Notes under the pieces: model-generated
The model's database searches: none
Seen by the model: only the letters and a program-made list of their open reading frames with translations
What the model was told of the DNA's origin: nothing
In this document: positions 1 through 61,542 of the stretch, one piece after another
Numbering within the stretch: the stretch's first letter is position 1
Layout: the number at the start of each line of letters is the position of its first letter
Assembly: GCA_945965395.1 (NCBI GenBank)
Contig: CAMFND010000107.1
Coordinates: forward strand, 1 to 61,542
Reading direction: 5' to 3'
Length of the DNA stretch: 61,542 nucleotides
Source of the DNA: an uncultured Bacteroides sp.
GTDB lineage: Bacteria; Bacteroidota; Bacteroidia; Bacteroidales; Bacteroidaceae
Made by a program: the position numbers and the translations under genes

Positions 1-49
1 TGCCATATTACTTTGCTTATGCTTAAAGATACAAAATCTTTAGGTAATA

Positions 50-83
50 ACAAAGCCTCGGCTTGGGAAAGTCGGGGCTTTGT
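50..83. terminator. Hairpin, probable terminator of an off-window gene
   Basis: An imperfect inverted repeat (ACAAAGCC at 50-57 against GGGCTTTGT at 75-83) is followed on the plus strand by an A-rich stretch. It lies before the tRNA-Gln terminator and most likely belongs to a transcript entering from the left. No gene is visible in the first 145 bases. Confidence 0.4.
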
Positions 84-90
84 CATAAAA

Positions 91-121
91 AAGAGGGTAT
101 GCATTTTGACACACCCTCTTT
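91..121 (-). terminator. Terminator of tRNA-Gln
   Basis: Inverted repeat with arms AAGAGGGT and ACCCTCTT. On the minus strand the hairpin is followed by a run of T. It sits about 25 bases downstream of the tRNA 3' end, which fits a rho-independent terminator for the tRNA transcript. Confidence 0.7.
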
Positions 122-145
122 GACTATAAATGTCTTGAAAAACGT

Positions 146-215
146 TGGACTACCAGGATTCGAACCTGGACAAACAGAACCAAAACCTGTTGTGCTACCA
201 TTACACCATAGTCCA
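146..215 (-). tRNA. tRNA-Gln (anticodon TTG)
   Basis: Read on the minus strand, a complete cloverleaf is visible. The acceptor stem is TGGACTA/TAGTCCA, the D stem GTGT/GCAC, the anticodon stem ACAGG/TCTGT with loop TTTTGGT giving anticodon TTG, and the T arm is CCAGG-TTCGAAT-CCTGG. The TTG anticodon reads CAA and CAG, so this is a glutamine tRNA. CCA is not encoded. A consensus promoter lies upstream at 247-279 and a terminator downstream at 91-121, so the gene appears to be a single-tRNA transcription unit. Confidence 0.95.
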
Positions 216-246
216 AACTTCTTGGTGTTTTCCTCAGAAAACGCTG

Positions 247-279
247 CAAAGATAAGCGTTTTTATGAATACCTTCCAAA
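247..279 (-). promoter_or_regulatory. Promoter of tRNA-Gln
   Basis: On the minus strand, TTTG (276-279) is followed after 21 bp by TATCTTTG (247-254), an exact match to the Bacteroidetes -33/-7 consensus. The tRNA begins about 30 bases downstream. Confidence 0.8.
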
Positions 280-317
280 TAATTTCTGACTTTTTTTCTG
301 TTTCTGACGGGAATCCT

Positions 318-325
318 TACCTTTG
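318..325 (+). promoter_or_regulatory. -7 box of the tricorn-like protease gene
   Basis: TACCTTTG matches TAnnTTTG and ends 20 bases before the ATG. The upstream -33 element is weak (T-rich, no clear TTTG). Confidence 0.55.
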
Positions 326-345
326 TTTGCAAAACAACTTAGCTT

Positions 346-3300
346 ATGAGGAAAAAAATATTGTGCACATTGTTGCTGGGGACTACTTTTGCACATGCCA
401 TGGCGGTTACTCCGCTATGGATGCGTGATGTACGTATCTCTCCAGACGGAAAAGAAATTGTATTTTGTTATAAGGGCGACATTTACAAAGTGTCTGCCAA
501 GGGTGGAGAAGCGGTACAGCTGACTACACAAGATTCGTATGAGTCGTCTCCGGTGTGGTCGCCGGACGGTAAACAGATTGCTTTTGCCAGCGATCGTTTT
601 GGAAATACAGATGTGTTTGTTATGCCGGCTAATGGAGGTTCTGCCCGCAGACTGACTACGAATTCTGCTTCGGAAATTCCTTCTGCGTTTACACCGGACG
701 GAAAGTTTATTGTATTTTCTGCAAGCATTCAGGACCCTGCCAGCAGTGCATTGTTCCCGACTTCTGCCATGACAGAACTGTATAAGGTTTCTGCAGAAGG
801 TGGAAAAACGGAACAAATTCTGGGTACTCCTGCCGAAATGGTTTGTTTTAATGCGGCAGGCGACAAGTTTTTGTATCAGGACCGGAAAGGATTTGAAGAT
901 GAATGGCGTAAACATCATACTTCTTCTATTACACGGGATGTATGGATGTACGACATGGCATCGGGCAAGCATACCAATCTGACCAAGCGGGCAGGAGAGG
1001 ACCGTAATCCGGTGCTTTCGTCGGATGGTAAGGAGGTTTTCTTCTTGAGTGAACGCAACAAAGGCTCGTTTAACGTCTATTCTTTCCCGCTGGATAATCC
1101 GGAACAGGTAAAACCGCTGACTTCATTCTCTACACATCCGGTGCGTTTCCTTTCTTTGGGAGGCGACGGTACGCTGTGCTATACTTATAATGGAGAAATT
1201 TATACGCAGAAACAAGGCGGAAAGCCAAGTAAGGTGAATGTGTCACTGACACGGGATGACCAGGAAATTCCGGTTACATTGAGCTATACTCGGGGAGCAT
1301 CGGAAGCGGTGGCTTCGCCCGACGGTAAGCAGGTGGCTTTCATTGTACGTGGAGAAGTGTTCGTGACTTCTGTGGAATATGGTACTACCAAGCAGATTAC
1401 GCACACACCTGAAGCAGAAGAAGAACTTTCTTTCGGGGCAGACAACCGTACACTGGTATATGCCAGCGAACGCGATGGGAACTGGCAGCTTTATAAGGCG
1501 GAAATTGAACGGAAAGAGGATTTGAATTTCCCGAATGCGACATTGATAAAAGAAGAAGTACTGTTGCCTTCGAAGACTGTGGAACGGATGTATCCTAAGT
1601 TCTCACCCGATGGCAAGGAAGTGGCTTTCATTGAGGACCGTATCCGCCTGAAAGTGCTGAATTTGGAAACGAATAAGGTACGTCAGATTACCGATGGAAG
1701 CACATGGTATGAATTGAGTGGAGGGTTTAATTATGCCTGGTCGCCCGATGGAAAATGGTTTACACTAGAATTTATTGGAAACAAGCATGATCCTTACACG
1801 GACATTGCCTTGGTCAGTGCAGATGGAAAAGGAGAATTAGTCAATCTGACAAATAGTGGTTATACAAGCAGCTCTCCGAAGTGGACAATGGACGGTAATG
1901 CCATTTTGTTTACTACAGAGCGTTACGGTATGCGAAATCACGCTTCATGGGGTTCACTGGACGATGTGATGATGGTTTTTGTCAATCAGGATGCCTACGA
2001 CAAGTTCCGCATGAGCAAGGAGGATTATGAACTCCAGAAGGAACTGGAAAAAGAACAGGAAAAAGCTGCGGACAAGAAAGACGGAAAGAAAGAAGATAAA
2101 AAAGAAGATAAGAAAGAGGAAGCCGACAAGGTGAAAGACATCGTGGTGGAACTGGAGGGCATTCAGGACCGCATCGTACGTCTGACTCCGAATTCATCGA
2201 GCATTGCTTCGGCCATTCTTTCAAAGGATGGAGAAAGCCTGTATTATCTGTCGGCTTTTGAGCGTGGATTCGATATGTGGAAGATGGATTTGCGCAAACG
2301 GGAAACCAAGTTGTTGCATAAGATGGGTTCCGGCTGGGCCGATATGGAAATGGATAAGGAAGGAAAAAATCTTTTCGTATTAGGTTCAGGCTCCATGCAG
2401 AAAATGGATCTGGGTGGTGAGAAGCTGAAACCGATTTCTTATCGTGCAGAAATGAAGATGGATTTGGCTGCCGAACGTGCCTATATGTATGATAATATGT
2501 GCCGTGAGGAACAGAAACGTTTTTATGAGGTGAATATGCACGGGGTAGACTGGAAGGCAATGACCGCTAATTATCGTCGTTTCTTGCCGCATATCAATAA
2601 TAAGTATGACTACGCGGAAATGTTGAGTGAACTGCTGGGCGAACTGAACGTATCGCATACAGGTGGCCGTTATCGTCCGGGAGTGAAGGAAGCAACTGCC
2701 AGCTTGGGATTGCTTTATGACTGGAGCTATACCGGAAAAGGCATGAAAGTGGACGAAGTGGTGGAAAAAGGTCCGTTCGACCGGAAAACTACACGGGTAA
2801 AACCGGGTGTGGTGATTGAAAAGATTGACGGTCAGTCGGTAGATGCCGATTTCTCTGCTTTGCTGAACGGAAAGGCAGGCAAGAAGATATTGGTTTCATT
2901 CTACGATGCACAATCCAAAGAACGCTGGGATGAGGTGGTGAAGCCTATCAGCGGTGGAACGCTGAGCAGTCTGCTGTATGAACGTTGGGTAAAACAGCGT
3001 GCGGCAGATGTGGATAAATGGTCAAATGGCCGTCTGGGATATGTACATATCGAATCAATGGACGATGGCAGCTTCCGTACGGTATATTCCGATATTTTGG
3101 GTAAATACAACAACTGCGAAGGTATTGTAATTGATACCCGTTTCAACGGAGGAGGTCGTTTGCATGAAGATATTGAAGTGTTGTTCAGTGGTCAGAAGTA
3201 TCTGACGCAGGTAATCCGTGGTCGTGAAGCATGCGACATGCCAAGTCGTCGCTGGAACAAGCCTTCTATCATGGTACAGTGTGAAGCCAACTATTCCAAT

Positions 3301-3591
3301 GCACACGGCACACCGTGGGTGTACAAACATCGCCAGATGGGTAAGCTGGTAGGTGCTCCGGTACCTGGAACCATGACCAGTGTAAACTGGGTACAGATGC
3401 AGGATCCGGATTTGATTTACGGTATTCCTGTGATTGGCTATCGTCTGCCGGACGGAAGCTACCTGGAAAACAAAGAGCTGGAGCCGGATATATATGTGTT
3501 GAATGCACCTGAAACAGTGGTGAAAGGAGAGGATACACAGTTGAAAGCTGCGGTAGATGAATTGCTCAAAGAACTGGATGCAAAGAAATAA
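346..3591 (+). CDS. Secreted tricorn-like S41 protease
   Basis: A 1081-residue protein with an N-terminal signal peptide (ends near AHAMA, residue 20), so it probably acts in the periplasm. Repeated 'SPDGK' blades across roughly residues 25-560 indicate TolB/WD40-like beta-propellers, followed by a very charged Lys/Glu insert (about 565-595), a PDZ-like region (about 790-890) and a C-terminal S41 protease domain. By comparison with the tricorn family, the likely catalytic residues are Ser770-His771 (in NVSHTGG), Ser984 (in NYSNAHG) and Glu1041 or Glu1046. The NGGG turn at 934-937 is the usual oxyanion-region motif. The family degrades oligopeptides inside a barrel fed through the propellers; the substrate here is unknown. 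Single gene with its own promoter and terminator. Confidence 0.88.
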   Translation: MRKKILCTLLLGTTFAHAMAVTPLWMRDVRISPDGKEIVFCYKGDIYKVSAKGGEAVQLTTQDSYESSPVWSPDGKQIAFASDRFGNTDVFVMPANGGSARRLTTNSASEIPSAFTPDGKFIVFSASIQDPASSALFPTSAMTELYKVSAEGGKTEQILGTPAEMVCFNAAGDKFLYQDRKGFEDEWRKHHTSSITRDVWMYDMASGKHTNLTKRAGEDRNPVLSSDGKEVFFLSERNKGSFNVYSFPLDNPEQVKPLTSFSTHPVRFLSLGGDGTLCYTYNGEIYTQKQGGKPSKVNVSLTRDDQEIPVTLSYTRGASEAVASPDGKQVAFIVRGEVFVTSVEYGTTKQITHTPEAEEELSFGADNRTLVYASERDGNWQLYKAEIERKEDLNFPNATLIKEEVLLPSKTVERMYPKFSPDGKEVAFIEDRIRLKVLNLETNKVRQITDGSTWYELSGGFNYAWSPDGKWFTLEFIGNKHDPYTDIALVSADGKGELVNLTNSGYTSSSPKWTMDGNAILFTTERYGMRNHASWGSLDDVMMVFVNQDAYDKFRMSKEDYELQKELEKEQEKAADKKDGKKEDKKEDKKEEADKVKDIVVELEGIQDRIVRLTPNSSSIASAILSKDGESLYYLSAFERGFDMWKMDLRKRETKLLHKMGSGWADMEMDKEGKNLFVLGSGSMQKMDLGGEKLKPISYRAEMKMDLAAERAYMYDNMCREEQKRFYEVNMHGVDWKAMTANYRRFLPHINNKYDYAEMLSELLGELNVSHTGGRYRPGVKEATASLGLLYDWSYTGKGMKVDEVVEKGPFDRKTTRVKPGVVIEKIDGQSVDADFSALLNGKAGKKILVSFYDAQSKERWDEVVKPISGGTLSSLLYERWVKQRAADVDKWSNGRLGYVHIESMDDGSFRTVYSDILGKYNNCEGIVIDTRFNGGGRLHEDIEVLFSGQKYLTQVIRGREACDMPSRRWNKPSIMVQCEANYSNAHGTPWVYKHRQMGKLVGAPVPGTMTSVNWVQMQDPDLIYGIPVIGYRLPDGSYLENKELEPDIYVLNAPETVVKGEDTQLKAAVDELLKELDAKK

Positions 3592-3600
3592 GTGCTGAAA

Positions 3601-3626
3601 TATCCGGAAGGATTGCCTTCCGGATA
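3601..3626 (+). terminator. Terminator hairpin of the tricorn-like gene
   Basis: A perfect 11-bp stem (TATCCGGAAGG / CCTTCCGGATA) with a 4-base loop starts 9 bases after the stop codon. No long U tract follows. Confidence 0.6.
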
Positions 3627-3715
3627 TACTCTAAAGTACCGGTTGATTCACAAGGAGTCAGTCGGTATTTTTTTATCCCTGACTTTATTTCTTGAGGTGA
3701 TTTTCATCTCATGCC

Positions 3716-3801
3716 AGTACTTCTTTGGCAGTACTCCAGTACTTCCTTGAAAGTACTAAAGTACTGCTTAGGGAGTACTGCAGTACTGGCCTGAAAGTAC
3801 T
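3716..3801. repeat. 22-bp palindrome array with AGTACT half-sites
   Basis: Eight copies of AGTACT start at 3716, 3730, 3738, 3752, 3760, 3774, 3782 and 3796, with spacing alternating exactly 14 and 8. Read in phase, this is a half-site, then three 14-bp palindromes (AGTACT-2-AGTACT), then a half-site, separated by four 8-bp spacers (TCTTTGGC, TCCTTGAA, GCTTAGGG, GGCCTGAA). Each AGTACT-8-AGTACT segment can also form a 6-bp hairpin. The array lies between two convergent genes and accounts for much of the 323-base gene-free stretch 3592-3914, with terminators on either side. The same geometry recurs at 16048-16138 and 37661-37750. Confidence 0.9.
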
Positions 3802-3859
3802 GATAATTTGTTCCTTGCTGTTGGATAAAGAGTTATGGACGGAACTGTAAGACATAAGA

Positions 3860-3891
3860 AAGGCTGCCCCAAATTGAATTGAGACAGCCTT
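3860..3891 (-). terminator. Terminator of tyrS
   Basis: Arms AAGGCTG and CAGCCTT enclose a further partly paired CCCAAATTGAATTGAG segment. On the minus strand the hairpin is followed by TTCTT. It starts 24 bases after the tyrS stop. Confidence 0.65.
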
Positions 3892-3914
3892 CCAGTATTT
3901 TTTTCTAAAAGAAT

Positions 3915-5207
3915 TTATTTGGCAATTACCAGATAATAATTTTTCTTTCCGCGCTGTACGAGCAGGTATTTTTCATCCAGCAAGTCGGCTGTGGTAATTT
4001 CTTGGTCAAATGCAGCCAGTTTTTCTTTGTTCAAAGAAACGCCGCCGCCCTGAACCAGCTTACGCATCTCACCTTTTGACGGGAAGATAGCAGCCTTTTC
4101 AGTGAATAAGTCTACTGCCTTGATACCGGCTTCAATATCCGATTTGGCTACTTCAAACTGAGGAACGCCTTCGAATACAGAAAGCAGGGTATCTTCATCC
4201 AGTTTCTTCAATGCTTCAGAAGTAGCGTTTCCAAACAAGATGCCGGAAGCTTCTACAGCTGCGTTGTAGTCAGCTTCAGAGTGAACCATGATAGTTACTT
4301 CCTTAGCCAGACGTTTCTGGAGTACACGCAAGTGAGGAGCCTGTTCGTGTTCTGCAATCAGGCCTTCTATTTCTTCTTTGCTCAGTGAAGTGAATATCTT
4401 GATATAACGCTTAGCGTCTTCGTCGCTTACATTCAGCCAGAATTGATAGAACTTGTAAGGAGAGGTATATCGTGTGTCCAGCCAGATATTTCCTGATTCT
4501 GTCTTACCAAATTTACCACCGTCGGCCTTTGTAATCAGCGGACAAGTCAGGGCAAATACTTCACCTCCGTTGGTACGGCGGATTAATTCTGCTCCCGTGG
4601 TGATGTTTCCCCACTGGTCAGAACCACCCAGCTGAAGCTTGCAGTTTTTGGTTTCATACAGATGCAGGAAATCGTATCCTTGTAACAGCTGATAAGTAAA
4701 TTCAGTGAATGAAAGACCGTCGCGTGCTTCTCCGTTCAGACGTTTCTGAACCGATTCCTTTGCCATCATGTAGTTCACGGTGATGTGTTTTCCTACGGTG
4801 CGGGCAAAATCCAGGAAAGAGAAGTCTTTCATCCAGTCGTAGTTGTTTACCAGTTCTGCACGGTTAGGGGCATCCGATTCGAAATCGAGGAATTTGCCCA
4901 ACTGCTTCTTGATACACTCCTGATTGTGGCGCAGTGTTTCCTCATCCAGCAAGTTACGTTCCTGTGACTTACCTGAAGGGTCTCCAATCATACCGGTTGC
5001 ACCTCCTACCAGAGCCAGCGGTTTGTGGCCGCAACGCTGGAAATGACGCAACATCATCACGCCACACAAGTGGCCGATATGCAACGAGTCAGCTGTAGGG
5101 TCAATACCCAGGTAAGCTGTCACCATTTCCTTCTCCAGCAATTCTTCTGTGCCCGGCATCATGGTATGTACCATTCCACGCCATCTTAGTTCATCTACAA
5201 AATTCAT
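3915..5207 (-). CDS. tyrS: Tyrosyl-tRNA synthetase
   Basis: A 430-residue class I aminoacyl-tRNA synthetase that charges tRNA-Tyr with tyrosine in the cytoplasm. The HIGH signature is exact at residues 43-46 (SLHIGHL) and the KMSKS-type loop reads KFGKT near residue 230. The tyrosine-pocket segment [10 protein letters not shown] is present. The C-terminal 65 residues have the S4-like RNA-binding fold expected of bacterial TyrRS. Length is normal. Starts with ATG. It follows tatD in the same direction but has its own promoter (5253-5283) and terminator. Confidence 0.97.
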
Positions 5208-5252
5208 CGAATGAAATTCTTAGTTTAACATATTTATTTAATAATACAGAAG

Positions 5253-5283
5253 CAAAAGTACGACACTTTATCTGAATAACCAA
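5253..5283 (-). promoter_or_regulatory. Promoter of tyrS
   Basis: On the minus strand, TTGG (5280-5283) is followed after 19 bp by TACTTTTG (5253-5260), matching TAnnTTTG. The leader to the tyrS ATG is about 40 bases. Confidence 0.65.
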
Positions 5284-5286
5284 TTT

Positions 5287-5943
5287 TTAGCGATTAAAAA
5301 AGAGACGGTTAGCATTTTCTTTGATATTTTCAACCAAGCTGTCAAAAGAGGTTTCGCGTAGTGAAGCTACTTGTCGGTAGAAGTCCGGAAAGTCTGTGTC
5401 TGCTTCATCGCTTTCCAATAATAATCTGTCTGCAGGGACGATGGACAATGCTTTTTCCTGGTATTTTTTTCCGAAAGAGAGATAAAATCCGTGTCGTATC
5501 AGGTCGGTGGCAAGTTCTTTTTTACCCCGGAAACCATGGATAATCCAGGCTTGTGCGGGGTGATATTCCTTGTGCAAGGCAAGCAGCTCTTCAGTGGCTT
5601 TTACGGAATGTATCACTAAGGGGAGATGATATGTCTCTGATAACTCTATCGCTTTTCTGAAAGCCTGTATTTGTAAGTCGAAAGGGGTATCGCATACTTT
5701 GTCCAGCCCGGCTTCTCCCAGTGCGACTACTCGTGAATCACTTTGGATAGTCTGTACCAGCCAATCTATTTGTGACTGAATGTTTTCTTCCGTGAGATAC
5801 CACGGATGCAGGCTGACGGAGATAAATGGAGCTTGCAGGTAAGAAGAAGCCGTTTTCTCGTCCATGCGGCAGCTCACGATGGCAGTGGTCTGTGGTTGGG
5901 GCAAATGATGTGTGTGTGCGTCGAAAAAGGGAGTGTTAATCAT
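5287..5943 (-). CDS. TatD family metal-dependent hydrolase
   Basis: A 218-residue amidohydrolase-fold protein. The metal-binding motif DAHTHH is at residues 9-14, followed by GEAGLDK, a conserved His in VIHSVKATEE, a second in IIHGFRG, and ESDE near the C-terminus, all typical of TatD. The family includes 3'-5' DNA exonucleases and deacylases; which activity this member has cannot be told from sequence. It is shorter than the usual 255-265 residues, the difference lying in loops. It starts 14 bases after yidD in the same direction. Confidence 0.85.
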   Translation of the reverse strand: MINTPFFDAHTHHLPQPQTTAIVSCRMDEKTASSYLQAPFISVSLHPWYLTEENIQSQIDWLVQTIQSDSRVVALGEAGLDKVCDTPFDLQIQAFRKAIELSETYHLPLVIHSVKATEELLALHKEYHPAQAWIIHGFRGKKELATDLIRHGFYLSFGKKYQEKALSIVPADRLLLESDEADTDFPDFYRQVASLRETSFDSLVENIKENANRLFFNR

Positions 5944-5957
5944 GTGAAAACAGTCTT

Positions 5958-6179
5958 TTAAGGAACCGGGTCATATCCTGAACCTCCCCACGGGTGGCAA
6001 CGAAGAATGCGCCGTATGGCTAAGTAAAGCCCCTTGAAAGGCCCGTGTTTCTGTATTGCTTCTATGGCATATTGAGAGCAAGTCGGAGTAAAGCGACAGG
6101 AGGGAGGCGTAAAGGGTGAAATGCAGTTCCGGTAAAAATAAATAGGGAGCAGGAGCAGGAAAGAAAGTAGCTTTTTCAT
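5958..6179 (-). CDS. yidD: Membrane protein insertion efficiency factor YidD
   Basis: A 73-residue protein with an N-terminal hydrophobic helix and the family core: [17 protein letters not shown], three conserved cysteines, then the C-terminal signature [13 protein letters not shown]. YidD lies at the inner face of the membrane and assists YidC-dependent insertion. The start codon overlaps the rnpA stop by 4 bases (ATGA), indicating translational coupling. Confidence 0.93.
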
Positions 6180-6571
6180 GCCAGACGTTCTGCGGTAAGT
6201 TGCAACAATTTAACCACCTTAGCTTCCACATCGGCCGATTCATGCAGTTCATTGTCGAGCCAGATAAAGGCAATGGCAATTTTCCGTCCTGAGTTTTTTA
6301 ACGCATCCAGCAGGATGTGTTTGTTTTTACGGTAGGCCTCACGTACCTGACGTTTTACACGATTGCGTTTGACTGCCCGCTTGAATCTTTTTTTCGGTAC
6401 GCTAATCAGGATAGTGGCTGCCGGTAGATTCTCTCCTTCTACCGACATGTATACGATACGCAACGGAAAAGCAGGTAGTGATTTGCTGCCTCCTGTAAAC
6501 AGTCTTTCAATCAGAATCCGGCTGTTCAGTCGTTCTACTTTCGGTAGGGTTAATTTTAGAGAATCGCTCAT
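6176..6571 (-). CDS. rnpA: Ribonuclease P protein component
   Basis: A 131-residue basic protein that binds the RNase P RNA and helps mature tRNA 5' ends. The signature [17 protein letters not shown] is present, preceded by the hydrophobic [14 protein letters not shown] strand. I chose the ATG at 6571 (MSDSLKL). An in-frame TTG at 6592 would lengthen it, but that codon lies inside the hemD terminator hairpin and is unlikely to be used. It is coupled to yidD. The usual rpmH neighbour is missing; rnpA instead follows hemD. Confidence 0.95.
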
Positions 6572-6586
6572 AGAGGGTATATAATG

Positions 6587-6630
6587 AAACAAAGCGAAGT
6601 AATGAGAAAATGGATTGCTTCGCTTTGTTT
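6587..6630 (-). terminator. Terminator between hemD and rnpA
   Basis: A perfect 13-bp stem (AAACAAAGCGAAG / CTTCGCTTTGTTT) with an 18-base loop sits 14 bases after the hemD stop and ends 15 bases before the rnpA ATG. It implies that rnpA-yidD expression is at least partly separate from hemD. Confidence 0.75.
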
Positions 6631-6644
6631 GTCTGAATTATTTT

Positions 6645-7391
6645 TTATTTGTTGTGTTCGCGGATAAACATATCCAACGCTGCCGGCATGGAAGGAGCTA
6701 CACTTGAAGGAGCTTCCAAATCAAGACGCAAGCCTGCGTCTTTTACGGCTTTAGCAGTAGTCGGTCCGAAGCTTCCGATAGCAATGTCTTTCTGTTCGAA
6801 GTTCGGGAAGTTCTTCATCAATGACTGAATACCTGCCGGGCTGAAGAATATCAGCATGTCGTAGTTGAATTCTTCTTCTGGAGTGAAATCGTTGCTGACA
6901 GTACGATACATTACAGCTTCCGTGTGCAGGATGTGGTTCTTGTCGAGCAAGTCTTTTACTTCATCATTGTGTACGTCCGACATTGGGATAAAGTATTTTT
7001 CCGTATTATGCTTGATAATTTGCGGAAGCAGGTCAGCAAATTTTCCAGTAGCACCGAAGAATACTTTACGCTTGCGGTATTGAACGTATTTCTGAATATA
7101 CAGAGCGATGGTTTCCGAAGTACAGAAATATTTCATTGTTTCCGGAATTGTTACGCGCAATTCTGCACACAGGCTAAAGAAGTGATCGATAGCATGGCGT
7201 GAAGTAAACACAACGGCTGTATGATCTAAGATAGAAACCTTCTGTTGTCTGAATTCTTTAGCTGACAAACTTTCTACTTTAATAAACGGGCGAAAATCTA
7301 TCTTCACTCCGTACTTCTCAGCAATGTCAAAATAAGGGGACTTTTCAGTCGTTGGTTTAGGCTGAGAAACGAGGACTTTCTTTATTTTCAA
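6645..7391 (-). CDS. hemD: Uroporphyrinogen-III synthase
   Basis: A 248-residue protein of the HemD fold: two alternating alpha/beta domains. It would cyclise hydroxymethylbilane to uroporphyrinogen III for heme or related tetrapyrroles. Motifs seen are VVFTSRHAIDHFF, the inter-domain hinge, DMLIFFSPAGIQSL and IGSFGPTTAKAVKDAG, the last typical of the C-terminal phosphate/substrate region. The only suitable start is TTG at 7391 (protein begins MKIKKVLVSQPKP). It starts 5 bases after the DUF4271 gene and so probably shares its transcript. Confidence 0.88.
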   Translation of the reverse strand: MKIKKVLVSQPKPTTEKSPYFDIAEKYGVKIDFRPFIKVESLSAKEFRQQKVSILDHTAVVFTSRHAIDHFFSLCAELRVTIPETMKYFCTSETIALYIQKYVQYRKRKVFFGATGKFADLLPQIIKHNTEKYFIPMSDVHNDEVKDLLDKNHILHTEAVMYRTVSNDFTPEEEFNYDMLIFFSPAGIQSLMKNFPNFEQKDIAIGSFGPTTAKAVKDAGLRLDLEAPSSVAPSMPAALDMFIREHNK

Positions 7392-7396
7392 CGTTA

Positions 7397-8206
7397 CTAA
7401 AATTTTAAAACCAAAATGTTATTTATATATATCAATCCTTTCCAGAGGAAAAGTAAGGGTATGATTTCGAGGGTGCAAAAGTACAGAATTAAATGTAAAA
7501 TGCCATGAAAATGATTAAAAAAGTTCCTAATACACTTATAAAATAACAATATTTTGAAAGATATTACTGCTGTGAGTACGAAGGTTTTAGAAAAGTGAAA
7601 GTCTAAATTGAAATAAACGACGAGCAGTGACAAAGGAAATAAGACAAGGGAAATACCGGAGAGCAGATCAAAATAGGCAGAAATCCAGGCTTTATTTTTT
7701 TCTTTGTCAAAGAAAATCCAGTTGATAAATTGATATAAAAGGGCTTTTCCTGTCACTGTCAATAGTACGCAGACTATGTAGATAAATAGAATGGCATAGT
7801 GCGAAACTATTTGGAACAGAAATGGTTCGGTTTTAGAGAAAAAATCATATACAAATAATCCGGCGGATATGCAGCTTATACTTCCTAAGCTCAGGGTGTA
7901 GCGGATGTTGAAATTAGAAGTGTCGTCAAAAAGTCCTGCTCTTTCTTTGTGGCGGAAAAAACTTTTGATATGCTGATAGAGGTATTTTTTCCCGTTTTTC
8001 AAGGCGTATACGGCCAGGAAAAAGCAAAGGAACATAATTCCGGTGACCGCAAAGTCATTTCGTAACTGATAAGGAATGGGTTCTCCTGCCATACCGTTTG
8101 TACACGGTGTTTCTTTACAATGCTGCAGTGCACTGTCTATTTGCTCTACGTGCTGATTGTAGAGTTCTTGAATCTGTGAGAAACCGGTATGGCAGAACTT
8201 GTTCAT
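7397..8206 (-). CDS. DUF4271 membrane protein
   Basis: A 269-residue protein with several hydrophobic segments (about residues 50-70, 105-125, 135-155, 165-190, 205-225 and 240-260), hence a polytopic inner-membrane protein. Its position directly before hemD and its layout match DUF4271, a family of unknown function restricted to Bacteroidetes. Two cysteines sit close together in the N-terminal, probably periplasmic, part (residues 31-36). Its ATG overlaps the stop of the LOG gene by 4 bases, so the two are translationally coupled. I cannot assign a function. Confidence 0.75.
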   Translation of the reverse strand: MNKFCHTGFSQIQELYNQHVEQIDSALQHCKETPCTNGMAGEPIPYQLRNDFAVTGIMFLCFFLAVYALKNGKKYLYQHIKSFFRHKERAGLFDDTSNFNIRYTLSLGSISCISAGLFVYDFFSKTEPFLFQIVSHYAILFIYIVCVLLTVTGKALLYQFINWIFFDKEKNKAWISAYFDLLSGISLVLFPLSLLVVYFNLDFHFSKTFVLTAVISFKILLFYKCIRNFFNHFHGILHLILYFCTLEIIPLLFLWKGLIYINNILVLKF

Positions 8207-8790
8207 ATTGCGGCAAATTTACGAATTTCTTTGCTCCAGTGAGGGATGGTATATAATAAATTTACAGCTTCTTCGGGAGTTTGTGCCACGTGCCATATAT
8301 TTCCGTGTTCTTTTCGCATGAAGTTCTGGGAAATAGCTTGTTGAAGCATCTCTAACAGCGGGTTATAAAATCCGTTGGTATTCAGTATGACGATGGGTTT
8401 CAGGTATAGTCCGAGCTGTTTCCAGGTAATGATTTCCAGTAGCTCTTCCAGTGTACCACATCCCCCGGGCAGGGCAATGACTCCATCGGATAAATCAGCC
8501 ATAAGTTGTTTGCGTTCGTGCATGCTTTCCGTTTCTATCAGTCGGGTCAGCCCTTTGTGGTGCCAGCCCTGTTCCACCATGAACCGGGGAATGACACCGG
8601 TTACGGTTCCTCCGGCAGCAAGAGCCGTGTCACTGATGCGGCACATCAGTCCCAGACATCCGGCTCCGTTGATAAGGTTGATGTGTTTTTGTGCAAGAAT
8701 TTTTCCAAGTTCTTCGGCTGCTTCGAAATAAACAGGGTCTATTTTGGTGCTGGAAGCACTGTATACGCATATATTTTTGATATCGTTCAT
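8203..8790 (-). CDS. LOG-family (TIGR00730) phosphoribohydrolase
   Basis: A 195-residue Rossmann-like protein with the signature PGGCGTLEELLEIITWKQLG. Characterised LOG proteins cleave nucleoside 5'-monophosphates to free base and ribose 5-phosphate. Bacterial substrates are often AMP-like, and the older name 'lysine decarboxylase' is a misannotation. The ATG at 8790 (MNDIKNICVYSASS) is chosen because a longer reading frame to 8928 runs through an intergenic repeat and upstream of the -7 promoter box at 8809-8816. Confidence 0.88.
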   Translation of the reverse strand: MNDIKNICVYSASSTKIDPVYFEAAEELGKILAQKHINLINGAGCLGLMCRISDTALAAGGTVTGVIPRFMVEQGWHHKGLTRLIETESMHERKQLMADLSDGVIALPGGCGTLEELLEIITWKQLGLYLKPIVILNTNGFYNPLLEMLQQAISQNFMRKEHGNIWHVAQTPEEAVNLLYTIPHWSKEIRKFAAI

Positions 8791-8808
8791 GGTCTTTTTT
8801 AGTTTTTG

Positions 8809-8839
8809 CAAAGATAGGTAAAGGTGAGTGCAATGCCAA
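8809..8839 (-). promoter_or_regulatory. Promoter of the LOG gene, inside a repeat end
   Basis: On the minus strand, TTGG is followed after 19 bp by TATCTTTG (8809-8816). The -7 box overlaps the terminal arm of the inverted-repeat element at 8811-8889, so the repeat supplies most of the promoter. Confidence 0.6.
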
Positions 8840-8889
8840 GCCAAAAGCTTGCTTTTGAGCGTAAGTATTGCCGAACCGCATCCTATCTT
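8811..8889. repeat. Intergenic inverted-repeat element (79 bp)
   Basis: Terminal arms AAGATAGG (8811-8818) and CCTATCTT (8882-8889) are exact. The match continues imperfectly inward (GGT, then GCAAT against ATTGC), and the centre holds a 7-bp hairpin CAAAAGC-TT-GCTTTTG. It looks like a dispersed, non-coding mobile-type repeat rather than a gene. A second copy of the left end follows at 8901-8930. Confidence 0.7.
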
Positions 8890-8900
8890 CGAGGATTCAA

Positions 8901-8930
8901 AGAGAGGTAAAGGTGAGTGCATAGCCAACC
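8901..8930. repeat. Partial direct copy of the element's left end
   Basis: The segment GAGGTAAAGGTGAGTGCA repeats 8814-8831 nearly base for base, including AGGTAAAGGTGAGTGCA. It has no matching right end, so it looks like a truncated or one-ended copy lying between the complete element and the metK terminator. Confidence 0.6.
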
Positions 8931-8941
8931 GTTATGCCAAC

Positions 8942-8978
8942 AAAAAGGGCCTGACCATCTTCTGATGTATCAAGCCCT
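8942..8978 (-). terminator. Terminator of metK
   Basis: Stem GGGC-TGA...CATC / GATG...TCA-GCCC with loop TTCT, followed on the minus strand by five T. It lies 26 bases past the metK stop. Confidence 0.75.
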
Positions 8979-9004
8979 CTGTATGGTTAGTGGAAGGTTT
9001 CAGC

Positions 9005-10300
9005 TTATTTCAGTCCGAAAGCTTCTTTCACTTTGTCTGCATAGTCCAGTTTTTCCCAGGTGAAGAGTTCCACTTCTACGTCCTTATTGCCTTCGTAAGC
9101 CGATTCGAAATGTTTGGTAACGATTTGCGGTTCGCGGCCCATGTGTCCGTAAGCAGCAGTTTCGCTATAAATCGGGTTGCGCAGTTTCAAGCGTTCTTCG
9201 ATGGCACGCGGACGCATATCGAAGATTTCATCCACTTTCTTAGCAATTTCTCCGTCGGTCAAAGCTACATTGCTACGTCCGTAAGTATTTACGTAGATAT
9301 TGATCGGACGTGCCACTCCGATGGCGTATGAAACCTGTACCAATATTTCGTCTGCTACTCCGGCAGCTACCAGGTTTTTGGCAATGTGGCGTGCAGCGTA
9401 TGCAGCACTACGGTCTACCTTGCTGGGGTCTTTTCCTGAGAAAGCACCTCCTCCGTGAGCTCCGGCACCACCGTAAGTGTCTACAATAATCTTACGACCA
9501 GTCAGTCCGGTATCACCGTGAGGACCACCAATCACGAACTTACCTGTCGGGTTTACGTGGTATTTAATCTGGTCGTTGAATAAAGCCAGTACCTGCGGGT
9601 TGTGGATTTCGGCAATAACACGCGGCATCAGGGTTTCAATTACGTCCTTGCGAATCTGTGCCAGCATTTCTTCATCTGCCTTTAATTGAGCTTCTTTTGA
9701 GTCATTTTCCGGCTGGATAAATTCATCGTGCTGGGTAGATACTACGATGGTATCAATACGTACCGGACGACGGTTGTCATCGTATTCGATAGTTACCTGG
9801 CTCTTAGAGTCCGGACGAAGGTAAGTCATTACTTTTCCTTCACGACGGATGTCGGCCAATACCATCAGCAGCTTGTGTGCCAGGTCGAGCGACAACGGCA
9901 TGTAGTTTTCAGTTTCGTTGGTAGCATAACCAAACATCATACCCTGGTCGCCTGCTCCCTGATTCATCGGGTCTTCGCGTTCTACTCCACGGTTGATGTC
10001 AGGGCTCTGTTCGTGAATGGCTGAGAATACACCGCATGAATTACCTTCGAACATGTATTCGCTCTTGGTATAGCCTATCTTATTAATTACTTCGCGTGCT
10101 ACGCGCTGCAAATCAATATACGCTTTGGTTTTCACTTCTCCTGCCAGTACCACCTGTCCGGTAGTTACCAGAGTTTCGCAAGCTACTTTTGAACTGGGGT
10201 CGTAAGCCAACAGTTTGTCAAGCACAGCGTCCGAAATTTGATCGGCCACTTTGTCGGGGTGTCCTTCAGACACCGATTCGGATGTGAATAAGTATCCCAT
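9005..10300 (-). CDS. metK: S-adenosylmethionine synthetase
   Basis: A 431-residue enzyme making S-adenosylmethionine from methionine and ATP. Diagnostic segments are [21 protein letters not shown] (residues 8-28, ATP and metal binding), [12 protein letters not shown], and the P-loop-like [22 protein letters not shown]. The protein is longer than the typical 380-400 residues and contains an insert around residues 200-225 ([20 protein letters not shown]). It is a single gene with its own promoter, a riboswitch-bearing leader of about 140 bases and its own terminator. Confidence 0.97.
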
Positions 10301-10385
10301 TGTTGTGGTAAATTAAAATTGTTAATGGTTTGTTTTTATCCGTGTACGGACAGAGTAGAGAAGTAATCTTCGGGGAAATAACAAT

Positions 10386-10437
10386 GTGTTTTAGCATTTT
10401 TTTCCGTGGTTGCAAGCTACTCAAATCTTTCCACTTT
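10386..10437 (-). promoter_or_regulatory. SAM-II/SAM-V-type riboswitch in the metK leader
   Basis: On the minus strand the leader contains, in order, GTGG, GATTTGA, GTAGC, TTGCAA, CCACG, an A-rich linker and TGCTAAAAC. This is the conserved core of SAM-II-class aptamers (GAUUUAA ... UUGCAA ... GCUAAAA). P1 is GTGG (10431-10434) with CCAC (10406-10409). The loop sequence TAGC (10416-10419) can pair with downstream GCTA (10392-10395) to make the H-type pseudoknot. It lies about 12 bases after the -7 box and about 85 bases before the ATG. Gene context (metK) agrees with SAM feedback. Confidence 0.85.
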
Positions 10438-10448
10438 TATTTTCGCTG

Positions 10449-10480
10449 CAAAGATAATGATATAAATTGGAATAATTACA
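10449..10480 (-). promoter_or_regulatory. Promoter of metK
   Basis: TATCTTTG on the minus strand (10449-10456) with a TTGT about 21 bp upstream. It places the transcript start just before the riboswitch aptamer and explains the long leader. Confidence 0.65.
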
Positions 10481-10529
10481 ATTTCAGTTTCTTTTTAACA
10501 TAGCTTTATGCTCTTTGCCTGTTGCCAAA

Positions 10530-10988
10530 TTATTCCTGATATAGTTCTGACAATGTTTTTTGAAGGGTGGGATGGATTACGTTTCCCGCAATTTCGATTA
10601 GGGGTTTCATCACAAAATCTCTTTCCGTCATCAATGGATGAGGAATCGTAAGCTCAGGTGTCTGGAATACGAGATTGTCGTATAAAAGAATATCAATATC
10701 GATGAGCCGGTCGCTGTAGCTGCCGTTGACTGATTTCTTTGTCCTGCCAAGCTCTTTCTCTATTTCCTGCGTGATGTGCAGTATCTCGATAGGAGAGAGG
10801 CTGGTTTCCAGTCCGATTGCTGCATTGAGGAAGCTGTGGTCTGATTCAAATCCCCAAGGGGCTGTTTCATAAAAAGAGGATAGGGAAACTTGCTTCCCTA
10901 TCCTTTCCTGTAGTTTATAGATGGCGGTACGTAAATTAGCTTCTTTATTGCCAAGGTTTGTACCTAATCCCAGATAAACTGTTACCAT
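10530..10988 (-). CDS. folK: 2-amino-4-hydroxy-6-hydroxymethyldihydropteridine pyrophosphokinase
   Basis: A 152-residue HPPK that transfers pyrophosphate from ATP to 6-hydroxymethyl-dihydropterin in folate synthesis. Features seen are LGLGTNLGNKEANLR at the N-terminus, SSFYETAPWGF, the catalytic/metal segment DRLIDIDILLYDN, and IPHPLMTERDFVMKPL. The length is normal for a single-domain HPPK. It is the last gene of the minus-strand cluster starting near 15.7 kb, 12 bases after queA. Confidence 0.95.
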   Translation of the reverse strand: MVTVYLGLGTNLGNKEANLRTAIYKLQERIGKQVSLSSFYETAPWGFESDHSFLNAAIGLETSLSPIEILHITQEIEKELGRTKKSVNGSYSDRLIDIDILLYDNLVFQTPELTIPHPLMTERDFVMKPLIEIAGNVIHPTLQKTLSELYQE

Positions 10989-11000
10989 AGAGTGATGGTT

Positions 11001-12056
11001 TTATTTATCCAGAATCAGCATGGCATCACCGTAAGTACCAAAACGGTAATCTTCTTTCAGTGCGATGTTGTAAGCATCCATGATCAGTTCATATCCTCCG
11101 TAAGCGCATACAAGCATCAGCATGGTAGAAAGCGGCATGTGGAAATTGCTTACCATGGCGTTGGCTACTGAGAAGTCGTAAGGAGGGAAAATAAATTTGT
11201 TGGTCCATCCTTCGAATTCTTTCAAATGGCCGTCTGTACCCACAGCAGTTTCAATGGCACGCATCACAGTAGTACCTATGGCACATACCTTGTTGCCTCT
11301 GTCTTTGGCTTCGTTGACGATGCGGCAGGCTTTTGCGTTGACGAACATCTGTTCAGAATCCATTTTATGTTTGGTCAAATCTTCCACGTCGATGTCGCGG
11401 AAGTTGCCCAATCCGGCGTGCATGGTGATGAAAGAGAAGTCAATGCCTTTGATTTCCATACGTTTCATAAGCTCACGGCTGAAGTGGAGACCGGCTGCCG
11501 GCACGGTAACGGCTCCTTCATTTTTGGCGTAGATAGTCTGGAAACGTTCTTCATCTTCCGGTTCTGCCGGGCGATGGATGAAAGGAGGCAATGGAGGTTC
11601 TCCCAAGGCATACAAAGCCTTCTTGAATTCATCATGAGGACCGTCGTACAAAAAGCGGAGTGTACGTCCGCGAGAAGTCGTATTGTCAATTACTTCAGCC
11701 ACCATTGAGTCATCGTCGCCGAAATACAGCTTGTTACCGATACGGATTTTACGGGCTGGGTCTACCAGCACATCCCACAAGCGCAGTTCTTCGTTCAACT
11801 CACGGAGCAGGAATACTTCAATGCGGGCACCCGTTTTTTCCTTGTTACCATACAAACGAGCAGGAAAGACTTTGGTATCGTTAAAGATAAACACGTCTTT
11901 GTCGTCGAAATAGTTCAGTATATCCTTGAAATTGACATGTTCAATTTCTCCGGTTGACTTGTGAATTACCATCAGGCGGGATTCATCTCTGTATTTAGCC
12001 GGATAAAGAGCGATTTTTTCTTCCGGCAACTTGAATTTGAATTGTGACAGTTTCAT
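11001..12056 (-). CDS. queA: S-adenosylmethionine:tRNA ribosyltransferase-isomerase
   Basis: A 351-residue enzyme that moves the ribosyl part of SAM to preQ1 in tRNA, giving epoxyqueuosine at the wobble position. Typical segments include [35 protein letters not shown], and [11 protein letters not shown], with a C-terminal [26 protein letters not shown] block. Length is normal. It lies 17 bases after truB and 12 before folK, in one operon with another tRNA-modifying enzyme. It consumes the product of nearby metK, but that proximity is probably incidental. Confidence 0.96.
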
Positions 12057-12073
12057 CTTCTTCCTTTCTTTCC

Positions 12074-12778
12074 TTAATCGTTTATAACTTCTATTTCTTG
12101 CTGGTCGAGCCAGGCTTCAAAATCTTCCACTTTCATGCAGTCTTCCAACTTTACTTCTCCTACCCGTGTACGTATCAGACCGGTCAGGTGGGCACCACTT
12201 TGCAGTGCCTGGCCAATGTCTCTGGCTAATGCCCGTATGTAAGTGCCCTTGCTGCAGACTACCCGTATCTTAATTTCCGGCAGGTTGCATTCCAACAACT
12301 CGATTTCATCAATGACCAGAATTTTGGGCTTCAATTCTACTTCATCTCCTTTTCTTGCCAGATCGTATGCACGTTTACCGTCTACTTTGCATGCGGAAAA
12401 TGCCGGTGGTACCTGTTCAATGGTGCCGACAAACTTCTTTAATGTCTTTTCGACCATTTCTTTGGTGATATGGTCGGTAGGGTAAGTTGCGTCAATCTCC
12501 TTTTCCAGGTCGAATGAGGGAGTGGTTGCTCCCAGCTGGAGAGTGGCAATGTACTCTTTCGTATGATACTGAAACTCCTCAATACGCTTTGTGGCCTTTC
12601 CGGTACAGATAATCATCACTCCGGTGGCCAGTGGATCGAGCGTTCCGGCATGTCCTACTTTTATTTTCTTTACTCCTAATTTGCGACTGATGTGGTATCG
12701 TATCTTATTCACCACGGCAAAAGAGGTCCATCGCAGTGGCTTGTCAAAATATAATACTTCTCCTTCTTTGAAATTCAT
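12074..12778 (-). CDS. truB: tRNA pseudouridine-55 synthase
   Basis: A 234-residue TruB, which converts U55 in the T loop of tRNAs to pseudouridine. The catalytic motif [13 protein letters not shown] places the nucleophilic aspartate at residue 48. [16 protein letters not shown] and [15 protein letters not shown] are the expected RNA- and base-contacting motifs. It is short because the C-terminal PUA domain is reduced or absent, as in many Bacteroidetes. It starts 30 bases after uppP. Confidence 0.96.
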
Positions 12779-12808
12779 TCTTTGGTTGTAAATTGTTGTT
12801 GAGACTGC

Positions 12809-13612
12809 TTATCCCAGCAGACTGCATGCAATTGTAATTACTCCGGCAATGGCGCAATATACGCCGAACCATATTAACTTTCCTTTCTTTACAATGTTGA
12901 TCATCCATTTGCAAGCTACACAGCCTGATACAAAGGCAGCTAAAAAACCAATAATGAGTGCTCCCATACTGATTTCTGCATTAGCGGCTGAGGCATTCTT
13001 TACGATTTCCATTCCGGAAAGTAGTGCTTCTCCTAAAATAGGAGGAATAACCATCAGAAAGGAGAATTGTGCCAGTGTTTCCTTTTTATTTCCTAAAATC
13101 AGTCCGGTAGCGATGGTGCTTCCTGAACGTGACAATCCCGGCATGACCGCACAGGCCTGAGCCAGTCCGATGATGAATGCATCACGCAGGCTGATTTTTT
13201 CTTTCTGCCGAGGTTTGGCGTAATAAGAAAAAGCCAGTAAAACGGCAGTCAGTAACAACATGCATCCTACAATCAGCAAACCGGAGCCGAAAATTTCTTC
13301 TACGTAATCTTTAAAGAACACTCCGACGATGCCGATAGGAATCATTGATACAAGAATATTGATGACATATCTGGTTTCGTCATTCATTTTCCATTTAAAC
13401 AGTCCCCGGAAAATCCAGTCAATCTCTTTCCACAAGATAACCAGTGTACTCAGCACGGTGGCAATGTGAACTACTACGGTGAAAGTCAGATTTTCTTCAC
13501 CCTGAATGCCAAACAAAGCCGAACCGATAGCAAGGTGACCGCTGCTACTTACGGGGAGGTACTCTGTCAGTCCCTGCAGAATACCTAAAATTAAGGCTTC
13601 AAACCAACTCAT
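12809..13612 (-). CDS. uppP: Undecaprenyl-diphosphate phosphatase
   Basis: A 267-residue inner-membrane protein (BacA/UppP family) that recycles undecaprenyl pyrophosphate to the monophosphate carrier for wall and surface glycan synthesis. The N-terminal catalytic motif [14 protein letters not shown] (residues 15-28) and the second motif [12 protein letters not shown] are intact. About seven hydrophobic helices are visible. It lies 5 bases after the DUF3098 gene and is surely cotranscribed with it. Confidence 0.95.
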
Positions 13613-13617
13613 TGCAT

Positions 13618-13866
13618 TTATTCTTTAGTAATTGTTTCTTCTTTGTCTTTCGGTTTTCTCAGGATACCATAAATCATGAAAATGAATCCCAAAAAGCAAA
13701 CAACGGGAGCCACTTTGATACGGCGTACACTGAAGATATCCGGTTCAAAGGCTGTTTCAGTAGAGCCGGGTCCGCTCATTAACAGGAATCCGATGATAAT
13801 GACTATCATACCTATGGCAAGCAGTATGAAGTTGGTTTTATCAAAAGCAAAACTTTTTTTGTCCAT
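13618..13866 (-). CDS. DUF3098 small membrane protein
   Basis: An 82-residue protein with two hydrophobic helices (about residues 11-30 and 53-70) separated by a segment with [16 protein letters not shown], and a charged cytoplasmic tail KPKDKEE. This matches DUF3098, a family of unknown function regularly found between ftsX and uppP in Bacteroidetes. The conserved placement suggests a role at the division site or in envelope synthesis, but this is inference only. Confidence 0.82.
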
Positions 13867-13894
13867 AATGAATTTTGTCTATTTAGTTTGAACA

Positions 13895-14764
13895 TTAAAG
13901 GCGATATAAATCTCCGGCTTTCATCTTCAAATATTTGTTGATGGAGATGTAGGCACACAAGGTGGCAATGAGGATACCCGAGATGAAAACAGCTCCCATT
14001 ACACAAAGCATTACTTCGGGGGTAATGAGCTCCAGCAGTCCCGGCTCATAGTTGACAAGCATGTAAGACAGGCTGATGAGCAGGGCATTGGCCATAGCCG
14101 CCGCAAGAAGACCTATCCAGACATTTCTGACAATGAACGGTCGCCGGATGAATGACCAGCTTGCACCTACCAGCTTCATGGTGTGAATCAGAAAACGTTT
14201 GGAGTAAATGGTCAGTCGTATAGTATTGTTGATCAATGCAAATGAAATGAGGGTGAGCAAAGCAGCCAGCCCTAACAGAAACATGCTGATTTTGCGTATG
14301 TTCTGGTTGATGGTATCAATCAGGTCCTGCGGATAATTTACTTCAATGACTTTTTTATTGTCCAGCAGTTTCTCCTGGATCCAGCTCAGGCTGTCAGAAT
14401 TGGCGTATGCTGCATTGAGTTTGATTTCGATGGAAGCCGTAAACGGATTATAGCCTAAGAATTCAGCCGGATCTGTTCCCATGGCTTCTGTCTGTTCTTT
14501 CAGAGCCTGTGCTTTCGATATGTAGGTGGCCTGCTTCACAAAAGGCTCTTCTTCCAGCTGCTTTTGGAAGCGGATGGCTTCTGCTTCTTTCATGTCGTCG
14601 TTGAGAAGAACGGAAAAGTTGATATTCTCGCGTACGTATACAGAAAGATTGTTGGCGGTCATGACAAAAAAGACCACCATACCCAGCAACAGCAGTATCA
14701 GCATTGTACTGATGCAGGAGGTAATGAATTGCATATCGAAAAGGCTGCCCGACTTCTGACTCAT
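13895..14764 (-). CDS. ftsX: Cell division protein FtsX
   Basis: A 289-residue permease-like protein with one N-terminal helix (about residues 15-37), a periplasmic domain containing NFSVLLNDDMKEAEA, and three C-terminal helices (about 155-180, 210-235 and 255-280), the FtsX layout. FtsX pairs with the ATPase FtsE to activate peptidoglycan hydrolases at the septum. No ftsE is adjacent, so it must be encoded elsewhere. It starts 6 bases after the methyltransferase gene. Confidence 0.9.
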   Translation of the reverse strand: MSQKSGSLFDMQFITSCISTMLILLLLGMVVFFVMTANNLSVYVRENINFSVLLNDDMKEAEAIRFQKQLEEEPFVKQATYISKAQALKEQTEAMGTDPAEFLGYNPFTASIEIKLNAAYANSDSLSWIQEKLLDNKKVIEVNYPQDLIDTINQNIRKISMFLLGLAALLTLISFALINNTIRLTIYSKRFLIHTMKLVGASWSFIRRPFIVRNVWIGLLAAAMANALLISLSYMLVNYEPGLLELITPEVMLCVMGAVFISGILIATLCAYISINKYLKMKAGDLYRL

Positions 14765-14770
14765 AATTTC

Positions 14771-15667
14771 TTATTTTTTTCTGAATACATAAATCATGGA
14801 ACTGCTCCGGTCTTTCTTGGCCAGTGAAACAATCCATGCTTCCGCTCCGGTAATCAGTCCTTTTATAAATGGAAAAGCACTTTCCCGGTATTTCTCGCTC
14901 AGCATTGATACGTAAAACGCATCAAAAGGCATCGGATGCCGTTCGCAGAGAATAAAGTCGTGTTTGGCTCCAAACTGCTGCATGACGGAGGGACTGAAAT
15001 GCCACAAGTGTCGGGGAACATCGTAGGCACCCCACATTTCTTTGTATTTTTCGGCATCGAATGAAGTAGGGTTGGGCACAGCTATAATGAGTATGCCCTG
15101 GTCTTTCAGAATACGTTTCAGTGTTTCCCAGGTTTCATTCAAATGTTCCAGATGCTCCATGACATGCCACAATGTGATGACATCGAACGACTTGTCGGCA
15201 AACTCATTGAGGGCTTCCGGAGCTGCCACGTCCAGCTCAAAATGCTCTTTGGCAAACTGGCGGGCCTGAGGGCTTTTTTCGATGGCGGAAACGTGCCATC
15301 CTCTTTCCTGCATGAAATGCGGAAAGTAGCCAGTGCCGGTACCGATGTCCAGCAGGCTGCCCTGACTTAATCGGGAGTTATGCTTGACAAGGCGTGCTTT
15401 ACGGGCAAGCATCACACGGCGCACCCAGTGATATACACGGTTCATCAACCCTTTGTGCGTATCGCTGTGTGAAATATAATCTGGAGTTTCGTAGTAGCGT
15501 CCTATTTCTGCTTCAACCGGAACAGGATGAGTGAACTGGAAACCGCAGTCTTTGCAACGACAAATCTGAAAGGACTCACCGGAAGCATAGTGGTCTGTAC
15601 ATGTCATTACCTCTTCAAAGTGGTTTCCTCCACAAAGTGGACATTTATCTATTTTCAGTATATTCAC
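14771..15667 (-). CDS. Class I SAM methyltransferase with N-terminal zinc ribbon
   Basis: A 298-residue protein. Two CxxC pairs (CPLC near residue 8 and CKDC near residue 38) form a probable zinc ribbon. The Rossmann-like methyltransferase core follows, with the SAM-binding motif LLDIGTGTGYFPHFM, then WHVMEHLEHL and the LIIAVPNPTSFDAE strand. The target is unknown; similar proteins act on small metabolites or surface glycans. I prefer the GTG start at 15667 (MNILKIDKCPLCGG) to a TTG at 15697, which lies upstream of a -7-like TATTTTGC. It heads the cluster running to folK. Confidence 0.82.
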   Translation of the reverse strand: MNILKIDKCPLCGGNHFEEVMTCTDHYASGESFQICRCKDCGFQFTHPVPVEAEIGRYYETPDYISHSDTHKGLMNRVYHWVRRVMLARKARLVKHNSRLSQGSLLDIGTGTGYFPHFMQERGWHVSAIEKSPQARQFAKEHFELDVAAPEALNEFADKSFDVITLWHVMEHLEHLNETWETLKRILKDQGILIIAVPNPTSFDAEKYKEMWGAYDVPRHLWHFSPSVMQQFGAKHDFILCERHPMPFDAFYVSMLSEKYRESAFPFIKGLITGAEAWIVSLAKKDRSSSMIYVFRKK

Positions 15668-15805
15668 TTTATTCCCTAATTTGCTGCAAAATAACAAATA
15701 AAAAGCCTATGGCATGATTTTCTTTAAAAGTTTTTAAGAGTATAGAATACTTTATGTATGTTTTTTGTAACTTAGCCCCGAATAATGAATATTTGCCAAT
15801 AGATT

Positions 15806-16006
15806 ATGGAGAAAAAGAGATTGACACGGTCAAACAATCGTATGATAGGTGGGGTTTGTGCTGGGATAGCCGATTATTTTGAATGGGATATTACTTTGGT
15901 GCGTATTATTTACGTGCTGGTTACATTTTTTACAGCTTTTTCCGGTGGACTGGTTTATTTGATTCTTTGGCTGGTCATGCCGGAAGCCAGAAGAGAAAGT
16001 AATTAA
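15806..16006 (+). CDS. PspC-domain membrane protein
   Basis: A 66-residue protein consisting only of a PspC domain. The signature RLTRSNNRMIGGVCAGIADYF is followed by the hydrophobic helix VYLILWLVMPEARR. In enteric bacteria PspC is an inner-membrane sensor of envelope stress. Stand-alone copies are common in Bacteroidetes and their role is not established. It is a single gene, divergent from the methyltransferase cluster and convergent with miaB. Confidence 0.88.
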   Translation: MEKKRLTRSNNRMIGGVCAGIADYFEWDITLVRIIYVLVTFFTAFSGGLVYLILWLVMPEARRESN

Positions 16007-16047
16007 AGAACAGGCTTGTATCAATAGGCATACGGGCTGTAAGTATT

Positions 16048-16138
16048 TAGGTTCTCCTCACGCGAAACATACGTTTTGCGGAGCGGAAACCTACGTTTCG
16101 CACACCGGAAACGTAGGTTTCTGCCTTGTGAAACGTAA
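16048..16138. repeat. 22-bp palindrome array with GAAAC/GTTTC half-sites
   Basis: GAAAC occurs at 16064, 16086, 16108 and 16130, exactly every 22 bases. The array reads: half-site TAGGTTCT, spacer CCTCACGC, GAAACATACGTTTT, GCGGAGCG, GAAACCTACGTTTC, GCACACCG, GAAACGTAGGTTTC, TGCCTTGT, half-site GAAACGTA. So there are three 14-bp palindromes, four 8-bp spacers, and a half-site at each end, as in the AGTACT array. One segment can fold as a 10-bp stem (CCTACGTTTC / GAAACGTAGG) with an 8-base loop. It lies between the convergent pspC-like and miaB genes. Confidence 0.9.
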
Positions 16139-16180
16139 AAAACCTGCAAGCATCCTGAAAAAGATGTCTGCAGGTTTTTA
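16137..16180. terminator. Bidirectional terminator between the pspC-like gene and miaB
   Basis: Arms AAAAACCTGCA and TGCAGGTTTTT, with additional CATC/GATG pairing inside. A-rich and T-rich flanks on each side suit both convergent transcripts. Confidence 0.75.
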
Positions 16181-16211
16181 TTTTGTCTTCTCAGAGCTAT
16201 TTCTAGGAGAG

Positions 16212-17585
16212 TTATTCGGTTACTTCTGTGCCTTTCAGAGTAGCAGAGCTTGATTCCGTGATTTTTACTTTCACAAAATCACCGATGCGGTGGCTGCCAC
16301 GATCAAAGACTACTACTTTGTTTTGTTCCGTACGACCGAACAGCTGTTCTTTAGAGCGTTTGGATACGCCTTCTACCAATACTTCGAAAGTTTTTCCTAC
16401 ATCTTTGGCATTACTTTCGGCAGAAAGCTGGTTCTGCAGTTCAATCATTTCATTTAGTCGACGGATTTTGATTTCTTCGGGCACGTCGTCCGGAAGATGT
16501 TTGGAAGCGTATGTCCCCGGTCGTTCAGAATATTTGAACATGAAAGCCGAGTCGTACGCACATTCGCGCATCAGCGACAAGGACATCTGATGGTCTTCTT
16601 CTGTTTCAGAATGGAAGCCCGAGAAAATATCGGTACTGAGTCCGCAGTCGGGGATGATTCTCCGGATAGCGGCTACTCTTTCCAGGTACCATTCGCGGGT
16701 ATATTTACGGTTCATCAGTTTCAGGATGCGTGAACTTCCGCTCTGTACGGGCAGGTGGATGTGCTTGCATACATTGGGCACTTCTGCAATGACATGAAGC
16801 GTTTCGTCACTCATGTCTTTGGGGTGTGAAGTGGTGAAACGTACGCGCATGTCGGGCACTGCTTCGGCTACGATACGGAGCAGCATGGGGAAGGTCACTG
16901 TCTGACCGTCTTTTTCAAAACGGTATGAGTTGACGTTCTGTCCCAACAGGGTTACTTCCTTATAACCTTTTCGTTGCAGGTCGCGTACTTCGTTCAGGAT
17001 ACTTTCCACGTCACGGCTGCGTTCACGTCCGCGTGTATAAGGTACAATACAGTAATGGCAGAAATTGTTACATCCTCGCATGATGGAAACGAAGCCTGAA
17101 ATATGGTTTCCGCAAATACGTGAAGGAATCACGTCACGGTAAGTTTCCGTAGTAGAAAGTTCCACATTGATGGCTTTTTCTCCTGCTTCTACGGCTGCAA
17201 TCAGGTCGGGTAAGGTCAGGTAGGCATCCGGACCGGCTACTAAGTCTACATGATGTTTTTCAATCAGTTCGTTTTTCACTCGTTCGGCCATACATCCCAA
17301 TACGCCCACAATCAGATGTTTCCGCTTTTTGCGTAAAGAATGGAAAAACTCCAGTCGGTTCAGGATTTTCTGTTCCGCATTGTCGCGGATGGAGCAGGTG
17401 TTCATGAACACGGCATCGGCCTCCTCTAAAGTGTCACAAGGAGAATATCCGGCCATTTGCATGATAGATGCAATTACTTCACTGTCTGCCACATTCATCT
17501 GGCATCCGTAGGTCTCGATAAACAATTTCTTGCTTTCGTTTTCAGTTGCAGATTTAAAGTCTGCTCCTGTAGCTTCTTTTGTCAT
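16212..17585 (-). CDS. miaB: tRNA-2-methylthio-N6-dimethylallyladenosine synthase
   Basis: A 457-residue radical-SAM methylthiotransferase acting on i6A37 of tRNAs. The N-terminal domain supplies cysteines for the auxiliary [4Fe-4S] cluster (TYGCQMN, Cys28; MNTCSIRD; VLGCMAERV). The radical-SAM motif CNNFCHYC is present in MRGCNNFCHYCIVPYTRG. A C-terminal TRAM domain (about residues 385-450) binds RNA. All key cysteines are intact. It is a single gene with a -7 box at 17614-17621. Confidence 0.96.
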   Translation of the reverse strand: MTKEATGADFKSATENESKKLFIETYGCQMNVADSEVIASIMQMAGYSPCDTLEEADAVFMNTCSIRDNAEQKILNRLEFFHSLRKKRKHLIVGVLGCMAERVKNELIEKHHVDLVAGPDAYLTLPDLIAAVEAGEKAINVELSTTETYRDVIPSRICGNHISGFVSIMRGCNNFCHYCIVPYTRGRERSRDVESILNEVRDLQRKGYKEVTLLGQNVNSYRFEKDGQTVTFPMLLRIVAEAVPDMRVRFTTSHPKDMSDETLHVIAEVPNVCKHIHLPVQSGSSRILKLMNRKYTREWYLERVAAIRRIIPDCGLSTDIFSGFHSETEEDHQMSLSLMRECAYDSAFMFKYSERPGTYASKHLPDDVPEEIKIRRLNEMIELQNQLSAESNAKDVGKTFEVLVEGVSKRSKEQLFGRTEQNKVVVFDRGSHRIGDFVKVKITESSSATLKGTEVTE

Positions 17586-17613
17586 AAGGTTTTCTATATT
17601 AAAAATTTGCTTG

Positions 17614-17621
17614 CAAAGATA
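17614..17621 (-). promoter_or_regulatory. -7 box of miaB
   Basis: TATCTTTG on the minus strand, 28 bases before the miaB ATG. The -33 region is weak. Confidence 0.55.
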
Positions 17622-17674
17622 TCTGTTTCTTGGTTAACTTCCATAAAAAGGGTGGGAGATATAGATTTTATTCG

Positions 17675-17682
17675 TATCTTTG
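17675..17682 (+). promoter_or_regulatory. -7 box of the gene at 17708
   Basis: TATCTTTG on the plus strand, 25 bases before the ATG. It is divergent from, and 53 bases away from, the miaB -7 box. Confidence 0.55.
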
Positions 17683-17707
17683 AAGAAAACCTTAACACTT
17701 AATATTT

Positions 17708-18055
17708 ATGGATGTAATTCAAATTCTTGTTTTTTTAGGTATAATTGGCTGGGGACTTTTTCAGGCCAGAACCCAGAAACAGAAGAAGCCGAAGCGTGTA
17801 AAGACCGTAAGGCAGGCACCTCCGGCAGCATCTTTTTCTGTGGAAGAGGAAGTTCCCGAAGAGGTGATTCCGACTCTTGTACCCGAAGCAAGGAAGAAAC
17901 GGAGATATACTTCAGCCAAACCTTCCACTCCGAAAGAACAAGCATTGAATGTACCGAAAAAAGAGGAGCAGAAGCCTGAAATAGCTTTTCGTAATGCAGC
18001 AGATGCAAGAACGGCTTTTATCTATTCCGAGATTTTTCGCCGTAAATATGACTGA
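17708..18055 (+). CDS. Small single-pass membrane protein, function unknown
   Basis: A 115-residue protein not recognised as a named family. Residues 4-20 (IQILVFLGIIGWGLFQA) form one transmembrane helix. The rest is basic and low in complexity (QKQKKPKRVKTVRQAPPAA) and then acidic (EEEVPEEVIP). It ends with a short conserved-looking AFIYSEIFRRKYD. The charge pattern suggests that the tail is cytoplasmic. The next gene, a CoA transferase, starts 42 bases downstream in the same direction, so they may be cotranscribed. Confidence 0.7.
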   Translation: MDVIQILVFLGIIGWGLFQARTQKQKKPKRVKTVRQAPPAASFSVEEEVPEEVIPTLVPEARKKRRYTSAKPSTPKEQALNVPKKEEQKPEIAFRNAADARTAFIYSEIFRRKYD

Positions 18056-18097
18056 TTGACTAACTTTTTTAATACTAACATAAAAACACTTGATACT

Positions 18098-19594
18098 ATG
18101 AGCTTTAACTTTATTACGGCAGCCGAAGCTGCCAGCTATATTAAGGATGGGGACATTGTTGGACTGAGTGGCTTCACCCCTGCCGGAAGTCCGAAGGCTG
18201 TGACTGCAGAGTTAGCGAAAATAGCAGAAGAAAAACACGCAAGGGGAGAATCTTTTCAGATTGGCTTGATTACGGGAGCTTCGACGGGAGATTCTTGTGA
18301 CGGAATGCTGACACGTGCACATGCCATTAAGTTCCGTGCTCCTTATACCACTAATGCGGACTTCCGGAAGGCTGTAAATAATGGTGAAATCAATTATACA
18401 GACATTCATCTGTCACAAGTGGCTCAGCGTTTGCGTTCCGGCTTCTTGGGACATGTAAGCGTGGCTATCATAGAAGCTTGTGAGATTACGGAAGACGGAC
18501 GTATTTACCTGACTGCGGGAGTGGGTATTACGCCAACCATTGCACGACTGGCCGATAAAGTCATTGTGGAATTGAATGCCGCACACAGTAAAAGCCTGAT
18601 AGGCATGCACGATTTGTATGAAATGGAACGTCCTCCTTATCGTCGTCCGATTCCTATCGTTCGTCCGAGCGACCGCATTGGTCTTCCTTATATTCAGGTA
18701 GACCCTTCCAAAATTGTAGGTGTGGTAGAAACCAATATGCCGGATGAGGCGCGTGGTTTCCATGAATCCGACCCTGTGACAGATAAAATCGGTCAGAATG
18801 TGGCTGAATTCTTGGCTTCGGACATGCGCAGGGGAATTATTCCTTCTACCTTCCTTCCCTTGCAGTCGGGAGTAGGAAATATTGCCAATGCAGTGCTGAG
18901 TGCATTGGGCAAGGACCCCAGCATTCCTCCTTTTGAAATGTATACTGAAGTAATTCAGAATTCGGTAATAAAACTGGTGAAAGAAGGCAGAATCAAGTTT
19001 GGTAGTACCTGTTCTTTGAGTGTGACTAATGACTGTCTGCAAGATATTTATGACAATATGGACTTTTTCCGTCATAAACTGATGCTGCGTCCTTCCGAAA
19101 TATCCAACTGTCCGGAAGTGGTTCGCCGTATTGGAGTGATTTCCATGAATACCGCCATTGAAGCAGATATTTATGGTAATGTCAATTCCACTCATATTTG
19201 CGGAACCAAGATGATGAACGGTATCGGAGGTTCCGGCGACTTTACCCGCAGTGCCTACATCTCTATTTTCTCTTGTCCTTCGACGGCCAAGGGAGGTTGC
19301 ATCAGCTCTATCGTACCGATGGTATCTCATCTGGACCACAGCGAGCATTCAGTCAATGTCATTATCACCGAACAGGGTATAGCCGACTTGCGTGGAAAGA
19401 GCCCAATGGAACGTGCGGAAGCGGTTATTGAAAACTGTGCACATCCTGATTATAAGCAACTGCTTTGGGATTATCTGAAGATTTCTACGAAAGGACAGAC
19501 TTGTCACAGCTTATCTGCTGCATTGGGTATGCATCAGGTGTTTATCAATAAAGGTGACATGCGTCTGACAGACTGGGCTGAGTTTCAGAAGTAA
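18098..19594 (+). CDS. Acetyl-CoA hydrolase/CoA transferase family protein
   Basis: A 498-residue member of the family containing succinyl-CoA:acetate CoA-transferases. These move CoA between acyl groups through a glutamyl-CoA thioester. The segment MYTEVIQNSV places the likely catalytic glutamate at residue 284. GIGGSGDFTRSAY and EQGIADLRGKSP are also typical. In a fermenter this enzyme would link succinyl-CoA or propionyl-CoA to acetate. I chose the ATG at 18098 (MSFNFITAAEAASYI); an in-frame ATG at 18056 immediately follows the previous stop and adds residues not typical of the family. Confidence 0.9.
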   Translation: MSFNFITAAEAASYIKDGDIVGLSGFTPAGSPKAVTAELAKIAEEKHARGESFQIGLITGASTGDSCDGMLTRAHAIKFRAPYTTNADFRKAVNNGEINYTDIHLSQVAQRLRSGFLGHVSVAIIEACEITEDGRIYLTAGVGITPTIARLADKVIVELNAAHSKSLIGMHDLYEMERPPYRRPIPIVRPSDRIGLPYIQVDPSKIVGVVETNMPDEARGFHESDPVTDKIGQNVAEFLASDMRRGIIPSTFLPLQSGVGNIANAVLSALGKDPSIPPFEMYTEVIQNSVIKLVKEGRIKFGSTCSLSVTNDCLQDIYDNMDFFRHKLMLRPSEISNCPEVVRRIGVISMNTAIEADIYGNVNSTHICGTKMMNGIGGSGDFTRSAYISIFSCPSTAKGGCISSIVPMVSHLDHSEHSVNVIITEQGIADLRGKSPMERAEAVIENCAHPDYKQLLWDYLKISTKGQTCHSLSAALGMHQVFINKGDMRLTDWAEFQK

Positions 19595-19617
19595 TTATCC
19601 TTGATATATAAAATAAG

Positions 19618-19655
19618 AAATATGCCTCGCAGCAGAAATGCTACGAGGCATATTT
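19618..19655. terminator. Bidirectional terminator between CoA transferase and beta-galactosidase
   Basis: Arms AAATATGCCTCG and CGAGGCATATTT, with further AGCA/TGCT pairing, lie between two convergent genes. Confidence 0.75.
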
Positions 19656-19676
19656 GTGTGAAGCAGGGGTGAATAT

Positions 19677-22115
19677 TTATTTTACTTCAATTTGTATTTT
19701 TCCTGATTTCAGGCCTTTGGCAGTGACTTGTAATTCAAGTGTACCCGCTTCTTTTCCTGCTTGTACAATAACAGTCAGCATACCGTTGAAGGCGTGCATC
19801 TGAGGCAGATGGAACAAATCCAGACAAATCGGATTTCCGTTCGCTGAGGCCTTGTAGCTTCCAGCTCCTTTTACTTTAAACTTCACTAGACGCATGTCTG
19901 TGGGGCAGAGATTTCCGTCTTTGTCTACAACACGTACGGTTACGTATGCCAAGTCTTTTCCATCGGCTGTGAGTGACTGACGTGAAGAAACCAATTCGAT
20001 GTGATGCGGTTTCCCAGCCGTACGGATTATTTTTTCTGCTTTAGCTGTACCGTGCTCATCGTATGCTACGACTTTTACTTCTCCCGGTTCGTAAATGGCG
20101 TTGTGCCACATCAGGCGGTAACGGTTTTCTACGCTTTGGTTGTTCTTCGTCTGTTTTCCATAACTTTTTCCGTTGATGAAAAGTTCGGCTGTCGGATAGT
20201 TGGTATAGACAAATACGGGTACTTCTTTTCCTTCTCTGCCTTCCCAGTTCCAATGAGGGAGAATATGAAGTGTTTCAGCTTGCTTGTTCCATACACTGCG
20301 GTATAAATAGTACCGGTCCTTTGGCAAAGAAGCTAAGTCAATAATACCGAACATGGAGCTGTGGTTGGGCCATGCATCCGTATCGTATGGACTAGGTTCG
20401 CCCAAGTAATCAAAGCCTGTCCAGACAAATTGTCCTAGGGTCCATTGGTGGTCATCAGCCTGAGCGAAGTCCATATCGGGAATGTTAGACCAGGAGCAGT
20501 ATTCTAGGTCGTAAGAAGAAGACTGATGGTCTTCGTATTTGGCATCGGCTTTACGCTCTGCCGGGAATTTATATACACCGCGTGAGCTGACGGTAGAAGA
20601 GGTTTCTGAGCCTAACACAAGGTTCTGGGGCAATCGTTGGTAGGCTTCTTCATAACGGTGTGCGCGATAATTGAATCCCGGAATGTCGAGCATAGCCGCA
20701 AATCCGTTGTCGAGTACGCAACTAACCTGGTCCATGCCACAGGTAACCGGACGGGTAGGGTCTTCCCGGTGGCAAATGTCTTGCAGAAACTTGGCTACTT
20801 TGTATCCTTCATTGCTGCATTGGGTAGGTACTTCATTACCGATACTCCACATCACCACACAGGGATTATTCCGGTATTGCCGTAGCATGTTTACCATGTC
20901 TTTCTCGGCCCATTCGTTGAAATAGCGGTGGTATCCGTTTTCACACTTGGCAATGTCCCATTCATCGAAAGGCTCAATCATCATCATGAATCCCATTTCG
21001 TCGCAGAGTCTGACAAGTTCTGGTGCCGGCATATTGTGTGCAGTACGAATGGCATCGCAACCCATATCTTTCAATAGTGTAAGCTGATGGCGTAGCGCAG
21101 ATACGTTGATGGCAGCTCCCAAAGGACCTAAGTCATGATGGTTGCATACTCCCTGGAATTTACGGTGCTGGCCGTTCAGGAAAAAACCCTTGTCGGCTAC
21201 AAATTCGATAGAACGGATACCAAAGCGGGTGGTATAAGTATCTGTAAGTTCTCCGTTGGCATAGATTTTAGAGACGGCCTGATATAGGAATGGCGTTTCG
21301 GGCGACCACAATTGCGGATTTTCTACAATGAAATTTTGCGTAAACGGCTGTCCGTGATTGATGCGTCCACTGTTCTTCTTGAAAGAAACTTTTTTCCCGT
21401 TCGGGTCCAGTATTACTGTTTCTATGGTAATTTCTTCTTTTTCCACATTCTGCAACGAGGTACGAAGGCAGACCGAAGCATAGTCATTAGCTACGTGTGG
21501 GGTGGTAATCTGTGTACCCCATACCGGTACATGTATTTTTTCTGTAGTAATCAGATGGACATTCCGGTAAAGTCCGGCTCCCGGGTACCAGCGGGAAGAT
21601 TGAGGACGGTTTTCCAGGCGTACAGCCAATACATTGTCTTTTCCTTCTTTGTGCAGAAGCTCAGTGATGTCACAATGGAAGGAATTGTAACCGAAAGGCC
21701 AGAAGCAGGCTTCTTTTCCATTGATATACACTCGTGCTTCGCTCATAGCTCCGTCAAAAACCAGTGTTGTCTTTTTATCAGGGTCTGCATCGAAACGGGT
21801 GCGATACCATCCTACTCCCACATAAGGAAGTCCTCCGGTACGTCCGGTCTTGACAGATGCCTGTTTCTCTAAGTTCTGAGTAATGGCTACATTTTGTAAA
21901 TCGTTATTACGGTCAAATGGCCCATAAATGGCCCAGTCATGTGGAATACAGACAGATTCCCATTGAGCATCATTAAATGAAACAGTTTCAGCTCCATTGG
22001 CTTCTCCTTTGTGGAATTTCCAGCCGGTTTCCAAGAGTTGTTCATGTCGCTGTGCGTTGAGACTGCATACACTACAGAGGATAGTAGCGAGCAGAAAGAA
22101 TTTACGGATGTGCAT
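19677..22115 (-). CDS. Secreted GH2 beta-galactosidase
   Basis: An 812-residue glycoside hydrolase family 2 enzyme with a signal peptide (cleaved near LNAQ, residue 21), so periplasmic or surface. Order: sugar-binding jelly roll (about 35-185), Ig-like domain (about 190-300), TIM barrel (about 305-600), then C-terminal beta domains starting near PVFVYTNYPTAELFING (DUF4982-like). The acid/base is Glu428 in SIGNEVP and the nucleophile Glu504 in GSETSS. GH2 enzymes of this layout usually remove terminal beta-galactose, though beta-glucuronidases share the fold, so substrate is probable rather than certain. Confidence 0.9.
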   Translation of the reverse strand: MHIRKFFLLATILCSVCSLNAQRHEQLLETGWKFHKGEANGAETVSFNDAQWESVCIPHDWAIYGPFDRNNDLQNVAITQNLEKQASVKTGRTGGLPYVGVGWYRTRFDADPDKKTTLVFDGAMSEARVYINGKEACFWPFGYNSFHCDITELLHKEGKDNVLAVRLENRPQSSRWYPGAGLYRNVHLITTEKIHVPVWGTQITTPHVANDYASVCLRTSLQNVEKEEITIETVILDPNGKKVSFKKNSGRINHGQPFTQNFIVENPQLWSPETPFLYQAVSKIYANGELTDTYTTRFGIRSIEFVADKGFFLNGQHRKFQGVCNHHDLGPLGAAINVSALRHQLTLLKDMGCDAIRTAHNMPAPELVRLCDEMGFMMMIEPFDEWDIAKCENGYHRYFNEWAEKDMVNMLRQYRNNPCVVMWSIGNEVPTQCSNEGYKVAKFLQDICHREDPTRPVTCGMDQVSCVLDNGFAAMLDIPGFNYRAHRYEEAYQRLPQNLVLGSETSSTVSSRGVYKFPAERKADAKYEDHQSSSYDLEYCSWSNIPDMDFAQADDHQWTLGQFVWTGFDYLGEPSPYDTDAWPNHSSMFGIIDLASLPKDRYYLYRSVWNKQAETLHILPHWNWEGREGKEVPVFVYTNYPTAELFINGKSYGKQTKNNQSVENRYRLMWHNAIYEPGEVKVVAYDEHGTAKAEKIIRTAGKPHHIELVSSRQSLTADGKDLAYVTVRVVDKDGNLCPTDMRLVKFKVKGAGSYKASANGNPICLDLFHLPQMHAFNGMLTVIVQAGKEAGTLELQVTAKGLKSGKIQIEVK

Positions 22116-22147
22116 AGATTTTTAAGATTAAGTTTTCATTTATCAGA

Positions 22148-22155
22148 CAAAGATA
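22148..22155 (-). promoter_or_regulatory. -7 box of the beta-galactosidase gene
   Basis: TATCTTTG on the minus strand, 32 bases before the ATG. Divergent from the leuS promoter 45 bases away. Confidence 0.55.
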
Positions 22156-22199
22156 AACTTTTCGTTCGAAACTATCCTTATTTATTCCTGAACTCTTAC

Positions 22200-22207
22200 T
22201 ATATTTG
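22200..22207 (+). promoter_or_regulatory. -7 box of leuS
   Basis: TATATTTG on the plus strand, 48 bases before the leuS ATG, matching TAnnTTTG. Confidence 0.55.
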
Positions 22208-22255
22208 CGGAGAAATTGGAGAAATACGTAATAATCAATCATATAATATTTCGCT

Positions 22256-25090
22256 ATGGAATATAATTTCAGAGAAATTGAGAAGAAGTGGCAGCAGAGA
22301 TGGGTGGAGCGCAAGACCTATAAAGTTGTCGAAGATGAATCCAAGAAAAAGTTCTACGTGTTGAACATGTTCCCTTATCCGTCGGGAGCGGGACTTCACG
22401 TAGGTCATCCGCTGGGATACATTGCCAGCGATATTTATGCACGCTACAAACGTTTGCAAGGATTCAATGTGTTGAATCCGATGGGATATGATGCATACGG
22501 TTTGCCGGCTGAACAGTATGCCATTCAAACGGGCCAGCATCCGGCCGTTACTACCGCAGCTAATATTGCACGCTATCGCGAACAGTTGGACAAGATTGGT
22601 TTTTCGTTCGACTGGAACCGTGAGGTACGTACGTGTGAACCCGGATATTATCACTGGACACAGTGGGCTTTCCAGAAAATGTTCAATAGTTTCTATTGCA
22701 ATTCATGCCAGAAAGCACAGCCTATCAGCAAGCTGATTGCTCATTTTGAGGCTGAAGGAACCAAGGGGTTGGACGTGGCATGCAGCGAAGAACTGAATTT
22801 TACTGCAGAAGAATGGAAAGCTAAGACAGAAAAGGAACAGCAGGAAATCTTGATGAACTACCGTATTGCTTACTTAGGAGAGACTATGGTAAACTGGTGT
22901 CCGGCATTGGGTACGGTATTGGCAAACGATGAGGTGGTAGACGGTGTGTCTGAACGTGGAGGACATCCGGTGGTGCAGAAAAAGATGCGCCAGTGGTGTT
23001 TGCGTGTGTCTGCCTATGCACAGCGTTTACTTGACGGACTAGAAACGGTAGACTGGACAGATTCTTTGAAAGAAACTCAACGTAACTGGATTGGTCGTTC
23101 AGAAGGTACTGAAGTACGTTTCAAGGTAAAAGACAGCGATTTGGAATTTACTATCTTCACTACACGTGCCGATACGATGTTCGGTGTGACTTTCATGGTA
23201 CTTGCGCCTGAAAGTGAACTGGTGCCGATGCTGACAACCGAAGCACAGCGTGCAGAAGTTGAGGCTTATCTGGACCGTACAAAGAAGCGTACAGAACGTG
23301 AACGTATTGCCGACCGTCGTGTAACGGGTGTGTTCAGTGGTTCGTATGCCGTAAATCCGTTTACAGGAGAATCTGTTCCAGTATGGATCAGTGATTATGT
23401 ATTGGCTGGTTATGGAACAGGAGCCATCATGGCGGTACCTGCGCACGATAGTCGTGACTATGCATTTGCCAAGCATTTCAACTTGCCGATTGTACCGCTG
23501 GTAGAAGGTTGTGACGTAAGCGAAGAAAGCTTCGATGCGAAGGAAGGAATCGTTTGCAACTCTCCGAAAGCGGGGGTAACTCCTTATTGTGACTTGACGC
23601 TGAATGGCCTGACTATCAAAGAAGCCATTGCAGCTACCAAGAAATATGTGAAAGAGCATAATCTGGGCCGTGTGAAAGTCAACTTCCGTTTGCGTGATGC
23701 GATTTTCTCTCGCCAGCGTTATTGGGGTGAACCGTTCCCGGTATATTACAAGGACGGCATGCCGTATATGATTGACGAAAGCAAGCTTCCGCTGGAACTT
23801 CCTGAGGTTGCTAAGTTCTTGCCTACAGAAAGCGGAGAACCTCCTTTGGGACATGCAACTCGTTGGGCGTGGGATGTAGCAAAAGGTGAAGTCGTAGAAA
23901 ACACGAAGATTGATAACGTGAATGTATTCCCTCTGGAATTGAATACCATGCCGGGATTTGCCGGTTCCAGTGCATATTATTTGCGTTACATGGATCCGCA
24001 TAACAATGAAGCGCTGGTTTCTGAGAAGGCAGACCATTACTGGCAGAATGTAGACCTTTATGTAGGAGGTACGGAACATGCTACCGGTCACTTGATTTAT
24101 TCTCGCTTCTGGAATAAGTTCTTGTTCGACTTGGGTATCAGTATCAAGGAAGAACCGTTCCAGAAACTGGTGAATCAGGGAATGATTCAGGGACGAAGCA
24201 ACTTTGTATATCGTATCAAAGATACCAATACTTTTGTGTCATTGGGATTGAAAGACCAGTATGAGGTAACTCCGTTGCACGTAGATGTAAACATTGTATC
24301 GAACGATGTACTGGATGTGGAAGCCTTCAAAAATTGGCGTCCGGAATATCATAATGCAGAGTTTATTTTGGAAGATGGCAAGTATATCTGTGGTTGGGCA
24401 GTTGAAAAGATGAGTAAGTCCATGTATAACGTGGTGAACCCGGATATGATTGTAGATCGTTATGGAGCAGATACATTGCGTATGTATGAAATGTTCCTTG
24501 GCCCGGTAGAACAGTCTAAGCCATGGGATACCAATGGTATTGATGGAGTACACCGCTTCCTGAAGAAGCTTTGGAATTTGTTCTATGACCGTCAGGGTGC
24601 TTTCTTGCCTGTTGAAGGGGAAGCTACCAAAGAAGAACTGAAAGCCATTCATAAACTGATTAAGAAGGTGACAGGAGATATTGAAACCTTCTCTTACAAC
24701 ACCTCTATCAGTGCCTTTATGATTTGTGTCAATGAATTGACTTCATTGAAATGTCGCAACAAGGCTGTGATGAGCAATCTGGTTGTGCTTTTGGCTCCGT
24801 TTGCTCCGCATTTGGCAGAAGAATTGTGGGAAGCTTTGGGCAATACTTCTTCTGTATGCGATGCACATTGGCCGGAATTCAATGAGGAATATTTGAAAGA
24901 AGACAGCGTAAAATATACTATTTCTTTTAATGGTAAGGCTCGCTTTACAATGGAGTTCCCTGCCGATGCAGACAATAATACCATCCAGGCTGCTGTACTG
25001 GCTGAAGAACAGTCACAGAAGTGGATTGAGGGCAAGACTCCGAAGAAGGTGATTATTGTGCCGAAGAAAATTGTAAACATTGTACTTTAA
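22256..25090 (+). CDS. leuS: Leucyl-tRNA synthetase
   Basis: A 944-residue class I synthetase that charges tRNA-Leu. HVGH (residues 48-51, in [10 protein letters not shown]) is the HIGH motif and KMSKS lies near residue 718 ([10 protein letters not shown]). The editing domain (CP1) is present, including [12 protein letters not shown] and the [19 protein letters not shown] block that binds mischarged leucine analogues. It is somewhat longer than the usual 860 residues. It starts with ATG and ends in a strong terminator, so it is transcribed alone. Confidence 0.97.
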
Positions 25091-25105
25091 CCTATTAAAT
25101 GCTCG

Positions 25106-25152
25106 TCCGGAATGAACAGAAGGTACCTCCTGTTCATTCCGGATTGTTTTTT
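25106..25152 (+). terminator. Terminator of leuS
   Basis: A perfect 14-bp stem (TCCGGAATGAACAG / CTGTTCATTCCGGA) with an AGGTACCT-containing loop is followed by TTGTTTTTT. This is one of the clearest intrinsic terminators in the window, and it ends only 8 bases before the next gene's ATG. Confidence 0.9.
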
Positions 25153-25159
25153 ATTGTCT

Positions 25160-26056
25160 ATGGAAGCTTTATTAAAGAAAAAGTTGGGCCGGGAGTCCAG
25201 AGACTATTTGGCCATAACCTTCGGGCTGATTTGTTATTCCATTGGCTGGGCTGCATTTATGCTTCCCTATCAGATTACTACTGGAGGGGTGACGGGTATT
25301 GCGGCAATTATCTATTATGCCACAGGCATAGAGATTCAGGTCTCTTATTTTGTGATTAATGCTATATTCCTAGGTTTTGCCTTGAAAATTTTAGGGCCTA
25401 AATTTAGTATTAAGACCATCTTTGCCATTTTTATGCTGACCTTCCTGCTCTGGTTCTTTCAGATGATTCTGAAGGATGAGAATGGAAACCTTCCTCAGTT
25501 GTTAGGTCCTGGTCAGGATTTTATGGCTTGTGTGATAGGTGCCGGTCTGTTGGGCTTTGGAATTGGTATCGTGTTCTGTAACAATGGAAGTACGGGTGGA
25601 ACGGATATCATTGCCTGGATTATTAATAAATATAAGGATGTTACACTGGGGCGGATGATGATGTATTGTGACATTGTAATTATTTCATCTTGTTATTTTA
25701 TTTTTCACGACTGGCGCAGGGTGTTGTTCGGCTTTTGTGTCTTGTTTGTGATGAGTATCGTCATTGACTATGTGATTAACAGTACACGTCAGTCTGTGCA
25801 GTTCCTGATATTCTCACGCAAATATGAGGAAATAGCCGAAGGGATTGCGACAAAGATTGATCGTGGGGTGACTTTACTTGATGGAAAAGGATGGTACAGC
25901 AAACAGGAAATAAAGGTAGTAGTGGTTTTGGCTAAAAAACGGGAATCACTCGATATCTTCCGGTTAGTAAAGGATATTGATCCGAATGCCTTCATTTCAC
26001 AAAGCAATGTAGTTGGAGTATATGGTGAAGGTTTTGATAAGCTTAAAGTAAAATAA
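25160..26056 (+). CDS. YitT family membrane protein
   Basis: A 298-residue protein of the YitT/DUF161 type: about five hydrophobic helices in residues 20-205 (including CYSIGWAAFMLPYQITTGGVTG and GIVFCNNGSTGGTDIIAWI), then a soluble C-terminal DUF2179 domain with the signature RGVTLLDGKGWYSKQE. Transport of an unknown solute is suspected for the family. The ATG at 25160 is chosen; an earlier in-frame ATG at 25112 lies inside the leuS terminator stem. The promoter must therefore overlap the leuS 3' region or transcription reads through. Confidence 0.87.
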   Translation: MEALLKKKLGRESRDYLAITFGLICYSIGWAAFMLPYQITTGGVTGIAAIIYYATGIEIQVSYFVINAIFLGFALKILGPKFSIKTIFAIFMLTFLLWFFQMILKDENGNLPQLLGPGQDFMACVIGAGLLGFGIGIVFCNNGSTGGTDIIAWIINKYKDVTLGRMMMYCDIVIISSCYFIFHDWRRVLFGFCVLFVMSIVIDYVINSTRQSVQFLIFSRKYEEIAEGIATKIDRGVTLLDGKGWYSKQEIKVVVVLAKKRESLDIFRLVKDIDPNAFISQSNVVGVYGEGFDKLKVK

Positions 26057-26075
26057 ACTTTTCCCTTAAAAAACT

Positions 26076-26132
26076 AAAATAAAATAAGTTTTTTCGATTA
26101 ATTTGGCTTATCGGAAAAACTTATTTTATTTT
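26076..26132. terminator. Large A/T-rich terminator hairpin
   Basis: Two 23-base arms with a single mismatch (26076-26098 and 26110-26132; the left starts AAAATAAAATAAG, the right ends CTTATTTTATTTT) and an 11-base loop. It starts 19 bases after the yitT stop, and its A/T-rich arms form the T tract in either direction. Confidence 0.8.
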
Positions 26133-26173
26133 GTACTTGATATTGCGATACTTGGATCTATAACGTGAAAAAT

Positions 26174-28747
26174 ATGTCAAAAATCACTCTGATGATGTTA
26201 CTGGCCTTTTTACTGACTTATGGAAATCATGCGTCGGGCAGTAGTTTATCTCAAATCCATCAGCTGCATACTGGATGGGAGTTTTCAATGTATGGTAGTA
26301 ATGAATGGTTGTCTGCACAGGTGCCGGGCACGGTGCATCAAGACCTGATAGCCCATGATAAATTGCCTGATCCTTTTTATGGCATGAATGAGCAGAAAAT
26401 ACAATGGGTGGAAAAGGAAGACTGGCTGTATCGTACTTCATTTGTACTGACAGAGGAGCAGTTACATCATGAAGGAGTATATCTGGTTTTTGAAGGGCTT
26501 GATACCTATGCAGATGTTTTCTTAAACGGTTCTTTGCTGCTGAAAGCAGATAATATGTTTGTGGGTTATCGGGTATCTGTCAAGTCTGTCTTAAGAAAAG
26601 GAGAAAACAAGCTTGTAATACGCTTCCGTTCGCCTATCCGGGAAGCGATGCCACAATGGGAGAGTAACGGGTTTGATTATCCGGCCGATAATGATCATTA
26701 TCCACAGAAACTAAGTATTTTTACTCGTAAGGCACCTTATTCTTATGGATGGGACTGGGGTATCCGTATGGTGACTTGTGGCATTTGGCGTCCAGTGTAT
26801 CTGCAGTTCGCGGATCGGGCGGTAGTGGAAGATTATTTCGTGCATCAGCAGTCAGTCAGCGCCGAACGGGCAGAGGTAAACAATCGCTTAGAAATAAACA
26901 ATATTAGCAATCATACACAGCAGGCTGTAGTACGTGTGTCGTACAGTTATGCGGGTGAGTCAGATAAGAACGTGGAGCGGACGGTGGAATTGCGACCGGG
27001 ACTTAATCATATTTCTCTTCCTGTGACAGTGGAACAGCCGCACTTGTGGATGCCTAACGGTTGGGGAGAGCCTGCATTGTATACGTTTGAGGCTTCAGTG
27101 TCGGTAGACGGACAGGTAGTGTCACAGAAGAGTCACCAGATTGGTCTGCGCTCGATACGTGTAGTCCAGGAGAAAGATAAGGACGGCCGGAGCTTCTACT
27201 TCGAAGTGAACGGGATACCGATGTTTGCCAAAGGTACAAACCTGATTCCGTCGGACGCCCTGTTGCCGCGTGTTACGCGCCAGCGCTACAGCCGTTTGTT
27301 GGAGGATGTGCAGTCGTCCAATATGAACATGATTCGTGTGTGGGGCGGTGGTATCTATGAAGACGATGCGTTCTTTGAGGAAGCCGACAGGCGCGGTATC
27401 CTGGTGTGGCAGGACTTCATGTTTGCTTGTACCACTTATCCCCACGATCCGGCCTTTCTGCGCCGTGTGGAAGCGGAAGCAGAATATAATATCCGCCGCC
27501 TGCGCAACCATGCGTCGCTGGCCATGTGGTGCGGCAATAATGAAATTTACGAAGGCATGCGCTACTGGGGATGGAAGGAGAAATATTCGCCCGAAGTCTA
27601 TCAGCAGATGCAGGAAGGATATGATATGCTTTTCCGTCAGCTTTTGCCACAGAAGGTGAAAGAATTTGATCTGGGTCGCTTCTACCTGGAAGGCTCGCCG
27701 CTGGAGGCCAACTGGGGCAGGCCGGAGAGCTGGAAGGTGGGCGACAGCCATAACTGGGGCACGTGGTACGGGCAGAAGCCTTTCGAGAGCCTGGACCGCG
27801 AGATTCCGCGCTTCATGAGCGAGTACGGCTTTCAGGCCTTTCCGGAGATGAAGACCATTCGCACCTTTGCTTCGCCCGAGGATTATGAGCTGGAGTCGTC
27901 CGTGATGAACGCGCATCAGAAGAGCACGATAGGAAATGCCTTGATTAAGAAAACCATGAGCCTGTATTATCCGGTGCCGGAGAAGTTTGAAGACCTGGTG
28001 TACGTGGGGCTGGTGCTGCAAGGCCATGGCATGCGCCGGGGCATGGTGGCACACCGCCGCAACCGTCCGTACTGCATGGGCAGCCTGCCTTGGCAGCTGA
28101 ACGACAGCTGGCCGGTGGTGTCGTGGTCGGCCATCGATTATTACGGCAACTGGAAGGCGATGCAGTATCAGACGCGCCGTGCCTTTGCGCCCGTGTTGGT
28201 GGATGCCATCCGCGAGGGCGACAAGTTGCGCTTCTATGTGCTTTCTGACCGTTTGCAGACGGAGAAAGTGACGCTTCAGCTAGCTTGGACGGACTTTCAG
28301 GGAAAAGTGTATCGCCGCCATCGGGTGGAAGGGATGCTGCCGGTAAATGCCTCTGAGGTGTTCTTTGAGGAGGACTGGCAGAAGGCTTTTGAAGGCTGCG
28401 ACACCACAGCTTCGTTCATCCACATGACGCTCAAGGGTGCGGACGGAAGGAAGATGCTCTCGGACGAGGTGTTCTATCCAGTGCATCCCAAGGATCAGCG
28501 TCTGCCGCAGGCTGAAATTTCCTGCCGCAAGGTGGAGAAGGGCGGGGTGGTGGAGCTGACCCTGAAGTCGCGTGTGCTGGCGCGTGACGTGTTCGTGGAG
28601 GTACCCTTGCAGGGGGTGCGTTTCTCCGACAATTTCTTCGACCTGCTGCCGGGCGAGACGAAGCGGATAACGGTGTCTTCGCCCGACGGTTCTCCGCTGG
28701 AGGATATTTCCGTGGTGATTCACCAGCTGGCCGATGTGATGAAATAA
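26174..28747 (+). CDS. Secreted GH2 beta-mannosidase
   Basis: An 857-residue GH2 enzyme with a signal peptide (ends near NHASG). The N-terminal sugar-binding domain includes WEFSMYG and VPGTVHQDLIAH, typical of beta-mannosidases. The TIM barrel carries acid/base Glu457 (WCGNNEIYEG) and nucleophile Glu550 (MSEYGFQAFPE). It would release beta-mannose from the non-reducing end, for example from the Man-beta-1,4-GlcNAc core of N-glycans. I use the ATG at 26174 rather than the GTG at 26165. GC content changes inside the gene, from about 40% near 26.5 kb to 57-70% at 27.8-28.1 kb. Confidence 0.92.
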   Translation: MSKITLMMLLAFLLTYGNHASGSSLSQIHQLHTGWEFSMYGSNEWLSAQVPGTVHQDLIAHDKLPDPFYGMNEQKIQWVEKEDWLYRTSFVLTEEQLHHEGVYLVFEGLDTYADVFLNGSLLLKADNMFVGYRVSVKSVLRKGENKLVIRFRSPIREAMPQWESNGFDYPADNDHYPQKLSIFTRKAPYSYGWDWGIRMVTCGIWRPVYLQFADRAVVEDYFVHQQSVSAERAEVNNRLEINNISNHTQQAVVRVSYSYAGESDKNVERTVELRPGLNHISLPVTVEQPHLWMPNGWGEPALYTFEASVSVDGQVVSQKSHQIGLRSIRVVQEKDKDGRSFYFEVNGIPMFAKGTNLIPSDALLPRVTRQRYSRLLEDVQSSNMNMIRVWGGGIYEDDAFFEEADRRGILVWQDFMFACTTYPHDPAFLRRVEAEAEYNIRRLRNHASLAMWCGNNEIYEGMRYWGWKEKYSPEVYQQMQEGYDMLFRQLLPQKVKEFDLGRFYLEGSPLEANWGRPESWKVGDSHNWGTWYGQKPFESLDREIPRFMSEYGFQAFPEMKTIRTFASPEDYELESSVMNAHQKSTIGNALIKKTMSLYYPVPEKFEDLVYVGLVLQGHGMRRGMVAHRRNRPYCMGSLPWQLNDSWPVVSWSAIDYYGNWKAMQYQTRRAFAPVLVDAIREGDKLRFYVLSDRLQTEKVTLQLAWTDFQGKVYRRHRVEGMLPVNASEVFFEEDWQKAFEGCDTTASFIHMTLKGADGRKMLSDEVFYPVHPKDQRLPQAEISCRKVEKGGVVELTLKSRVLARDVFVEVPLQGVRFSDNFFDLLPGETKRITVSSPDGSPLEDISVVIHQLADVMK

Positions 28748-28781
28748 AATCTAATTACTTATCTTTTATATGTATTGATTT

Positions 28782-31118
28782 ATGAGACCATTTTCAAAAA
28801 TGAATTGTATGGGGCTGGCATTTGCCGGAATGCTGATGGCCTCGTGTACGGATAGTCCGACGGCTGTGGCCGACTATCAGGTTGTTCCTATGCCGCTGGA
28901 GATTACGGCGGCATCGCAGGGTTCGTTTCTGCTGAAGAGTGGAGAAACTATCCACTATACTGCAGGGAATGAAAAGATGAAGAAGAACGCCGAGTTCCTG
29001 GCTGCTTTTATCAAGGAACAGACCGGCATCGTGCTGAAGGTGGAAGAAGGTGAAAAGGAAGAGGGCATTGTGCTCAGACTGGGCCTGGAAGCCGATTCTC
29101 CGGAGGCGTATCAGCTGAAGGTGGATGGGCAGAAAGTAGTGATTGCTGCTCCTTCTGAAGCTGGTGTGTTCTATGGTATCCAGACGCTTCGCAAATCTGT
29201 ATCGGTATATGAAGGGGCAGGAGCGGTGGAATTGCCGGCAGTGGAAATCAACGACTCGCCGCGCTTCAGCTACCGTGGTATGATGCTTGATGTGGGCCGT
29301 CACATGTTCAGCATGGATGAAATCAAGACGTACATCGACATGCTGGCCCTGCATAACATCAACCGCTTCCACTGGCATCTGTCGGAAGACCAGGGATGGC
29401 GTATCGAAATCAAGAAGTATCCCAAGCTGACGGAAATCGGCTCCAAACGCAGCGAGACGGTTATCGGACGCAACTCGGGCGAATATGACGGTAAGCCTTA
29501 CGGTGGTTTCTATACGCAGGAACAGGCCCGGGAAATCGTGGCTTACGCGGCAGAACGCTATATCACGGTCATTCCGGAAATCGACCTTCCGGGTCACATG
29601 CAGGCGGCGCTGGCGGCTTATCCGGAACTGGGATGTACGGGCGGTCCGTATGAAGTTTGGCGCATGTGGGGTATTTCCGACAATGTGCTTTGTGCGGGTA
29701 ACGACAAGACCATCCAGTTCATCAAGGATGTGCTGGCGGAAATCATCGAGATATTCCCGTCGGAATACATCCATGTGGGTGGCGACGAATGTCCGAAGGT
29801 GAAGTGGGAGACTTGTCCGAAGTGTCAGGCACGTATCAAGGCGCTGGGCATCAAGGGCGACAGCAAGCACTCGAAGGAAGAATACCTGCAGAGCTACGTG
29901 ATACAGGAAGCGGAGAAGTTCCTCACCGAGAACGGGCGTAACATGATTGGCTGGGATGAAATTCTGGAAGGCGGACTGGCTCCGAATGCCACGGTGATGT
30001 CATGGAGAGGGGAAGCCGGTGGTATTGAAGCGGCTCGTCAGCAGCACAATGTCATCATGACGCCGAACACGTACCTGTATTTCGACTATTATCAGGCAAA
30101 GGATACGGACAGTGAACCGCTGGCCATCGGCGGCTATCTGCCTATGGAAAGAGTGTACAGCTACGAACCGATGCCGTCTGCTCTTTCTCCGGAAGAACAG
30201 AAGTTCATTACCGGTGTGCAGGCGAACCTCTGGACGGAGTATATCCCGACTATGGCACAGGCACAGTACATGGTACTGCCGCGTATGGCTGCGCTTTGTG
30301 AAACGCAGTGGAGCGCTCCTGAAAAGAAGCAAGATTATCAGGGATTCCTGAAACGCACGGCTCGTCTGACAAAGATTTATCAGCTGAAGGGATGGAACTA
30401 CGCTACGCATATTTTCGATGTGAATGTGAACATCGCTCCTAACACGGAAACGGGTAAGCTGGATGTAACGGCAAGCACCATCGACGATGCACCTGTGTAC
30501 TATACCCTCGACGGTACGGAACCTACCACAGCTTCGTCCAAGTATGAAAACGGACTGACCATTGATGCGGCATGTGTGCTGCGCATGATGGCCGTGCGTC
30601 CGGAAGGCAACTCGCGCATTACGCGTGACAGCATTGCGTTCAGCAAGTCTACGGCGAAGCCCATCACCATGTTGCAGCCTATCAATAAGCCTTACGAGTT
30701 TAAGGGTGCCACTACTTTGGTAGACGGTATGACAGGTGACCGCAACTACAAGACCGGACGCTGGATTGCTTTCTACAAGAATGACATGGAGGCGGTGATT
30801 GACTTAAAGGAAGCTACCGAAATCAGTTCCATGACCTTGCGCACTTGCGTGGAAAAGGGCGACTGGACGTTTGATACCAGAGGCATTACCGTAGAGGTGT
30901 CGGACGACAACAAGACTTTCAAGAAAGTGGCTTCGGAAACTTATCCGGCTATGAAGGAAACGGATGCTAACCAGATTTATACCCATACCCTGAAATTTGA
31001 CCCGGTAAAGACCCGTTACGTGAAGGTTACAGCCTTATCTGAACAGAATATCCCGGCATGGCACGGCGGCAAGGGTAATCCCGGATTCTTGTTTGTAGAT
31101 GAAATCGTATTGAACTGA
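28782..31118 (+). CDS. GH20 beta-N-acetylhexosaminidase lipoprotein
   Basis: A 778-residue enzyme. The N-terminus MRPFSKMNCMGLAFAGMLMASC is a lipoprotein signal with lipobox LMASC, so it is membrane-anchored. A GH20b-like domain (about 30-160) precedes the TIM barrel, whose catalytic pair is Asp335-Glu336 in HVGGDECPK. The C-terminus has a chitobiase-type beta domain (about 545-620) and an F5/8-type (CBM32-like) domain (about 640-778). It removes terminal beta-GlcNAc or GalNAc. It follows the beta-mannosidase by 34 bases without a terminator, so the two are probably one operon acting on the same glycan. Confidence 0.93.
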   Translation: MRPFSKMNCMGLAFAGMLMASCTDSPTAVADYQVVPMPLEITAASQGSFLLKSGETIHYTAGNEKMKKNAEFLAAFIKEQTGIVLKVEEGEKEEGIVLRLGLEADSPEAYQLKVDGQKVVIAAPSEAGVFYGIQTLRKSVSVYEGAGAVELPAVEINDSPRFSYRGMMLDVGRHMFSMDEIKTYIDMLALHNINRFHWHLSEDQGWRIEIKKYPKLTEIGSKRSETVIGRNSGEYDGKPYGGFYTQEQAREIVAYAAERYITVIPEIDLPGHMQAALAAYPELGCTGGPYEVWRMWGISDNVLCAGNDKTIQFIKDVLAEIIEIFPSEYIHVGGDECPKVKWETCPKCQARIKALGIKGDSKHSKEEYLQSYVIQEAEKFLTENGRNMIGWDEILEGGLAPNATVMSWRGEAGGIEAARQQHNVIMTPNTYLYFDYYQAKDTDSEPLAIGGYLPMERVYSYEPMPSALSPEEQKFITGVQANLWTEYIPTMAQAQYMVLPRMAALCETQWSAPEKKQDYQGFLKRTARLTKIYQLKGWNYATHIFDVNVNIAPNTETGKLDVTASTIDDAPVYYTLDGTEPTTASSKYENGLTIDAACVLRMMAVRPEGNSRITRDSIAFSKSTAKPITMLQPINKPYEFKGATTLVDGMTGDRNYKTGRWIAFYKNDMEAVIDLKEATEISSMTLRTCVEKGDWTFDTRGITVEVSDDNKTFKKVASETYPAMKETDANQIYTHTLKFDPVKTRYVKVTALSEQNIPAWHGGKGNPGFLFVDEIVLN

Positions 31119-31141
31119 CGGCGTATAGCCTTCGTGATAAA

Positions 31142-31176
31142 GGCCTGGTCTCCTGAGGGAAGATCAGGCTTTTTTA
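31142..31176 (+). terminator. Terminator of the mannosidase-hexosaminidase pair
   Basis: Stem GCCTGGTCT / AGATCAGGC with a short loop, followed by a T6 tract. It ends the glycoside hydrolase pair before rdgB. Confidence 0.8.
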
Positions 31177-31197
31177 TCGGCTTTTTGGGGTCGTTAG

Positions 31198-31228
31198 TTG
31201 AAATACTGTCGGGCGATGTGTATCTTTG
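31198..31228 (+). promoter_or_regulatory. Promoter of rdgB
   Basis: TTGA (31198-31201) is followed after 19 bp by TATCTTTG (31221-31228). The ATG lies 35 bases further on. It makes rdgB independent of the upstream hydrolases. Confidence 0.7.
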
Positions 31229-31263
31229 CATGGAAATGTATAATTGTCAAGAAAAAGTTCAAC

Positions 31264-31848
31264 ATGAAAAAGAAACTGGTTTTTGCTACCAACAATGCCC
31301 ATAAACTGGAGGAGATACGTGCCATTTTGGGAGATAAAGTGGAAGTGCTTAGTTTGGAAGACATCCGTTGTGAAGCCGATATTCCGGAAACGGCGGATAC
31401 GCTTGAAGGAAATGCCGCGCTGAAGGCAGAATATATTCATGCGCATTATGGTATGGATTGCTTTGCCGACGATACCGGTCTGGAGGTGGAAGCGCTGGAC
31501 GGGGCTCCAGGGGTGTATTCGGCACGTTATGCGGGCGGTGAAGGTCACGACTCGGAAGCCAATATGAAGAAGCTGCTGGCAGAACTGGAAGGCAAGGAGA
31601 ACCGGAAGGCGCAGTTCCGCACGGCCATCTGCCTGATAGAAGGAGGAGAAAAGCACTTGTTCGAAGGCATTGTGAAGGGAGAAATCATCCGGGAGAAAAA
31701 AGGAAGCTCCGGCTTCGGCTACGATCCGGTGTTCGTGCCGGAAGGCTATGCCGAGACTTTTGCGGAGATGGGGGTTGAAGAAAAGAACAGGATCAGTCAC
31801 CGGGCAAGAGCCGTACAGAAGCTGTGTGACTATCTGAACAGTAAATAA
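31264..31848 (+). CDS. rdgB: Non-canonical purine NTP pyrophosphatase (RdgB/HAM1)
   Basis: A 194-residue enzyme that hydrolyses dITP, ITP and XTP to monophosphates, keeping deaminated purines out of nucleic acids. The substrate motif [12 protein letters not shown] at the N-terminus, [24 protein letters not shown], and [16 protein letters not shown] are all classic. The ATG at 31264 begins MKKKLVFAT; a longer frame from 31198 runs through the promoter. It sits between glycan genes but has no link to them. Confidence 0.95.
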
Positions 31849-31854
31849 AGCAGA

Positions 31855-31911
31855 AAAAAGCTGTGGATTATTTCTACAAATGTGCAGAAATTCCACAGCT
31901 TTTCTTTTTCT
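31855..31911 (+). terminator. Terminator of rdgB
   Basis: Arms AAAAGCTGTGGA and TTCCACAGCTTTT, with partial TTTCT/AGAAA pairing inside, followed by CTTTTTC. Confidence 0.8.
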
Positions 31912-31919
31912 TAAATTCG

Positions 31920-31935
31920 TGTAACTTTCTTGTAA
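31920..31935 (+). promoter_or_regulatory. Possible operator: TGTAA direct repeat before susC
   Basis: TGTAA at 31920 and 31931, an 11-bp direct repeat. OmpR/PhoB-type winged-helix dimers commonly bind direct repeats of 10-11 bp. It lies about 90 bases before the susC ATG, in a leader whose promoter is poor (TTTG, 17 bp, TATTCTTTA). This is a weak prediction. Confidence 0.25.
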
Positions 31936-32024
31936 TCAATTTTTTAAAAATTAAAGTATAAAAAGGCTGTTTTTGGCGTGTGTTTTGTTGAATATTCTTT
32001 ATAATCAAAACAAAAATCGTCAAA

Positions 32025-35000
32025 ATGCAAAGAATCAGACTTTTAGTTTTATTACTGCTGTGTGTGGTGTGTCAACAGACTTTTGCACAACAGCGTACCA
32101 TCAGTGGGTTGATTACTTCAGCTGAAGATCACGAGCCGCTTATCGGGGCTACGATTTCTGTACAGGGAAATGAAGCACGTGGAGTGGTGACCGACATTGA
32201 TGGAAAGTATACATTGGAAGTGGGACCGGATGACAAGATTCTGGTCGTAGCTTACCTGGGTATGAAAACTCAGTTGATAAAAGTTCCCAAAAAAGAACAC
32301 CTGAACGTGGTGCTCCAGCCTGAAACCATGAATCTGGAAGAGGTGGTGGTGACGGGATATGGTAATTTCACCAAGTCTTCTTTCACAGGGTCTGCCAATA
32401 CCTTGAAGGGAGATATGATGAAAGACATCCCCGTGATGAGCGTGGAGCAGAAACTGCAGGGAATGACCACGGGTGTGGCTATTACCAGCAGTTCCGGACA
32501 GCCGGGAGCCAATCAGAGTATCCGTATCCGTGGTATGGGTTCGTTTAATGCTTCTCAGGAACCGTTGTTCGTGATTGACGGGGTGCCCGTAACTTCCGGT
32601 AGCCTGAGTGCCGGAGGAGCCGATGCGGCCTACATGAACAACTCCAAAACCAATATCATGAGCACGCTGAATCCGGCCGATATTGAAAATATTACGATTA
32701 TCAAGGATGCGGCGGCAGCCTCTCTGTATGGTTCGCGTGCGGCCAATGGCGTAATCCTGATTACGACCAAGAAAGGAAAGGCTGGAAAGGCACAGGTTTC
32801 CTTTAACATGTCGGGAGGTTTCTCGAATGCAGCAGTTGATTTCCGTCCGACACTGAACGGTGACCAGCGCCGTGAACTGCTGTACGAGGGGCTGGTGAAC
32901 TATGCCATGGACAAGCAGATGGCAGACCCTGCCGGCTATGCAGACGGTGAGATTAACAAGTATGCGTCTGTGCCTTCCATGGGTTATACCAACTGGAGAA
33001 AAGAGTTGCTTCGTACTGCCATCCAGCAGGATTACGAGGCATCCGTATCCGGAGGAAACGAGAAGACCACTTTCTATGCCTCTTTGGGATACAACAGTCA
33101 GGAAGGACTGGCTAAGAATTCCAGTTTGGACCGTTATTCGGCCCGTCTGAACATGACCCAGAAGGTGGGCCGGTACGGTGAGGTAGGTGCCAACATGATG
33201 TTTACCCAGATGAATCAGGAGATGAACGAAGAACGTGGCTCTGCCATCAACCCGTATTTGTGTGTGGCGATGACCATGACTCCTTCCATGCTGGTGAGAG
33301 ATGAAGCCGGAAATTATGTGGGAGCGTACGACGGCACACAGTTGAACCCGCTGCGTGATATTCTGACGGACTATAACCGCACGCGGATGACGCGTATGTT
33401 CTCCACCGGTTATGCGGCCGTAGAACCGATAAAGGGCCTGAAAATAAAGGAAACGTTAAGTTATGACTATACCATCCAGAAGGACTCGCGCTACTACAAT
33501 CCGTTGAGCTCTGCAGGACCGAAGAGCGGTTCCGATGCACAGTCCTCCAAAGGATTCATCGAATATGGGAAGCTGATTTCTTCTACTTCGGTGAATTACG
33601 TGAAGACCTTTGCGCAGAAGCACCACCTGGATGTCTTGGCTGCGTACGAAGTGGAAAGCTACCAGACGGATAAGGCATCCGGCGAACGTTCCAAATTGCC
33701 GTCGTATGTAGGGCTTACTGAACCTGATAACGGAGCAGTGTTGAACAGCTTCGTTTCATCAACGCAGGATTATCGTATGCTGTCGTATATTTCACGTTTG
33801 AACTACGATTATGACGACCGTTATTATGTGGCAGGAAGCTTCCGCCGCGACGGTAGTTCCCGCCTCTCACCCGATAACCGCTGGGGAAATTTCTGGTCCG
33901 TATCGGGTATGTGGCATGTGAGCAACGAAGCCTTCATGCAGCCTGTGAAGCACATTCTGAGCGACCTGAAGATTCGTGCCTCTTACGGTGTGAACGGTAA
34001 CCAGCCGGGCTCTCTGTATGGCTATATGGGATTGTATTCTTTGGGACAAAGCTATATGGGAGGTTTGGGTTCTTATGAATCTTCTATCTCCAACCCCAAC
34101 TTGGGATGGGAAAAGAACTATAACCTGAACGTGGGACTGGACGTGTCGTTCATCAACCGCATTTTCCTGAGCGTGGAATACTATAACCGCGATACGAAGG
34201 ATTTGCTGTACAGCCTTCCTATCAGTGCTACTACCGGATTTACGAACTATCTGAGCAATGTGGGACAGTTGAACAACCGGGGCGTGGAACTGGAATTGCG
34301 TACCATCAACTTTGCCAATGACAATTTTAACTGGACTACGGTCTTCAATTTGAGCCACAATAAGAATAAGATTGTGTCACTCAACGGACAGTTGGAGCAG
34401 TCAATCGAAGGTACATGGTTCATCCATAAAGTAGGATTGCCCTACCATACATTCTACGTAAAGGAATATGCCGGGGTAAATCCGGATACGGGTAAGGCTA
34501 TGTATTACCGGAATCAGGAAATACCGCAGGAAGACGGTACAGTGATTGTGGACCGGAGTCTGACAGAGAATGCCGGTGAAGCGCAGTCCATTCCTTACAA
34601 ATCGGTCAATCCGAAGGTCTCTGGCGGTTTGACAAACATGTTGAACTACAAATGGCTGGATTTGAGCTTTACGCTGACCTATTCGTTGGGCGGATATTCC
34701 TACGATAAGACCGGCACTTACATTGAGAACGGAACGAATAACATCTATAATTCAAAATATAATCTACCTGTCTATGCTACCGACCGCTGGCAAGAGTCGG
34801 GCAACATGACTGATGTGCCACGTTTTGTCTATGGAGAAGATGCCGGACCTCAGAACTCTTCGCGCTACATTCACAGCACCAACCATCTGCGCCTGAAGAA
34901 TCTTACGTTTGGATTTACGCTTCCTTCCGAATGGACCCGAAAGGCCCTGATTGACAAAGCCCGCATCTATTTTTCGGGCAGTAACCTGCTGACATGGGCC

Positions 35001-35102
35001 AAATGGAAGCAGTATGACCCCGAAACTCCGGTCAATGGAGAGGTATTCTGTGAGGCACCTGCTATGCGTACCTTCAACTTCGGTGTACAATTAACTTTCT
35101 AA
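32025..35102 (+). CDS. SusC/RagA-type TonB-dependent outer-membrane transporter
   Basis: A 1025-residue protein with a signal peptide (ends FAQQ, residue 23), a carboxypeptidase-regulatory-like beta domain (about 25-105), the LEEVVVTGYG junction, a plug domain (about 115-230, with SIRIRGMGSFNASQEPLFVIDGVPV split by short loops) and a C-terminal 22-strand barrel ending in Phe. It imports oligosaccharides or peptides across the outer membrane using TonB energy. There is no N-terminal STN domain, so it is not of the kind that signals through an anti-sigma factor. The partner lipoprotein gene starts 14 bases downstream. Confidence 0.95.
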   Translation: MQRIRLLVLLLLCVVCQQTFAQQRTISGLITSAEDHEPLIGATISVQGNEARGVVTDIDGKYTLEVGPDDKILVVAYLGMKTQLIKVPKKEHLNVVLQPETMNLEEVVVTGYGNFTKSSFTGSANTLKGDMMKDIPVMSVEQKLQGMTTGVAITSSSGQPGANQSIRIRGMGSFNASQEPLFVIDGVPVTSGSLSAGGADAAYMNNSKTNIMSTLNPADIENITIIKDAAAASLYGSRAANGVILITTKKGKAGKAQVSFNMSGGFSNAAVDFRPTLNGDQRRELLYEGLVNYAMDKQMADPAGYADGEINKYASVPSMGYTNWRKELLRTAIQQDYEASVSGGNEKTTFYASLGYNSQEGLAKNSSLDRYSARLNMTQKVGRYGEVGANMMFTQMNQEMNEERGSAINPYLCVAMTMTPSMLVRDEAGNYVGAYDGTQLNPLRDILTDYNRTRMTRMFSTGYAAVEPIKGLKIKETLSYDYTIQKDSRYYNPLSSAGPKSGSDAQSSKGFIEYGKLISSTSVNYVKTFAQKHHLDVLAAYEVESYQTDKASGERSKLPSYVGLTEPDNGAVLNSFVSSTQDYRMLSYISRLNYDYDDRYYVAGSFRRDGSSRLSPDNRWGNFWSVSGMWHVSNEAFMQPVKHILSDLKIRASYGVNGNQPGSLYGYMGLYSLGQSYMGGLGSYESSISNPNLGWEKNYNLNVGLDVSFINRIFLSVEYYNRDTKDLLYSLPISATTGFTNYLSNVGQLNNRGVELELRTINFANDNFNWTTVFNLSHNKNKIVSLNGQLEQSIEGTWFIHKVGLPYHTFYVKEYAGVNPDTGKAMYYRNQEIPQEDGTVIVDRSLTENAGEAQSIPYKSVNPKVSGGLTNMLNYKWLDLSFTLTYSLGGYSYDKTGTYIENGTNNIYNSKYNLPVYATDRWQESGNMTDVPRFVYGEDAGPQNSSRYIHSTNHLRLKNLTFGFTLPSEWTRKALIDKARIYFSGSNLLTWAKWKQYDPETPVNGEVFCEAPAMRTFNFGVQLTF

Positions 35103-35116
35103 AAACGAATAGGATT

Positions 35117-36607
35117 ATGAAACCACTCTATATTTATTTTCTTGCTGCCTCACTGGCATGTACCTCTTGTTCGGACGGCTGGCTGGACCTGAATCCGTCC
35201 ACATCCGTACCCACCGACCAGGCTTTCTCTTCTTTGGAAGATGCCCAAAGCGCATTAAACGGCATTTATCGATTGGCGTCAGCGCATAGTTATTATGGTG
35301 ACAACTTCTTTTATTTTGGTGACTGTCGTGCTGCGGACGTGCAGGCTCGTATGACCAAGGGAGACGGACGCAGGGTTTCACCTTATTATGAGTATAATGT
35401 GAAGGCTACTGACAGCTTTAATTCAAGTTTGCCGTGGAATCAGGTCTATAAAGTGATTCGACAAACTAACAATCTGATAGCCGCCATTGAAAACGGGCAG
35501 GTACACACTACTGACGAGAAGTCGCTGAATGAAATCAAGTCCCAGGCACTAGCTATGCGAGGGTTAGCCTTGTACGATCTGATACGCGTGTTTGCCATGC
35601 CCTATTCGTATGATAACGGCCAGTCATTAGGGGTGCCTATTGTTATAACAGCCACTGATCAGTCTTCGAAGCCGGCACGAAATACGGTGGCCGAATGCTA
35701 CGACCAGATTATTACCGACCTGACCAATTCGCTGGTCGGTCTTAGCAAGGAGAAGAAAGACGGCTGCCTGAACTACTGGGCCGTGCAGGGTATTCTGTCA
35801 AGAGTTTATTTGAACAAGCTGGATTATCCGAATGCCTACAAGGCAGCTACAGATGTCATCGAAAATAGTAAAAGCCTGTATCAGTTGTATACCCTCGACG
35901 AGTACTCCACCGTCTGGGGAAAGGAATATACCAGTGAGTCGCTTTTCGAGTTCTACTTCTCGCTGACGGAACCCTCCGGTGGTTCGGGTGGAGAAGGAGC
36001 TCCTATGGTCTATGCCAATGAAGAAAAAGTGGACTGGAACAACCTGATACTGTCGGAAGACTACCTGAACCTACTGGATGAAGACCCGCAAGATGTGCGC
36101 CACAGTGTGATGCAGGTGTCTGCCATCGCCAATAACACCGACCTTCCCGAAGGTGCCCGTGACAAGAAAGTCTATCTGGCCAAGTTTCCCGGCAAAACCG
36201 CTGATCCGCGTGACAACAACCTGTGCATCGTGCGTCTGTCGGAAATCTACCTGAATGCAGCCGAAGCAGGCCTGAAAATAGGAGGCGAGCAGGCGAACAA
36301 GGGAATGGAATACCTGAACGAAGTGATTACCCACCGTACCACAAATACCGCCATGAAGGTAAATGCCACTGCCGATTTCACTCTGGAGCGCATTCTGCAA
36401 GAAAGAAGAAAGGAACTGGTGGGCGAGGGGCTGGCAGTGTACGATTATACGCGTAATAAATTGCCTGTGCTGCGTAAGGGAAGCTGGCACTTGAGTTCGC
36501 TGGAGACTTCCGGTGCCTATACCATCCAGCCGAATGATTCACGTCTGGCCGTCCCTATTCCGCAGACCGAGATAGATGCTAATCCTAATTTGGTGCAGAA
36601 TCCTTAG
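35117..36607 (+). CDS. SusD/RagB-type surface glycan-binding lipoprotein
   Basis: A 496-residue lipoprotein: signal MKPLYIYFLAASLACTSC, then mature N-terminus CSDGWLDLNPSTS, with the SDG-type acidic start expected of surface-exported lipoproteins. TPR-like helices and the family segments NNLIAAIENG, EIKSQALAMRGLALYDLIRVFA, and ILQERRKELVGEG are present. It caps the SusC barrel and binds ligand. The length is at the short end of the family. No surface glycan-binding protein or hydrolase follows, so this is a bare SusCD pair. Its 3' end overlaps the convergent regulator gene by 23 bases. Confidence 0.94.
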   Translation: MKPLYIYFLAASLACTSCSDGWLDLNPSTSVPTDQAFSSLEDAQSALNGIYRLASAHSYYGDNFFYFGDCRAADVQARMTKGDGRRVSPYYEYNVKATDSFNSSLPWNQVYKVIRQTNNLIAAIENGQVHTTDEKSLNEIKSQALAMRGLALYDLIRVFAMPYSYDNGQSLGVPIVITATDQSSKPARNTVAECYDQIITDLTNSLVGLSKEKKDGCLNYWAVQGILSRVYLNKLDYPNAYKAATDVIENSKSLYQLYTLDEYSTVWGKEYTSESLFEFYFSLTEPSGGSGGEGAPMVYANEEKVDWNNLILSEDYLNLLDEDPQDVRHSVMQVSAIANNTDLPEGARDKKVYLAKFPGKTADPRDNNLCIVRLSEIYLNAAEAGLKIGGEQANKGMEYLNEVITHRTTNTAMKVNATADFTLERILQERRKELVGEGLAVYDYTRNKLPVLRKGSWHLSSLETSGAYTIQPNDSRLAVPIPQTEIDANPNLVQNP

Positions 36608-37571
36608 TAGAGGCAGCAGTCAGATAATATCCCCGTCCTTTGACGGTAGAAATCCGATAATCCGGGAAGTCTTGCAGGACTTTCCGGATTGTTTGTATGT
36701 GCGTGTCTAATTTCTCATCCGCCTGCGGGTCGTGCGGCCAGCAAGTCGTTTTCAAGTCTTCACGGTTCACACATTCTCCTTTCTTTTCCCATAGCAGGTA
36801 AAGGAGCTGTAAGTCGAGGCTGGAAATGGCACACTGTATGCCGTCAATCAGCAATATCTGCTGCTTCAGGTCGATGTACAGCCCTTTTTCAGGCTTATTT
36901 CGCCGTTTTTTCAGGTAAAGGCAGACTTGTATACCTGTGGCAGCGAGCAGCAGGCACAGCAGCCCGTAAAAGCCCGCATGGATATAGCGGAGTAAAGTCA
37001 GCAAGTCGTAGTCAGCCCACCCTTGCAGTTGCAGGCTGTGAGTCAGGTCGAGCGAGTAGACCGGAGTCTTATAGGCTGAGGACGTGGGTAAGATGCCTGC
37101 CCGTGTGCGGGTGCGAGCCGACTTGTCGGAATAAAACACACCTGCCGTTCCGCTGACATGTTTTTTTTCGAGCTGTTCCTGAAACAACCGGTTCACTTCC
37201 TCCACCTTGACAGGCTGTATGTCTGCCAGCAGGTATTCGTTCAGCAGTTTCCGGGCTTTCTCTTCCGGGATACTGTCCTTGAACAGGTAAGTGGTTTTTT
37301 CTTCTGTGGTCTGAAGCGTATAGCTTTTGATTTTCCGGCTGGAGACGGGCGCGAAAAGATAAGCCTTTATGGCTGGGTCTACGTAGATGTGCGGGTTCTT
37401 GCTGAACGCATTCAGACGGTCGTTGTAGTGAAGGCGTTCGGCTTCCTGCAAGGATTGATTGATGAGGGCATGCACCTGTGTCCGGCTATGCCGCAGTGCC
37501 ACGTAACCGCCACCCATGAGTACGATGACAGTGGCGGCTACAGACAGGAACCAGCTTGTTCTTTTTGTCAT
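36585..37571 (-). CDS. Transmembrane winged-helix transcription regulator
   Basis: A 328-residue protein with a helix at about residues 7-26, a periplasmic region of about 170 residues, a second helix (about 198-219, FYGLLCLLLAATGIQVCLYL), a basic stop (KKRRNK) and a cytoplasmic C-terminal domain (about 225-315). That domain ends in STVKGRGYYL, the wing of OmpR/PhoB-type DNA-binding domains, preceded by the recognition helix region KLDTHIQTIRKVL. There is no receiver or kinase domain, so it looks like a one-component membrane regulator. I use the ATG at 37571; an ATG at 37625 lies upstream of the putative -7 box. Target is inferred to be the adjacent susCD. Confidence 0.82.
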   Translation of the reverse strand: MTKRTSWFLSVAATVIVLMGGGYVALRHSRTQVHALINQSLQEAERLHYNDRLNAFSKNPHIYVDPAIKAYLFAPVSSRKIKSYTLQTTEEKTTYLFKDSIPEEKARKLLNEYLLADIQPVKVEEVNRLFQEQLEKKHVSGTAGVFYSDKSARTRTRAGILPTSSAYKTPVYSLDLTHSLQLQGWADYDLLTLLRYIHAGFYGLLCLLLAATGIQVCLYLKKRRNKPEKGLYIDLKQQILLIDGIQCAISSLDLQLLYLLWEKKGECVNREDLKTTCWPHDPQADEKLDTHIQTIRKVLQDFPDYRISTVKGRGYYLTAASTKDSAPN

Positions 37572-37589
37572 AACGATATTCTTTAGAAG

Positions 37590-37620
37590 CAAATTAAGCC
37601 ACAAAAAGCGGGAAGTCAAA
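37590..37620 (-). promoter_or_regulatory. Putative promoter of the transmembrane regulator
   Basis: On the minus strand TTTG (37617-37620) is followed after 20 bp by TAATTTG (37590-37596), one base short of the -7 consensus. It supports a start at 37571. Confidence 0.45.
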
Positions 37621-37660
37621 AACATTATTGTATAGATATAGGGGTGTGCTTGTATGTTTT

Positions 37661-37750
37661 AGGTTTTCTGTGCGGAATCCTTATGTTTCCCGGCCCCGAA
37701 CTGTAGGTTTCTCTTGTGGGAAACGTAGGGTTCCGCCGTGGGAAACGTAG
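37661..37750. repeat. 22-bp palindrome array (third copy)
   Basis: The order is half-site AGGTTTT, 7-bp spacer CTGTGCG, a 15-bp imperfect palindrome starting GAATC and ending GTTTC, spacer CCGGCCCC, GAACTGTAGGTTTC, TCTTGTGG, GAAACGTAGGGTTC, CGCCGTGG, half-site GAAACGTAG. The unit starts are 37675, 37698, 37720 and 37742, that is 23, 22 and 22 bases apart. It again has three palindromes, four spacers and a half-site at each end. A degenerate copy (GAACCCTGCGTTTT at 37755) adjoins. It lies between the 3' end of the CAT-like gene and the promoter of the regulator. Confidence 0.85.
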
Positions 37751-37791
37751 AACAGAACCCTGCGTTTTGCGCATATTGATGAAGTGTTTGT

Positions 37792-38442
37792 TTATCTTTC
37801 CTTCAGGTACTTCTCTACTTTCTCGAAGAATAGTGAGATGTGCGCTCCGTCTACAAAGGCATGGCTTACGGTCAGTGCAATGGGCATGACCAGCTTTCCT
37901 TCACGTGTCACTGCTTTGCCTGCATTCATCAGCGGATAGTCCAGAGGATGGCCCGGGGCATACTGCGTGTAAGAGATGGAGGTAAAGTACAGCTTGGGAG
38001 TGGCACTGAGCAGGATGACATCAAAATCGCCCTGAGCTGCAATCGCCTTGTCGGTGCCGTACGGGTCTCCGTCCTCCGGGATAGAGGTGATGATGCGCCG
38101 GGCTTCCTCGTAGAAAGCCTTGAAATCACTGTTCCAGGGAATGCGAACCGTGTAGAACGTCTTTCCCGGCACGGCGATGGGCGTCGTGATGTCTACCGTA
38201 TCGTGGTAAACCACCTGCCCGTGTTTGTCCCACCGGTAACGGAATTCCTTGATTTCATTTGCCGCACGAAGTATGGCGTACAGGTAATACAGAAAGAAGG
38301 AACGGCCCTGTGCCTTTGCTTCCGCATACGCCTCCGTGCAGTCCACTTCGCTGGTCATGGCAATCCAGGAATTATGGAAATCGCGGAAGAAAAGATAGTT
38401 GTCCTTCCGCTCCCAGGTGTCAATATCGATAAGATGTTTCAT
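37792..38442 (-). CDS. Chloramphenicol acetyltransferase-like protein
   Basis: A 216-residue protein of the CAT fold, which acetylates small molecules with acetyl-CoA as a trimer. The catalytic motif HAFVDG (in [16 protein letters not shown]) keeps the His and Asp of true CATs. The hydrophobic [16 protein letters not shown] and [10 protein letters not shown] segments also fit. Chromosomal CAT-like proteins in Bacteroidales often have no proven resistance role, so the substrate is open. Its ATG overlaps the stop of the upstream reductase gene by 4 bases, indicating coupled translation. Confidence 0.85.
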
Positions 38443-39350
38443 GCTTGTTGAAATTTTTGCGCCACCTTCCGGTAGACAGGCATGTCAATGTGCAACTGTG
38501 TGCCCAGGTCAATCATATCGAACAGCAGGCCCTGAATCTCCGACTCATGTCCCCGGGCAATGTCCTTCTGCATGGAAGCCGTGCTGTGCGGATCGAGCTT
38601 GTCTATCACCATCAGGTTGTAGGCCACGGAATCGCCGGGATAGGCGATACCCAGTTTCTCCCCAATCTGCGCACTTTCACGCGACAGACCGATAAACGTG
38701 TCGCGTACCTCTCCCTCGTGCTGCACCTCGCCCATCGGCACGTCGTGATAGGCACCCGTGCAGGCCATGGCCGAGATAAACGACCATTTGATGAACGTAT
38801 CCCGGTTGATGTCGTCCGACACGTCCACCTTGATGCCGCACTCGCGGAGTTCACCGGCAATCTTTTCCAGCCGTTCGGGCGCAACCTGCTGCTGCGGACG
38901 CGCACCGAACACCAGGCGGAAGATGCTACCCATCTGGCTGATTTCCCCTTCGCCCGATACGAAGCCCACGATGTAGATACACCCGTCGAGCACCTTGACA
39001 GAAGGCACCAGGCGACCGATGCGGGGCCCCGTGCCGTACACATTCAGGATGGGGATGACCAGGGTGTCGGGGGTAGCCGCACGCTCCAGCACGGGGCGGA
39101 TGGAATCAATGGAATATCCTTTCACGCAGACCAGGATGACATCCGCCTTCCCCTGATATTCTTCTGCGGTACATGCCTTTACGGGAAGAAAATGTTCCCC
39201 CTTTAAATCCGATTTCAGGTGCAGTCCCTGACGGCGGATGGCTTCCAGGTGCTTTCCGCGGGCAATGCAGGTCACGTTCTTGCCTGCCAGTGCCAGAAAT
39301 CCGGCGATGCTTCCTCCTACACCGCCTGTTCCGATGATGAGATAGTTCAT
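38439..39350 (-). CDS. 2-dehydropantoate 2-reductase-like protein
   Basis: A 303-residue NAD(P)-binding protein of the PanE/ApbA family. The Rossmann motif [17 protein letters not shown] starts at residue 7, and the family motifs VILVCVKGY and [21 protein letters not shown] are present, including the catalytic Lys in the latter. PanE reduces ketopantoate to pantoate for CoA. Bacteroidetes carry several paralogues of uncertain substrate, and the coupled CAT-like gene, which uses acetyl-CoA, is an unusual partner. I am sure of the family but less sure of the reaction. Confidence 0.85.
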
Positions 39351-39375
39351 GGCGTAATAAAGTTATAAAGAAAAA

Positions 39376-39404
39376 CAAGCACGGAGCGTGTAAGTCCGTG
39401 CTTG
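39376..39404 (-). terminator. Terminator of ychF
   Basis: Arms CAAGCACGGA and TCCGTGCTTG, followed on the minus strand by TTTTTC. It separates ychF from the reductase gene downstream. Confidence 0.8.
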
Positions 39405-39417
39405 ATAAATAAGATGA

Positions 39418-40521
39418 TTAAACGTTGAAACGGAAGTGCATGATGTCTCCGTCTTCTACGACGTATTCCTTACCTTCCACGTTGAGTTTTCCGGCCTCAC
39501 GTACGGCAGCTTCCGAGCCGTAACGGATAAAGTCGTCGTACTTGATGACCTCCGCGCGGATAAATCCCTTTTCAAAATCCGTGTGGATGACACCGGCACA
39601 CTGCGGAGCCTTCCATCCCTTGTGGAACGTCCAGGCGCGTACTTCCATCTTTCCGGCCGTGAAGTAAGTCTCCAGGTTCAGCAGCTTGTAGGCCGCACGT
39701 ATCAGCCGGCTCACGCCCGACTCTTCCAGACCCACCTCCTGCAAGAACATCTGGCGGTCTTCGTACGTCTCCAGTTCGGCAATGTCGGCTTCCGTCTTGG
39801 CCGCTACAATCAGGATTTCAGCACCTTCCTCTTTCACTGCCTCACGCACCTGCTCCACGTACTTGTTGCCGCTTACGGCGCTGGCTTCGTCCACGTTGCA
39901 CACATACATCACCGGCTTTGAGGTGAGCAGGAACAGTTCGTGCGCGATTTTCTGTTCGTCTTTTGTTTCAAACTGTACGGTGCGTGCCGATTTACCCTGC
40001 AACAGCGCCTCACGGTAACGCACCAGCACCTCGTACGTCTGCTTGGCTACCTTGTCGCCCCCGGTCTGTGCCTGTTTCTGCACCTTCTGAATGCGGCTTT
40101 CGATGGTTTCCAGATCCTTCAACTGGAGTTCCGTATCAATGATTTCCTTGTCGCGTACCGGATCCACACTGCCGTCCACATGCGTCACGTTCTCATCGTC
40201 GAAACAGCGCAGCACGTGCAGAATAGCATCCGTTTCACGAATGTTGGCCAGAAACTTGTTGCCCAGCCCTTCACCCTTGCTGGCTCCTTTCACCAGTCCG
40301 GCGATGTCTACAATTTCCACGGTAGTGGGAACGATGCGGTCGGGGTTGACCAGTTCGGCCAGTTTGTTCAGACGGTCATCGGGCACCGTAATCACGCCCA
40401 CATTGGGTTCAATGGTGCAGAACGGGAAGTTGGCCGCTTGGGCTTTCGCGTTTGATAAGCAGTTGAAAAGTGTCGATTTTCCTACGTTTGGCAAACCGAC
40501 GATACCACATTGTAATGCCAT
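39418..40521 (-). CDS. ychF: Redox-regulated ATPase/GTPase YchF
   Basis: A 367-residue Obg-family P-loop NTPase. The Walker A motif is GLPNVGKSTLFNC (residues 8-20), the switch II region DIAGLVKGASKGEGLG, and a C-terminal TGS-type domain contains VIHTDFEKGFIRAEVIKYDDF. YchF hydrolyses ATP preferentially and associates with ribosomes. Length is normal. It is a single gene with a -7 box at 40574-40581 and a terminator. Confidence 0.96.
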   Translation of the reverse strand: MALQCGIVGLPNVGKSTLFNCLSNAKAQAANFPFCTIEPNVGVITVPDDRLNKLAELVNPDRIVPTTVEIVDIAGLVKGASKGEGLGNKFLANIRETDAILHVLRCFDDENVTHVDGSVDPVRDKEIIDTELQLKDLETIESRIQKVQKQAQTGGDKVAKQTYEVLVRYREALLQGKSARTVQFETKDEQKIAHELFLLTSKPVMYVCNVDEASAVSGNKYVEQVREAVKEEGAEILIVAAKTEADIAELETYEDRQMFLQEVGLEESGVSRLIRAAYKLLNLETYFTAGKMEVRAWTFHKGWKAPQCAGVIHTDFEKGFIRAEVIKYDDFIRYGSEAAVREAGKLNVEGKEYVVEDGDIMHFRFNV

Positions 40522-40573
40522 AATTATTGTTCGTTTTTAATCTATTTCTGATGCAGAATACTCTAATTCTCTG

Positions 40574-40581
40574 CAAAGATA
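40574..40581 (-). promoter_or_regulatory. -7 box of ychF
   Basis: TATCTTTG on the minus strand, about 52 bases before the ychF ATG. Confidence 0.55.
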
Positions 40582-40656
40582 GTTATTTTTTAAGTTCCTG
40601 CCTATTCTTCTATGGAATGAGCGGCAATTTTGGCGGACTTCGTCGGTAGAAAATAA

Positions 40657-40690
40657 AAAAAGAGACTCTTCGTCGCGAAGAGCCTCTTTT
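40657..40690 (-). terminator. Terminator of the DUF3836 gene
   Basis: A long stem (AAAAGAG-CTCTTCG / CGAAGAG-CTCTTTT) followed by T on the minus strand, about 31 bases after the DUF3836 stop. Confidence 0.8.
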
Positions 40691-40721
40691 GTAAAGAGAG
40701 TTTATGAATTTTCTTATTTAA

Positions 40722-41108
40722 TCATTTGTCCATTGTAACAGTCATTTCAGGAATCAGAATGAAGTCATTCTTCTTGGAATTCCATTTGTAATATTCTGTA
40801 GTTACGCTCTTGTTGTCGTATGTATAACGAATACACAAATCGTTTTCCCAGCAGTTCTTGCTTGCATTCCATTTCTGTGACATATTTTCAGTCATCTGGT
40901 TGTTGGCGTTGTATTTGTAGCTATATTTCATGTAGTTTGTCAGCATATTACCGTCTTTCTTGTATACAGTTTCTGCAACTTTCAATCCGTTAACTTCTTG
41001 TGAATTGTAAATCAGGTTGTTGTTCATTTTAGCAGCATAAGTTGACAAGCTTGCAACAAAAGTTATAACTAAAACAACTACACACTTTGCTAAATTCATC
41101 TTTTTCAT
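40722..41108 (-). CDS. DUF3836 small secreted protein
   Basis: A 128-residue protein with a signal peptide (ends STYAAK, about residue 26). The mature part is rich in Asn, Lys and Tyr, and its NGLKVAETVYKKDG ... YSYKYNANNQMTEN ... KYTYDNKS-like strands form repeated short beta units. I recognise this as DUF3836, a family found in Bacteroides with no known function. Two cysteines sit in NCWENDLC. It is a single gene with its own -7 box and terminator and is much lower in GC than ychF. An ATG three codons further on (MNLAK) is also possible. Confidence 0.78.
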   Translation of the reverse strand: MKKMNLAKCVVVLVITFVASLSTYAAKMNNNLIYNSQEVNGLKVAETVYKKDGNMLTNYMKYSYKYNANNQMTENMSQKWNASKNCWENDLCIRYTYDNKSVTTEYYKWNSKKNDFILIPEMTVTMDK

Positions 41109-41157
41109 ATCTTTTTAATGTTAAGGTTTTACTTACGTTTTGTTCTTTTTGACGGTG

Positions 41158-41165
41158 CAAATGTA
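41158..41165 (-). promoter_or_regulatory. -7 box of the DUF3836 gene
   Basis: TACATTTG on the minus strand, about 49 bases before the ATG. Confidence 0.5.
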
Positions 41166-41261
41166 GTAAAAGCTTTAATATGTTGTATGCATTCCAGCGA
41201 AAAAAATGCAATAAATTAGCAAAATGTCACAAATTAAACATATGTTAACGATTTTACTAGT

Positions 41262-44030
41262 TTAGTGTGCTTCCAACCAATTTTGTCCCCAACCATGGTC
41301 TGCACGCAGTGGAGCTTTCATTTTGTAAGCAGCCTCCATTTCGCTTATCACAATTTGTTGCACTTTTTCTTTTTCTTCCGGCAAGACGCTGAAATTTAAT
41401 TCATCGTGTACTTGGAGAATCATTTTCGAGCGGATACCTTCTTCCTGGAAACGCTGGTATATACGTATCATGGCTACCTTAATAATATCGGCGGCACTGC
41501 CTTGAATGGGGGCGTTGATTGCATTTCGTTCGGCATACCCTCTGACGACTGCATTTTTGGAGTTGATGTCTGGCAGATAGCGTTTGCGTTTGAAGATGGT
41601 TTCAATGTATCCTTTTTCGCGTGCTTCATGAACGCTCTGGTCCATATAGGCCTTTACATCCGGATAGTTTTCAAAGTATCCATCGATAAGTGCTTTGGCC
41701 TCCTTGCGGTCAACGTTCAGACGTTCTGCCAGTCCGAATACTGAAATTCCGTAGATGATACCGAAATTGGCAGTCTTGGCCTTGCTTCTTTGTTCGCGTG
41801 TCACTTCCTCCAGTTTTACTTTATATATTTTAGCGGCAGTAGCTGCATGAATGTCCTGGTCTTTCCGGAAAGCTTCAATCATGTGCGGGTCATTGCTCAA
41901 ATGTGCCATGATGCGCAGCTCAATTTGTGAATAGTCGGCCGAGAAGAATTCGCATCCTTCGTCGGGGATGAAAGCCTTTCGGATTTCCTTTCCGTCTTCG
42001 TTGCGGATAGGAATGTTCTGCAGGTTCGGATTGCTTGAACTCAGTCGTCCGGTAGCTGTGACCGTCTGGTTGAAAGACGTATGGATACGTCCGGTAGCCG
42101 GATTGATAAGTTGGGGGAGGGCATCAATATAGGTACCCAGCAACTTCTTCAGTCCGCGATGTTCCAGAATCTTTCCTACGATTTCATGCTTTCCTCTCAG
42201 ACTTTCCAGTACTTCTTCCGAAGTGACATACTGCCCAGTCTTCGTTTTCTTGGCTTTTTCCACGATTTTCAGGCGGTCGAACAACACTTCACCCACCTGT
42301 TTGGGAGAGGCAATGTTGAACTCCATTCCGGCCAGCTGGTGTACCTCTTCCTCTATCTGGTTCATCCGGGCTGTAAAATGGCGTGAGGTTTCTTTCAACG
42401 CTTCCGTATCAATTCGCACTCCGTTTCTTTCCATATAAGCCAATACCGGTACCAACGGCATTTCTATCTCTTCGAACAGTTTTCTCACTCCGTTTGTCTC
42501 CAGTTCGTTCTCGAGTACCTGTTTCAGCTTGAGTGTCACATCGGCATCCTCACAAGCATATTTGTAAACTGCCTCGGGAGCCAGGTCGCGCATGTTTCCC
42601 TGCTTTTTCCCTTTTGCTCCAATCAACTCTTCAATTTTGATGGTTTCGTATTTCAGGTAAATTTCAGCCAGGTAATCCATGCCATGACGAAGCTCGGGCT
42701 GCAGTACATAATGCGCAATCATAGTATCAAACATCTTTCCCTTCAGGGTCACTCCGTAATTGGCCAGCATGATAAGGTCGTATTTGATGTTTTGTCCGAT
42801 TTTGAGTGAATTAGGGTTTTCGAAGGCCGGTTTAAATATATTCACAATTGTAAGGGCTTCTTCACGATTGGGCGGTACCGGTACATAAAAAGCCTGGTTT
42901 TCGGCAAAACTGAAGCTCATTCCCACCAGTTCTGCCGTGATGGGATCAATTCCGGTGGTTTCCGTGTCTAGACTGAAAAATTTCTGAGCAAGTAATTTTT
43001 CGGCTAAAACTTCCATTTTCTCCTTATTATCAACTAGTTGATAGTCGCATGAAAGATCTTCTAACCTCGTGAGAATTGAATTTTTGACATCAGCTGTATC
43101 TTCCTCCGCAAAAAAGCCAAAGAGATCGGGTTGAGCGGCAGGAGAGGAGGGAGCCTTTTTTTCTGTTTTGATTACCCGGTCAATCAGGCTTCGGAATTCC
43201 AGCATTTCGAACAGACGGCGCAGTTCCTCTTCATCGGGCTCTTCTCTTTTCAGCGCTTCCATGTCGAGTGCGATGGGCACATCCGTTTTGATGGTAGCTA
43301 GAAATTTTGAGAACGTGATTTGCTCTTTGTTTTCTTCCACCTTCTTCTTGATGGCTCCTTTCAGTTCGTCGGTGTGAGCTAGCAGATTCTCGATGCTGCC
43401 GAACTGGGCTATCAGTTTCTGTGCTGTTTTCTCTCCCACACCCGGGCATCCTGGAATGTTGTCGGCCGTATCTCCCATGAGTCCGAGCATGTCGATGACT
43501 TGCAGAGGCGACTGGATGTCAAACTTAGCCTTGACCTCTTCCACTCCCATCACTTCGAAATCTTTGTCGCCGTATTTGGGGCGATACATGAACACGTGTT
43601 CACCCACTAACTGTCCGTAGTCCTTGTCGGGAGTCATCATATAGGTATTGATGCCTCTTTTGCCGGCTTCTGTAGCGAGTGTGCCGATTACGTCGTCGGC
43701 TTCGTATCCGGCAATCTCTAAAATAGGAATATGATAGGCACGTATGATATCCTTAATGACAGGAACCGACTGCCGGATAGCTTCCGGAGTCTCTTCCCGC
43801 TGCGCTTTGTATGCTTCATAGGCTTCGTGGCGAAACGTAGGTCCCGACGGGTCGAAGGCAATGCCAATGTGAGTAGGATTTTCTTTCCGCAGCACTTCTT
43901 CCAAGGTGTTGACAAATCCCAGGATGGCAGAGGTGTTGAAACCCTTCGAATTGATGCGAGGATTCTTGATAAAGGCGTAATAAGCACGGTAAATCAGTGC
44001 ATAAGCGTCTAATAGAAATAGCTTCTCCAT
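41262..44030 (-). CDS. polA: DNA polymerase I
   Basis: A 922-residue enzyme with an N-terminal 5'-3' exonuclease/flap domain (MEKLFLLDAYALIYRAYYAF at the start, then MTPDKDYGQLV), a 3'-5' proofreading domain whose catalytic Asp355 and Glu357 (in LDTETTG) are intact, and a C-terminal family A polymerase with motif A FFSADYSQIELRI, the O-helix region EQRSKAKTANFGIIYG, and motif C QVHDELNF. It repairs DNA and removes Okazaki primers. I use the ATG at 44030; an upstream frame to 44069 falls in the intergenic region. It diverges from the polyprenyl synthase gene. Confidence 0.96.
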   Translation of the reverse strand: MEKLFLLDAYALIYRAYYAFIKNPRINSKGFNTSAILGFVNTLEEVLRKENPTHIGIAFDPSGPTFRHEAYEAYKAQREETPEAIRQSVPVIKDIIRAYHIPILEIAGYEADDVIGTLATEAGKRGINTYMMTPDKDYGQLVGEHVFMYRPKYGDKDFEVMGVEEVKAKFDIQSPLQVIDMLGLMGDTADNIPGCPGVGEKTAQKLIAQFGSIENLLAHTDELKGAIKKKVEENKEQITFSKFLATIKTDVPIALDMEALKREEPDEEELRRLFEMLEFRSLIDRVIKTEKKAPSSPAAQPDLFGFFAEEDTADVKNSILTRLEDLSCDYQLVDNKEKMEVLAEKLLAQKFFSLDTETTGIDPITAELVGMSFSFAENQAFYVPVPPNREEALTIVNIFKPAFENPNSLKIGQNIKYDLIMLANYGVTLKGKMFDTMIAHYVLQPELRHGMDYLAEIYLKYETIKIEELIGAKGKKQGNMRDLAPEAVYKYACEDADVTLKLKQVLENELETNGVRKLFEEIEMPLVPVLAYMERNGVRIDTEALKETSRHFTARMNQIEEEVHQLAGMEFNIASPKQVGEVLFDRLKIVEKAKKTKTGQYVTSEEVLESLRGKHEIVGKILEHRGLKKLLGTYIDALPQLINPATGRIHTSFNQTVTATGRLSSSNPNLQNIPIRNEDGKEIRKAFIPDEGCEFFSADYSQIELRIMAHLSNDPHMIEAFRKDQDIHAATAAKIYKVKLEEVTREQRSKAKTANFGIIYGISVFGLAERLNVDRKEAKALIDGYFENYPDVKAYMDQSVHEAREKGYIETIFKRKRYLPDINSKNAVVRGYAERNAINAPIQGSAADIIKVAMIRIYQRFQEEGIRSKMILQVHDELNFSVLPEEKEKVQQIVISEMEAAYKMKAPLRADHGWGQNWLEAH

Positions 44031-44097
44031 TCGTGTAAAAATATTAAGTTTTTTCATGTAAAAGTACAAAAAAATACGGTATTCAGTCTTTTATTAT

Positions 44098-44105
44098 TAC
44101 TTTTG
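44098..44105 (+). promoter_or_regulatory. -7 box of the polyprenyl synthase gene
   Basis: TACTTTTG on the plus strand, only 13 bases before the ATG at 44119, so the leader is very short. Confidence 0.6.
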
Positions 44106-44118
44106 TAGGCCTAAATAA

Positions 44119-45099
44119 ATGTACATGAACAAAATTGACTTAATAAAGCAGCCTGTAGAAAAAGAATTAGAGGAATTCAGAGGGCTTTTTGAAAACTCTT
44201 TGACGAGTACAGACCCTCTTTTGGGAGAGGTGTTGGCTTACATCAAGAAGCGGAGTGGAAAGATGATGCGTCCTATTCTGGTGATGCTGACGGCAAAATT
44301 GTTCGGTACATTAAATCAGTCAACATTTCATGCAGCCCTGTCGCTTGAACTGCTTCATACGGCTAGTCTGATACACGATGACGTGGTAGATGAGAGTGAT
44401 AAGCGCAGGGGACAGTCTTCTGTAAATGCAATCTACAATAACAAGGTTTCCGTATTAGTAGGTGATTACATGCTGGCCACCAGCTTAAAGCATGCCGCAC
44501 TGACCGGTAAGGTGGAGCTGGTAGAATTAGTAGCTACTTTAGGACAGGAATTATCGGAAGGAGAAATTCTGCAGTTAGGAAATATTGGGAGGGAAGATTT
44601 TGCTGAGGAGGCATATTTCGATGTCATCCGGAAAAAGACAGCCGCTTTGTTTAAAGCCAGTTCACAGAGTGGAGCCGTATCAGTAGGAGCTGTGCAGGAA
44701 GAGGTAATGAGAGCCGGTTTGCTGGGTGAAATGATTGGTATTGCCTTCCAGATAAAGGACGACATCTTTGATTATTTTGAGAGCCCGGAGCTCGGTAAGC
44801 CTACAGGAAACGATATGCTGGAAGGAAAACTCACACTTCCTGCCTTGTATGTACTGAACCAGTCAGAGGATGATAGCTTGAAGCAGACTGCTTTGAAGAT
44901 ACGTTCCTTGGAAGCTTCAAAAGAAGAAATAACGACCTTTGTAGAAACTGTGAAAGAAAAGGGAGGAATTGAATACGCCACCCGCATGATGTATGAGTTC
45001 CGCAATAAGGCGCTGGCCTTGGTTCCCGCTTCGGTCGATTCCAGCCTGAAAGAAGCTTTGAGCGCTTATATCGATTATGTAATTGAACGAAATAAATGA
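44119..45099 (+). CDS. Polyprenyl diphosphate synthase
   Basis: A 326-residue trans-prenyltransferase. The first aspartate-rich motif is DDVVDESDKRRG (DDxxD) and the second is IKDDIFDYF (DDxxD-like). KKRSGKMMRPILVML matches the substrate-binding region. It adds isopentenyl units to make a long-chain diphosphate, most likely the menaquinone side chain used by the fumarate reductase encoded at the right end of the window. Chain length cannot be read off safely. The start is ATG 44119 (MYMNK) or 44125 (MNK). Confidence 0.92.
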   Translation: MYMNKIDLIKQPVEKELEEFRGLFENSLTSTDPLLGEVLAYIKKRSGKMMRPILVMLTAKLFGTLNQSTFHAALSLELLHTASLIHDDVVDESDKRRGQSSVNAIYNNKVSVLVGDYMLATSLKHAALTGKVELVELVATLGQELSEGEILQLGNIGREDFAEEAYFDVIRKKTAALFKASSQSGAVSVGAVQEEVMRAGLLGEMIGIAFQIKDDIFDYFESPELGKPTGNDMLEGKLTLPALYVLNQSEDDSLKQTALKIRSLEASKEEITTFVETVKEKGGIEYATRMMYEFRNKALALVPASVDSSLKEALSAYIDYVIERNK

Positions 45100-45105
45100 T
45101 TTATA

Positions 45106-45144
45106 AAAAATCCCCTTTCTTCGATGAAGAGAGGGGATTTTTTA
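45106..45144. terminator. Bidirectional terminator between polyprenyl synthase and deoC
   Basis: Arms AAAAATCCCCT and AGGGGATTTTT between convergent genes, with a loop that itself pairs (TTC/GAA). Confidence 0.85.
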
Positions 45145-45164
45145 TGTCCTTATGTGAAGCTTTT

Positions 45165-46106
45165 TTAGAAGAACTTGGTTTCACTTCCTACAATGTCCGA
45201 AAGCAATAAGTTGGCCATGCGGCTTGTACCTAGACGGAACAGCTCGTTGGTTAGCCATTCTTCTCCTAACAGCTCTTTTACGATGGTATAGTACACCAGT
45301 GCGTCGTGCACGGAGTTAATGCCTCCAGCGGGCTTAAATCCTACTTTACGTCCGGTTTCCAGAAAGTATTCCTTGATGGCCTGGCACATTATGTAAGCAG
45401 CTTCCGGTGTAGCAGCCGGACTTTCTTTTCCGGTAGAAGTCTTGATAAAGTCAGCTCCTGAATACATGGAAAGGATAGAAGCTTTCTTGATATTCGAAGC
45501 ACTTCCTAATGCGCCTGTTTCCAGGATAACTTTTAAATGCTTGTTGCCGCATACTTCTTTCAGCTCTTCGATTTCGTCGCACATGCCTTCGTAGTCACCG
45601 CTCAGGAATTTGCTCACAGATATCACAATGTCAATTTCGTCTGCGCCACTATGAATGGCCATGGCAGTTTCGGCCACTTTCACTTCGATGAAAGTCTGTG
45701 ACGAAGGGAAGCCTCCCGATACGCAGGCAATCTTTACATCGTCTGCCTCCAGTGTATCGTTGACGATTTCAGCCATGTTGGGATATACACAGATAGCTGC
45801 CACATTCTTCAGGTCAGGGTAGCGGTCGACAAACTCATTGACCTTTTCCGTGAATTTCATCACGCTTGTCTCGCTGTCTGTACATTTCAGCGTAGTCAAG
45901 TCAATACAATTGAAAAGAAATTTCTTTACTTCCTTCGTATCGTTTTCTTCCAGGTGCTTTTCGATGAGACGGGCTGTCTTCTCCGCAATTTCATCGTCCT
46001 TCAGATTCGTTTGATATTTACTCAACGCATCTTCGTACTTGTTGTACTGGTTCTCTTCTTCGTGCGTGTGTTCGCATCCGCACGCATGTTCGTGATTAGG
46101 ATTCAT
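45165..46106 (-). CDS. deoC: Deoxyribose-phosphate aldolase
   Basis: A 313-residue class I aldolase cleaving 2-deoxyribose 5-phosphate to glyceraldehyde 3-phosphate and acetaldehyde. The Schiff-base lysine is in FIKTSTGKESPAATPEA, and the second key lysine is in VGFKPAGGI. KVILETGALG is also conserved. An N-terminal extension of roughly 60 residues starts with a His/Cys cluster (HEHACGCEHTHEE), which could bind metal. It is the last gene of a minus-strand run, 5 bases after the mazG-like gene. Confidence 0.94.
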   Translation of the reverse strand: MNPNHEHACGCEHTHEEENQYNKYEDALSKYQTNLKDDEIAEKTARLIEKHLEENDTKEVKKFLFNCIDLTTLKCTDSETSVMKFTEKVNEFVDRYPDLKNVAAICVYPNMAEIVNDTLEADDVKIACVSGGFPSSQTFIEVKVAETAMAIHSGADEIDIVISVSKFLSGDYEGMCDEIEELKEVCGNKHLKVILETGALGSASNIKKASILSMYSGADFIKTSTGKESPAATPEAAYIMCQAIKEYFLETGRKVGFKPAGGINSVHDALVYYTIVKELLGEEWLTNELFRLGTSRMANLLLSDIVGSETKFF

Positions 46107-46111
46107 ATACT

Positions 46112-46432
46112 TTATAGTTTAGGGTTGTTTTTATGTCTTTCCTTGTCTCGGCTGGTTTTCTTCTCCAGGTTCTTTCTGAACGCTTCCGTCAGGTCCACAC
46201 CCGTCTGGTTGGCCAGACAGAGCAACACCCAGAGCACGTCGGCCATTTCATCGCCCAAGTCTGTTTTTTCACCTGCCTTGAACGACTGGTCGCCGTAGGT
46301 GCGTGCCATGATGCGTGCCAGTTCACCCACTTCTTCTGTGAGCACAGCCATATTGGTCAGCTCACTGAAGTACCTTACTCCGTACGTTTTTATCCATTCG
46401 TCTACGGTCTTCTGTGCTTTTTCCAGTGTCAT
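46112..46432 (-). CDS. MazG-like nucleotide pyrophosphohydrolase
   Basis: A 106-residue all-helical protein of the MazG superfamily. The metal-binding motif EExxE is seen in TEEVGELARI and is completed by DLGDEMADVLWVLL (ExxD-type). Such enzymes remove pyrophosphate from non-standard NTPs. It is a single-domain form, half the size of E. coli MazG. It lies between dtd (2 bases) and deoC (5 bases), and the three are surely cotranscribed. With dtd and uvrC it makes a small cluster of quality-control functions. Confidence 0.88.
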   Translation of the reverse strand: MTLEKAQKTVDEWIKTYGVRYFSELTNMAVLTEEVGELARIMARTYGDQSFKAGEKTDLGDEMADVLWVLLCLANQTGVDLTEAFRKNLEKKTSRDKERHKNNPKL

Positions 46433-46434
46433 GG

Positions 46435-46887
46435 TTATTCCTTGTTTTTGGTGTCCATGCAGATGGTCACCGGTCCGTTGTTCAATAATTCTACCTTCAT
46501 GTCGGCCCCGAACTCACCGGTTCCCACTTCTTTTCCCAGGGCAATGCTCAATTCATTGCAGAAGTATTCGTACAGAGGAACGGCAATTTCATGTCCGGCA
46601 GCCCGGATGTAAGAGGGGCGGTTTCCCTTCTTGGTCGAAGCCATCAGTGTGAACTGGCTTACCACCAAGATTTCTCCCTGCATATCCAGAATGGACTTGT
46701 TCATTACGCCATTCTCATCGTCAAACACACGGAGATTGACAATCTTCTTGCAGAGCCAGTCTGCATCTTCCTGCGAGTCGGCAGCTTCAATGCCGAGCAG
46801 AATCATGAAGCCTTCTTTGATGGCCGATTTACAAATTCCGTCAATGGTCACGGATGCGTGTGTCACGCGTTGTATAACTACTCTCAT
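46435..46887 (-). CDS. dtd: D-aminoacyl-tRNA deacylase
   Basis: A 150-residue DTD that hydrolyses D-amino acids (and glycine mischarged on tRNA-Ala) from tRNA. The two active-site motifs are present: VVSQFTLMAST (SQFTL) and NNGPVTICMDT (the NxGPVT cis-Pro motif). The length is exactly typical. It starts MRVVIQRV, ends 2 bases before mazG, and follows uvrC by 33 bases. Confidence 0.96.
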   Translation of the reverse strand: MRVVIQRVTHASVTIDGICKSAIKEGFMILLGIEAADSQEDADWLCKKIVNLRVFDDENGVMNKSILDMQGEILVVSQFTLMASTKKGNRPSYIRAAGHEIAVPLYEYFCNELSIALGKEVGTGEFGADMKVELLNNGPVTICMDTKNKE

Positions 46888-46920
46888 GTGATTCGTCTTG
46901 TTTCTACAAAAATAATCAAA

Positions 46921-48753
46921 TTATTTGGATTCCGACAGTGATTCCTTGACGCTTTTCGCCGCACTTTCTCCTATCACTTCGGCAATCTCTTCCAGGCTGG
47001 CTTGCCGGATGCGGGCCACACTCTTGAATGTTTTCAGCAAAGCTGTTTTCCGCTTGTCGCCGATGCCTTTGATATGGTCGAGGGCAGAGGCAATCTGGCT
47101 TTTGCTTCTTTTCTTCCGGTGGAAGGTGATGGCAAAGCGGTGCACCTCATCCTGAATATTTTCCAGCAGATGGAAAAGGGGAGTACCCTGCTTGATGCCG
47201 AGCGTCTGCGGCGGAAAACCAAACAGTACTTCCGACGTGCGGTGGCGGTTGTTCTTGGCAAGTCCCACAATGGGAATCTGCAGGTGTAACTCGTCTTCTA
47301 TCACCTGCCTTACCACTTCCATCTGGCCTTTCCCTCCATCCGTCAGAATGAGGTCGGGCAGTTCGCCCTGCTCTTCCAGAATACGGCTGTAGCGGCGGCG
47401 TACCACCTCCTGCATGGAAGCGTAATCATCCGGTCCTACCACCGTTTTGATAAGGTATTTCCGGTAGTCTTTTTTGCTGGGTTTGGCTTTCTTGAACACC
47501 ACGCAGGCGGCCACTGCATCCGAGCCTTGGATGTTGGAGTTATCAAAACACTCAATGTGGTTCGGCATTTTATCCAGTTGCAGCTGCGTCTGGATTTCTT
47601 TCATCAGCCGCACGCTCCGTTGCTCCGGATTCAGTTTCTCGGCCTGCTTCAGGCGGTCCACTTTATACTGCTTCACGTTCATCAGCGAAAGGTCGAGCAA
47701 GTGCTTCTTCTCGCCCTTTTTAGGAATCGTGAATGTCACGCCGCTCATTTCCATATCCAGTTCAAAAGGCACGATGATTTCCTTCGACGTGCTTTTATAA
47801 CGTTCGCGCATTTCCACGATACCCAATTGTAGCAGCTCTTCCTTGCTCTCGTTCATGCGCACTTTGTATTCGAAGGTGAAGGCTTGATTGATGCATCCGT
47901 TGGTAATGTGCAGGTAGTTGATGTACGCTGTGTTTTCGTCCGTTTCTATGGAGAATACGTCAATGTGATGAAGCACCGAACTCACCACTTCACTCTTGGC
48001 ACGATAGCTTTCAATGAGCATGTATTGCTCCTTGAGCTTTTGTGCTTCCTCAAACTTCATCTCTTCTGCCAGGCGTTTCATTTCCTCCATCAGCGCATTG
48101 CTTACCTTCTGGGTATTGCCTTTCAGCAGCTCCCTTGCCTGCGCTATCTGCTGCATGTATTCTTCGTGCGACTGCTTCCCGATGCAGGGCCCTTTGCAGT
48201 TCTTGATGTGGTACTCCAGGCAGACCTTGAACTTCCCCTGCGCAATGTTTTCGGGCGTCAGTGCCAGGTGGCAGGTACGGAGCGGATACAGCTTTTTAAT
48301 CAGCTCCAGCAAGGCCATCATGGAAGGCACGTGGCTGTATGGGCCAAAGTAATTCGAACCGTCGCGAATAATCTTCCGGGTCTTGTAGATGCGTGGAAAA
48401 TATTCGTTGCTGATGCAGATGGAAGGGTAGGTCTTGTCGTCCTTCAGCAGCACGTTGTATCTCGGCTTGTGTTTCTTGATCAGGTTATTCTCCAGCAGCA
48501 GGGCATCCTCTTCCGAGTTCACCACGATGTAGCGGATGTCGGCAATCTTGGAAACCAGCATGCGCGTCTTGGCCGACTGGTGATCCTTGGAAAAATAAGA
48601 ATAGACACGGCGCTTCAGATTCTTGGCTTTTCCCACGTAGATGATGACCCCTTCCTTGTTCAGGTATTGGTAGATGCCCGGACCTTCCGGAAGGTTCAAT
48701 ACGATTCCTTTCAGGTATTCACTGGTGTTGCTTGTCTTTTCTATTTCTTCCAT
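46921..48753 (-). CDS. uvrC: Excinuclease ABC subunit C
   Basis: A 610-residue nucleotide-excision-repair nuclease that makes both incisions with UvrAB. The GIY-YIG nuclease (residues about 20-105, with GPGIYQYL and IIYVGKAKNLKRRV) is followed by a UVR/UvrB-binding helix pair (about 200-240), the RNase H-like C-terminal nuclease (HIECFDNSNIQGSDAVA, DLILTDGGKGQ) and two helix-hairpin-helix motifs (HIKGIGDKRKTALL). All domains are intact. It starts 104 bases after the apt stop. Confidence 0.96.
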   Translation of the reverse strand: MEEIEKTSNTSEYLKGIVLNLPEGPGIYQYLNKEGVIIYVGKAKNLKRRVYSYFSKDHQSAKTRMLVSKIADIRYIVVNSEEDALLLENNLIKKHKPRYNVLLKDDKTYPSICISNEYFPRIYKTRKIIRDGSNYFGPYSHVPSMMALLELIKKLYPLRTCHLALTPENIAQGKFKVCLEYHIKNCKGPCIGKQSHEEYMQQIAQARELLKGNTQKVSNALMEEMKRLAEEMKFEEAQKLKEQYMLIESYRAKSEVVSSVLHHIDVFSIETDENTAYINYLHITNGCINQAFTFEYKVRMNESKEELLQLGIVEMRERYKSTSKEIIVPFELDMEMSGVTFTIPKKGEKKHLLDLSLMNVKQYKVDRLKQAEKLNPEQRSVRLMKEIQTQLQLDKMPNHIECFDNSNIQGSDAVAACVVFKKAKPSKKDYRKYLIKTVVGPDDYASMQEVVRRRYSRILEEQGELPDLILTDGGKGQMEVVRQVIEDELHLQIPIVGLAKNNRHRTSEVLFGFPPQTLGIKQGTPLFHLLENIQDEVHRFAITFHRKKRSKSQIASALDHIKGIGDKRKTALLKTFKSVARIRQASLEEIAEVIGESAAKSVKESLSESK

Positions 48754-48780
48754 GTTGTTGGGTTCTTGTCAGGGTGAATA

Positions 48781-48819
48781 CAGCCTTCTTTGAGGAGAGG
48801 TTTCCTGCAAAGAAGGCTG
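48781..48819 (-). terminator. Hairpin, probable terminator of apt
   Basis: Perfect 12-bp arms CAGCCTTCTTTG and CAAAGAAGGCTG with a 15-base loop, 38 bases after the apt stop. No T tract follows, so it could also be an attenuator or an mRNA-stabilising stem for apt. Confidence 0.6.
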
Positions 48820-48857
48820 CACAGTTGTTTCCCTTTCTGCAAGGGATTCGTCTCGTT

Positions 48858-49382
48858 TTATAGTTCTAAAAGGGTAGTGACTTCTACGTCCTTTTCGAAA
48901 GCGTTTCTTCCGTTCAGTCCTTTCAGCTCGATGACGAAGTTGACGTACGCTTTCTCCACGCCGCAGCGTTTTACCAGTCGGTAAGCTGCCGCCATGGTTC
49001 CGCCCGTAGCCAGCAAGTCGTCGTGCAACAATACCACGTCGTCTTTGCTGATGGCATCCTTGTGAAGCTGTATGGTGTCGGTTCCATACTCCTTGGCGTA
49101 AGTTTCTTCAATGACTTCAGCCGGCAACTTTCCGGGCTTGCGGGCCATGATGAATCCGGCTCCTAAGCGGGCAGCCAAGGCACCTCCCAAGATGAATCCT
49201 CTGGACTCGATACCTACCACTTTGGTAATCCCTTTGTCCTTGTACAGCTCATACAGTTCGTCTATCATGCCCTGCAAGCATTCCGCATTTTTGAACAGGG
49301 TAGTGACGTCGTAGAACAGAATTCCGGGCTTGGGAAAATCGGGTATTTCTCGAAGGTTTTTCTTTAATGTTTCTTTATTCAT
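48858..49382 (-). CDS. apt: Adenine phosphoribosyltransferase
   Basis: A 174-residue enzyme that salvages adenine to AMP using PRPP. The PRPP-binding motif is VVLLHDDLLATGGTM (residues about 116-130), and VVGIESRGFILGGALAARLG and RKPGKLPAEVIEETYAKEYG are the adenine and flexible-loop segments. Length is normal. A perfect parS site lies 33 bases upstream of its ATG. Confidence 0.96.
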   Translation of the reverse strand: MNKETLKKNLREIPDFPKPGILFYDVTTLFKNAECLQGMIDELYELYKDKGITKVVGIESRGFILGGALAARLGAGFIMARKPGKLPAEVIEETYAKEYGTDTIQLHKDAISKDDVVLLHDDLLATGGTMAAAYRLVKRCGVEKAYVNFVIELKGLNGRNAFEKDVEVTTLLEL

Positions 49383-49415
49383 ATCCAGTATTTTATGTGT
49401 GTTCCTTAAACAAAT

Positions 49416-49431
49416 TGTTTCACGTGAAACA
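49416..49431. promoter_or_regulatory. parS centromere site (ParB binding)
   Basis: TGTTTCACGTGAAACA is a perfect 16-bp palindrome and an exact match to the bacterial parS consensus, TGTTNCACGTGAAACA. It lies in the 58-base gap between mnmG and apt, 9 bases past the mnmG stop. ParB-CTP clamps load here and the ParA system moves the origin region. Only one copy is seen in the window, and parA/parB are not in it. Confidence 0.88.
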
Positions 49432-49440
49432 TACCTGACT

Positions 49441-51312
49441 TCATCGCCCTAAAAGTACTAACAGCACGTTGATGTCGCTGGGGGAAACTCCGGGGATGCG
49501 GCTGGCTTGTGCCAGGGTTTCCGGGTCTATCTTCACCAGCTTCTGGCGGGCTTCGGTCGACAGGGATTGTAGGTTCGCGTAGTCAAATTTGCCTTTGATT
49601 CGGATGGACTCCAGTCGGTGTATCTTGTCGGCAATCGTACGCTCCCGGTCGATATAGCCTTTGTACTTGATGCGGATTTCGGCTGCCTCGATTATCTCTT
49701 CTTTTCGGTCCTCGATTTTATCGAGTGCTGCCTGGAAGGCGGGGATATAAGGAGCGATATTTTCAATCGTAATCTGCGGACGGCTGATTAAATCAACCAG
49801 CTTGCATCCATGAGTAAGCGGAGCCGTTCCTAACTTTTCGAGGGCGTCGTTTATCTTTTCAGCCTTCACGGAGAAGGTGCTTACGAAGTTTACGATGCGG
49901 TCTATTTCGGCCCGTTTCTTTTGCAGGATTTCGTAGCGGTCGGCCTTCACCAGTCCTAGCAGATAAGCCCGTTCGGTCAGTCGCATGTCGGCGTCATCCT
50001 GACGGAGCAGGATACGGTATTCCGCTCTCGAAGTAAACATACGGTACGGCTCATCCACACCTTTGGTCACCAGGTCGTCAATCAGTACGCCGATGTAAGC
50101 TTCGTCGCGTCCCAGCACGAACGGCTCGCCACCGTGGCAGTTCAGGTGCGCGTTGATACCTGCAATGATACCCTGTCCGCCGGCTTCTTCGTATCCGGTT
50201 GTCCCGTTCACCTGTCCGGCAAAGAAGAGGTTTTTCACCATCTTCGATTCCAATGTATGCTTCAACTGTGTCGGGTCGAAGTAGTCGTATTCGATGGCAT
50301 ATCCCGGGCGGTACACCACCAGGTCTTTGAAGCAAGGAATCTTCTTCAGTGCCTCCAGCTGGATGTCCATCGGGAGTGAAGAAGAGAAGCCGTTCAGGTA
50401 AAGTTCCTGTGTGGTTTCACCTTCCGGTTCTAGGAACAACTGGTGTTGCGGCTTATCAGGAAAGGTCACGATTTTGGTTTCGATACTCGGACAGTAACGC
50501 GGTCCGATGCTCTGGATTTGTCCGTTGAAAAGGGGAGAGTCGGCCAGTCCTTTCCGGAGTGTGTCGTGCACCTCTTCGTTGGTAAAGCAGGTCCAGCATT
50601 GCAGCTGTTTCAGGTGGCGCGGTTCGCTGATAAACGAGAAGCGGTGGAAATCATTCTCGCCGTCCTGTGTGTCCATCAGGTCAAAGTGCACGCTCTTTCC
50701 GTCGATGCGCACCGGGGTACCCGTCTTCATGCGTCCGGCCGTAATGCCGTGGCGGGTGATGGATTCAGTCAGGTGATACGATGCCGGTTCCGCACAGCGT
50801 CCTCCTGCCAGCATCTTGTGTCCGATGTGCATCAGACCGTTCAGGAAAGTACCGGCAGTCAGCACCACACATTTGGCATGAAACGTCACTCCCCAGCAAG
50901 TCACCACGCCGGTCACTTCGCCATTCTCCACCAACAACTCTTCCACCGTATCTTGCCAGATATGCAGGTTGGGCAGGTTCTCCAGAATTTCTCTCCAGGC
51001 CCAGATAAATTTTCCTCGGTCGCACTGGGCGCGCGGACTCCACATGGCCGGTCCTTTGGAACGGTTCAGCATACGGAACTGGATGGCGGTCTTGTCTGTC
51101 ACCAGTCCCATGTATCCTCCCAAGGCGTCAATCTCTCTGACGATTTGTCCCTTGGCAATACCCCCTACGGCCGGGTTACAGCTCATCTGCCCGATTTTGT
51201 TCATGTCCATTGTAATCAGGCAGGTCTTTGAGCCCAGATTGGCTGCCGCAGCCGCTGCTTCACATCCGGCATGACCGGCTCCGATTACGATTACATCATA
51301 CTTGAAATCCAT
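49441..51312 (-). CDS. mnmG: tRNA uridine-5-carboxymethylaminomethyl enzyme MnmG
   Basis: A 623-residue FAD protein (formerly GidA) that, with MnmE, builds the cmnm5 group on wobble uridine 34. The FAD-binding motif VIVIGAGHAGCEAAAAAA is at residues 8-25. CNPAVGGIAKGQIVREIDALGG, PRYCPSIETKIVTFPDK and the GQVNGTTGYEEAAGQG block are characteristic, and the C-terminal MnmE-binding helices end in IPGVSPSDINVLLVLLGR. It has a -7 box at 51338-51345. Confidence 0.97.
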   Translation of the reverse strand: MDFKYDVIVIGAGHAGCEAAAAAANLGSKTCLITMDMNKIGQMSCNPAVGGIAKGQIVREIDALGGYMGLVTDKTAIQFRMLNRSKGPAMWSPRAQCDRGKFIWAWREILENLPNLHIWQDTVEELLVENGEVTGVVTCWGVTFHAKCVVLTAGTFLNGLMHIGHKMLAGGRCAEPASYHLTESITRHGITAGRMKTGTPVRIDGKSVHFDLMDTQDGENDFHRFSFISEPRHLKQLQCWTCFTNEEVHDTLRKGLADSPLFNGQIQSIGPRYCPSIETKIVTFPDKPQHQLFLEPEGETTQELYLNGFSSSLPMDIQLEALKKIPCFKDLVVYRPGYAIEYDYFDPTQLKHTLESKMVKNLFFAGQVNGTTGYEEAGGQGIIAGINAHLNCHGGEPFVLGRDEAYIGVLIDDLVTKGVDEPYRMFTSRAEYRILLRQDDADMRLTERAYLLGLVKADRYEILQKKRAEIDRIVNFVSTFSVKAEKINDALEKLGTAPLTHGCKLVDLISRPQITIENIAPYIPAFQAALDKIEDRKEEIIEAAEIRIKYKGYIDRERTIADKIHRLESIRIKGKFDYANLQSLSTEARQKLVKIDPETLAQASRIPGVSPSDINVLLVLLGR

Positions 51313-51337
51313 TAGCTTTTATGTTTTTAATCCTTTG

Positions 51338-51345
51338 CAAAAATA
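51338..51345 (-). promoter_or_regulatory. -7 box of mnmG
   Basis: TATTTTTG on the minus strand, about 25 bases before the mnmG ATG, in the 37-base gap after ybeY. Confidence 0.5.
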
Positions 51346-51349
51346 CGAA

Positions 51350-51772
51350 TTACATGAAATCTTTCCGCATTTCCAGTGCTTTGTTTTCTGCGGCTTCCAT
51401 GATTTCGCGTTCTCCCGGCCCCTTGTCATTGATGCCGCAAAGATGCAGTATGCCGTGTATGATTACGCGGTAGAGTTCCGTCTCATACGGCGCATTGAAC
51501 TGTTCGGCGTTGGTGCGTACCGTGTCCAGGCTGATGAACAAATCGCCCGACAGTTTCTTGCCTTCGCAGTAGTCGAACGTAATGATGTCCGTGTAATAAT
51601 CATGCTGCAAGTACTGGCGGTTCACCTCTAAGATCTTCTCGTCCGAACAGAAGATGTACGCTATTTCGCCCACCTTCTTGCCGTAGGTATCGGCCACGGC
51701 TTTGATCCATGCAGTCGTTTCGCGCTTCTTGATGGCGGGCATGTCTATGCCCTCTGTCTGATAACTAATCAT
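51350..51772 (-). CDS. ybeY: Endoribonuclease YbeY (rRNA maturation factor)
   Basis: A 140-residue zinc-dependent endoribonuclease involved in 16S rRNA 3'-end maturation. The zinc motif reads HGILHLCGINDKGPGE: the first two histidines of the HxxxHxxxxxH pattern are present, but the third position is Asp (IND) rather than His. I believe this replacement is common in Bacteroidetes; it still offers a metal ligand. It starts 8 bases after the upstream SpmA/B gene and is probably cotranscribed. Confidence 0.92.
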   Translation of the reverse strand: MISYQTEGIDMPAIKKRETTAWIKAVADTYGKKVGEIAYIFCSDEKILEVNRQYLQHDYYTDIITFDYCEGKKLSGDLFISLDTVRTNAEQFNAPYETELYRVIIHGILHLCGINDKGPGEREIMEAAENKALEMRKDFM

Positions 51773-51780
51773 AGCTTATG

Positions 51781-53013
51781 TTAATTGAAAAATAAATATC
51801 CGATGAAAATGGCAGCTAGTATTCCGGTAAAGTCGGCTATCAGTCCGCAGCTTAACGCATGCCTTGTACGCGTCACGCTGACGCTGCCGAAATACACCGC
51901 CAGAATATAAAATGTAGTATCCGTTGACCCCTGGAAGATGCAGGCCAGACGGCCGACAAACGAATCGGCTCCGTAGGTGCTCATGGCGTCCACCATCAGT
52001 CCGCGGGCCCCGCTACCGCTCAGCGGCTTCATCAGTGCCGTGGGCAGTGCGCCGACAAACTGGTCGTCTATTCCGCAACTCCGTACCACCCCGGCGATGC
52101 CCTGAATCAGAAAATCCATGGCGCCCGAAGCACGGAACACACCGATGGAAACCAGGATGGCCACCAAGTAAGGAATGATGCGCACGGCAGTAGAAAATCC
52201 CTCTTTGGCTCCCTCCACGAAGGCGTCGTATACATTGATTCTTTTCCGCATGCCCGACACGATAAAGCCGATGATGACAAGAAAGAGAAACACATTGGCA
52301 AAGGTGGTAGAGTAGAGGTCAATCTGTTCCCGGCTGAGCTGAAGGAAAAGCCAGATAATGCCTGCAATGAGCAGACTGGCTCCTCCGAGAAACAGCAGAA
52401 TAGTCCGGTTCAGCAGGTTGATGCGCTGGTACAGGCTGACCGCAATGATACCGGCCATCGTCGAAAAGAAAGTCGCCAGCAGAATCGGAACAAACACGTC
52501 CGTAGGCTGTGCGGCTCCCATCTGTGCCCGGTATACCATGATGCTGATGGGAATCAGTGTCAGTCCCGACGTGTTCAGCACTAAAAACATGATCATCGGG
52601 TTGCTGGCTGTATCCTTTCGTGGGTTCAGCTCCTGCAGTCCCTCCATGGCTTTCAGGCCGAGCGGTGTGGCCGCATTGTCCAGCCCCAGCATATTCGCTG
52701 CCAGGTTCATGAAAATACTTCCCGTCACCGGATGCCCTTTCGGAATCTCCGGAAACAGTTTTGAAAACAGCGGACTCAGCAGACGGGCGAAAAGCTGGAT
52801 AACGCCCCCTTTTTCTCCAATCTTCATGATGCCCAGCCAGAGCGACAACACCCCCGTCAGTCCCAATGAGATTTCGAACGCCGTTTTGGAAGAAGCAAAA
52901 GTAGAATTGATAATCTCCGGAAATACGGCCGTGTCGCCTAAAAATATGAGCTTGACCAGTGCCACCACGAAGGCCAGAAGGAAAAATGCAATCCAGATGT
53001 AGTTTAAAGCCAT
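51781..53013 (-). CDS. Fused SpmA/SpmB-type membrane protein
   Basis: A 410-residue polytopic membrane protein with two nucleoside-recognition ('gate') domains, at about residues 40-200 and 255-400, matching spore maturation proteins A and B joined in one chain. Motifs include GLDNAATPLGLKAMEGLQ and PSGSGARG-like LKPLSGSGARGLMVD, and DTTFYILAVYFGSV near the end. The organism type does not form spores, so the name reflects homology only; transport of a small molecule is the likely role. It is divergent from the DUF3810 gene. Confidence 0.88.
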   Translation of the reverse strand: MALNYIWIAFFLLAFVVALVKLIFLGDTAVFPEIINSTFASSKTAFEISLGLTGVLSLWLGIMKIGEKGGVIQLFARLLSPLFSKLFPEIPKGHPVTGSIFMNLAANMLGLDNAATPLGLKAMEGLQELNPRKDTASNPMIMFLVLNTSGLTLIPISIMVYRAQMGAAQPTDVFVPILLATFFSTMAGIIAVSLYQRINLLNRTILLFLGGASLLIAGIIWLFLQLSREQIDLYSTTFANVFLFLVIIGFIVSGMRKRINVYDAFVEGAKEGFSTAVRIIPYLVAILVSIGVFRASGAMDFLIQGIAGVVRSCGIDDQFVGALPTALMKPLSGSGARGLMVDAMSTYGADSFVGRLACIFQGSTDTTFYILAVYFGSVSVTRTRHALSCGLIADFTGILAAIFIGYLFFN

Positions 53014-53049
53014 TTCTATCTAAGTATAATTCATGATTAATCTGTGTTA

Positions 53050-53057
53050 CAAAAATA
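53050..53057 (-). promoter_or_regulatory. -7 box of the SpmA/B-ybeY unit
   Basis: TATTTTTG on the minus strand, 36 bases before the ATG at 53013. Confidence 0.5.
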
Positions 53058-53099
53058 TATAATTTCTTTGTCACTTCCTTCACCTTGTCTGAAAACATA

Positions 53100-53107
53100 T
53101 AACTTTG
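53100..53107 (+). promoter_or_regulatory. -7 box of the DUF3810 gene
   Basis: TAACTTTG on the plus strand ends only 5 bases before the ATG at 53113, so the transcript may begin at or next to the start codon. Confidence 0.5.
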
Positions 53108-53112
53108 TGTAT

Positions 53113-54162
53113 ATGAAAAGTTTTCCCTTACGTTACGTACGTTGGACCGCAGAGGCCTTGGGGGTGTGCTTCATCTTCCTTTGCCGCCTCTTGCCCGATT
53201 GGGGCGAGATGTATGCCCGTCACTTTTATCCCGCTTTGTCCGCACTGTTGTCGGCCCTGGTTTCCTGGATACCCTTCTCCATGGAAGAATGGTTTTTTGT
53301 AGCCGCGTGTGTACTCCTTGCCGGACTACCGCTGTGGGGCTGGAAGAAAAAGAAAGGGTGGAAGTGGACCTTGCGTGCAGAAGCCGAGCTGCTGGTAGGA
53401 GTGTACCTCTGGTTCTATGTAGGCTGGGGAATCAACTATTTCCGGAAAGACTTCTTTACGCGTTCCTCTGTAGAATATGTGGCCTATCAGGATTCCACCT
53501 TTCAGCATTTTCTGGCCGACTATACCCGCCGCTTGAATCAAGCCTACACGCAGTCGCCTTTCCCTTCGCACGAGATCATCGAAAAAGAGGTGAAGCAACT
53601 CTTTGCCCAGGTGCCCTCCCGTTTCGGTCTTTCTTCACCGAGAAGCTACCAGCATCCCAAGCAAGTCATGTTCAACGCACTCTATTCCGGTGTCGGCGTG
53701 TTGGGCTACATGGGCCCTTTTTTTGCCGAGTCACAGCTCAACCGCGAGCTGCCTCCCTTGCAATGGCCGTTCACCTATGCCCATGAATATTCCCATTTGT
53801 TGGGAATAAGCAGCGAGGCCGAAGCCAACTTCTGGGACTATCAGATTTGCATCCGCTCCGTTTCACCAGCCGTCCGCTACTCCGGCTATTTCGGTCTGCT
53901 ACCCTATGTGCTCTCCAATGCCGCTACATTGTTGGAAGAAGAAGACTACCGGCAACTGCTTGCTTCCATCCGTCCCGAGATTTTGCAGACCCTTCGTGAA
54001 AAGCAAGCCTACTGGCAGGCACGCTACAATCCGTGGGTAGGACGAGTGCAGGAACTGATGTATGAGTATTACCTCAAAGGCAACCAGATTCCTTCCGGAC
54101 AGAAAAACTATGCCGAAGTGGTAGCCATGATTCTTGCCTTGCCCGGCGGCTGGTGGAAATAA
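53113..54162 (+). CDS. DUF3810 membrane protein with HExxH motif
   Basis: A 349-residue protein with three hydrophobic helices in the first 110 residues (near GVCFIFLCRLL, ALLSALVSWIPF, and LLVGVYLWFYVGWGINYF) and a soluble remainder. FTYAHEYSHLLGISSEAEANFWDY holds a zinc-protease-like HExxH (HEYSH) with an acidic EAEANFW downstream, the mark of DUF3810. A membrane-bound metallopeptidase is plausible but unproven for the family. An earlier frame start (53044) lies upstream of the -7 box and is rejected. Confidence 0.85.
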   Translation: MKSFPLRYVRWTAEALGVCFIFLCRLLPDWGEMYARHFYPALSALLSALVSWIPFSMEEWFFVAACVLLAGLPLWGWKKKKGWKWTLRAEAELLVGVYLWFYVGWGINYFRKDFFTRSSVEYVAYQDSTFQHFLADYTRRLNQAYTQSPFPSHEIIEKEVKQLFAQVPSRFGLSSPRSYQHPKQVMFNALYSGVGVLGYMGPFFAESQLNRELPPLQWPFTYAHEYSHLLGISSEAEANFWDYQICIRSVSPAVRYSGYFGLLPYVLSNAATLLEEEDYRQLLASIRPEILQTLREKQAYWQARYNPWVGRVQELMYEYYLKGNQIPSGQKNYAEVVAMILALPGGWWK

Positions 54163-54478
54163 ACGCCGCGAGAATCTGAAAATCCCGTCCATCCGTCGGG
54201 GAGAAGCTGATTTTTCAATTCTTAAGGGGAAAAGATGACTTATTTTACTGTCAAACAGTGGATTACCGGAATTACTGCTTTCTTCATTCTGGAAATGAAA
54301 TGAAAAGATACCTTAAAATCCCATCAAATTTCTAATTTTCGTATGCCGTTTGCTTCTTGCGTAAAAAATCCTTAAAGTGTGAAAATCAGTGAATAGCCAG
54401 CTTTTTAGGAGAAAAAACACTATCTTTACAGCCTTAATTTTTCTAAACTCAAAGCGAACGAAAGAAAATTATACCACA
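54163..54478. other. 316-base gap with no gene recognised
   Basis: No plausible coding frame, tRNA or repeat array is seen. A weak hairpin (CCCG...CGGG near 54203-54222) may end the DUF3810 transcript, and TATCTTTA at 54421-54428 is a one-mismatch -7 box for the GNAT gene. The middle, A/T-rich part is unexplained. Confidence 0.5.
54421..54428 (+). promoter_or_regulatory. -7-like box of the GNAT gene
   Basis: TATCTTTA differs from TAnnTTTG at the last base and lies 50 bases before the ATG at 54479. Confidence 0.4.
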
Positions 54479-55609
54479 ATGACTATCACGATTAAAAAAG
54501 TCACTACGAAAAAAGAACTGAAGAAGTTCATTCGTTTTAATTACGAACTTTATAAAGATAATCCCTATTCCGTTCCCGATTTGTACGATGACATGCTGAA
54601 TACCTTCAATCCCAAGAAGAATCCGGCATTTGAATTCTGCGAGGCAGAATATTTCCTGGCATACAAAGGCGAGGAGATAGTGGGGCGTGTGGCTGCCATC
54701 ATCAACCACCGTGCAAATGACACCTGGAACAAGAAAGAAGTCCGTTTTGGCTGGCTGGACTTCATTGACGAAGAAGAAGTGTCTTCAGCCTTGCTGAAAG
54801 CCGTAGAGCAATGGGGAAAAGAAAAAGGTATGGAAGCCATTGTCGGTCCGTTGGGATTTACGGATATGGATGCCGAAGGAATGCTGGTTGAAGGATTCGA
54901 CCAGTTGAGTACGATGGCCACCATCTATAATTATTCCTATTATCCGGAACACATGGAGCAGTTAGGCTTTGAGAAAGAAGCCGACTGGGTGGAATACAAA
55001 CTGAGCGTGCCCCACCAGCTTCCGGACAAGTTTGTGCGCATCTCCGAAATCATTCTTCAGAAGTACAACCTGAAAATTAAGAAGCTCAAGCGGAGCGAAA
55101 TCAAGAAGCAGAACTACGGGCAGAAAATCTTCGATTTGATTAACGAAGCCTATGCGCCTCTTTACGGATATTCGCAGATGACGCAGGGACAGATTAACCA
55201 ATATATAAAGATGTATCTGCCGCTCATCGACCTGCGCATGGTGTCGTTGGTAGAAGATGCGGAAGGCAACCTGGTGGCAGTGGGAATCGCCATGCCGTCC
55301 TTGTCGAAAGCCTTGCAGAAAGCCAAGGGAAAGATGCTTCCTTTCGGCTGGTACCACCTGTTAAAGGCCCTGTTCATCAAGCGTCCGCGTGTGCTCGATT
55401 TGCTGCTGGTAGGCGTGAAGCCCGAATACCAGAGCAAGGGAGTCAACGCTCTCTTGTTCTACGACCTTGTGCCTATTTTCCAGCAGATGGGATTTGAGTA
55501 TGGGGAAAGTAATCCGGAGCTTGAGCTCAACAAGAAAGTACAGGCACAGTGGAGCGCATTCGAATCCGTGCAACACAAACGCCGCCGTGCTTATAAGAAA
55601 ATGATTTAA
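54479..55609 (+). CDS. GNAT-family N-acetyltransferase-like protein
   Basis: A 376-residue protein. Residues 45-110 ([25 protein letters not shown]) look like a GNAT N-terminal half, and residues 295-345 ([22 protein letters not shown]) contain the acetyl-CoA-binding V/QxxGxG/A-like motif A. The length suggests two GNAT-like units. The substrate is unknown. The ATG at 54479 begins [17 protein letters not shown]. It ends 20 bases before parE in the same direction. Confidence 0.78.
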
Positions 55610-55629
55610 AAAACAGAGGGGGAATAGAT

Positions 55630-57567
55630 ATGGAAGAACTCAATGAACAAACCGTTTCCTCTGTAGCTTATACCGAAGAGAACATTCGCCACCTGAGCGA
55701 CATGGAGCACGTACGTACCCGTCCCGGTATGTACATCGGTCGCCTGGGCGACGGTTCGCAGGTGGAAGACGGAATTTATGTGCTGTTGAAAGAAGTCGTC
55801 GACAACAGTATCGACGAGTTCAAGATGGGAGCCGGAAAGCGCATTGAAATCCAGATGGAAGACAACCTGCGGGTGTCCGTGCGCGACTATGGACGAGGCA
55901 TTCCTTTGGGAAGTCTGGTCGATGCCGTTTCCATGCTGAACACCGGAGGAAAGTACGATACCAAGGCCTTCAAGAAAAGTGTCGGTCTGAACGGAGTGGG
56001 AGCCAAGGCGGTCAATGCATTGAGCAGCCGTTTCGTGGCCTGGAGTGCCCGCGACGGACAGATGCGCAAGGCCGTGTTCGAACGTGGAGAACTGGTCAGC
56101 GACGAGACCTGCGCCACGGACGAAGAAAACGGAACCTACATCTTCTTTGAGCCCGACGATACCCTGTTCCAGAACTACCACTTCCGTCCGGAGTTCATTG
56201 AGACCATGCTCCGCAATTATACCTATTTAAATACGGGCCTTTCCATCTATTATAACGGACACCGCATTGTGAGCCGTAACGGACTGGAAGACTTGCTGAA
56301 CGACAACATGACTGCGCCGGGACTGTATCCCATTGTGCACCTGACGGGCGAAGACATTGAGATAGCCTTTACCCACAGTGCGCAGTATGGCGAGGAATAC
56401 TATTCCTTTGTCAACGGTCAGCACACCACGCAGGGAGGAACCCACCAGAGCGCGTTCAAGGAACACATAGCCCGTGCCATCAAGGAGTTCTACGGAAAGA
56501 ACCTGGAGTTTCAGGACATCCGTAACGGACTGGTGGCTGCCATTGCCATCAACGTGATTGAACCTACGTTCGAAAGCCAGACCAAAATCAAGTTGGGCTC
56601 ACTGTCTATGGCACCGGAGAAAGATTCCGAAGGCAACCCCTATCCCTTGTCGGGCGTCAGCGTCAACAAGTTTGTGGGCGATTTCGTAAAAGAGCAGGTA
56701 GACAACTACCTCCACAAGCATCCCGATGTGGCCGAAGTCCTGCTGCAGAAAATCCAGGAATCCGAAAAAGAACGCAAGGCCATTGCCGGCGTCACGAAGA
56801 TAGCCCGTGAGCGTGCCAAGAAAGCCAACCTGCACAACCGTAAGTTGCGCGACTGCCGCATCCACCTGAACGACCAGAAAGGCGGAAAGAAAGAAGAAGA
56901 CGACCCCCGTCTGGAAAGCTCCATCTTCATCACCGAGGGAGACTCCGCCAGCGGTTCCATCACGAAAAGCCGCGATGTCAATACGCAGGCCGTGTTCAGC
57001 TTGCGCGGTAAGCCGCTGAATTCTTTCGGACTCACCAAGAAGGTGGTCTACGAGAACGAAGAGTTCAACCTCCTGCAGGCTGCCCTGAACATTGAAGAAG
57101 GGCTCGACGGACTCCGATATAATAAGGTAATCGTGGCCACCGATGCCGATGTGGACGGTATGCACATCCGCCTGCTGATGATTACCTTCTTCCTGCAGTT
57201 CTTCCCCGACCTGATAAAGAAAGGTCATGTGTACATCCTGCAGACCCCCCTGTTCCGCGTGCGTAACCGCAAGAAAGGGGTGTACGAAACCATCTACTGC
57301 TATTCGGAAGAAGAGCGTGTGGCTGCCATCGAGAAGTTGAGTCCCAATCCCGAAATCACCCGATTCAAAGGATTGGGAGAAATCTCGCCCGACGAGTTCC
57401 GCCATTTCATCGGTAAGGACATGCGTCTGGAGCAGGTCACCCTTCGCAAGACCGACGCCGTGAAGGAACTGCTGGAGTTCTACATGGGAAAGAACACCAT
57501 GGAACGCCAGAACTTCATCATCGACAATCTGGTGGTAGAGGAAGACCTGATTAAGAATGAGGAATGA
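55630..57567 (+). CDS. parE: DNA topoisomerase IV subunit B
   Basis: A 645-residue type IIA topoisomerase ATPase subunit that, with ParC, decatenates daughter chromosomes. The GHKL ATPase motifs are [16 protein letters not shown] and [14 protein letters not shown]. The TOPRIM motif is TEGDSASGS with Glu436 and Asp438, followed by [13 protein letters not shown] favour ParE over GyrB because of length, the [20 protein letters not shown] region and the coaD-protease neighbours, but GyrB cannot be fully excluded. It is followed by coaD after 34 bases. Confidence 0.88.
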
Positions 57568-57601
57568 AGAATTAATAATTAAAAACTGCCAGTCATCAGT
57601 G

Positions 57602-58057
57602 ATGAAAAGAGCGATATTTCCGGGCACATTCGACCCGTTTACTATCGGGCACTATTCCGTGGTGAAGCGTGCCCTGACCTTTATGGACGAAATCATCATC
57701 GGCATTGGGGTGAACGACAAAAAGAAAACCTGGTTCCCCACCGAGAAGCGCGTAGAGATGATTCGCAAACTTTATGCCGACGAGCCGCGCATCAAGGTCG
57801 AGGCATACGACAACCTTACCGTTGATTTTGCCCGCGAGCGCGAGGCCGGATTCATTATCCGCGGCATCCGTACCGTACACGACTTTGAATACGAAGAAAC
57901 CATTGCCGACATCAACCGCAAGCTGGCCGGCGTAGAAACCATCCTACTCTTTACGGAGCCCGAACTGACCTCCATCAGTTCCACCATCGTCCGTGAACTC
58001 CTGCAGTATGGCAAGGATGTATCCGACTTTCTGCCCGAAGGCATGGAAGTGGAATAA
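57602..58057 (+). CDS. coaD: Pantetheine-phosphate adenylyltransferase
   Basis: A 151-residue enzyme making dephospho-CoA from 4'-phosphopantetheine and ATP. The nucleotidyltransferase motif [10 protein letters not shown] is at residues 7-16, with [14 protein letters not shown] and the closing [13 protein letters not shown]. The ATG at 57602 is chosen; an earlier in-frame ATG at 57557 lies inside the parE 3' end. It starts 34 bases after parE and is followed within 9-15 bases by the protease gene, so the three are one operon. Confidence 0.96.
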
Positions 58058-58066
58058 AATGAAAGA

Positions 58067-59662
58067 ATGCACATGAAAATCAGAAAATACCTATTCGCTT
58101 TATTGGCAGGATGTGCGGCATGGACTGCCCTGCCTGCCCAGAACAAGCTGCTCGATTCGCCTTCGCGCAAACTGCAGCTGGCCGAGTTCGCCATCTCCAA
58201 TCTCTATGTAGATAAGGTAGACGAAGACAAACTGGTGGAAACCGCCATTGTCAGCATGCTGGAAGAGCTCGACCCGCACTCCACCTATTCCGACCCGGAA
58301 GAAGTGAAGCGGCTCAACGAACCCCTTCAGGGAAACTTCGATGGCATCGGTATCCAGTTTAATATGGCTACCGACACCCTCTTTGTCATCCAGCCCGTAT
58401 CGGGAGGACCTTCCGAGAAAGTCGGCATCCTGGCCGGCGACCGCATCATCGAAGTGAACGACACGGTCATTGCCGGTGTGAAGATGAACACTGACGAAGT
58501 GATGCGCCGCTTGCGCGGACCAAAAGGCTCCACGGTGACGGTAAAAGTGTTGCGTGCCGGTGTGAAAGAGTTGCTGCCCTTCACCATCAAGCGCGACAAG
58601 ATTCCCGTATACAGTCTGGATGCTTCGTACATGGTAGAAGGAAAAATCGGTTATATCCGTGTGAACCGCTTTGCCGCTACCACCGGACAAGAATTTACCG
58701 ATGCCCTCCACAAGTTGCAGAAGCAAGGCATGAAAGACCTGATTCTCGATTTGCAAGGCAACGGAGGCGGTTACCTGAATGCCGCCATCATCCTGTGCGA
58801 CCAGATTTTGGGTAAGAAAGAACTCATTGTCTATACCGAAGGCCGCCGCAACCCCCGTTCAGAATTTGAAGCCAAGGGCGACGGCGATTTCCAGAAAGGC
58901 CGTCTGGTGGTGCTCGTCGATGAATTCTCGGCTTCCGCCAGTGAGATTGTCACCGGAGCCATTCAGGATTGGGACAGAGGTATCGTAGTAGGCCGGCGTA
59001 CCTTCGGAAAAGGACTCGTACAGCGCCCCATCGATTTGCCCGACGGTTCCATGATCCGTCTGACCATCGCCCGTTACTACACCCCTTCGGGCCGTTGTAT
59101 CCAGAAACCTTACGAAAGCATCGAGCAATACAATAAAGACTTGATAGACCGTTACAACCGGGGTGAGATGATGAGTGCCGACAGCATCCACTTCCCCGAC
59201 TCGCTCAAGGCCAAGACCCTGAAGCTAGGACGTACCGTGTACGGTGGCGGAGGCATCATGCCCGACTATTTCGTGCCCATCGACACCACGATGTACACCA
59301 ACTATTATCTGTCATTGCGCGACAAAGGCGCCATGGTGCAGCTGAACATCAAGCTGATTGACCGCCACCGGAAAGAATGGCTCCAGCAGTATAAGACGTT
59401 CGACCGCTTCAACCGCGAGTTTGAGGTGAGCCAGGCCATGCTCGATGAGCTGGTGGCACAAGGCACCTCCATGGGCATCACCTACAACGAGGCCCAGTTC
59501 CGTACGGCACTTCCGCTGGTCAAGACCCAGCTGAAAGCCCTGCTGGCCCGCGACATCTGGGACATGAACGAATACTTCCAGGTGATTAACACGCTGAACG
59601 ACAGCATGAAAAAGGCCATTGAACTACTGCGCAAGCCCGGCATGAATTTTCCCAAAAGATAG
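58067..59662 (+). CDS. C-terminal processing peptidase (S41, CtpA-like)
   Basis: A protein of 531 residues (529 if the ATG at 58073 is used) with a signal peptide (ends LPAQ). Domains: N-terminal helices, PDZ (about 100-185, with GIGIQFNMATDTLFV and GDRIIEVNDTVI), then the S41 protease core with the Ser-Lys dyad: Ser in FSASASEIV and Lys in RRTFGKGLVQ. It degrades or trims proteins in the periplasm, in the manner of Prc/CtpA. A C-terminal helical region follows. Last gene of the parE-coaD run. Confidence 0.93.
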   Translation: MHMKIRKYLFALLAGCAAWTALPAQNKLLDSPSRKLQLAEFAISNLYVDKVDEDKLVETAIVSMLEELDPHSTYSDPEEVKRLNEPLQGNFDGIGIQFNMATDTLFVIQPVSGGPSEKVGILAGDRIIEVNDTVIAGVKMNTDEVMRRLRGPKGSTVTVKVLRAGVKELLPFTIKRDKIPVYSLDASYMVEGKIGYIRVNRFAATTGQEFTDALHKLQKQGMKDLILDLQGNGGGYLNAAIILCDQILGKKELIVYTEGRRNPRSEFEAKGDGDFQKGRLVVLVDEFSASASEIVTGAIQDWDRGIVVGRRTFGKGLVQRPIDLPDGSMIRLTIARYYTPSGRCIQKPYESIEQYNKDLIDRYNRGEMMSADSIHFPDSLKAKTLKLGRTVYGGGGIMPDYFVPIDTTMYTNYYLSLRDKGAMVQLNIKLIDRHRKEWLQQYKTFDRFNREFEVSQAMLDELVAQGTSMGITYNEAQFRTALPLVKTQLKALLARDIWDMNEYFQVINTLNDSMKKAIELLRKPGMNFPKR

Positions 59663-59715
59663 GCTTTTTACGTGTGGCTCACGGCTTCCGATTACAGAAT
59701 TTTTTCCATAATCTG

Positions 59716-59746
59716 TTGTGTTATCTCAATAAATCTTCTAATTTTG
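59716..59746 (+). promoter_or_regulatory. Promoter of the fumarate reductase operon
   Basis: TTGT (59716-59719) is followed after 19 bp by TAATTTTG (59739-59746), an exact match to TAnnTTTG. The leader to frdC is about 65 bases. The strong match suits a highly expressed operon. Confidence 0.7.
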
Positions 59747-59815
59747 CATCATAATTTGGACCTTCGAGTGCGAATTTATAGTTCTAACAATTAAATAATT
59801 TAAATTCAATCATTT

Positions 59816-60505
59816 ATGTGGTTAAGTAATTCATCTATTGGAAGGAAAGTGGTGATGAGTGTTACTGGTATCGCCCTTGTCCTGTTTCTGACATTTCACA
59901 TGGCGATGAACCTTGTTGCATTGTTCTCGGGCGAGGCGTACAACATGGTTTGTGAGTTCCTCGGTGCCAACTGGTATGCGCTGGTAGCTACTGTCGGACT
60001 GGCTGCCCTGTTTGTAATTCACATCATCTACGCTTTCTGGCTGACGATGCAGAACCGTGCAGCTCGCGGTCACGAACGCTATGCAGTGACAGCAAAACCG
60101 AAAAACGTGGAATGGGCATCTCAGAACATGCTGGTACTGGGTATCATTGTAATCCTGGGTCTGGCTCTTCACTTCGTAAACTTCTGGTACAAAATGCAGT
60201 TCGCTGAAATCATCGGCAACCCGATGATGGGTGGTCTTCATGCAGCCGACGGTTACGGCTACATCATGCAGACATTCTCTAATCCGGTGTTCTTCGTGTT
60301 GTATATCATCTGGCTGATTGCCTTGTGGTTCCACCTGACTCACGGATTCTGGAGCTCTATGCAGACTTTGGGTTGGAACAACACCATCTGGATTAACCGT
60401 TGGAAATGCATCTCTAACATCTATTCTACCATCATCGTACTTGGCTTCATGCTGGTAGCCGTTGTGTTCTTCCTGAAAAACATGATGGGTTGCGGTGCTT
60501 GCTAA
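59816..60505 (+). CDS. frdC: Fumarate reductase/succinate dehydrogenase cytochrome b subunit
   Basis: A 229-residue membrane anchor with five hydrophobic helices (about residues 14-35, 50-72, 97-118, 145-175 and 198-222). Conserved histidines (for example HMAMNLVAL, HIIYAFWL, LHFVNFW, HLTHGFWS) can ligate two hemes b, as in the diheme quinol:fumarate reductases. It passes electrons from menaquinol to the flavoprotein. frdA follows 33 bases downstream. Confidence 0.93.
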   Translation: MWLSNSSIGRKVVMSVTGIALVLFLTFHMAMNLVALFSGEAYNMVCEFLGANWYALVATVGLAALFVIHIIYAFWLTMQNRAARGHERYAVTAKPKNVEWASQNMLVLGIIVILGLALHFVNFWYKMQFAEIIGNPMMGGLHAADGYGYIMQTFSNPVFFVLYIIWLIALWFHLTHGFWSSMQTLGWNNTIWINRWKCISNIYSTIIVLGFMLVAVVFFLKNMMGCGAC

Positions 60506-60538
60506 TTTAAGTGTAACTGATTAAATTGAAAAAACATT

Positions 60539-61542
60539 ATGACTAAGATAATCGATTCTAAGATTCCTGAAGGCCCGATAGCTGAGAAATGGACCAATTA
60601 TAAAGCTCACCAGAAACTGGTGAACCCGGCTAACAAACGTCGTCTGGACATCATCGTGGTAGGTACAGGTCTGGCAGGTGCTTCTGCTGCTGCTTCTTTA
60701 GGTGAAATGGGATTCCGTGTGTTCAACTTCTGTATCCAGGACTCTCCTCGCCGTGCACACTCTATCGCTGCACAGGGTGGTATCAACGCTGCCAAGAACT
60801 ACCAGAACGACGGTGACTCTATCTATCGTCTGTTCTACGATACAGTGAAAGGTGGTGACTACCGTGCTCGTGAAGCTAACGTTTACCGTCTGGCTGAAGT
60901 ATCAAACAACATCATCGACCAGTGCGTGGCACAGGGTGTTCCTTTCGCTCGTGAATACGGTGGTACATTGGCTAACCGTTCATTCGGTGGTGCACAGGTA
61001 TCTCGTACATTCTACGCTAAAGGTCAGACAGGTCAGCAGCTGTTGCTGGGTGCTTACTCTGCATTGAGCCGTCAGGTTGGTGCCGGTACTGTAAAACTGT
61101 ACACTCGTTACGAAATGCTCGACGTAGTATTGGTTGACGGTCGTGCACGCGGTATCATCGCCAAGAACCTGGTAACCGGTAAGTTGGAACGCTTCGCTGC
61201 TCACGCAGTAGTTATCGCAACTGGTGGTTACGGAAACACTTACTTCCTGTCAACTAACGCCATGGCATGTAACGTAACAGCTGCCATGTCTTGCTACCGT
61301 AAGGGAGCTATGTTCGCTAACCCGGCTTACGTACAGATTCACCCGACTTGTATTCCGGTACACGGTGACAAGCAGTCTAAGCTGACTTTGATGTCAGAAT
61401 CTCTGCGTAACGACGGTCGTATCTGGGTTCCGAAGAAACTGGAAGATGCCAAAGCATTGCAGGCTGGAACAAAGAAAGGTAGCGATATTCCTGAAGAAGA
61501 CCGTGACTACTATCTGGAACGCCGTTATCCGGCATTCGGTAA
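60539..61542 (+). CDS. frdA: Fumarate reductase/succinate dehydrogenase flavoprotein subunit (partial)
   Basis: The gene runs off the right edge; 334 codons are visible. The N-terminus has the dinucleotide motif [19 protein letters not shown] (residues 41-59), and His74 in [13 protein letters not shown] is the site of covalent FAD attachment. [14 protein letters not shown] and [13 protein letters not shown] are typical. It interconverts fumarate and succinate, the terminal step of the anaerobic chain in this group. Codon use is strongly biased to GGT, CGT, GCT and CTG, unlike the neighbours, as expected for very high expression. frdB should follow outside the window. Confidence 0.97.

Follow-up and report, generated by a model that had tools for sequence, protein, structure and literature searches.

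Iterons and other phased operator arrays consist of tandem binding sites about two helical turns apart, and a layout of inverted arms with an 8-bp asymmetric spacer between them is similar to the core sites of tyrosine recombinases. The hosts of the arrays described below belong to the same bacterial order as Porphyromonas gingivalis. In the available part of its published account, the BrickBuilt MITE/minisatellite of that species is made of intergenic 23-nt tandem units without spacers, with a leader and a tail that have inverted-repeat ends (PMC4596501). REP/BIME elements with their RAYT (IS200/IS605-like) transposases are, in the part of the account at hand, dispersed intergenic palindromes that are clustered, fall into several classes and are species-specific (PMC2817692). 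A search of the open-licence PMC literature by titles and abstract starts, a scope outside which most subscription papers lie, returned no description of the arrays reported here.

The focal array and its surroundings

The locus studied here lies in a window of 61,542 nucleotides, by which we mean the whole stretch of DNA that was analysed. The features are as follows, arrays and their parts being given without strand.

16051..16134: focal array, four GTTTC-N8-GAAAC units with a 22-bp period, read from the sequence
16051..16055: left outer half-site GTTCT, two mismatches to GTTTC
16056..16063: spacer 1, CCTCACGC
16064..16077: palindrome 1, GAAACATACGTTTT
16078..16085: spacer 2, GCGGAGCG
16086..16099: palindrome 2, GAAACCTACGTTTC
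16100..16107: spacer 3, GCACACCG
16108..16121: palindrome 3, GAAACGTAGGTTTC
16122..16129: spacer 4, TGCCTTGT
16130..16137: right outer half-site GAAACGTA, that is GAAAC(GTA), followed by an A tract
15806..16006, plus strand: pspC-like gene, left of the focal array (PF04024, 6.6e-26)
16138..16179, minus strand: inverted repeat with 17-nt arms (88%) and a T run at its end on this strand, separate from the array
16212..17585, minus strand: presumed miaB, right of the focal array, with orthologues in 25/25 same-genus genomes searched
3716..3801: AGTACT-class array with a 22-bp period, four units of AGTACT-N8-AGTACT joined by 2-bp linkers
37663..37746: second GAAAC-class array of the window (third array overall), with a degenerate first unit (GTTTT ctgtgcgg AATCC) and three good units

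The focal array is real and exceeds chance expectation. Its units carry, in order, 2, 1, 0 and 0 mismatches to GTTTC/GAAAC out of 10 positions each. In a self-consistency score over four units of 22 bp (35 comparisons), with the geometry fixed beforehand to that reported, it gave 7 mismatches, as did the GAAAC-class array at 37663-37746, and the AGTACT array gave 0; the lowest count in 40 first-order Markov simulations of the window was 12. The preliminary description had placed GAAAC at 16064, 16086, 16108 and 16130 with a period of exactly 22, which is borne out letter by letter, and had read the layout as a half-site, three 14-bp palindromes and a half-site with four 8-base spacers, which we confirm; its span of 16048-16138 is correct to within a few bases of the array proper.

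The gene on the right is presumably miaB, a name that rests on its sequence, and the inverted repeat directly beside the focal array looks like the intrinsic terminator of this gene. The AGTACT array lies between a peptidase S41/tricorn-like gene on the plus strand and a tyrosyl-tRNA synthetase gene on the minus strand, which converge upon it. The array at 37663-37746 is flanked by two minus-strand genes (36585-37625 and 37792-38442), which are a Trans_reg_C DNA-binding-domain gene and a gene of the Pfam CAT family of acetyltransferases. At the gathering threshold, Rfam had two matches in the window, a SAM-II riboswitch and a tRNA, and none in the arrays; the riboswitch (10381-10440, minus strand, 65.2 bits) lies upstream of an ORF at 9005-10300 on the same strand.

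Period, half-site classes and gene context

The window's own genome (G000; 3.72 Mb in 161 contigs, 94.3% complete) is that of one of three array-rich species, the others being G007 and G023. In G000, a GAAAC pattern of two units, allowing three mismatches at most, matched at 86 forward places and the AGTACT dyad at 55, and the reversed-pattern control gave 0 in both cases. A scan by geometry alone, which accepted any 5-bp arm repeated in three units with a period between 14 and 60, covered 730 kb of G000 and yielded 46 arrays, 44 of them at 22 bp, and the period was 22 bp in 23/23 arrays of G007 and 27/29 of G023; the stretches had been picked around AGTACT and GAAAC arrays, so that this share is partly by design for those classes, and periods other than 22 bp would still have shown in them. 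One block shuffle per sequence, scanned as a control, contained no array. Two further classes emerged from the scan, AAACG..CGTTT and, once, a CGACACG type. AGTACT, GAAAC and the third class, GCGTTT/AAACGC, are abundant in G000, and the third tops the match counts (142 in G000, 114 in G007 and 168 in G023, for two units and up to two mismatches), with two-unit matches also in G003 (74), G008 (32), G029 (7) and three other genomes (1-2 each). The fourth class is a lone 22-bp array in the window's own genome (L060:1594-1664, CGACACGTTCGTGTCG), and no second array of its kind was found in the sampled stretches.

GAAAC and AGTACT matches were each found in 6 of the 60 genomes searched, one of the six being the window's own; the 24 genomes from other genera had none. 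The GAAAC pattern has few matches in G017 (3), G024 (2) and G035 (1), and those displayed for G017 and G024 have different palindrome centres. Relatives carry further half-sites at 22 bp (two kinds in G017, others in G011 and G024), G003 carries the third class, and G034 has AGTACT with other spacers. The 18 detections among 80 named Bacteroidales loci comprised 7 at 22 bp, 3 at 21 bp and 8 at other periods, some being simple repeats. The single detection in blind-chosen stretches of G011 was at 22 bp, as were 5/8 in G017 (ten stretches, three of them picked around matches) and 4/8 in 20 more stretches from relatives, three picked around pattern matches and scanned with no shuffled control. 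Palindrome arrays at 22 bp also occur elsewhere in Bacteroidales at L106:1856-1941 and L118:2205-2264, with GGGACT/AGTCCC and GCGTCGCAC-like half-sites. In IMG/VR, exact matching returned one contig for AGTACT (L273:2239-2280), which may be host DNA, and none for GAAAC. The proposal of a shared geometry with unrelated half-sites thus holds in the array-rich genomes, given the further classes and the dominance of 22 bp there (44/46, 23/23 and 27/29), whereas the period itself is found in only 7/18 detections at the more distant Bacteroidales loci.

Four units were called in 53/59 GAAAC and 30/32 AGTACT arrays; of the six GAAAC arrays called with three units, all but one carry a fourth, degenerate unit that departs from the pattern at 3-5 of its 10 positions (5 being marginal). 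The third class has 3-6 palindromes per array (10 arrays called, in which degenerate end units were possibly missed) and divides the 22 bp as 16+6, i.e. with 6-bp spacers. The identical copy number and 14+8 geometry described previously are therefore traits of the GAAAC and AGTACT classes that the third class does not share, 14+8 being one partition of 22 bp. In our own reading, every unit in all four classes can be written as a 20-bp dyad with a 2-bp linker. Exact AGTACT pairs no more than 60 bp apart in the stretches sampled from G000, G007 and G023 follow the 2/8 alternation of a 22-bp lattice with two exceptions, a pair at 54 in G000 and another at 18 in G023, and isolated single dyads are nearly absent from these stretches. 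GTAG is present among the array linkers. Spacers of several classes (1-3) share CTT/AAG-containing cores, e.g. GCCAAGGA, CCTTACGC and GCACTTGC. Avoidance of AGTACT elsewhere in G000, also considered, proved mild and not special (70 occurrences vs 96 expected, 14th among the 64 hexamer palindromes; 9th in G007 and 21st in G023).

Gene context was scored with a crude codon-usage script, which missed pspC, so that the focal locus was labelled tandem, and possibly missed other short genes; on these calls, 31 AGTACT arrays (one more lies at a contig edge) fall in 16 convergent, 12 tandem and 3 divergent gaps, and 52 GAAAC arrays (seven more being unscored) in 11, 23 and 18, respectively, which is near the baseline of 63, 186 and 119 among 368 gaps. 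A cruder gene caller gave 13, 16 and 19 for GAAAC and 15, 13 and 2 for AGTACT. The placement between convergent genes noted in the preliminary description is correct for the two arrays that it named, and AGTACT arrays are enriched in such gaps, but it does not extend to the GAAAC class (11/52). In tandem gaps, AGTACT arrays do not follow the direction of transcription (6 with it, 5 against it). Weak orientation biases appear for GAAAC in tandem gaps (15 same, 5 opposite) and, relative to the nearer gene, in convergent gaps for both GAAAC (8 with, 3 against) and AGTACT (4 with, 11 against). A Pfam scan of 17 genes at or near arrays left two without a match and assigned mixed functions to the rest; no family recurs among these genes, and DNA-related domains occur in two of them (Trans_reg_C, by the third array of the window, and a UvrA-like domain).

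Conservation at orthologous loci and folding

Substitutions were counted in 21 orthologous pairs (15 GAAAC, 6 AGTACT) out of 30 found in the three species; some pairs rest on a match at a single flank, and some share an array, so they are not independent, and 5/30, with unequal called unit numbers, were omitted from the earlier arm and spacer counts. AGTACT arrays changed at 3/288 arm and 44/192 spacer positions, compared with 1307/3590 at fourfold sites and 238/1760 at alignable positions outside called genes; the corresponding GAAAC figures were 55/600, 192/480, 2336/7923 and 1076/6558, the outside-gene rates being those of alignable DNA and hinging on crude gene calls. The arms are conserved relative to spacers and neutral sites, strongly in AGTACT (1% changed) and moderately in GAAAC (9%), where they are only about twofold better kept than alignable sites outside called genes (9.2% vs 16.4%). 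Measured against fourfold sites, spacers change less in AGTACT and more in GAAAC, and the 20-bp flanks of the arrays, left and right together, differ at 123/240 (AGTACT) and 249/760 (GAAAC) positions. An AGTACC arm variant is retained in both members of 2/6 compared AGTACT pairs (L037/L222 and L046/L211), and such inherited variants speak against the view that the arms are alike through steady gene conversion.

At the focal locus, the array is present in all three species (beside miaB in G023) with different spacers in each. The AGTACT locus of the window is a contracted relic with decayed arms in G007 and only a fragment in G023. At L044, G023 retains a single unit with intact arms, and at L049 the array is present in G023 and absent in G007. 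At L047, G007 has no array and the aligned flanks of G023 are only about 80 bp apart, a site that is probably empty too. The array downstream of one gene is of class 2 in G023, whereas the same gene has one of class 3 in G000, and the remaining region differs. Class switching at one site was considered for the window array at 3716 with L215 and for L060/L206, and was rejected; in both cases the arrays lie on opposite sides of a shared gene.

Six strands were folded (five arrays, the focal one on both strands), and each beat its dinucleotide shuffles by a wide margin (z -3.6 to -9.8), as is unavoidable for a palindromic array. The focal array reached -43.7 on the plus strand and -32.6 on the minus strand, which is a single case. 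On each strand, AGTACT arrays fold worse than 30/30 spacer-permuted controls, which is evidence against an RNA element, and GAAAC arrays fold slightly better than theirs, both strands alike (0 and 1 of 30 permutations as good); neither class has an excess strand difference in folding, and no preference for structure on one strand over permuted controls was seen. Complementarity between mirror positions of GAAAC spacers is below expectation at positions 1-8, 2-7 and 3-6 and above it at 4-5 (96 vs 59.5), and in AGTACT spacers it is clearly below expectation at 1-8 and only slightly so at the other pairs. Spacer self-complementarity below expectation is what double-stranded sites that have to avoid forming long perfect palindromes would be expected to show, and the folding and spacer tests together fit such sites better than selected RNA. 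Adjacent spacers are less complementary than non-adjacent ones in both classes. In GAAAC arrays, spacers 1 and 3 are similar as reverse complements of each other, and so are spacers 2 and 4 (paired test p=3e-6), a resemblance that double-stranded sites leave unexplained. The 2-4 pairing looks strong if arrays are left unoriented, shrinks when they are oriented (p about 0.02-0.05, pooled pair counts) and persists as a consensus-level pattern. Kissing-loop or pseudoknot RNA (spacer 1 with 3, 2 with 4) found no support in the strand and folding tests; extended long hairpins with up to three mismatches were equally rejected, occurring in 2/53 GAAAC arrays for units 1-3 and 2/53 for units 2-4, with cross-array controls at 41/2756 and 38/2756. 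The balance of G-U against A-C arm variants between the strands is not significantly skewed in GAAAC (p 0.21 and 0.22), and in AGTACT its direction in tandem gaps is opposite to that in convergent gaps.

Competing explanations and known systems

The arrays are probably docking rows for putative DNA-binding proteins. More specifically, we give about an even chance to their being phased binding-site arrays for putative class-specific dimeric proteins, which spread in an ancestor and are now kept by selection. Each 22-bp unit would offer a dyad of two 5-7 bp arms, and about four consecutive units would bring the dyads to almost the same side of the helix, because 22 bp is about two turns. A dimeric DNA-binding protein would bind such a row cooperatively and form a short nucleoprotein filament, each half-site class being served by its own, related protein. 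The arrays would have spread through intergenic DNA in the ancestor of the three species by some copying process and would now be immobile or nearly so, with the arms under selection, GAAAC spacers drifting and contracted arrays perhaps decaying. The likeliest effect of binding would be on local chromosome architecture or insulation between transcription units. The rigid lattice, arm conservation, inherited variants, relics, folding, the period common to the classes and the AGTACT orientation in tandem gaps all speak for binding arrays. The scarcity of single dyads, which a regulator would normally use as well, the lack of a recurring neighbour family, the weak orientation biases and the far lower conservation of GAAAC arms speak against them, and the GAAAC class, with its spacer 1/3 and 2/4 resemblance, slightly better folding and complementary central bases, fits poorly with a pure double-strand model.

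The arrays could instead be non-autonomous mobile repeats resembling REP/BIME elements or MITEs, mobilised in trans by a putative transposase, with one enzyme per class and the geometry as its substrate; we consider this possible, if rather unlikely. In G000 and its relatives, they are indeed dispersed, high-copy intergenic palindromes, with dozens of copies, several classes per genome and differences in presence between species, and so many loci require some copying process. Among the pairs listed, some within-genome copies align slightly past the array, up to 159 bp at 83% (L042/L045), and synteny breaks are somewhat more frequent at array gaps (21/83 vs 38/246 at other gaps, p=0.048, rows not independent). 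However, arrays at different loci of one genome are, among the pairs listed, only about 72-96% alike over about 44-159 bp, with different spacers, and the pair nearest to a recent copy (the GAAAC arrays L198/L204 in G007), the only near-identical one at unrelated loci among those listed, sits inside a longer shared segment of 541 bp; L207 of the same genome shares the array with this pair at 88%, plus other duplicated segments nearby. The arms are constrained at fixed orthologous loci, unlike dead copies, and at five empty or contracted sites, where flanks have diverged and intergenic DNA aligns poorly, no obvious target duplication is seen. Y1_Tnp/RAYT (PF01797) is absent from G000, G007 and G023, and a search of the window's own genome and eight relatives found it in G017 only, on which ground a RAYT link was rejected. 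A mobile origin followed by retention would reconcile mobile repeats with binding arrays.

That the transcribed arrays act as RNA, as strings of hairpins or one long hairpin stabilising or ending transcripts, seems to us improbable. The better-than-shuffle folding of all six strands, which palindromic arrays must show, is compatible with it, and AGTACT arrays avoid divergent gaps (3/31 vs 119/368) and are thus nearly all downstream of some gene; on the other side stand the poor folding of AGTACT arrays against permuted ones, the strand-neutral folding and arm variants, the 18/52 GAAAC arrays between divergent genes and the absence of an Rfam match at the gathering threshold. Site-specific recombination sites, with inverted arms around an 8-bp asymmetric spacer, are the explanation to which we give the least credence, and we consider them very improbable. 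The 8-bp spacers, their self-complementarity below expectation at most position pairs, the differences between neighbouring spacers and the weak excess of synteny breaks would suit them, but packing at 22 bp would leave little room for recombinase dimers on adjacent units, the third class has 6-bp spacers, and many orthologous alignments are collinear through the array.

More broadly, and on balance doubtfully, binding arrays could belong to a genome-wide Bacteroidales system, in which a fast-diverging putative DNA-binding family, with several members per genome that each have their own half-site, uses dozens to hundreds of 22-bp arrays to organise or insulate the chromosome, half-site and protein changing together between lineages and geometry being kept. 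A constant period over unrelated half-sites, with spacers free and arms held, suggests that what is shared is a physical scaffold and not the sequence itself, and the arrays offer a direct means of searching for architectural DNA-binding proteins of dominant gut bacteria.

With iterons, the arrays have in common tandem putative sites at about two-turn spacing; unlike iterons, they occur chromosome-wide in several half-site classes per genome, and there is no replication or partition gene among the 17 array-adjacent genes scanned. Like REP/BIME elements as outlined in the available part of their account, they are dispersed intergenic palindromes, clustered, of several classes and species-specific, but they differ from that outline in their fixed 22-bp period, nearly always with four units in two classes, in spacers that vary between copies and in the absence of Y1_Tnp from three array-rich genomes. 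The nearest printed element that we found, as far as the available part of its account goes, is BrickBuilt of P. gingivalis, with intergenic tandem units of nearly equal length (23 nt vs 22 bp here); it is set apart by its lack of spacers, since in our arrays only the arms repeat, the spacers vary and the units are not spacerless 23-mers. Dispersed palindromic repeats are already known, and what distinguishes those described here is a constant period that spans unrelated half-sites within and across related species.
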